Shown: positions 1 to 24,435 of the stretch, piece by piece
Layout of the letters: every line of letters starts with the position of its first letter
Numbering within the stretch: the first letter of the stretch is position 1
Source of the DNA: a virus
IMG/VR virus record: IMGVR_UViG_3300008261_000231
Location: 1-24,435 of that record
Reading direction: 5' to 3' (one strand)
Length of the DNA: 24,435 nucleotides
Made by a program: the position numbers and the translations under genes
The notes under the pieces: generated by a model
What the model saw: only the letters and a program-made list of their open reading frames with translations
The model's database searches: none
What the model was told of the DNA's origin: nothing

Positions 1-24
1 AGAGGCGGGAATGTTTTCAGTCAT
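1..24 (-). CDS. 5' end of a gene running off the left edge
   Basis: An ATG at 24 opens a frame reading MTENIPAS and leaves the window after eight codons, so nothing can be said about function. It lies four bases downstream of the late-promoter-like motif at 29-36 and has no Shine-Dalgarno sequence. The same spacing is seen at the ATG at 1310. The true start could lie further downstream, outside the window. Confidence 0.4.
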
Positions 25-28
25 CTTG

Positions 29-36
29 TATTTATT
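29..36 (-). promoter_or_regulatory. T4-late-like promoter motif (AATAAATA)
   Basis: The minus strand reads CTAATAAATACAAG. It resembles the T4 late -10 element TATAAATA and the NATAAATA form reported for T4-like cyanophages. It follows a terminator (58-94) and precedes the partial gene at the left edge. Only a four-base gap separates it from the ATG, so a transcript would be nearly leaderless. Confidence 0.45.
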
Positions 37-57
37 AGACAACGAAATAAACAAGTT

Positions 58-94
58 AAAAATGGGGGATTTAGGTAGCGACACTTGATCCCCC
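58..94 (-). terminator. Rho-independent terminator downstream of the HNH gene
   Basis: On the minus strand GGGGGAT (94-88) pairs with ATCCCCC (70-64) across a 17-base loop, followed by A and a run of five T (62-58). The seven-bp GC-rich stem with a T-tract fits an intrinsic terminator, although the loop is longer than usual. It would end the HNH transcript before the promoter at 29-36. Confidence 0.55.
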
Positions 95-118
95 GCGACG
101 CAAGCCGCAACACCGGTC

Positions 119-139
119 CTAAGATAGTGTTATATCTAT
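119..139. repeat. Direct repeat copy downstream of the HNH gene
   Basis: The plus strand reads ctaagatagtg then ttatatctat. The same sequence, minus two bases and with one G to A change, occurs at 585-603 on the other side of the HNH endonuclease gene. This copy overlaps the last codon and stop of that gene. Confidence 0.55.
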
Positions 140-570
140 TTAATATAATAATATTCAGACGGATACTTAACAATTAAACGTCTAACAGCCCAACGACTAA
201 TATTATGTGCTTGAGCTGCAGATTTAAGATTATCAAACTTACCTAGAGGAGTCTGACAAGTCTTTTGCTTACTATTGCGTCCTTTATTAGCACAGTCTTG
301 CATATTTTCAGACTGCGTTGCTATTTTTAAATGTGCAGGATTTACACAGCTAGGGTTGTCGCAATGATGCATAACAACTGGACCTTCAGTTAAATCAAAT
401 CCTGCAATTAGCAATGAGAATCTATGAGCTCCAAATGCTTTAGACGAATTAGGCCAGAATCTACCATAACCGTCTCTATCTTTAAATGCAGTCCAATTCC
501 AACATCCTGAAGCTGTTTTATCAACGTGTTTCCAGAAGTTTTTAATATTTTTTTCAGTTGGTGTATACAT
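136..570 (-). CDS. HNH homing endonuclease
   Basis: A 144-residue free-standing HNH endonuclease that would make a site-specific DNA cut and promote spread of its own gene. The core has the zinc-associated form of the motif: His68-His69-Cys70-Asp-Asn-Pro-x-Cys74-Val-Asn-Pro-x-His80-Leu, followed by a conserved Glu-Asn-Met segment. Residues about 107-144 (TPLGKF, Ala-Ala, Ile-Ser, then P-x-E-YYYI) match the NUMOD/IENR-type DNA-binding tail common in phage homing enzymes. The gene is isolated, with its own sigma70-like promoter overlapping the start, a terminator on each side and direct repeats flanking it, which suggests insertion as a unit. There is no Shine-Dalgarno sequence before the ATG, so translation may be leaderless. 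Confidence 0.88.
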   Translation of the reverse strand: MYTPTEKNIKNFWKHVDKTASGCWNWTAFKDRDGYGRFWPNSSKAFGAHRFSLLIAGFDLTEGPVVMHHCDNPSCVNPAHLKIATQSENMQDCANKGRNSKQKTCQTPLGKFDNLKSAAQAHNISRWAVRRLIVKYPSEYYYIK

Positions 571-573
571 ATG

Positions 574-607
574 ATTATATTATACTAAGAATGTTATATC
601 TATGCAA
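574..607 (-). promoter_or_regulatory. Sigma70-like promoter for the HNH gene
   Basis: On the minus strand TTGCAT (607-602) is followed after 17 bases by a perfect TATAAT (584-579); a second TATAAT follows at 579-574. The predicted start of transcription is within a few bases of the ATG at 570, implying a leaderless or almost leaderless mRNA. Confidence 0.6.
585..603. repeat. Direct repeat copy upstream of the HNH gene
   Basis: Near-identical to 119-139 (ctaaga, then tgttatatctat). It lies in the spacer of the HNH promoter. The pair brackets the HNH coding region. Confidence 0.55.
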
Positions 608-616
608 TCATTCAGG

Positions 617-652
617 CAAAACAAAACCCCCAGGCCTTTTGAGCGAGGGGGT
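617..652 (-). terminator. Rho-independent terminator
   Basis: On the minus strand ACCCCC (652-647) pairs with GGGGGT (631-626) across a 15-base loop and is followed by TTTTGTTTTG. It ends any transcript from the 697-704 motif or the upstream operon before the HNH gene. Confidence 0.7.
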
Positions 653-696
653 CAGTCTAGTTAGGGGAAATGTCGTTGTGTCAGCAACTACACTTT

Positions 697-704
697 TATT
701 TAGT
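697..704 (-). promoter_or_regulatory. Late-promoter-like motif (ACTAAATA)
   Basis: The minus strand reads CTAAATAAAAGTGTAG and overlaps the stop codon of the 700-909 gene. An almost identical CTAAATAAAAGTGTG occurs at 4248-4260, also over a stop codon, and CTAAATACAAGTGC lies at 10870-10857. Transcription would meet the terminator at 617-652, giving an RNA of about 75 nt with no gene in it. Confidence 0.4.
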
Positions 705-909
705 TGCGTTCGTTTAACACAGCTAGTTTATGGCCAAGTTCAAGTAGTTCTTGTTGTTGCTCTTGTATCCACTTGTGCAGTCTTTTGTTTTCATGATTGA
801 GTTTGTTGTTGCTGTGTATCATGATCTGAAAGTTAGCTTTGATCAATTCAATCTCTACTTTTAGATCAATTAACTCCTGCATGGGATCAAAGTTAGGATC
901 AAACATCAT
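700..909 (-). CDS. Small coiled-coil protein, function unknown
   Basis: This 69-residue protein begins MMFDPNFDP and then consists almost wholly of heptad-like Leu/Ile/Asn/Gln-rich helix (about residues 10-66), so a single long coiled coil is likely. Its ATG overlaps the stop of the preceding gene in an ATGA junction, indicating translational coupling. It is the last gene of the small-gene operon. The family is not recognised. Its stop codon lies inside a late-promoter-like motif. Confidence 0.65.
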   Translation of the reverse strand: MMFDPNFDPMQELIDLKVEIELIKANFQIMIHSNNKLNHENKRLHKWIQEQQQELLELGHKLAVLNERN

Positions 910-1310
910 CGTCCTTTCAATGCCATCTTACGAGCCATTGCCTTGCGTAGCTGCTCAAGGCGTGTCATAACTACCACATTATCCATAGTCCAAGCACCTT
1001 CATCATCAATGCGTGTTAGCGTTAGGTCTTCTGGTTTGCGTCCTCTGTTGAGAAAATCTACAGGATTAGCCCAGATCTTTTGCCAGTCTTCCCAAGTCAA
1101 GTCATGAGCTTCTTTGCGAAAGCGAGCTTGGCTTCTGTGTTTAGCCCAAGCATAATACATGTCATGATGTATGGGATCAGGCCCTGAGGTCCAATTATCA
1201 GGAAACATACGGCGAGGCTTGCCATAGGAATTCTTCAATGTGTGCTTTTTGGGCGCATACTTGAAATGATTGTTGTCTTCAGTGACTACCACTGCTCTTC
1301 CGTTTTTCAT
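906..1310 (-). CDS. HNH-like nuclease-family phage protein
   Basis: A 134-residue protein if translation starts at the ATG at 1310; a TTG at 1346 would add 12 residues. The C-terminal half has the pattern L-T-R-I-D-D-E-G-x-W-T-x-D-N-V-V-V-M-T-R followed by an E-Q-L-R-K segment. This resembles the end of HNH-type phage endonucleases, where RID, NV and MTR elements bracket the active-site helix. The expected catalytic His pair is not obvious, although a His-His-Asp occurs near residues 48-50. It may be a divergent or inactive homing-type protein or an unrelated small-phage family. The ATG has no Shine-Dalgarno sequence and sits four bases after a late-promoter-like motif. The downstream gene overlaps its stop by four bases. 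Confidence 0.6.
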   Translation of the reverse strand: MKNGRAVVVTEDNNHFKYAPKKHTLKNSYGKPRRMFPDNWTSGPDPIHHDMYYAWAKHRSQARFRKEAHDLTWEDWQKIWANPVDFLNRGRKPEDLTLTRIDDEGAWTMDNVVVMTRLEQLRKAMARKMALKGR

Positions 1311-1314
1311 ATAG

Positions 1315-1322
1315 TATTTATT
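1315..1322 (-). promoter_or_regulatory. T4-late-like promoter motif (AATAAATA)
   Basis: The minus strand reads CTAATAAATACTATATG, with the ATG at 1310 four bases after the motif, the same layout as at 29-36. If used as a promoter it would give a leaderless mRNA for the 906-1310 gene. It lies inside the open frame if the TTG start at 1346 is used instead. Confidence 0.4.
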
Positions 1323-1352
1323 AGATGTAAAAAAATGTTCGTGCAAATAGGC

Positions 1353-1511
1353 TTATTCAAGGTCTTTTAACTGATCGCGCCAGTAGTCCAGCTGTTCTTT
1401 GATCAAATCACGTTTATGATCTAGGAGATCAAGCTGACTATGGTAGTAGTCAATGTTGGTCTGGATGGTTCTTGGATCGAGTTTTGGTTTTGGGTCTTGC
1501 TTTTGGTTCAT
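1353..1511 (-). CDS. Small charged helical protein, function unknown
   Basis: This 52-residue frame begins MNQKQDPKPKLDP and ends with YWRDQLKDLE. The second half (about residues 17-52) is Leu/Asp/Lys/Gln-rich with heptad spacing, so a short coiled coil is likely. It starts inside the 1450-1668 gene in a different frame, overlapping it by 62 bases. An AGGAAG sequence lies just upstream of the ATG. It fills what would otherwise be a gap in a tightly packed operon. The family is not recognised. Confidence 0.6.
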   Translation of the reverse strand: MNQKQDPKPKLDPRTIQTNIDYYHSQLDLLDHKRDLIKEQLDYWRDQLKDLE

Positions 1512-1668
1512 CTGTAGCTTCCTTTAAAAATTCTTCTAGGTCTTTGGGGTTGGTAAAATAGCGCAAGGTGGTTTTAAGATCTTGTTCAACCCAAACTTTC
1601 CAGGTGACAGCATCCTGACGGCTTTTGGGATCCCACCAAGCAATCTCTTTTATGCGAGTGACTTTCAT
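1450..1668 (-). CDS. Small basic protein, function unknown
   Basis: A 72-residue protein beginning MKVTRIKEIAWWDP and ending in a Lys/Arg/Pro/Thr-rich tail (about residues 54-72). The central part contains Trp, Phe and Tyr residues consistent with a small folded beta domain. Its ATG overlaps the TGA of the preceding 59-residue gene (ATGA), so translation is probably coupled. The 3' part is overlapped by the 52-residue gene in another frame, which may account for the low-complexity tail. No family recognised. Confidence 0.6.
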   Translation of the reverse strand: MKVTRIKEIAWWDPKSRQDAVTWKVWVEQDLKTTLRYFTNPKDLEEFLKEATDEPKARPKTKTRSKNHPDQH

Positions 1669-1844
1669 TCAAATATGTCTCCGTATTTTAAGGCAGCTAG
1701 GGTATGTGTCCTAGAACCCTTTAGGATAAAGAAGCATTGATAATCTTCTCTGTATTCGCAGTCAGCTTGCTCATGTAGCCAACTGAAATCTTTTTCTTTA
1801 GTGAATAATCTAAAAACATCAATTCTTACGTATTCATATTTCAT
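1665..1844 (-). CDS. Small acidic/aromatic protein, function unknown
   Basis: A 59-residue protein beginning MKYEYVRIDVFRLFTKEK and ending ALKYGDIFE, with a central Trp-Leu-His-Glu-Gln segment and two Cys. The ATG lies inside the end of the upstream gene (11-base overlap) and is preceded by AAGGAC at suitable spacing. Its stop overlaps the next start as ATGA. The unbroken coupling to genes on both sides is the main reason for calling it real. No family recognised. Confidence 0.65.
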   Translation of the reverse strand: MKYEYVRIDVFRLFTKEKDFSWLHEQADCEYREDYQCFFILKGSRTHTLAALKYGDIFE

Positions 1845-2196
1845 CAGATTTGTCCTTGATCCAGTCTTCTAATAGAATTTTTCTTATCCAAGATCCTTGA
1901 TGTGTGATTGGATAATAATAAGTTGGATCAAGGAACAAGTAGATTGTTTCTTGACCTATATACAATGCCATATGTATTCTATTATCTGGATAGAAGCAAA
2001 TTGCACTAGATACACCATCAACTTGACATCTATCTAATTTACTTTTAGATGATTTTGATAATTTATAATCTCCAAGATCATTTAGATCAAATCCCATATA
2101 GATTTCATCTTTGATCTTAGGAAATTTAAGATATACTGTTGCTGTATTTCTTTTATGATCCTGAAATACTGTCACACTTAGATCATTAATTGCCAT
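1834..2196 (-). CDS. Hypothetical protein, first gene of a small-gene operon
   Basis: A 120-residue protein beginning MAINDLSVTVFQDHKRN. It alternates beta-prone hydrophobic and charged segments, with a Tyr-rich stretch (Asp-Pro-Thr-Tyr-Tyr-Tyr-Pro near residues 90-96) and a C-terminal Trp-containing helix. There is no signal peptide or membrane segment. AAAGGA stands six bases before the ATG. It is the first gene after the 430-bp structured non-coding stretch and leads a chain of overlapping small genes down to 700. No family recognised; a small soluble phage accessory protein is the most that can be said. Confidence 0.7.
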   Translation of the reverse strand: MAINDLSVTVFQDHKRNTATVYLKFPKIKDEIYMGFDLNDLGDYKLSKSSKSKLDRCQVDGVSSAICFYPDNRIHMALYIGQETIYLFLDPTYYYPITHQGSWIRKILLEDWIKDKSDEI

Positions 2197-2230
2197 TTTA
2201 TTCCTTTAAGATTATTAGAGATAATATTCA

Positions 2231-2250
2231 AGGACTAACAAGTTAGTCCT
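2231..2250. repeat. 20-bp palindrome
   Basis: Two nine-base arms (aggactaac and gttagtcct) are separated by two bases. It abuts the long inverted repeat at 2251-2304. It lies in the leader of the 2196 gene and could be an RNA hairpin or an operator. Confidence 0.6.
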
Positions 2251-2304
2251 ATTAGATATATGAATTCAGTTTCGCTTTAGCTCAACTTCATTCATATATC
2301 TAAT
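2251..2304. repeat. 15-bp perfect inverted repeat with 24-base spacer
   Basis: Arms attagatatatgaat (2251-2265) and attcatatatctaat (2290-2304) are exact reverse complements. A further inverted pair (2302-2310 with 2340-2348, aatatagtt and aactatatt) begins at its edge, so three hairpin-forming elements are stacked in about 120 bp. As RNA on the minus strand this would be a long AU-rich stem just upstream of the 2196 gene. Confidence 0.65.
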
Positions 2305-2348
2305 ATAGTTGTCTTTTAAACAGATATATTTTAAAAATAAACTATATT

Positions 2349-2616
2349 AAAAAAAGATCTGATGAAGAAGTCAAGAGGACGGCTATAGGATTCGCCAATA
2401 AAAAAATATTGACTGGTCCCAGCCGTCTCCTCAACTAGATCAAAACTCTTTTGAATATAGTCCCTTGCGGGGAGGACTTACTAAATCTTTAACCAGACGA
2501 TTCTTTTTATGTGCAACTGGACCCTTGCGGGCGATTTGGGCGTGTCCGCTGTTAGTATAGAGCCTAGTAAGAAACTCTATCAGCGGGGGAATCATTAGCC
2601 GTCATATACATTCCCC
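2349..2616 (-). ncRNA. Candidate structured non-coding RNA ending in a T-run
   Basis: No gene is visible between 2197 and 2628. On the minus strand this part carries a series of stems: GGGGAAT/ATTCCCC (2616-2610 with 2592-2586), a two-part stem of CCGCTGATAGAG (2586-2575) with CTCTAT (2562-2557) and CAGCGG (2551-2546), two CCC-GCAA-GGG hairpins (near 2531-2522 and 2472-2462), and GACGGCT/AGCCGTC (2427-2421 with 2384-2378). The last stem encloses a CCAGTCAATA-N6-TATTGGC hairpin. Outer GATCT/AGATC pairing and seven T (2355-2349) follow, resembling a terminator. Transcription and function are inferred only from structure potential. Confidence 0.45.
2394..2416 (-). repeat. Hairpin motif copy A (CCAGTCAATA-N6-TATTGGC)
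   Basis: Seventeen fixed bases separated by six variable ones recur at 4084-4107 with seven variable bases. Both copies lie in gene-free stretches just before terminator-like sequences. CAATA pairs with TATTG, leaving AGT bulged between the outer CC and GG. Confidence 0.5.
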
Positions 2617-2628
2617 ATTATTATTTTT

Positions 2629-2982
2629 TTACTTTTCAGTAAAGCGGGTTCTTTTAGATTTAATCTTTTGCCTTAACTTTTCTTGATTACGCTTACGATG
2701 ATGCCTAATATTTTCTAACTGATGTATGAGCCTAGTTAGTTGTTTGCATTGTCTTTTGGTTAGTGCTTTCTTTTGCCTATAAACCCAATCCCACAATATG
2801 TATATGTGTATTCTTTTACTAGCTGTGAGTTCTTTCAAGTATTCTTGTAAGACTTTGACTAATATGATAACATCATCTATTTGTGGATGCTTGGTTAAAT
2901 CTATTGAGTGTATGCCTAATGTTCTGCACCAATAATTAGTTAAATGATCCAACTCTTCGTGCGTGAATTGCCTAGCTGTCAT
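2629..2982 (-). CDS. Basic hypothetical protein
   Basis: A 117-residue protein, strongly basic in its C-terminal half (Lys/Arg/His-rich from about residue 70, ending in KSKRTRFTEK). The N-terminal half looks helical. The charge suggests nucleic-acid binding, but no motif confirms it. The ATG at 2982 has only a weak AGG 13 bases upstream. It is followed directly by the structured non-coding stretch, so it could be the last gene of the preceding transcript. No family recognised. Confidence 0.6.
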   Translation of the reverse strand: MTARQFTHEELDHLTNYWCRTLGIHSIDLTKHPQIDDVIILVKVLQEYLKELTASKRIHIYILWDWVYRQKKALTKRQCKQLTRLIHQLENIRHHRKRNQEKLRQKIKSKRTRFTEK

Positions 2983-3012
2983 AGTATATATCGCCTAGAG
3001 AAATGCCTATCT

Positions 3013-3177
3013 TTAATCTTGATTAGCCTGTTGTATTATTTCTACATCACGTTGGCTTAGCCATTGGATATGCTTGTTGCAATCCACACAGCGCAGAGCT
3101 GCATAGTGCGGTCCTAATCCGCGAGTCAAGTGTATTTTAACCTGGTGGTTATCGTGCTTGTTTAATTCTGTTATCAT
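3013..3177 (-). CDS. Small Cys/His phage protein, possibly zinc-binding
   Basis: A 54-residue protein containing H-Y-A-A-L-R-C-x-x-C-N-K-H-I-Q-W-L-S around residues 24-41. The GPHYAALRC, CxxC and QWLS pattern matches a small family frequent in tailed phages, but only one CxxC pair is present. A second pair could come from a dimer or from nearby His. The start is supported by a strong TAAGGAG six bases before the ATG. A sigma70-like promoter (3213-3239) lies upstream, so it can be expressed independently of the late genes. Confidence 0.75.
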   Translation of the reverse strand: MITELNKHDNHQVKIHLTRGLGPHYAALRCVDCNKHIQWLSQRDVEIIQQANQD

Positions 3178-3212
3178 ATGTCTCCTTACGCGGCTGTCTT
3201 GCGTTTGTATAT

Positions 3213-3239
3213 ATTATACTAGACTTTCGTATAGGTCAA
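3213..3239 (-). promoter_or_regulatory. Sigma70-like promoter
   Basis: On the minus strand TTGACC (3239-3234) and TATAAT (3218-3213) are separated by 15 bases, shorter than ideal. The -10 region CTAGTATAATATA resembles the HNH promoter's TTAGTATAATATA. The -35 element overlaps the TGA stop of the 3236-3568 gene. It would drive the 3013-3177 gene. Confidence 0.5.
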
Positions 3240-3568
3240 TAGTCTTTGGTTTTCTCTGCGTCTTGTTCTCGCCAAATATCATAAAGCTCACTGAATACAA
3301 GATCTGCATTGTCCGTTTGCCAAACTACAGTTATGCGGCTGTCTGCACTTATCAACTCATCTCTTTTGATTTGGCAACCTTTGATCACAAAGCCATTTGT
3401 TGGATGTTCAATAATACGTGCCCAATACTTGTAGTTGCGATTCTTGCGATCTATGTAGGTATGATACTCACAGCGATCCAATGCACCTACTAAGGTAATA
3501 GTCCAAATTGTTCCGCCATGTTTGCTGTTGATTTTCTTTGTTGATAAAACAATATAGGGTTGTGTCAT
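3236..3568 (-). CDS. Hypothetical protein
   Basis: A 110-residue protein beginning MTQPYIVLSTKK. The start at 3568 is preferred over upstream starts because AAGGAG stands eight bases before it. The sequence is rich in beta-prone segments (IWTITLVGAL, YKYWARIIEH, ITVVWQT) separated by charged loops, consistent with a small beta-barrel such as an OB-like fold, but no family is recognised. A late-promoter-like motif (3586-3593) and a terminator (3633-3660) lie just upstream, so it may be a single-gene unit. Confidence 0.7.
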   Translation of the reverse strand: MTQPYIVLSTKKINSKHGGTIWTITLVGALDRCEYHTYIDRKNRNYKYWARIIEHPTNGFVIKGCQIKRDELISADSRITVVWQTDNADLVFSELYDIWREQDAEKTKDY

Positions 3569-3585
3569 TGACTGTCTCCTTATTG

Positions 3586-3593
3586 TATTTACT
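3586..3593 (-). promoter_or_regulatory. Late-promoter-like motif (AGTAAATA)
   Basis: The minus strand reads CTAGTAAATACAATAAGGAG, placing the motif next to the Shine-Dalgarno sequence of the 3568 gene. It shares TAAATAC with the other motifs listed here but has G at the second position, so it is a weaker match to the T4 late consensus. Confidence 0.4.
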
Positions 3594-3632
3594 AGATTCA
3601 CTCAAAAATCACTGATAATGGTTAAATTTTAG

Positions 3633-3660
3633 AGAAAACAAAGCCCCTTGCGGGGCCTTG
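3633..3660 (-). terminator. Rho-independent terminator
   Basis: On the minus strand CAAGGCCCC (3660-3652), GCAA loop, GGGGCTTTG (3647-3639), then TTTTCT. The nine-bp stem has one G-T wobble. It lies six bases after the stop of the 3666-3896 gene. Confidence 0.85.
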
Positions 3661-3665
3661 TTAAT

Positions 3666-3896
3666 TTATCTAAATGCACCTCTAAATTTATTTTCTGGAG
3701 CAGGTTCATTTTTAGCATTTAAATCATCTGCTAATTTTTGCATTTCTGATTTATTCATACTAATTCCTTTTACAATACCTCCCCAATAACTTCCACTTCT
3801 CAATTCTTTTTCATCTAATGTATGCACTACCTGGAATGCTGGAACTCCGTCCATATAACTTCCAACTACAATCCAATTTTTTTGTTCATTTGCCAT
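3666..3896 (-). CDS. Small hypothetical protein, monocistronic
   Basis: A 76-residue soluble protein beginning MANEQKNWIVVGSYMDG. The N-terminal half looks beta-rich, followed by a Lys-Ser-Glu-Met-Gln-Lys-Leu-Ala helix and a disordered Pro/Glu-rich tail ending FRGAFR. AAAGGA lies seven bases before the ATG. The gene forms a clean single-gene unit with a sigma70-like promoter (3933-3960) and its own terminator (3633-3660), which supports its reality and suggests expression early or independently of the virion genes. No family recognised. Confidence 0.75.
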   Translation of the reverse strand: MANEQKNWIVVGSYMDGVPAFQVVHTLDEKELRSGSYWGGIVKGISMNKSEMQKLADDLNAKNEPAPENKFRGAFR

Positions 3897-3932
3897 TTTA
3901 TATCCTTTATATCTGCTTTCGCATTACAATCT

Positions 3933-3960
3933 ATTATACAGCCGTAAGACTATAAGACAA
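3933..3960 (-). promoter_or_regulatory. Sigma70-like promoter for the 76-residue gene
   Basis: On the minus strand TTGTCT (3960-3955), a 16-base spacer, then a perfect TATAAT (3938-3933) preceded by TG. The ATG at 3896 follows about 30 bases after the expected transcription start. Confidence 0.6.
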
Positions 3961-4058
3961 ACCTTTTTGGTTATCTTTATTTTGGACACGGTGGTTGATG
4001 CCGTATATTGATTATACACATTATATTTGGCGTTTGCAAATCTATTGAGCAAGAAGTC

Positions 4059-4084
4059 AAAACAAAGCCCCTTGCGGGGCTTTG
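4059..4084 (-). terminator. Rho-independent terminator
   Basis: On the minus strand CAAAGCCCC (4084-4076), GCAA loop, GGGGCTTTG (4071-4063), then TTTTGA. The stem is a perfect nine bp and nearly identical to the terminator at 3633-3660. It closes the gene-free stretch 4085-4252. Confidence 0.88.
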
Positions 4085-4107
4085 CCAATACGAGGAGTAT
4101 TGACTGG
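4084..4107 (-). repeat. Hairpin motif copy B (CCAGTCAATA-N7-TATTGGC)
   Basis: Second copy of the motif at 2394-2416, here with a longer stem (CAATAC with GTATTG). It leads straight into the terminator stem at 4084. Confidence 0.5.
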
Positions 4108-4250
4108 ATGGGTTTAGAAAGTGACAGCCTTCTATATGATAACGGAGATTATGCCTGCATTTGGGGTAGAACAAAAACCCAGGCACGGTGCCGCATCCAG
4201 GTGCATATGGGTGGATAAAGGAATGGCGTTACCTTGGAGACCCTGCACAC
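4085..4250 (-). ncRNA. Candidate small RNA between a late-like promoter and a terminator
   Basis: About 165 bases with no credible gene. On the minus strand it starts with a long hairpin (4248-4201): GTGCA with TGCAC, GGGT with ACCC, then AAGG with CCTT around a TAACGCCATT loop. GGCA-CCG-TGCC and ATAA-TCTCCG-TTAT stems and motif copy B follow. A CTAAATA motif (4254-4261) stands at the 5' side and a strong terminator at the 3' side, giving a predicted RNA of about 180 nt. It could also be a long 3' untranslated region of the 4253-4711 gene. Confidence 0.4.
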
Positions 4251-4252
4251 TT

Positions 4253-4711
4253 TTATTTAGCGGGCTTTTTAAAAACAGGCCTTAAAACAGGCTTTTTTTC
4301 TTCTTCTAGATCATCAAGATAGGGCTGTGGCATGCCTTTCTGATAACAAGCATAAGCATGCGCACTCTTTTGAATGGTCAAGTCAAATTCTTTGGTATAG
4401 GGATTTTGCACCAATCCACAAGGCTTACAATGACGTCGCCAATGCGGATTAGGATTATCATAGCTTTTGATTTCAATCACACGATTTTCAACTACACTAC
4501 AGCAATCCTCACAAACAGCCACATGAGGTTTAAGTTTTTTTACAGCCCAGTTGAGTGTGGGATTATCGTCTGCATCTACAAGAAACTCTTCACTGTTGCG
4601 AAAGATCACTGATGGCTCGTCTTTTTCTCTAACAGCCGCTGATTTAGGCGGTCTAATCTGTTTGAGTTCAGCAAACTCTTCTAGTTTCTTTTTGAATAAT
4701 TCTGGGTCCAT
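4253..4711 (-). CDS. Hypothetical protein with two Cys pairs
   Basis: A 152-residue hydrophilic protein. The centre has V-C-E-D-C-C-S (about residues 66-72) and R-H-C-K-P-C-G (about 93-99), which could form a four-cysteine zinc site. A charged helical N-terminus (MDPELFKKKLEEFAELK) and a Glu/Lys/Pro-rich C-terminus flank it. It is the last gene of the adhesion block, 37 bases after the adaptor-like gene. No good Shine-Dalgarno sequence is visible. The stop codon overlaps a late-promoter-like motif. Role unknown; virion or late regulatory protein are both possible. Confidence 0.7.
   Translation of the reverse strand: MDPELFKKKLEEFAELKQIRPPKSAAVREKDEPSVIFRNSEEFLVDADDNPTLNWAVKKLKPHVAVCEDCCSVVENRVIEIKSYDNPNPHWRRHCKPCGLVQNPYTKEFDLTIQKSAHAYACYQKGMPQPYLDDLEEEKKPVLRPVFKKPAK
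4254..4261 (-). promoter_or_regulatory. Late-promoter-like motif (GCTAAATA)
   Basis: The minus strand reads CTAAATAAAAGTGTG, matching 15 of 16 bases with the motif region at 697-704. It overlaps the stop codon of the gene above and precedes the candidate small RNA. Confidence 0.4.
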
Positions 4712-4748
4712 AACATAGTTATCAACCCAGAAAATCTATCAAGCTAAA

Positions 4749-5072
4749 TTAGGCAGTTCTGGCTTGGACTTTAACGCGGAAGAAACGTCTATCAACCAAT
4801 CCGTCAGCAGTGGTGACCTGTGCTGTGACTGTGTAGGTCTTGCCTTCTTGTCCATTGTTTAGGCGAATATAAGTTTTGGTGCCCTGGATGCCGTTGGATA
4901 CTTTGGCCAATGGATCTGGATCATTAGCACGAGTAGATATAGTCCAAGTGGTTGTTGAAATGCTGTCACCAGCTGGTAACCAATTGGCCCAGTCTAGTGT
5001 GTAGGTTAAATTTGCTTCAGGATCCTTTTCAATAGTTAGACCCTGTATGGTTTGGTAAAATCCTGTTGTCAT
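4749..5072 (-). CDS. Ig-like small tail protein, possible fibre-tail adaptor
   Basis: A 107-residue protein with L-D-W-A-N-W-L-P-A-G-D-S-I-S-T-T-T-W near residues 26-43 and G-K-T-Y-T-V-T-A-Q-V-T-T-A-D-G followed by a Phe/Arg/Val strand at the end. This D-W...W-L...GD-I...S-T-W / Y-T-V-T-x-x-I-T-T pattern matches small Ig-like phage proteins encoded next to tail fibres, some annotated as fibre-tail adaptors. The start is fixed by AAGGAG inside the preceding gene's last codons, with a one-base gap between genes (TAATATG). It is probably translated together with the 1056-residue protein. The role is inferred from family resemblance and position. Confidence 0.75.
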   Translation of the reverse strand: MTTGFYQTIQGLTIEKDPEANLTYTLDWANWLPAGDSISTTTWTISTRANDPDPLAKVSNGIQGTKTYIRLNNGQEGKTYTVTAQVTTADGLVDRRFFRVKVQARTA

Positions 5073-5073
5073 A

Positions 5074-8000
5074 TTAGACTCCTTGTAATTCTGTAGTTAG
5101 CAGTTCTCTTGTGACTGCGTATTCTCTGTTTTCTTGGACTATCATGTAGTCTCTATCTTCCTCAACTATTGAGTATGTTCTCGTATCTACTTGGATTGAG
5201 TATTCTCTATCATCAGCAAAGATCATCCAAGTCAATTCAGGATCAATGTGTATAGCATCAACAATAGCAGTCAATTGTGCATTGCTAAAGGCTGTTAAAT
5301 TGATACTAAACTCAGCATTGGTAGTCACTGTAAGTGTGCTGACTGCAGTGAGGTTAGCACTGACAAACACTATGGCCACTGTGATACGAGCAGTGACCGT
5401 GGCCTCTGAATTCAGTTGGCTAGTGAATGTTTTGATTCTCAGTGCAGTGGCATTCAGCGTGGCAGTTGCAGACAAGCTGGCCGCAGCTGATTGAACTCGG
5501 CTGGTGCTAGCAGAAACACTGGCTTGTGAGCTTAATGCACTGGCAAAAGGTTTGATTGATCCTATGACAGCAGTGACCGTGGCAGCTGTGGCTAGACTTG
5601 CTGTGGTTGATTTGATCCTCAGTGCTTGACCAGCCACAGTGGCTTGACTTGCTAGTTGAGCATTGGCACTGCTGATGGTCGTGGCTGTCGCAGACACGCT
5701 GGCTGCTGAATCCATTGCAACCAATCCCTGACCAATTTTAACAGCAGCAGCCAATTCTGCAACAAAGGCCGCCACAGTGGCTTGTCCTGATCTGACGACA
5801 GTTGGGCTAGTGCTTAGGCTTGCTGATGCTGATAACGTGGCCTGTGCAACCTTAACGATGTCAGCATCAGCAGTTAGATCCGCAGCCAAACTTAGATCTG
5901 CTAGACCAAATTTTAAACGTGTGTTATTTGCTGATAATGTAGCATTACCAGCTAAATCAGCAGAAATGTCAATTAAACCACTGGTTGTTGCTTCTAGTGT
6001 GCTAACTGCTGTTAAATTAGCACTAACGTTAAACAATTCACCTATTACTGCTGCTAAATCACAGCTACTTGACAGTGAAACTGCACTAGATTGGATTCTT
6101 AGCACATCACAGATAATGAAATTATCAATATCTTGACTATACCAAGTAAATCCTCTTATGGCGCTGGCTGTAGCAGACACAGTGGCCGTTGCGCTTACTG
6201 CGGCTGCTGCACCAGCAACAACGTTGATATTGGCAGACAAGCTGGCAGTGCTGTCTAAGGTAATCAGTCCCTGACCAATTTTTACCACAGCTGCCAATTC
6301 ACTAAAGATAGCGTCTGTAGTTATAGATAAGTTACGAGTTCTATTGGCTGCAACGGATTGTGTAAATGCTGCTGACTGACTTGCTGCCGCTGATCTTGTA
6401 ATTGCTAGGTTAGCGGCAACAGTAGCTTGGCTAGACGCACTAACTTCAGAACTTTGAATTCTCAGTGCAGTAGCTGACACGCTGGCTGCTGAACTAATAT
6501 CAGCAGCACCACCTAATGTTTTAACTGCTGAAGCTGACAATGCCGCACTAGCTGATATGCTAGCAGTTGTTCTCTGTGGTCCTGTTAAAGTTGCTGTAAC
6601 TGTGCTTGCTGAACTTATTGCCGCAGCAGCAGTTTGAACTAGTGTGGTATCATCTAAGGCATTGCTGTTTAAGTGATATAAGCCAGTAATGGTATTGTCA
6701 TTGAGTCTGACTGTAGTTGGAACTGTGATGCTGGTCTGTGTAGCATCATAGCCATAGCTAGAATCTTTGACAAACATGGCTTCATCAACTAATACCGTTG
6801 AACTAGCACGAACACCAAAGTTCATGTTAGTTAAATTGGTATAACCATATACTTGATCAAATACTGGAGCTGTGCCTGTGCCTCTTGTGTAGATTCTAGT
6901 GCCATCTTTATACAAAGACAGATATCCATTAGTTCCACCACTCTTGACTAACAATACATGAGTCCATTGATTCAGCGGTAAATCAACTGAATCAGTAAAA
7001 TATGTGGTTAAAACACTGGCATCTGGATCACTAGGATTGGCAAGATAAGCTCTGAATCTCAATGCGCCACTAGATAAGTCAATATATGGACCTAAATTAG
7101 CTACAGTAACACCTAATAATGGACTAACTGTTTGATTAGCTGTAGTTGGATAAATCCATGCTTCCATAACATAGTCTTCAGACTGAGTTATGTATAATGA
7201 TTCTTTAAGACTAGTTGATCCAATGCCAATAAAACTAGCTGATCCAAATTTACTAATGCTAGTGTTGTAATAAGTTGGAGCAGAAATATTTCCACTGACT
7301 AGATCATGTGGTCTTGGACCATAGGCTTTTCTGCTGACAAATAATTCACTTCTACTGGCTAAACTAACAGATGTGCCAAGCAATTTACCAGCTAGTGCAG
7401 TTTGGCTTGCAGCACTAGATAACGCAGCACTAGTTGCAATCTGTTTAACAGCAGATACTGACATGCTGGCACTAGCATCTAATACTGCAACACTGTTCTT
7501 AAAGGCATCTGCAGTGAGTATTGGTGTAAATGCCGCTGTAAAATCTGCACTAGCTGGGCGTGTTCTACTAACAACTGTTGATTGATCACTAGCTGCTGAT
7601 ATGCTAGCATCAGCTGACCTAGTGCCAACTAAATTACTGGTTAAACTTGCTGTAGTTGATAGACTAGAATCAGCATATCTATTTCTAACAACATCAGCAT
7701 TGACCATGCTAGTTGATGTTAGATCAGCTGAAGAGCCAACAAACTTGTCTATACTTGCTGATAAAGACGCTGAACTAGATAACGCAGCACTGGCTTCTTG
7801 AACAGTGCCACCAATGATCTTTTCAGCATCACAGGCCAAAGAGAAAGCCGCTGACGTTGCGGCTTCTGAATAACGAACTCGTAGATTAGCTAGACTAATA
7901 TTAGCACTAGCATCAGCTTGAGCCGTTACATAAATTCCTCTAACAGCATCAATAGCTGCTGAGAATACACTGGTTAAAGCAATGTTGGTTGTTCTAATTA

Positions 8001-8244
8001 CATTGATTTCAGTGGCAATAGCCGCATTAGAGAAAGCAACAAGATCCGCACCATGTATGTGGCTAATAACTGCTGTGACTGTAGCTGTGGATGCAATTGT
8101 TGAACTAGCGGACTTGATCACTCCTACGGCCACAGTCATAGTGGCATTACTACTAACGGCTGCTTCAGCATCAGCCGTATAGATGTAATAACCTGAGTCT
8201 GGTGTTAGGTAACCTGATTCAACGTAGTATAGATCTTGTGTCAT
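5074..8244 (-). CDS. Giant Ala/Ser repeat tail protein with LamG-like insert
   Basis: A 1056-residue virion adhesion protein by context. Residues about 27-309 and 537-1000 consist of about 35 copies of a 20-residue repeat, consensus x-A-x-L-S-S-x-A-S-V-S-A-x-A-x-x-I-K-S-x. Between them, residues about 330-535 form a concanavalin A/LamG-type domain (F-G-S-A-S-F, then V-M-E-A-W-I-Y-P, N-Q-W-T-H-V-L-L-V, Y-K-D-G-T-R-I-Y). Such domains often bind glycans. The last 46 residues hold four nine-residue repeats of pattern D-x-R-x-Y-S-I-x-x. There is no signal peptide or membrane helix. It is followed at one base by the Ig-like protein. A long repetitive fibre displaying a sugar-binding head is the likely architecture; the receptor is unknown. 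Confidence 0.8.
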   Translation of the reverse strand: MTQDLYYVESGYLTPDSGYYIYTADAEAAVSSNATMTVAVGVIKSASSTIASTATVTAVISHIHGADLVAFSNAAIATEINVIRTTNIALTSVFSAAIDAVRGIYVTAQADASANISLANLRVRYSEAATSAAFSLACDAEKIIGGTVQEASAALSSSASLSASIDKFVGSSADLTSTSMVNADVVRNRYADSSLSTTASLTSNLVGTRSADASISAASDQSTVVSRTRPASADFTAAFTPILTADAFKNSVAVLDASASMSVSAVKQIATSAALSSAASQTALAGKLLGTSVSLASRSELFVSRKAYGPRPHDLVSGNISAPTYYNTSISKFGSASFIGIGSTSLKESLYITQSEDYVMEAWIYPTTANQTVSPLLGVTVANLGPYIDLSSGALRFRAYLANPSDPDASVLTTYFTDSVDLPLNQWTHVLLVKSGGTNGYLSLYKDGTRIYTRGTGTAPVFDQVYGYTNLTNMNFGVRASSTVLVDEAMFVKDSSYGYDATQTSITVPTTVRLNDNTITGLYHLNSNALDDTTLVQTAAAAISSASTVTATLTGPQRTTASISASAALSASAVKTLGGAADISSAASVSATALRIQSSEVSASSQATVAANLAITRSAAASQSAAFTQSVAANRTRNLSITTDAIFSELAAVVKIGQGLITLDSTASLSANINVVAGAAAAVSATATVSATASAIRGFTWYSQDIDNFIICDVLRIQSSAVSLSSSCDLAAVIGELFNVSANLTAVSTLEATTSGLIDISADLAGNATLSANNTRLKFGLADLSLAADLTADADIVKVAQATLSASASLSTSPTVVRSGQATVAAFVAELAAAVKIGQGLVAMDSAASVSATATTISSANAQLASQATVAGQALRIKSTTASLATAATVTAVIGSIKPFASALSSQASVSASTSRVQSAAASLSATATLNATALRIKTFTSQLNSEATVTARITVAIVFVSANLTAVSTLTVTTNAEFSINLTAFSNAQLTAIVDAIHIDPELTWMIFADDREYSIQVDTRTYSIVEEDRDYMIVQENREYAVTRELLTTELQGV
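5107..5214 (-). repeat. Four tandem nine-residue repeats at the protein C-terminus
   Basis: Residues 1011-1046 read DDREYSIQV, DTRTYSIVE, EDRDYMIVQ, ENREYAVTR. Consensus: acidic-x-Arg-x-Tyr-x-Ile/Val-x-x. The 27-base units are diverged at DNA level. Confidence 0.8.
5245..6636 (-). repeat. 20-residue (60-base) coding repeat array II
   Basis: About 21 units follow the LamG-like domain, most exactly 20 residues, with a longer non-repeat insertion around the Trp-Tyr-Ser-Gln-Asp stretch. Example units: AASLSATATLNATALRIKTF and TASLATAATVTAVIGSIKPF. Confidence 0.75.
7318..8166 (-). repeat. 20-residue (60-base) coding repeat array I
   Basis: About 14 units precede the LamG-like domain with near-perfect 20-residue register (starts near residues 27, 47, 67, 87, then 172, 192, 212, 232, 252, 272, 292). 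Example: SAALSSAASQTALAGKLLGT. Confidence 0.75.
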
Positions 8245-8248
8245 ATTT

Positions 8249-10279
8249 TTAACCTAAAAAGGTAATTTTAATTTTTACATTAAAATCAGTGCTGACAGTG
8301 TCACCAGTAGAATTTAATAGATAACGCAACTGAAATGTTTTATTAGCAGCAGTAGATCTCCAAGTATGAGTCCATCTTTGACTAAATTTATAGGTGGTTC
8401 CTGTAGCAACCAAATATGATCTTGCAGGATAATTATCACCATTAAAACTAGCACCAGTGTTATCAACCCAATCGCCAGTAGATCCATTATTAAAAACATT
8501 ATGCTGCCAAGTATTAGCATTAGTTACATATTCAACATTGTCCATTTCAATCATATATGTTCCAGCACTGGCACAAGTTACAGTATTACTAGCTACTGAA
8601 ATAATACCACTAGGATCCCACCATTCTTCAATACTTGCTCTATAAGTTGTTCCTGAGACTAATGTTCCTTTAGGATTGCTAACATATACTAAGGCAGTCT
8701 TAATTCCACCACCTGAACTTGCAGTAGTCCAAGCAGCAGCACCAGCACTAGATAAGGCTAATACTTGTCCAGTTGTGCCAGTTGCACTAGGAAATGTGGT
8801 GCCGCCTAGAGTAGCAACACCTGAAGCTGACACAGTAGTAAATGCGCCAGTTGTTGGAGTTGTTGCCCCAACCGTTCCATTATGCGCACCACTAAACATA
8901 TTAGCTTTAATATTACCACCAGTTAGCAAAGCCCACTTGTTGGTAATGGTTGTGTTTGTGCCTGCTGTTGGACCATCTGCAATGTATAATGTTCCAGCAT
9001 CTGTAACAGTAATAGCATTAGTTGATGCTATAGTTGGAGTAGCAATAGCATTCACATGACTGGCTGCAACGGTGCCTGCTATTGAACTTGAATCAGTAAA
9101 TGTAGCAGCTTGGATCTTTAGCCCAACACCATTGGTAGTCCAAGCAGTTGAGCTTACGTTGGTAGTGTCAAGAGTTAGTTTAGCATTGTTAGTAGAACCT
9201 CTTGCACTTAATACTGTAAATGCTCCCGTGTTAGGAGTTGTTGATCCTATTGTAGTAGGACTAGTGAATAGTGCTGTAATGCCACTTCCGCTGACTGTTG
9301 AACTTGCTGACAAGCTAGTAAATGCACCTGTGTTGGGAGTAGTTGCACCAACAGTTCCATTATGAGCACCGCTGTGAATACCATTAAATTGTGTAGCACC
9401 TAGTATGCCTGATGATGGGTTATAGACTAATCCAGTATCAGTCCTTACATTTTCATTGCCAGTTGCAGCATCAGTAAATGTAATATAATGAGTGGCATCA
9501 GTAGTATTGGTTGCAACTAAGGTAACAGTGGTAGCTGTATCAGCAGTTGTAGCTGTTGTTGCTGTTCCAACAGTAATAGAACTGGCAGCTGTATCAACCC
9601 AATTGCTTCCGTCAAATCTTAAAATATCATTAGTAGCTGCTGCTGTGATTACAACATCACTAAGTCCGTCAAGTGTAGAACTGCCACCTGACACAGTAGT
9701 CCATGACATGCCTGTTGAACCATTGGTAGTTAGCACTTGTCCATTTGTGCCAGTGCCTGTTGGAAAATCCAAAGCACCCATGATGATTTTACCACTAGTA
9801 GGAGTAAAGGCAATGTTGCCTGATCCATTGGGTTCTAAACGAATATTACCATTGCTTACTGAAACTATAGCATTGCCATTGACGTCAAGATTGCCACCAA
9901 GCTGCGGTGTAGTATCATTAACAACATCAGTTATTCCGCCTGAACTAGGAGTGCTCCAGCTCATTGCTGAACTACCATTGGTAGTCAATACTTGTCCGTT
10001 AGTGCCCATGCCTGTTGGGAAATCTAATGCACCAAGGATAATCTTACCTGTTGTGGGTGTTAGTGCAATGTTACCTGATCCGTTGGGTTCAAGGCGAACG
10101 TTGCCGTTGCTTGCTGATGTAATGGCCTTGCCATTGACATCTAAATCCCCGCCTAACTGAGGTGTTAGGTCTTCTACCACATTCTCAATCTTAGCTGTAT
10201 TGAGATTGGTTATGTTGTTGTCTGCTTCTGTCCAGGTAAGTGCTGAACCTTTGCCTGCTCTTGTTACGATTGTTGCCAT
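8249..10279 (-). CDS. Tail fibre protein with tandem duplication
   Basis: A 676-residue fibre protein. Residues about 34-118 and 119-203 are an 85-residue tandem duplication (PQLGGDLDVNG, RLEPNGSGNIA, NGQVLTTNG, MSW). A D-G-L-S-D-V...D-I-L-R-F-D-G-S-N-W motif follows at about 204-228. S-G-A-H-N-G-T-V-G-A-T-T-P-x-T-G-A-F-T units recur twice in full and once partly between about 300 and 480. The Thr/Ala/Gly-rich middle suits a trimeric beta-structured shaft. The last ~130 residues (A-G-T-Y-M-I-E-M-D to the end) look like a jelly-roll/C1q-type head that could contact the receptor. GGAG stands nine bases before the ATG. Preceded by a hairpin and followed four bases later by the repeat protein. 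Confidence 0.85.
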   Translation of the reverse strand: MATIVTRAGKGSALTWTEADNNITNLNTAKIENVVEDLTPQLGGDLDVNGKAITSASNGNVRLEPNGSGNIALTPTTGKIILGALDFPTGMGTNGQVLTTNGSSAMSWSTPSSGGITDVVNDTTPQLGGNLDVNGNAIVSVSNGNIRLEPNGSGNIAFTPTSGKIIMGALDFPTGTGTNGQVLTTNGSTGMSWTTVSGGSSTLDGLSDVVITAAATNDILRFDGSNWVDTAASSITVGTATTATTADTATTVTLVATNTTDATHYITFTDAATGNENVRTDTGLVYNPSSGILGATQFNGIHSGAHNGTVGATTPNTGAFTSLSASSTVSGSGITALFTSPTTIGSTTPNTGAFTVLSARGSTNNAKLTLDTTNVSSTAWTTNGVGLKIQAATFTDSSSIAGTVAASHVNAIATPTIASTNAITVTDAGTLYIADGPTAGTNTTITNKWALLTGGNIKANMFSGAHNGTVGATTPTTGAFTTVSASGVATLGGTTFPSATGTTGQVLALSSAGAAAWTTASSGGGIKTALVYVSNPKGTLVSGTTYRASIEEWWDPSGIISVASNTVTCASAGTYMIEMDNVEYVTNANTWQHNVFNNGSTGDWVDNTGASFNGDNYPARSYLVATGTTYKFSQRWTHTWRSTAANKTFQLRYLLNSTGDTVSTDFNVKIKITFLG
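9671..10180 (-). repeat. 255-bp tandem duplication inside the fibre gene
   Basis: Two units of 85 codons start at residues 34 and 119. Protein identity is high, and many nucleotide stretches are still shared (for example around 9721 and 9975), so the duplication is fairly recent or kept similar by recombination. Confidence 0.8.
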
Positions 10280-10313
10280 GTGACTTGCTCCACTAAGTTG
10301 TTTGTTCTACAGC

Positions 10314-10335
10314 AGTCTAGGAGTCCAAGTCTAGG
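10314..10335. repeat. Direct repeat agtctagg in the fibre leader
   Basis: Two copies of agtctagg at 10314-10321 and 10328-10335, 14 bases apart, lie in the 110-base gap upstream of the fibre gene. It could be an operator half-site pair or chance. Confidence 0.25.
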
Positions 10336-10354
10336 CAGCTGGGTGTTTTCAGCA

Positions 10355-10379
10355 GGAATGGGGCCTAAGCCCCCATTCC
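10355..10379 (-). terminator. GC-rich hairpin after the 141-residue gene
   Basis: GGAATGGGG (10379-10371) and CCCCATTCC (10363-10355) form a perfect nine-bp stem with a seven-base loop, 12 bases past the stop of the 10392 gene. No T-run follows, so it may attenuate transcription or protect a 3' end rather than terminate fully. Confidence 0.5.
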
Positions 10380-10391
10380 CGTTATTAGCTA

Positions 10392-10817
10392 TTAGGCCAA
10401 GCTGATTGTCAAGTTGCCTGAAGTAACTTGGAATGTGTCGCCTGTTTCAATGGTCTTGCTGGTTGTTACTGCACCCCAGAACAAGACGTTGCCTGCACCT
10501 GCAGTGCCGCCGTCCATGACTGCCACGTGAGTGATAGTGCCCCAGTTGGCTGTGGCTGCGTCAAATGTAACAGTAGCGTTAGTAGCTGAACTGCCACCTG
10601 ATGCTGCTGCAAATGTCACTGCCTTACGAGCGTAAGCTGTGCCACTTGTTGATGTTTCATCAGTCAATGTGCCAGCTTCTAAGTTAGCTGCTGCTGAACC
10701 ACTGGTATTGTTGAACAATGCCAAGTAGATTGTGCCTGCACCAGTGTAAGGTGCTGTGCCATAACGTAGAGTATGGTCTAATAGTTTATTCTCTAAATAA
10801 TTACTTGCTGCGGACAT
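10392..10817 (-). CDS. Small virion structural protein of a widespread phage family
   Basis: A 141-residue Ala/Thr/Gly-rich protein beginning MSAASNYLENKLLDHTLR. The opening S-N-Y-L-E-x-x-L-L-D-H, then T-I-Y-L-A-L-F, the Y-A-R-K-A-V-T-F-A strand and a W-G-T-I-T-H-V-A-V-M-D region are typical of a small phage family usually annotated as tail fibre or structural protein. The late half is beta-rich. It has its own late-promoter-like motif (10864-10871) with phased A-tracts upstream, a strong AAGGAG seven bases before the ATG, and a hairpin after its stop. That implies higher expression than its neighbours, as for an abundant virion component. Exact location in the particle is unknown. Confidence 0.75.
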   Translation of the reverse strand: MSAASNYLENKLLDHTLRYGTAPYTGAGTIYLALFNNTSGSAAANLEAGTLTDETSTSGTAYARKAVTFAAASGGSSATNATVTFDAATANWGTITHVAVMDGGTAGAGNVLFWGAVTTSKTIETGDTFQVTSGNLTISLA

Positions 10818-10863
10818 ATTATTCTCCTTAAGGTATAATGTCGGATTTCGCGAATCGCACTTG

Positions 10864-10871
10864 TATTTAGT
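10864..10871 (-). promoter_or_regulatory. Late-promoter-like motif (ACTAAATA) within an inverted repeat
   Basis: The minus strand reads GCACTAAATACAAGTGC: the motif sits inside GCACT/AGTGC arms (10873-10857). A leader of about 40 bases with a TTCGCGAA palindrome follows, ending in the Shine-Dalgarno sequence of the 10817 gene. Confidence 0.5.
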
Positions 10872-10879
10872 GCAAACTT

Positions 10880-10917
10880 AAAAAAATGTTAAAAAAAGGC
10901 GTAAAAAGGTAAAAAAA
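10880..10917 (-). promoter_or_regulatory. Phased A-tracts upstream of the 10864 promoter motif
   Basis: Four A-runs of 7, 7, 5 and 7 bases on the plus strand are centred near 10883, 10894, 10905 and 10914, spaced 11, 11 and 9 bases, about one helical turn. Such phasing bends DNA, and the position (about -23 to -60) suits an UP-like element. It could also act as a T-rich 3' end for the upstream gene. Confidence 0.45.
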
Positions 10918-10919
10918 CT

Positions 10920-11093
10920 TTACCACTTGCTTAGCGGGCACTTGGCATTAGGTAATAGAACCTTTGCTTTCATAAAACAACCACAGGCCTTACACTTGGT
11001 TGATTCTTTTACAAACAAAGGGCAAAGCAAACATACGTTATATCTCTCCTTTGCCTTTGGGTTGTTGATAAATGCTTTTAACTGACCAATCAT
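10920..11093 (-). CDS. Small Cys-rich, probable zinc-binding phage protein
   Basis: A 57-residue protein of the form V-C-L-L-C-P-x(8)-C-K-A-C-G-C-F-M-K-x-K-x(6)-A-K-C-P-L-S-K-W. The C-x2-C, C-x2-C-x-C and terminal C-P-x-x-K-W pattern is that of a small protein family common in tailed phages (I associate it with DUF6171-like proteins). Four of the six Cys could bind zinc as a ribbon. The ATG overlaps the stop of the 814-residue gene by one base (TAATG), so translation is coupled. AAGGAG-like sequences occur only downstream of the start. Role unknown. Confidence 0.8.
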   Translation of the reverse strand: MIGQLKAFINNPKAKERYNVCLLCPLFVKESTKCKACGCFMKAKVLLPNAKCPLSKW

Positions 11094-13537
11094 TAGGTGA
11101 TAATTCTCTTATAGACAAACACAGTTCCAGTTGAATCAACAAGACCAGTTGAGTTGTTTAACTTAGGAGCACCTACAGTAATACTACCATCTACTGTTAC
11201 CTTGACAGTTTCACCAAATCTCATTCCGCTTATTGGAAATTCTGGTCTTAGCACAGTATCAAATGTAAATGTAGTTCCTGAACGCTTATAAACATAAACA
11301 GCGCCTCCGCCTACTCCAGGAGCACCTATTACCAAATAATCATCATTGACGTCAATTGATCTACCAAATTCATCTCCTACAGTAGGTGTTGGTGCTTGTA
11401 AGCTGTATATTTCAGACATTCCAGAAGATCCAACGTTGGTTGCATGATAAAGTTTAACAACCCCAGCATTGGCATTGGTTTGATTGTGTTTATACAGCCC
11501 AGCAGCTAGTATCCATTTATTGGCAGCTGAATAGGTCATTGCTAGCACAGCACCGTTGAAATTACCTGTAGTGTAGGGAATATTAATGCTTTGTCCGCTA
11601 CCATAAGGGCTGGCCGTATTTTGACCAAAGTCATATTGATAAGCTAGTCCTACTAGTGTAATATAATTATTGCCTGGTGTTGTAAAATACCAAAAAGCAC
11701 CTGCACTACTTTGATATACATGTTTTCCAACAAAACTATCATTATCTGTTAAATGCACTTCTGAAGACCACCCAGTTAAATCAAGATAGTGAGAAGTCCA
11801 AACATATGTGCCAGAAGTCACTTGATCGTCATAGCTTAAAATGTATGCCTTACCGCTTGAGCTGACTAGATGAAATATTTGATCATCTGTGCTGGTGACA
11901 TCTTTTCTTATATAATGCCCATACGCACCAGCATCAGTAACTGGCGAAGTTAATGTTTGATCTAGTGACCAACTGCCGCCTGATCTTGTATAGACCTCAA
12001 TAGCATCACTGCCAGCCATAACAGCTAAGTCAGGATTAGCAGTAGTATTACCCTTATATACAATACCTACTGCGTTGGCACTGACAACCTTAGCTTCTTG
12101 TGACCAAGTGCTGCCTGACTTGCCAAAAATGTATGTGGCGCTGTTATTGCTGCCTTTAGCAATGATTAAATCGCCATGGTCAGCATCTAAAGCATCACCA
12201 AACAACACGTTAGTAGCTGTTAGATCATCAGTCAATGCATTAATTACAAAGTAATCAGTGTTGAGAACATATGGAGTAAATTGGCTAGTATAGGTCGCTG
12301 GTGAGAAGTATCTCACACGCTTGCCAGTTATAGACATTGTAGTAGAAGCAGCTAATACAGCATCATATGGATCAGCTCGTAATGTTGCCACAGCAGACAT
12401 AGTTGAACTAGCTGTTTTTAACTTGCCCATGTTGGCCTTAGATACTGCAAATGCACTGCTAATAGCAGCACTTAAGGTGCTTCTAATAGTTGTTCCAACA
12501 GTAAAGTTAGCAGCACTGGCAATGGCAGCTGTATATTGCTTGCGCACACCAATTCTTGCTGTTACTCCGCCAATGGTCATAATTAAAGCAATAAAGCCTC
12601 TAAACTGCTCTGCTACAGCACTGGTAAATCTTAAAGTTTGTGCATCAGATATTCCGTTAAACACAAAATTATCTGCATCTTTAACTATTTCTTCGTCAGA
12701 TAATAGATAATAAGTAGTTGCTTCTTTCATTGAACCACGAACATCTAAGGTAATTTTATTTCTGTTTATTATACCTGTAGTTACTGGAATTGTTTTAAGC
12801 AATGTATCAGTGCCACCTACTGATTGATAAAAATAAAAGTTTTGACCAATGTATGGTGATACTGATCTATTGAAATTGATTTCAATGTAGTCATTAACTT
12901 CAGTTCCAGTGTCCCCGTCACTAGGGCTACTAGATGAAATAGCCAATGCTGGATTAGCAGTATAACTAATGTTCTGTGCAGGATTGGTAAAATTTGTGTC
13001 AGAGTCAGTATCAACAACAAATCCTTCACTGACTTCAAATGTATAAGCAGCACCTTCTTCCCAAGCAATACCTAAACTGGCCATGTCAATTCTAACCTGT
13101 GTTTTTTGTCTCAAGGTAAGTGAAGCACCAGTTTGACTTAATGAAATGGCACCACTTGAAACAGGACGTCTTGCGGTAAAACTAACAATGCTAGTGCCAA
13201 ATGCAATTCCATCTCCTGCAATGGTATAACCAACCCATTCTGGGCGAGAATTAAATGTTTCTAATAAAGTCGCCCCTGTTTTAAATGTTACTAATGGAAC
13301 ATTAAAACTAGTCAGACCATCTGGACTTGTTACTACCAATGTAACTTCAGTTTCGTCGCTAGTTGTGGCATTAGAAATACCAATAACATTGCCTCTCATA
13401 TCATCAAAATGATCTAATGCAAACGTCATTGCACCAGTGATATCTACTATAGCTAATTTAAGAGTTGGTTTAATTGCTTTAACAACAAACTTGTTAGTAA
13501 AGATTGATGCCAATGTGGCTGTGGCTTGTTGTATCAT
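11093..13537 (-). CDS. Tail protein with Big_5-like domain, 20-residue repeats and predicted beta-propeller
   Basis: An 814-residue virion protein by position. Residues about 1-195 are unassigned. Residues about 199-307 form a Big_5/SbsA-type Ig-like domain (S-P-x-D-G-D-T-G, I-E-I-N-F-N-R-S-V, T-T-Y-Y-L-L). About 335-414 are four copies of the same 20-residue Ala/Ser repeat as in the 1056-residue protein. From about 425 to the end it resembles an FG-GAP/integrin-type beta-propeller: G-D-L-I-I-A-K-G, D-E-F-G-R-S-I-D-V-N-D-D-Y-L-V-I-G-A-P, G-A-V-Y-V-Y-K-R and F-G-E-T-V...V-G-A-P. About 390 residues would suit seven blades. It starts three bases after the J-like gene and is probably a tip-associated adhesin or side fibre. 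Confidence 0.8.
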   Translation of the reverse strand: MIQQATATLASIFTNKFVVKAIKPTLKLAIVDITGAMTFALDHFDDMRGNVIGISNATTSDETEVTLVVTSPDGLTSFNVPLVTFKTGATLLETFNSRPEWVGYTIAGDGIAFGTSIVSFTARRPVSSGAISLSQTGASLTLRQKTQVRIDMASLGIAWEEGAAYTFEVSEGFVVDTDSDTNFTNPAQNISYTANPALAISSSSPSDGDTGTEVNDYIEINFNRSVSPYIGQNFYFYQSVGGTDTLLKTIPVTTGIINRNKITLDVRGSMKEATTYYLLSDEEIVKDADNFVFNGISDAQTLRFTSAVAEQFRGFIALIMTIGGVTARIGVRKQYTAAIASAANFTVGTTIRSTLSAAISSAFAVSKANMGKLKTASSTMSAVATLRADPYDAVLAASTTMSITGKRVRYFSPATYTSQFTPYVLNTDYFVINALTDDLTATNVLFGDALDADHGDLIIAKGSNNSATYIFGKSGSTWSQEAKVVSANAVGIVYKGNTTANPDLAVMAGSDAIEVYTRSGGSWSLDQTLTSPVTDAGAYGHYIRKDVTSTDDQIFHLVSSSGKAYILSYDDQVTSGTYVWTSHYLDLTGWSSEVHLTDNDSFVGKHVYQSSAGAFWYFTTPGNNYITLVGLAYQYDFGQNTASPYGSGQSINIPYTTGNFNGAVLAMTYSAANKWILAAGLYKHNQTNANAGVVKLYHATNVGSSGMSEIYSLQAPTPTVGDEFGRSIDVNDDYLVIGAPGVGGGAVYVYKRSGTTFTFDTVLRPEFPISGMRFGETVKVTVDGSITVGAPKLNNSTGLVDSTGTVFVYKRIIT

Positions 13538-13540
13538 TGT

Positions 13541-16500
13541 TTAATATCCTGTTTGAATTGACACTGCTGGGTCTGTAGCTGAAACTTGTTTTACTACTCT
13601 TCCTGTAGAATCTTTAATTGTAACTGTGCCATTGCCTTTCTTTACAGATCTATCATATGGCATGATGAATCCTGTTTCGTTGATTGCACTTGATCTTATT
13701 GGAGCAAAGGTGTTTGCATCAGGACCACTATCTACAGTCCAGCGAACAGTTGAACTATCAGTGATAGCTGCATTACCATAAAGGCCACAGGCTTCCTTGA
13801 CACAGTTAGCAGACATATTTAAGTAGTAGGTAATACCCTTGGTAAAATCTTCAGTGACATTTACTATTAAATTGTTACCATCAACCCAAACAAGCTCGCT
13901 GACTTTCTGTGCAGCAAATGTGTGTGCGAGATTGATAGTTTGATAGGTTATGCCAAGACTATTTTTAATTGTAATAGTGCCTGTTGTCTGCAGTGTAATT
14001 GGTTGATTAAACACCAATGTGATATATGACTGTGGAAACACCTTGGTATGCTGAGGAGTCGTAGTTGTTGGAAACTTACTTTCAGTAATGTATCTAACCA
14101 ACTCTAAAGCTCTACAATCACTTGGTGCAACGGCTAATGGTCTTGCTACAGGAACAATTGGACTTGGCGGAATGCCAGTGTGAAAATTCCAAGTAGTTGG
14201 CTGTGTAATAGCTGGACTTGAACATCCACCGTAGGTAACAATGCCAGCATCCATTAGCACATAATAATCAACATAGAGATCTCTATTTGCAAATGGAATT
14301 TTGATCAAGTCATTGTCAATGGTAATTGTGCTGGCAGCTTTAGTTTCAACTAGCGTGCCATCACTTTTGTATAATTTAATTGAACCACTGCCCTTAGTAG
14401 GTGCAGAATATAGTGGTTCTGGATCAACAATTCTAAACCACATGTCACCTTCGTGAGGTGCTTTGTCAGTAATAGCTTGACTTAGTGCAATCTTATGAGT
14501 TTCTCTATCATATGGAAAGTAAGATAGCTCTAATACACAAGGTCCGGCACAATCTTCAACTGCGCTACTAGGAACCCAAGCAGTGCCATTCCACATGAGT
14601 GTATCGCAAACAGCAGGTTCAACAGTGCTGGTATCAACATCAGTTAGACCATCAAGCAGACCACTTCCTGAAACTACTAGAGTTCCTCCGCTGGCTTGCC
14701 CAACTAGATCAACGCCTGTAACATCGCTGAATATACTAAAGATCTTATCAAATAAACCTCCAGCAGCTGAATCACCACCAAACAGTTTATCTAAATTATT
14801 CAACAAAGTCAATAGACCAAGACCCATCAACTGACCGCCAACACTTACAGGGTCATCGCTGACTGTATCAGCAACCACAGTTGGACGATATTCAACTAGC
14901 CCGCTTGGGTCACTGTAAGGGCCATTAGATACATTATTAACACCGCGAACCTTGACATAAAAGTCACCTTGACCCAAACCACTATAGGTATAGCTGACTG
15001 TGAGATTTTCAGTAAGTAAGGTTCCATCTGTATTTTGACTTCTACCTATTAAAATATAGGTTCTTGAGCTGTCATTGCCAACGCCTACATCAAAGGTAAT
15101 CCAATATTCAATGCTATCAACAATACCACTAGGCACTTGAGTTTCGATGACAATTTTAGGAACATTGGCTTGTTCTGTTTTAGTTACTGTAGGTGTATCT
15201 GGTTTGCCAATAGCGCCAATGGTTAAAATACCATCGTCAGATTCTACAGCATATTCTTCTATGTCATAGTCATAGACAGCTGCATCATATTCTAAGCAGG
15301 TAAAGTCCAAAACTATTTGACCACTATCGCCTTCACTTTGTGTTACTGTAACAATGCGGAACAGCTTGTTGGTAAATCCATAGATGCTGCTGGTAACATC
15401 AATAACATCTCCAGCATTTAATAAAATATAACTGTAGTCCGCTTGGAATGTAATAATCTTATCAACGCGGCTTTGTTTAAGTTGTTGTAGGCCAATCTTT
15501 GCAGCCACTACCTGTTTATTGGTAAATGGCAAATTGATCTGCACAGAATTTAATGGTTCATTGGCAAACAACTCACCTGATGGTATGCTGATCTTGACAA
15601 AATCCGTCTTGTCAAGAATATTTGTATTTTGATATCTGACATCAGCTACATTGTTTAATTGTGTTAGACTTGTGCCGCTAATGCTGATATTGCCAATAAT
15701 ATTACTGTCATCAAAACTGGCTATACTGCTTTCAGCTTTGTTGATTACAGTTTCCCAACGTCCTGTGTGAATATCATAGGTTAGCCAACTACTACCAGCT
15801 TCAGCTAATGCCTGCATGTTGGTTAGCACATCAGTGGCAGTATCTACTAAACCATTGACAGTTATAGTGCTGGTAACTGTTGAGTTAGCGAGATTTGTAT
15901 AACTAAATCCTGTTGTGCAAAATGAATTCAGTGCTGTTAGACTTGTGGTGTTTATTTCACTGGCGTCAATACCCGCACCATACACTGTATTGGTCATGTA
16001 GTCATACAATACATCACCAGGTAAAGTCATTGAGCTAGTCACTTGGAATACACAATCAGGTAATCCGCCAACGCCGCTGTCTTTGTTATAAGTTACCTCA
16101 ACAATAGCATAGCATAGGTCTTCCATGCTGTGTGTTAATGAACTCCACCCAGGCATAGTAGTAAAAGGACTTGGTGTTGTTCCTGAATAACCTGAGGGTT
16201 GAATGCCTGTTTGATCGCAGTAGAAATATACCTTGACTAAATCACGTAGGCTAATGTCTTGATTGCCGCTTGAATCAACTGTGTAATTGACCGTAACACC
16301 GTCAGTTTTAAATATCACACGATTACCGTTGATATAAACATTTTGCCAAGTATAACTAGTAGCACCACTGGTTGATAATTTTGTGCCTGTAAGTTCTGCC
16401 AATGTAAGGCAGTAGGTCATTTTCTTATAATCACCTGCTAACTGCACATCAGTGATGTAACCGCCAAAGTATGCTTGACCGTAAAGAACTGGAATACGAT

Positions 16501-16681
16501 TATCTGTGCTGGGTTCTAGTTGAATCCTAACACCTTTATCTACAATTTCTTTACTGCCTGTTGATGATTCAGTTGATTTGTAAAGTAGTCTAGCAGCATA
16601 GCCAAGCAAGGCCGTTTTAGCTAGACTTGCTCCAATGCTCTTACCTGACAGCCAACTCCACGCTGTTTTAAAAAAATCCAT
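13541..16681 (-). CDS. J: J-like tail tip (host specificity) protein
   Basis: A 1046-residue central tip protein that would cap the distal tail tube and contact the host. Residues about 45-480 form the conserved hub part (R-I-P-V-L-Y-G-Q-A-Y-F-G-G near 62-74; Y-D-Y-M-T-N-T-V-Y-G-A-G-I near 226-238; A-D-Y-S-Y-I-L-L-N-A-G-D-V-I near 414-427). One fibronectin III-like domain follows at about 495-600, then a D-G-L-T-D-V...W-N-G-T-A-W-V motif at 677-703. Big_5-like domains span about 716-837 and 858-985. A third begins near 990 and stops after 55 residues, apparently cut short. Compared with lambda, no separate K (NlpC/P60) or I gene precedes it. It overlaps the upstream gene by one base. Confidence 0.88.
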   Translation of the reverse strand: MDFFKTAWSWLSGKSIGASLAKTALLGYAARLLYKSTESSTGSKEIVDKGVRIQLEPSTDNRIPVLYGQAYFGGYITDVQLAGDYKKMTYCLTLAELTGTKLSTSGATSYTWQNVYINGNRVIFKTDGVTVNYTVDSSGNQDISLRDLVKVYFYCDQTGIQPSGYSGTTPSPFTTMPGWSSLTHSMEDLCYAIVEVTYNKDSGVGGLPDCVFQVTSSMTLPGDVLYDYMTNTVYGAGIDASEINTTSLTALNSFCTTGFSYTNLANSTVTSTITVNGLVDTATDVLTNMQALAEAGSSWLTYDIHTGRWETVINKAESSIASFDDSNIIGNISISGTSLTQLNNVADVRYQNTNILDKTDFVKISIPSGELFANEPLNSVQINLPFTNKQVVAAKIGLQQLKQSRVDKIITFQADYSYILLNAGDVIDVTSSIYGFTNKLFRIVTVTQSEGDSGQIVLDFTCLEYDAAVYDYDIEEYAVESDDGILTIGAIGKPDTPTVTKTEQANVPKIVIETQVPSGIVDSIEYWITFDVGVGNDSSRTYILIGRSQNTDGTLLTENLTVSYTYSGLGQGDFYVKVRGVNNVSNGPYSDPSGLVEYRPTVVADTVSDDPVSVGGQLMGLGLLTLLNNLDKLFGGDSAAGGLFDKIFSIFSDVTGVDLVGQASGGTLVVSGSGLLDGLTDVDTSTVEPAVCDTLMWNGTAWVPSSAVEDCAGPCVLELSYFPYDRETHKIALSQAITDKAPHEGDMWFRIVDPEPLYSAPTKGSGSIKLYKSDGTLVETKAASTITIDNDLIKIPFANRDLYVDYYVLMDAGIVTYGGCSSPAITQPTTWNFHTGIPPSPIVPVARPLAVAPSDCRALELVRYITESKFPTTTTPQHTKVFPQSYITLVFNQPITLQTTGTITIKNSLGITYQTINLAHTFAAQKVSELVWVDGNNLIVNVTEDFTKGITYYLNMSANCVKEACGLYGNAAITDSSTVRWTVDSGPDANTFAPIRSSAINETGFIMPYDRSVKKGNGTVTIKDSTGRVVKQVSATDPAVSIQTGY

Positions 16682-17244
16682 TATGGTGCTCCAAAGTTAA
16701 AATTGCTATTGGCTAATGCCTGCACCCTTGACATGTCTTGAACGCCTGGGAAATCTGCTTGATTAGTTCTTCTACCACTGATTTTGTTGGATAAAATCTC
16801 AACAGGACTATTACAAGCCAGTGTGATGGTTGATGTAGCTATACCAGATCCGCTATCAAAATCATCACTAATTGAATAGTTGGTCACAATGCCTTTGAAG
16901 TGCAACTGTGTATTACTAGAACCAATGCTTAATGGTTGATGTGTAGTTGAATTAAAGTAAGCTCTGTAGATCCAAATATTACTACCTTTGATTTCTTCAT
17001 TTAGGATATCTGTAATGCTGTTAGTTGGCACACCACTGAGCTCAACAGTTAAATCACTGTTACTAGGTTTAAGTTCGCTGGGTATGCTGGACACTGACAA
17101 TAGATTACCAATGTTAGTGTAGGTATTGCCATCAAATGACAGGGGAATATGATAGTCACTGACATAGGCAGTAGAAAAGTTAGGCACCGCCCACTTTAAA
17201 ATTATAGCTGTTTCTAATGAACTATAGCTAGTTAAATCAATCAT
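16681..17244 (-). CDS. Distal minor tail protein (lambda gpL position)
   Basis: A 187-residue protein between the tape-measure-proximal gene and J, the place of lambda gpL. It is beta-rich (I-P-L-S-F-D-G-N-T-Y, N-S-D-L-T-V-E-L-S-G-V, W-I-Y-R-A-Y-F-N) and ends with G-R-R-T-N-Q-A-D-F-P-G-V-Q-D-M-S...F-N-F-G-A-P. The G-x-R-T-N...D and terminal W/F-G elements are typical of small tail-tip hub proteins. No Cys cluster for the Fe-S centre of lambda gpL is seen; only one Cys is present. ATGA overlap with the upstream gene and TAATG overlap with J show strict translational coupling. Confidence 0.7.
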   Translation of the reverse strand: MIDLTSYSSLETAIILKWAVPNFSTAYVSDYHIPLSFDGNTYTNIGNLLSVSSIPSELKPSNSDLTVELSGVPTNSITDILNEEIKGSNIWIYRAYFNSTTHQPLSIGSSNTQLHFKGIVTNYSISDDFDSGSGIATSTITLACNSPVEILSNKISGRRTNQADFPGVQDMSRVQALANSNFNFGAP

Positions 17245-17858
17245 ACCATGCTCTCATAAAAGACAAAAGCGCCGGACCAACTGACTTGATCTCTGGCAAA
17301 TAATTCCCACTGTGGAAATTCTGTGCAGATCACATTCCAATTACAATCAGGGCCAACACGTAGGCTAACACCACTGGCAGTATTATCTAATACAGGTCTA
17401 TGTAATGTAACTGTGTTTGAATTATATGCAACATCAGCAGCCACAGTATAAACATGACCACTGGCACCTAACTGAATAAAATCACCAGCACGGAACTTGT
17501 AACCACTTGAAGTTGTTGGACTTGTAGTCAAGGTGATTGAATTACTGCCTGTAATAATGCTGGCTACAAAACCAGTGTAATTTACACTATTGCCTTGATA
17601 CTTGCTGATCCAACTGTGTCCTGAACTGTTAATTGAGATTGATGCCACAGTGGTTCTTCCTAGTTTTTCACTTGGGCTTATGTAAGGACGCAGTTCAGTC
17701 CAACTGATGCCATCAGGAACTCTAACAGTAAATTTCCAAATACCTGCACCACGACTGACAGCACGCACAGTTTGATTTCTTGTTATTGTCTGTCCTACTA
17801 TATCTTGTCTATCAATACTGATTGATTCAGCACGATCTATAATCCATTGGAAACTCAT
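17241..17858 (-). CDS. Distal tail protein (lambda gpM position)
   Basis: A 205-residue protein directly after the tape measure. It is rich in beta segments with Trp and Ser (F-Q-W-I-I-D-R-A-E-S at the start; V-S-R-G-A-G-I-W-K-F-T-V-R-V-P at about 33-47; W-S-G-A-F-V-F-Y-E-S-M at the end). The R-x-Q-x...W-x-F-x-V pattern is like proteins that form the first distal ring under the tape measure. The assignment rests mainly on order: H, this gene, L-like, J. It overlaps the tape measure stop by one base. Confidence 0.68.
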   Translation of the reverse strand: MSFQWIIDRAESISIDRQDIVGQTITRNQTVRAVSRGAGIWKFTVRVPDGISWTELRPYISPSEKLGRTTVASISINSSGHSWISKYQGNSVNYTGFVASIITGSNSITLTTSPTTSSGYKFRAGDFIQLGASGHVYTVAADVAYNSNTVTLHRPVLDNTASGVSLRVGPDCNWNVICTEFPQWELFARDQVSWSGAFVFYESMV

Positions 17859-20044
17859 TATCTTGCTCCTGGTAAAGTTCTACGACCTTGTTCTGCTACT
17901 GCGTGTAGGAATGTGGGATCTTGTGCCAACATTTGTTTAAAGCTCATCGCATCTACAGCGTTGATATTATATGTCACTGAAGTGCTGCCTAGTTGATTAT
18001 TAGGAGTCACTGTTCTTCCAGCAGCTCCACTTAGTAATTCTGGACCACGCTCGCCAACTATAACTGGGCCATTAGTTGGAATAATGCCGCCATTGGCAAA
18101 TCCCAACAGTTTCTTGCCTGCTGTAAATATGGAACCTAGCAATCCACCACCGTTTTGGTTTGGAGTGAATAAATTAGACAACAATTGACGAATTTGACTG
18201 CGTAGTAATTGAGCTGTGATGTCACTTAGAAGCCCTTTGAAACTGGTTTTGCCAGTCTGTGCCAAGGTGACAAATGCGTCTTCAATACCTTTAGTTAGTG
18301 TGCCAAATAACTGCTGTGCTTGTGTAGCTGCGTTGTCTGCTTCTCTTACATAGGTCTTGAATGCCTGCTCCCAACCATAGGCAAATGTTCTTGATTGATC
18401 AGATAAGAATTGATTGATAGCGATAGCTGTTTTGCCATTGTCTATAATTTGTTTAAAAGGTTCAGCTGTTAAAATCTTTTCAGCTTCTGGTGATAATTTG
18501 AATTGGCTGAATGCTTGTTTTAATGAACTGCCATAATCCATTACACCATTTTTAAGATTTGTAGTTCTGGACAGTAATTCTGCTCTCAAATTGCCAATGG
18601 ATTTAAGTTGTTCTTCTGCGGCAATTTCTTCATTAATGCCCATGATGCGGCTATTTTCAAACTTCATCTGTGCATCAAACATAGACTTACGTTGGCCCGC
18701 ATCTAAACTAACAATTGACTGCAATTGCTTTAATAAATCACGCTCACGTGCAAAATTAGTTAAACGTTCATCACTGGCTGCTTTTTCTTTTACAGCACGG
18801 TCATCAATACCTTTAAGTGTTTCAGCTAGGAAAGTTCTTTGTGTGGCTTGGCTAGTTTTGTCTAGTGCATCAAAAGCTGCCTGAGCATCTGCCTTGGCTT
18901 TGTCAGCGTCTTGTTGAATCTTGGCCTTGGCAGCTTCAGCATTCTTTTGATCTTCAGTTAAACTCAATCCTGCTAGATCAATATTATACTTGTCCTGAGC
19001 AATTTTAAATCCACGCTCTAATTCGCCTGTGCTCTTGCTGATTGCTGTTCTTTGTTTTGCTAATACATCAAGGTATCCGCTTTGATCTGCAACAGTTTTT
19101 GGTTTTTCTATTTCTTTGTTTAAATCTTTAGTAGCTTCAGCAGCATCACCAGTTAAACCTACATAAGCAGCAACACCAGCGGCTGCACTGGCTAATGCAA
19201 TTCCTAAACGAATTAATGGATTTTTAGCGACTACACTATTCAATACGCCAAATGCTGTTGAAAGTTTAAGAATAGCGTTGGCTGTGCTAGCTGCTGTAAT
19301 TGTAACCAACGCAGCACCAAGAAGTCTAAAACTTGTAACCAGTGTGTCAGTTTGAATGTTTAAATCTTTAATAATTCTAAACAATGGCTCAAATGCCTGC
19401 GCAAAAGCCATTTTGATTTGATTAGTAATACTTAAAATTTTATCAAATGCAGCTCCAGCAGTTTCTAATGCAGGAGCATACTTTTCAGCTTCAACTCTTG
19501 CAGCTTGTTCTTGAGCAATTAATTTAGTTAGATCAACACCTATCAATGCTTTGCCAAAGAACTCAGTGGCCAATGCATTACGCTGCATGGCATCTGGAAT
19601 ATTGCTTAGACTAGTTAATAGTTTTTCTCTAATTTCACTCTGACTTAAATTTCCCAAGTCAGTCATTGACACACCTAACTTGGCGAAGCTGCCAACAGCC
19701 TTCATGTTGCCGTTATTGGCATCATCTACTGCATTGCTTAAACGCTGTAGAGCTTGTCCTACATTGTCAGCCTTACCACCACTGGCTTGTAATGCTGTTT
19801 GAAATGCTAGAACTTCAGCAGTGGCTAGACCATTAGCATCAGCTATGTCTGTGATCTCATCAGCAAAGCGAGCAACAGTAGCACCCAAGGCGATCAATGT
19901 GCCACCTAGTGCTGTTGCAGCAATATTCATCTTGCTAAAGCTGTCTGAGAATTTGCCCTGTATGCTTTCTATTTTTGTGCCAAGACGATCCAGAGCCTGT
20001 ATTGCTGGATTGGTATTGGCGGTTACTTGGACGTCAATTGTCAT
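17858..20044 (-). CDS. Tape measure protein
   Basis: A 728-residue protein setting tail length and entering the tube. Mainly helical N-terminus with hydrophobic segments at about 40-60 and 240-300 (G-I-A-L-A-S-A-A-A-G-V-A-A-Y), a Lys/Ala/Glu-rich coiled-coil middle (about 310-480), then a lambda-type C-terminal region (S-F-K-G-L-L-S-D-I-T-A-Q-L-L-R-S-Q-I) followed by F-A-N-G-G-I-I-P...V-G-E-R-G-P-E-L-L. The last motif is a hallmark of tape measure proteins. At the usual 0.15 nm per residue the tail would be near 110 nm. There are no visible lysozyme or peptidase motifs. It starts one base after the gp10-like gene. Confidence 0.93.
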   Translation of the reverse strand: MTIDVQVTANTNPAIQALDRLGTKIESIQGKFSDSFSKMNIAATALGGTLIALGATVARFADEITDIADANGLATAEVLAFQTALQASGGKADNVGQALQRLSNAVDDANNGNMKAVGSFAKLGVSMTDLGNLSQSEIREKLLTSLSNIPDAMQRNALATEFFGKALIGVDLTKLIAQEQAARVEAEKYAPALETAGAAFDKILSITNQIKMAFAQAFEPLFRIIKDLNIQTDTLVTSFRLLGAALVTITAASTANAILKLSTAFGVLNSVVAKNPLIRLGIALASAAAGVAAYVGLTGDAAEATKDLNKEIEKPKTVADQSGYLDVLAKQRTAISKSTGELERGFKIAQDKYNIDLAGLSLTEDQKNAEAAKAKIQQDADKAKADAQAAFDALDKTSQATQRTFLAETLKGIDDRAVKEKAASDERLTNFARERDLLKQLQSIVSLDAGQRKSMFDAQMKFENSRIMGINEEIAAEEQLKSIGNLRAELLSRTTNLKNGVMDYGSSLKQAFSQFKLSPEAEKILTAEPFKQIIDNGKTAIAINQFLSDQSRTFAYGWEQAFKTYVREADNAATQAQQLFGTLTKGIEDAFVTLAQTGKTSFKGLLSDITAQLLRSQIRQLLSNLFTPNQNGGGLLGSIFTAGKKLLGFANGGIIPTNGPVIVGERGPELLSGAAGRTVTPNNQLGSTSVTYNINAVDAMSFKQMLAQDPTFLHAVAEQGRRTLPGAR

Positions 20045-20045
20045 A

Positions 20046-20369
20046 TTATTTTCCTGTTATCTGGCGAACACGAGTTCTAATAAACTGTTCTGTTGGCTTG
20101 CTCATACCTTGGGGAGCCTGTTTGCTACCACGCATACCTTTATTAGTCATATGACGACCTTTGTCAAGAACTTCAGCATAGTCATACCGTGCGTGAATAG
20201 TCTTGCCTTGTAGGCTAGTGTTACGTCGTGCAGCACCAGTATCAATAGGTGTGATGCGTTTGAAATATTGATAAGCTTCAGTAGGAACCTTGGCTAATTC
20301 AGTTTGAACACGTTTTAATTGATCCAGTGTGGTTTTTGCATTAAACTTGATGTCAAATTGTATGCTCAT
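20046..20369 (-). CDS. HK97 gp10-like tail/neck completion protein
   Basis: A 107-residue protein with I-T-P-I-D-T-G-A-A-R-R-N-T and I-H-A-R-Y-D-Y-A-E-V-L-D-K-G-R, the signature of the HK97 gp10 family, which acts in head-tail joining or tail completion. In most lambda/HK97-type phages the gene is next to the head-tail connectors. Here it stands between the chaperone pair and the tape measure. The ATG overlaps the stop of the T part as ATGA. A basic, Gly/Lys-rich loop (about residues 70-90) follows the core. Confidence 0.78.
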   Translation of the reverse strand: MSIQFDIKFNAKTTLDQLKRVQTELAKVPTEAYQYFKRITPIDTGAARRNTSLQGKTIHARYDYAEVLDKGRHMTNKGMRGSKQAPQGMSKPTEQFIRTRVRQITGK

Positions 20370-20647
20370 TGTTGCTCCTTTAGTCTTTGATCATTTAGAT
20401 TCTTTGCCACTTGCATCATGGCTAGTAGATCCGCTTGATCTAAATGTTTCTTAGCAGTGACCTTGCCATTAGCACGATCATTGCGATAGTTTTCCCATTT
20501 AGTGCTGACATCTAACACATATAAATCAAAGGTTGAAGCTCTAGCTAATGCTTCACTGGGCAAACACATGTATCTATGAGCGAGGTTATCCAGTGTCAGG
20601 ATCATCATAACATCCTGACTGTCCCAATCAGGATCCCCGCCAATTAC
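20366..20647 (-). CDS. Tail assembly chaperone T part, reached by -1 frameshift
   Basis: The -1 frame after the slip at 20647-20653 reads V-I-G-G-D-P-D-W-D-S-Q-D-V and continues unbroken to the stop at 20366, giving a GT fusion of 191 residues (98 from G, 93 from here). An internal ATG at 20608 would give an 80-residue product, but no clear Shine-Dalgarno sequence supports it. The T domain (A-H-R-Y-M-C-L-P-S-E-A-L-A-R-A-S-T-F-D) is helical and likely recruits tail tube protein, as in lambda. ATGA overlap with the gp10-like gene. Confidence 0.85.
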   Translation of the reverse strand, partial: VIGGDPDWDSQDVMMILTLDNLAHRYMCLPSEALARASTFDLYVLDVSTKWENYRNDRANGKVTAKKHLDQADLLAMMQVAKNLNDQRLKEQQ

Positions 20648-20940
20648 TTTCCCAATAAATCAACAATCTTGGCAATGGCCTTTAACAAGATATTACTAGG
20701 CAACATCATATCACCTTGGATAATTTCTTTACCCTCTTCATCTAAGATCAATGTTCTTACAATGTCAAACATGGCCTTAGGATCAGTATTAGTAGATGTG
20801 GCCAGTTTCATAAAAGTATCTAGTGGCTGGCGATCCCAGGTCCAGAATTCAATAGCCTCACCAAATTCTTTGATAACATCTTCGTCATCAATGGTAATCT
20901 TTGTTAGTTGGGGTTTTGCACTTAGTTGCGAGAGTTTCAT
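20644..20940 (-). CDS. Tail assembly chaperone G
   Basis: A 98-residue acidic protein (MKLSQLSAKPQLTKITIDDED...) placed between the tail tube and tape measure genes, the position and size of lambda gpG. G coats the tape measure during tail assembly and is absent from the mature tail. The C-terminal helix ends L-L-G-K before TAA. The last codons G-GGA-AAG form the shift site that yields the GT fusion. The start is three bases after the stop of the 57-residue gene. Confidence 0.85.
   Translation of the reverse strand: MKLSQLSAKPQLTKITIDDEDVIKEFGEAIEFWTWDRQPLDTFMKLATSTNTDPKAMFDIVRTLILDEEGKEIIQGDMMLPSNILLKAIAKIVDLLGK
20647..20653 (-). promoter_or_regulatory. Programmed -1 ribosomal frameshift site GGGAAAG
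   Basis: The heptamer is in the correct X-XXY-YYZ register (G GGA AAG), with TAA directly after it. The same heptamer is the known lambda G/GT site. The -1 frame is open into the downstream T part. Confidence 0.9.
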
Positions 20941-20943
20941 CTT

Positions 20944-21117
20944 TTAATCTTCCTTTCTGTTGATCAATGTATTTGTGATAGCAAGTAAAAAATTTATTCT
21001 ACCTGCTGCTTTATCTATGTCTCCACGAGCACAGGCCAGCTCATTCCTGGCTTTGGCCAATTCTGCTAGAAGACTCTTTAATAGTTCTTCATCTGTCTTT
21101 GAATCTAGTATATCCAT
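20944..21117 (-). CDS. Small coiled-coil protein between tail tube and chaperone
   Basis: A 57-residue protein beginning MDILDSKTDEELLKSLLAELAKARNE in pattern, almost entirely helical with heptad Leu/Ala spacing, followed by a hydrophobic I-N-F-L-L-A-I segment and a basic end. TAAGGA stands nine bases before the ATG. A late-promoter-like motif (21137-21144) lies upstream, and G follows three bases after its stop. It could help tail assembly, but it has no recognised family. It is too short for most gene callers. Confidence 0.72.
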   Translation of the reverse strand: MDILDSKTDEELLKSLLAELAKARNELACARGDIDKAAGRINFLLAITNTLINRKED

Positions 21118-21136
21118 AAATCTTTTTCCTTACTAA

Positions 21137-21144
21137 TATTTATT
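21137..21144 (-). promoter_or_regulatory. T4-late-like promoter motif (AATAAATA)
   Basis: The minus strand reads CAATAAATATTAG. It lies between the tail tube terminator and the small coiled-coil gene, with a 20-base leader containing TAAGGA. It would restart transcription for the tail-assembly block. Confidence 0.5.
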
Positions 21145-21153
21145 GTTACAAAT

Positions 21154-21182
21154 AAAAATAGGGGCTCATATGCCCCTATTTT
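21154..21182 (-). terminator. Rho-independent terminator after the tail tube gene
   Basis: On the minus strand AAAATAGGGGC (21182-21172), ATATGA loop, GCCCCTATTTTT. The 11-bp stem runs into T residues. It would reduce read-through from capsid and tube genes into the tail-assembly genes. Confidence 0.88.
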
Positions 21183-21197
21183 GTTACCTAGTTTAGA

Positions 21198-21719
21198 TTA
21201 GGTTGCTGCAACTGTGTATTCACCAGCAACAGTGATAGTCACTGGTGTTACCCAGACTGGACTGTCAGCTGATACTGTTGGTGCTAGACCAGTGATGTAA
21301 CCTACACCCTTGATATAGCGATCTGCAGTTGCTTGATTTGAACCGCCTTCAACAAACTTCAAGATGAAGTTAATCAAAGTTTTGTTACGGCTGCAACCCA
21401 TTAGACCCTGCTCTGCAATAGTGCCAGTGGCAGCTGCTGATAAGCTAGTTCCAAAGAAAATTGCATCATCAACAACAAGATTCATACTAACTGAGTTAGT
21501 AGAAGTTGTTGCAACTTGCTTCTTAGCGGAGCTATCTAATTGGCTCCAGGTAAAAACGTCATTAGCGGCATTAACCGTAATGTCTTGTAGGCCTGCAACT
21601 GTTAGTGCGCCTACGCCTTGTGTGATATCAGAAGTAGAGTCAGCTACGTCAAGCGTCAATACGATTTGATTGCTTGAACCTGCTCCTGGACTGATATACG
21701 ATGGACTTGAATATGCCAT
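21198..21719 (-). CDS. Tail tube protein
   Basis: A 173-residue Thr/Ala/Val-rich protein, mainly beta, in the place of lambda gpV between the tail terminator-like gene and the chaperones. Segments S-N-Q-I-V-L-T-L-D-V-A-D, V-F-T-W-S-Q-L-D-S-S-A-K-K-Q and F-I-L-K-F-V-E-G-G-S fit the strands of a tube subunit, and the C-terminus (P-V-T-I-T-V-A-G-E-Y) may be a small extra strand. There is no large C-terminal Ig domain as in lambda gpV. A strong AAGGAG precedes the ATG. A terminator follows, consistent with separate control of a high-copy protein. Confidence 0.82.
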   Translation of the reverse strand: MAYSSPSYISPGAGSSNQIVLTLDVADSTSDITQGVGALTVAGLQDITVNAANDVFTWSQLDSSAKKQVATTSTNSVSMNLVVDDAIFFGTSLSAAATGTIAEQGLMGCSRNKTLINFILKFVEGGSNQATADRYIKGVGYITGLAPTVSADSPVWVTPVTITVAGEYTVAAT

Positions 21720-21729
21720 TATGGGCTCC

Positions 21730-22122
21730 TTATATAATTGTTGTGAATCGAAATTCTAACTCTGTTACCAGTAAGTCTTCTTCAAAAGTAGTTGATATTA
21801 GACATTCACGGCGTGTAACACCTGTGATTGTTGCAACATCTTTGCCTGCTCTTAAACTTGTGATTACTTGGTCATAGTTAGGTGGTAATAGTTTAGCATC
21901 TGATGAAAAATAGACACGAACTGATGCAATTTCAGAATCAACTTGAGTGCCATCCAATGTAGCAATAAGAGGCTCATTAGAATACTCTGTGCGATCCACG
22001 TATATTCTTTTGGGGTTCTTTTGATACAAAGGGACACCTGAACTTGAGTAAGGCAACTCATTAGACAGAATGAATCCGCCTAAATTTTGTGTGCCAATGT
22101 AATCAACAAGTTCTTGTCTCAT
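21730..22122 (-). CDS. Tail terminator / neck protein
   Basis: A 130-residue protein with Q-E-L-V-D-Y-I-G-T-Q at the start, the N-E-L-P-Y...P-L-Y-Q-K-N-P-K-R-I-Y-V-D segment (about 22-44), D-S-E-I-A-S-V-R-V-Y-F...D-A-K (about 62-77) and a final T-E-L-E-F-R-F strand. Size, order (just upstream of the tube gene) and the alpha/beta pattern suit a tail terminator such as lambda gpU or a closely related neck protein. ATGA overlap with the connector gene. Direct family identity is not certain. Confidence 0.68.
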   Translation of the reverse strand: MRQELVDYIGTQNLGGFILSNELPYSSSGVPLYQKNPKRIYVDRTEYSNEPLIATLDGTQVDSEIASVRVYFSSDAKLLPPNYDQVITSLRAGKDVATITGVTRRECLISTTFEEDLLVTELEFRFTTII

Positions 22123-22628
22123 CTTACTCTCTTCAAGTTTATCAGTCCTGGTGTGCGTTCTGTAGTAGTAATTGTCCCTGAGTTATCCCAGTCATACCAA
22201 TCTCCTGCTTCAACTAATTCTGTGAATAGTGCATCTGCACGCTGCGTGTAGTAGGCCATCTTTTGACGCTCTGCTGAGTCTTGATTAGAGAAGTCAGCAA
22301 TGCCTGGCAAAATATAGTCTGCTAGTGCAACATTAACACATAGTTCAGTAAAATCAGTTTGACGAGCTTGGATATAATTAGGATTCAAGGCTGGAATGTC
22401 AGCTACAGTAGAAATTGCAACACTAGTGTTACGAGTTCTAAAATAGCTTCTCCACCAGCTTGATGTTCTCAGCTTGGTCAATATACGTTCAGTAGCACGA
22501 ACCAAGAGTGGTTCAACTACATCATCAGAAAGGCCTTCATTTACTTCAAACAAACGTTGATCCTGTTGTAGGACGTCACTGTATTCAGCAAAGCTGACTA
22601 CGATAGAGTTTTCAGTTACGAAAGCCAT
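22119..22628 (-). CDS. Head-tail connector protein
   Basis: A 169-residue mostly helical protein following the capsid gene. Helices A-E-Y-S-D-V-L-Q, V-V-E-P-L-L-V-R-A-T-E-R-I-L-T-K-L-R and E-L-C-V-N-V-A-L-A-D-Y-I-L-P are typical of gp6/gp15-like adaptor proteins that sit beneath the portal. A Trp-Trp-Arg-Ser-Tyr-Phe and a late W-Y-D-W-D-N-S-G-T-I-T-T segment are specific. GGAG seven bases before the ATG. Its stop overlaps the next start by four bases. The assignment rests on helical pattern, size and order. Confidence 0.75.
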   Translation of the reverse strand: MAFVTENSIVVSFAEYSDVLQQDQRLFEVNEGLSDDVVEPLLVRATERILTKLRTSSWWRSYFRTRNTSVAISTVADIPALNPNYIQARQTDFTELCVNVALADYILPGIADFSNQDSAERQKMAYYTQRADALFTELVEAGDWYDWDNSGTITTTERTPGLINLKRVR

Positions 22629-22641
22629 TTCTAGTCTCCAA

Positions 22642-23499
22642 TTAGATGCTAGCGTCGTATTTCAAGTAACGGCCTAAACCGTCTTGCAATTCACCAACAC
22701 CATAGTGGCATGATGCAACAACTTCAGTGCTCAAGTAGTCAATACGACGAGCAGTTTCAATTTGAACATCACCAATCATAGCAAGACCCAATGCGTCTCT
22801 GTGGAATACAGCACCTGGGAAGTCACCAGCATTTGTTACATAGTCAATGTTTGATGTTTCAAAGATTTGAACACCAGCCAAGTTACCAACAAAGCCTTGA
22901 ACCATTGCTTGGTTAGCAGCATCACCAAATACGCCACCAGCTGTGAAAGCTACAGTGCCGCTGGTTGTCAATGCTTTCTTCAAGTCAAAGGCAACTTCTG
23001 GGTGTAATACGCAAACCATACCTGCTGGATCAACACCTTGACCACGTAGTTTAGCAGCAGCAGTGAAGATTGCTTCAGCAGTGATAGCTGTAGTGTAGTC
23101 ACCTGTGCCAGCTGAGAAACCAGCGAACAAAGCTGTTAGATCTTTGTCAATCTTGCGAGCAATAGCTTCACCAAACAAACGACCTAAGTCAGCAACAACA
23201 TTGCTAGAACTAGCAGCAACTGACAAGTCAGTAACCATAGTGCGGATAGCGTTTGTTGCAACTGTTAAAGTTGCGCCACCTGTAGAGATAGCTTCATTAG
23301 TGATCAAGTCACCTTCTGTGATTGCAGTAGCAGTTACTTGTGGATACACTGGAACTGTTACTGTCTTACCTTGACCTGGAGCCAAAGTATAATTCTTTAC
23401 GAGACCGCGCATGATAGAGCGCTCGTTTGCTACGAACATTGCCTCAGCAACGATGCTAGGTAGCAAGTCATTTAGTGTTGTGGTTGTTGAACCGGCCAT
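22642..23499 (-). CDS. Major capsid protein (HK97 fold)
   Basis: A 285-residue coat protein. The order of elements fits an HK97-type fold: an N-terminal helix (L-L-P-S-I-V-A-E-A-M-F), an extended G-Q-G-K-T-V-T-V-P-V-Y E-loop-like strand (about 43-53), a long helix with A-R-K-I-D-K-D-L (about 113-121), the A-domain V-C-V-L-H-P-E-V-A-F-D-L-K-K-A-L and the C-terminal R-R-I-D-Y-L-S-T-E-V-V-A-S-C-H-Y-G-V-G segment. There is no N-terminal delta domain, since a separate scaffold gene lies 25 bases upstream. A very strong AAGGAG precedes the ATG, as expected of the most abundant virion protein. Confidence 0.93.
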   Translation of the reverse strand: MAGSTTTTLNDLLPSIVAEAMFVANERSIMRGLVKNYTLAPGQGKTVTVPVYPQVTATAITEGDLITNEAISTGGATLTVATNAIRTMVTDLSVAASSSNVVADLGRLFGEAIARKIDKDLTALFAGFSAGTGDYTTAITAEAIFTAAAKLRGQGVDPAGMVCVLHPEVAFDLKKALTTSGTVAFTAGGVFGDAANQAMVQGFVGNLAGVQIFETSNIDYVTNAGDFPGAVFHRDALGLAMIGDVQIETARRIDYLSTEVVASCHYGVGELQDGLGRYLKYDASI

Positions 23500-23524
23500 A
23501 ATAATTCTCCTTAGTTAATTAGGC

Positions 23525-24205
23525 TTAAAATCCGTTTTTCTTGCGATATTCCGCATAGATCTTACGGTGCTCTGGATTTCGCATGTCTAACTTAGACACA
23601 TCCAATTTTTCCGCTGAACCACTAGAGATATTACTTCTAGTATTAGTAGTAGAAGGACTTGCCATCTTGAAGTGCGGATTCGAATCTAAGAAGCCACGCA
23701 CTAGTTCCTCAACAGCAATAGGTTCGCCACGGTCATTATAACGGACGGATCCTTTCTCATCAACTACTTCTACGTCACCATTGGCGTTCAATCTAACGTT
23801 CTGTGCTAATAAGGCTTTAACCTGTTCTGCATTTACAGCATTGAACTTGGCCGCGGCACTTAGTATTGGAACATTAACTTTGTATTCCTTGATGACTGAA
23901 TCTCTCTTTTGGATTTCAGCATCCTTTTTAGCAGCCAATTCTTGTAGAGTTTTTTCAAACTCCCCACGCTTGATTTGCTGTTCCTGTTGCTTCTTCTCCC
24001 ACTCTGTTTTGATTGAGCGAAGTTCATCTGGATCACCTAAATCTTCATAGGGCTTGAGTAGTTTCTTCTGTAATGAACCCTTCATACGGGCCATCATATT
24101 ATCAACTTCCTCTTGCGTATAAGTCTTGTTTGCTTGTGCCTGGCTTGCAGAAATGTCGTCTGCGGCTCCAGTAGCCGTATCGCTTACCAATGTATTGTCT
24201 GACAT
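23525..24205 (-). CDS. Capsid scaffolding protein
   Basis: A 226-residue hydrophilic, highly charged protein just upstream of the capsid gene. A disordered Ser/Thr/Ala-rich N-terminus precedes a helical segment (E-E-V-D-N-M-M-A-R-M-K-G), a coiled coil at about 60-112 (E-W-E-K-K-Q-Q-E-Q-Q...I-Q-K-R-D-S) and a conserved basic C-terminal helix (N-P-E-H-R-K-I-Y-A-E-Y-R-K-K), the part that in scaffolds contacts the coat protein. There is no protease motif. AAGGAGG lies 10 bases before the ATG, and an exact TATAAATA motif 33 bases before it makes this the head of the late transcript. Confidence 0.88.
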   Translation of the reverse strand: MSDNTLVSDTATGAADDISASQAQANKTYTQEEVDNMMARMKGSLQKKLLKPYEDLGDPDELRSIKTEWEKKQQEQQIKRGEFEKTLQELAAKKDAEIQKRDSVIKEYKVNVPILSAAAKFNAVNAEQVKALLAQNVRLNANGDVEVVDEKGSVRYNDRGEPIAVEELVRGFLDSNPHFKMASPSTTNTRSNISSGSAEKLDVSKLDMRNPEHRKIYAEYRKKNGF

Positions 24206-24237
24206 TGTGGCATCGCCTCCTTATGAGTTTGGTTTAG

Positions 24238-24245
24238 TATTTATA
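24238..24245 (-). promoter_or_regulatory. T4-type late promoter (TATAAATA)
   Basis: The minus strand reads CTATAAATACTAAACC, an exact match to the T4 late -10 element including the following C. It stands in the 74-base gap between the 24280-24420 gene and the scaffold gene, with a normal leader and Shine-Dalgarno sequence. It is the best of eight related motifs in the window. Confidence 0.7.
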
Positions 24246-24279
24246 GACAAATGAAATATCTGCCTATAAAATGAGTGAA

Positions 24280-24420
24280 TTAGCCAGTAATTGAGACTGA
24301 TCTTACAAAATTTACCACGGCTGGTAATACCACTGCACCGACCAGTAAGAGTAGAATTGCCCACACACGGGCATCCATCTTTTCTATTTTCTTTTCAACT
24401 TTGTCAATGTCATCCGCCAT
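24280..24420 (-). CDS. Small one-helix membrane protein, holin- or XhlA-like
   Basis: A 46-residue protein with a charged amphipathic helix (about 3-18, D-D-I-D-K-V-E-K-K-I-E-K-M) followed by one membrane segment (about 20-38, W-A-I-L-L-L-L-V-G-A-V-V-L-P-A-V-V) and a short tail. This charged-helix-then-membrane-helix layout is shared by haemolysin XhlA-type and small holin-like phage proteins. No Shine-Dalgarno sequence is visible in the 15 bases left in the window. A lysis role is only a suggestion; a membrane anchor for packaging proteins is equally possible. Confidence 0.6.
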   Translation of the reverse strand: MADDIDKVEKKIEKMDARVWAILLLLVGAVVLPAVVNFVRSVSITG

Positions 24421-24435
24421 GTGTTTAAGATGATT

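What the first reader, a model, noticed from the sequence alone, without database searches (positions are those of the whole stretch)
5245..8166. About 35 copies of a 20-residue Ala/Ser repeat in a phage tail protein
The 1056-residue protein is made almost wholly of a strict 20-residue unit, with many consecutive starts exactly 20 residues apart. The consensus alternates small polar and hydrophobic residues and ends in a basic residue. The array is split by a LamG-like domain. I do not recognise this repeat as a named family. It may form a beta-solenoid or trimeric fibre displaying a lectin head.
Basis: partly seen in the sequence, partly recalled or inferred. Interest (0 to 1): 0.75.

Follow-up and report, generated by a model that had tools for sequence, protein, structure and literature searches.

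The report
Repeat rope of a phage side fibre
The long Ala/Ser-rich repeat protein is real, and it most likely is the flexible 'rope' of a phage side fibre, on which many copies of a small bead protein are strung at 20-residue steps, carrying a sugar-binding domain and tied to the tail by an adaptor encoded next door.

Summary
ORF 5074-8244 (-), 1056 aa, has 33 scorable 20-residue units (13 before and 20 after a LamG domain); 26 of 32 spacings are exactly 20, while shuffled sequence gives about 2 units. No Pfam, PHROG or PDB model covers the repeat. The best reading is neither a named solenoid nor a known trimeric shaft. The gene sits in a conserved cassette: homologues of GP4 gp80 (fibre I bead, window 10392-10817) and GP4 gp77 (fibre-tail adaptor, 4749-5072) flank it. 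In the solved GP4 virion ten gp80 chains form a chain-like fibre; from memory of that paper's abstract, they are threaded by an 'elongated rope protein'. Across unrelated phages the protein beside gp80 changes sequence completely, yet keeps a period of exactly 20 residues. AlphaFold gives very low confidence for the chain alone, as expected if it needs gp80 to fold. I infer that each 20-residue unit docks one gp80 subunit and that the C-terminal 'ETR' repeats bind gp77. Binding is not shown. This would explain the unexplained low-confidence domain reported for phage LSH1 (PMC13243795). Novelty: a giant, lectin-bearing variant of a known kind of fibre, plus a general 20-residue rule that I did not find described.

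The parts
5074..8244 (-). 1056-aa repeat ('rope') protein
8164..8244 (-). Conserved N-terminal cap, residues 1-27 (MTQDLYYVESGYLTPDSGYYIYTADAE), shared by about 30 IMG/VR relatives
7369..8163 (-). First array, residues 28-292, 13 units of 20 aa (one 25-aa spacing)
6868..7188 (-). LamG/ConA-like lectin domain (Laminin_G_3), residues 353-459, within the insert of residues 293-540
   Evidence: replaced by a beta-propeller-like (SBBP) insert in L010, doubled in L001 and L003
5239..6624 (-). Second array, residues 541-1002, 20 scored units
5077..5238 (-). C-terminal 'ETR' tail, residues 1003-1056: motif (E/D)xRxYxI repeated every 9-10 residues; proposed gp77-binding end
   Evidence: alignment A6; same motif in unrelated ropes beside gp77
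4749..5072 (-). Homologue of GP4 fibre-tail adaptor gp77 (PF23148, 77 bits; PDB 8jou_D E 6.9e-7)
10392..10817 (-). Homologue of GP4 fibre I protein gp80 (PF23140, E 3e-32; PDB 8jou_a E 6.4e-7): proposed bead
12299..12529 (-). About 4 further 20-aa-type units in the upstream tail protein (ORF 11093-13537), between Big_5 and FG-GAP domains (one unit scored by profile, the rest by eye)

Best explanation
The protein is the rope of a chain-like side fibre of the GP4 'fibre I' kind. Its 20-residue units are strand-forming segments that do not fold alone; each docks one subunit of the gp80-like bead protein (10392-10817), so about 33 units would thread roughly 16 gp80 dimers. The C-terminal ETR repeats bind the gp77-like adaptor (4749-5072) and tie the rope to the tail; the LamG domain inserted midway is a glycan-binding payload. 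Shown: the repeats, the LamG match, gp80 and gp77 homology, their constant co-occurrence, and the same 20-residue period in unrelated ropes beside gp80. Inferred: one unit per gp80 subunit, ETR-gp77 binding, the lectin function and the fold.
For: (1) gp80 and gp77 homologues in the window at high significance; PDB 8jou holds 10 gp80 chains and 3 gp77 chains. (2) In IMG/VR relatives with the 3' side held, gp77 is present in 22 of 22 (directly adjacent in 20); gp80 lies 0.1-4.6 kb upstream in 17 of 24, and the 7 without it hold only 45 bp to 4.2 kb upstream. (3) ct2t2046 (L050), found by the repeat alone, has gp80 directly upstream of a protein with 6 perfect 20-aa units. (4) Test anchored on gp80 and blind to the repeat: a neighbour with a 20-residue period in 5 of 7 distant phages (Labeouficaum, Krypton555, FlagStaff, Magritte, ctyzp037), with unrelated repeat sequence. 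(5) Of 421 ORFs in 39 loci, 29 have a strong period at lags 12-35; 22 of these are exactly 20, all rope genes or their antisense frames. (6) The ETR tail recurs beside gp77 in DSL-LC06, Microcystis, Burkholderia, Gordonia and Mycobacterium phages; in Moosehead, where the gene order is reversed, it is N-terminal. (7) AlphaFold fails on the isolated chain, as reported for the matching domain in LSH1, whose three-gene module always occurs together and was listed among its virion proteins (PMC13243795).
Against: No binding, complex or stoichiometry was modelled or measured. The rope chain of GP4 was not found: ropes of close relatives (BcepMigl, BcepIL02) hit nothing in the PDB. The statement that GP4 fibre I is gp80 dimers linked by a rope rests on my memory of the abstract (PMID 37660940; paper not held). 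By eye BcepIL02 has 11 units and BcepMigl 7-8, so unit = gp80 subunit is not proven. X1 and ACP17 carry gp80 with no periodic neighbour. PHROG labels gp80 'head protein'. GP4 is a podovirus; this phage looks like a siphovirus (lambda-type tape measure).
Confidence: 0.66

Rival explanations
1. Homotrimeric fibre shaft: three copies of the 20-residue units intertwine as a triple-beta-spiral-like or triple-stranded beta-helix rod displaying LamG. gp80 and gp77 are merely neighbouring tail genes.
For: Alternating small/hydrophobic pattern and two predicted strands per unit; AlphaFold monomer failure is also expected for intertwined trimers.
Against: Known triple beta-spirals use 15-residue repeats (established knowledge). 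It does not explain why the protein beside gp80 keeps period 20 while its sequence changes completely, nor the constant gp80-rope-gp77 cassette.
Confidence: 0.2
2. Autonomous monomeric beta-solenoid stalk, one 20-residue coil per unit.
For: Strict spacing; strand-like pattern; AlphaFold reportedly drew low-quality beta-helices for the matching LSH1 domain (PMC13243795).
Against: pLDDT 39.6 with 76 in-register rows and 31.2 full length; monomeric solenoids are usually predicted well.
Confidence: 0.08
3. Disordered low-complexity linker kept only for length.
For: Ala/Ser/Thr-rich composition; very low pLDDT; units divergent.
Against: Exact 20-residue register over 26 of 32 spacings, position-specific L3, A7, V/L9, R15 and R17, and orthologous units 58% identical against 24% within the protein mean selection on each unit.
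Confidence: 0.06

Closest known systems
Fibre I of Ralstonia podophage GP4 (PDB 8jou; PMID 37660940): gp80 beads, rope protein, gp77 adaptor
   Same: Homologues of gp80 and gp77 lie in the same gene neighbourhood with a repeat protein between them
   Different: Here the rope is 1056 aa with 33+ units and a LamG insert, in a siphovirus-like genome; close GP4 relatives have ropes of 246-285 aa
Alishewanella phage LSH1 gp34-gp35-gp36 module (PMC13243795)
   Same: Payload protein with a poorly predicted domain, a GP4-fibril-like dimeric protein and an Ig-fold protein, always together; a repetitive motif was suspected there
   Different: That payload is a beta-helix lyase-like domain, here LamG; I could not read the LSH1 sequence itself
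Phage DSL-LC06 WKW35119.1 (448 aa)
   Same: Same 20-aa units and ETR tail, gp80 upstream, gp77 directly downstream
   Different: 11 scored units; no Pfam lectin match
Triple beta-spiral shafts (adenovirus fibre, reovirus sigma1)
   Same: Beta-rich repeats in a viral fibre
   Different: 15-residue repeat and homotrimer; no such evidence here

Membership tests
GP4-type chain-like fibre (fibre I) | gp80-family bead gene present | tested here: met
   PF23140 E 3e-32; 8jou_a E 6.4e-7
GP4-type chain-like fibre (fibre I) | gp77-family fibre-tail adaptor present | tested here: met
   PF23148 77 bits; 8jou_D E 6.9e-7
GP4-type chain-like fibre (fibre I) | Elongated rope protein encoded in the gp80-gp77 cassette, homologous to the GP4 rope | tested here: inconclusive
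   Position and 20-residue period shared with GP4-relative ropes, but no sequence match and the GP4 rope was not found in the PDB set
GP4-type chain-like fibre (fibre I) | Rope binds gp80 dimers at regular steps; attached to a gp77 ring | not testable with these tools
   No multimer prediction or experiment available
Laminin_G_3 (PF13385) | Score above the gathering cut-off | tested here: met
   35.9 bits against 27.6, residues 353-459
Monomeric beta-solenoid | Confident regular coil from structure prediction | tested here: not met
   pLDDT 39.6 and 31.2
Triple beta-spiral | 15-residue repeat in a homotrimer | tested here: not met
   Period 20; trimerisation not testable

The most novel reading that the evidence does not exclude
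The 20-residue unit is a general bead-docking ruler: in any phage with a gp80 bead the rope keeps a 20-residue step whatever its sequence, one step per gp80 subunit, so the number of units sets the length and valency of the side fibre. This phage lineage uses it for giant lectin-bearing fibres (6 to 41 units).
Probability: 0.42. Interest if true: 0.75.

Novelty: new variant of a known kind. Interest (0 to 1): 0.62.

Why it matters
It gives a sequence-independent rule (period 20 beside a gp80 gene) to recognise a fibre component that defeats family models and AlphaFold alike. It offers an answer to a question printed as open in 2026: what the badly predicted domain next to the GP4-like fibril protein is. 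It predicts that side-fibre length is set by repeat number, testable with two proteins in E. coli. tblastn finds gp80-like genes in 673 of 50,697 phage records, mostly mycobacteriophages, so the fibre type may be widespread and mislabelled as 'head protein' or 'minor tail protein'.

Tried and rejected
tblastn of P0001 on the phage set found nothing at 1e-5, probably because the units are divergent and low-complexity filtered. No relative in GTDB genome contigs. PHROG and Pfam hits of relatives are all to the LamG or propeller insert. Scattered Pfam hits of single segments (ALTTAQ_rpt, CCDC28) were not consistent and were rejected. An out-and-back hairpin with the lectin at the tip was tested by comparing unit numbers before and after the insert (13/20, 13/18, 11/18, 10/19, 4/11): unequal, so not supported. 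No Foldseek search was run because both models are of very low confidence. I suspected that phages with periods 22-24 (Mae-JY22, Moosehead, Mwe-JY26) carry divergent gp80 proteins; the profile test was weak or negative, so this stays open.

Full report
Observation. The ORF at 5074-8244 on the minus strand encodes 1056 residues. Its sequence autocorrelation peaks at lags 20, 40 and 60, and a 20-column profile built from it finds 33 units, 26 of 32 successive spacings being exactly 20; shuffled sequence gives about 2. The DNA shows no tandem repeat. Units within the protein share 24% identity on average, but units at the same place in the nearest relative (L001) share 58%, so the array is old and every unit is kept for itself. 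A Laminin_G_3 domain (residues 353-459) interrupts it.

Relatives. Scans of IMG/VR with the conserved N-terminus gave 32 loci. Nearly all intact copies keep the architecture: about 25 conserved N-terminal residues ending in YxYTADA, 20-residue units, an insert in the middle (LamG, or a propeller in L010), more units, and a C-terminal tail of (E/D)xRxxxI motifs every 9-10 residues. The number of scored units ranges from 6 to 41. L018 and L019 have the reading frame broken early; L025 and L026 end differently. No Pfam or PHROG family covers the repeat, and no PDB chain matches it convincingly.

Neighbourhood. The next gene (4749-5072) is a homologue of GP4 gp77, Pfam 'fiber-tail adaptor', matching PDB 8jou_D. 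The gene at 10392-10817 is a homologue of GP4 gp80, Pfam 'fiber I protein', matching 8jou_a, of which the entry holds ten chains. In the relatives gp77 follows the repeat gene in 22 of 22 loci where that side is held, and gp80 lies upstream in 17 of 24, the other 7 holding too little upstream sequence. From memory, the abstract of the GP4 paper (PMID 37660940) says that each fibre I consists of five gp80 dimers linked by an elongated rope protein and is anchored to a 15-fold fibre-tail adaptor. I could not read the paper; the ten gp80 chains, the three gp77 chains and the Pfam names agree with it.

General test. Proteins beside gp77 in Microcystis, Burkholderia, Gordonia, Mycobacterium, Sinorhizobium and Pseudomonas phages have quite different repeat sequences but are also periodic, most with the ETR motif. 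Taking gp80 instead as the anchor, without regard to repeats, 5 of 7 further phages have a neighbour with period exactly 20; X1 and ACP17 do not. Among 421 ORFs of 39 loci, 29 show a strong period between 12 and 35, and 22 of these are at exactly 20 (two of the 22 are antisense frames of rope genes). Phages with gp77 but no detectable gp80 have periods of 22-24 (three cases). ct2t2046 was found by the repeat alone and has gp80 directly upstream. So the period goes with gp80, not with the sequence of the repeat. This is the main argument that the step is set by gp80.

Structure. AlphaFold2 on 8 units with a 76-row in-register alignment gave pLDDT 39.6; the whole protein with 4 rows gave 31.2, with only parts of the LamG region above 60. 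Both models draw two short strands per 20 residues, turning near unit positions 6-7 and 17-18, without confidence. That fits a chain that becomes ordered only on a partner; it fits an intertwined trimer as well. Authors of the LSH1 paper met the same failure in the protein next to their GP4-fibril-like protein, said they do not know why, and suspected a repetitive motif (PMC13243795).

Mechanism. My reading: gp80 subunits assemble along the rope, one per 20-residue unit, probably by strand pairing with the alternating segment (positions 1-13) and with the basic residues 15 and 17 at the joint; the ETR repeats bind gp77 subunits at the tail, and the LamG domain reaches for glycans on the host. 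Shown: sequence, homology, co-occurrence, period. Inferred: all contacts, the stoichiometry, the fold and the role of LamG.

Novelty. The fibre type is known from one podophage structure. New here, as far as I could find, are a giant lectin-bearing version in a siphovirus-like lineage with variable unit number, and the sequence-independent 20-residue rule.

Noticed in passing
window 11093-13537 (-), residues about 337-413: The upstream tail protein carries about four units of the same kind between a Big_5 and an FG-GAP domain, so the repeat is also used outside the rope.
   Followed up: partly
window 8249-10279 (-): 676-aa protein with an 85-residue internal period (z 6) and a weak PHROG match to a baseplate wedge tail fibre connector.
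   Followed up: no
L053 (Agrobacterium phage Atu_ph08) about 4474-4983: An open frame with 20-residue-type repeats lies between gp80 and gp77 but is not annotated; an antisense gene (4455-4766) is annotated instead.
   Followed up: partly
L044 (Gordonia phage Moosehead) 7279-8787: Gene order is reversed: rope downstream of gp77, ETR motif at the N-terminus, repeat period 24.
   Followed up: partly
L011 1973-3367, L013 8632-9987: The gene just upstream of the rope encodes two tandem LamG-like regions resembling the domain inserted in other ropes; the lectin may move between neighbouring genes.
   Followed up: no
P0017 / phrog_240: gp80-family proteins are labelled 'head protein' in PHROGs and in RefSeq phage records, at odds with the solved GP4 fibre.
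   Followed up: partly
P0001 units, e.g. residues 59-88 and 641-665: Special conserved unit types recur across the family (ISHIxGADLxAFSxAxL and xELAAVxKIGxxLxxL); their role is unknown.
   Followed up: no
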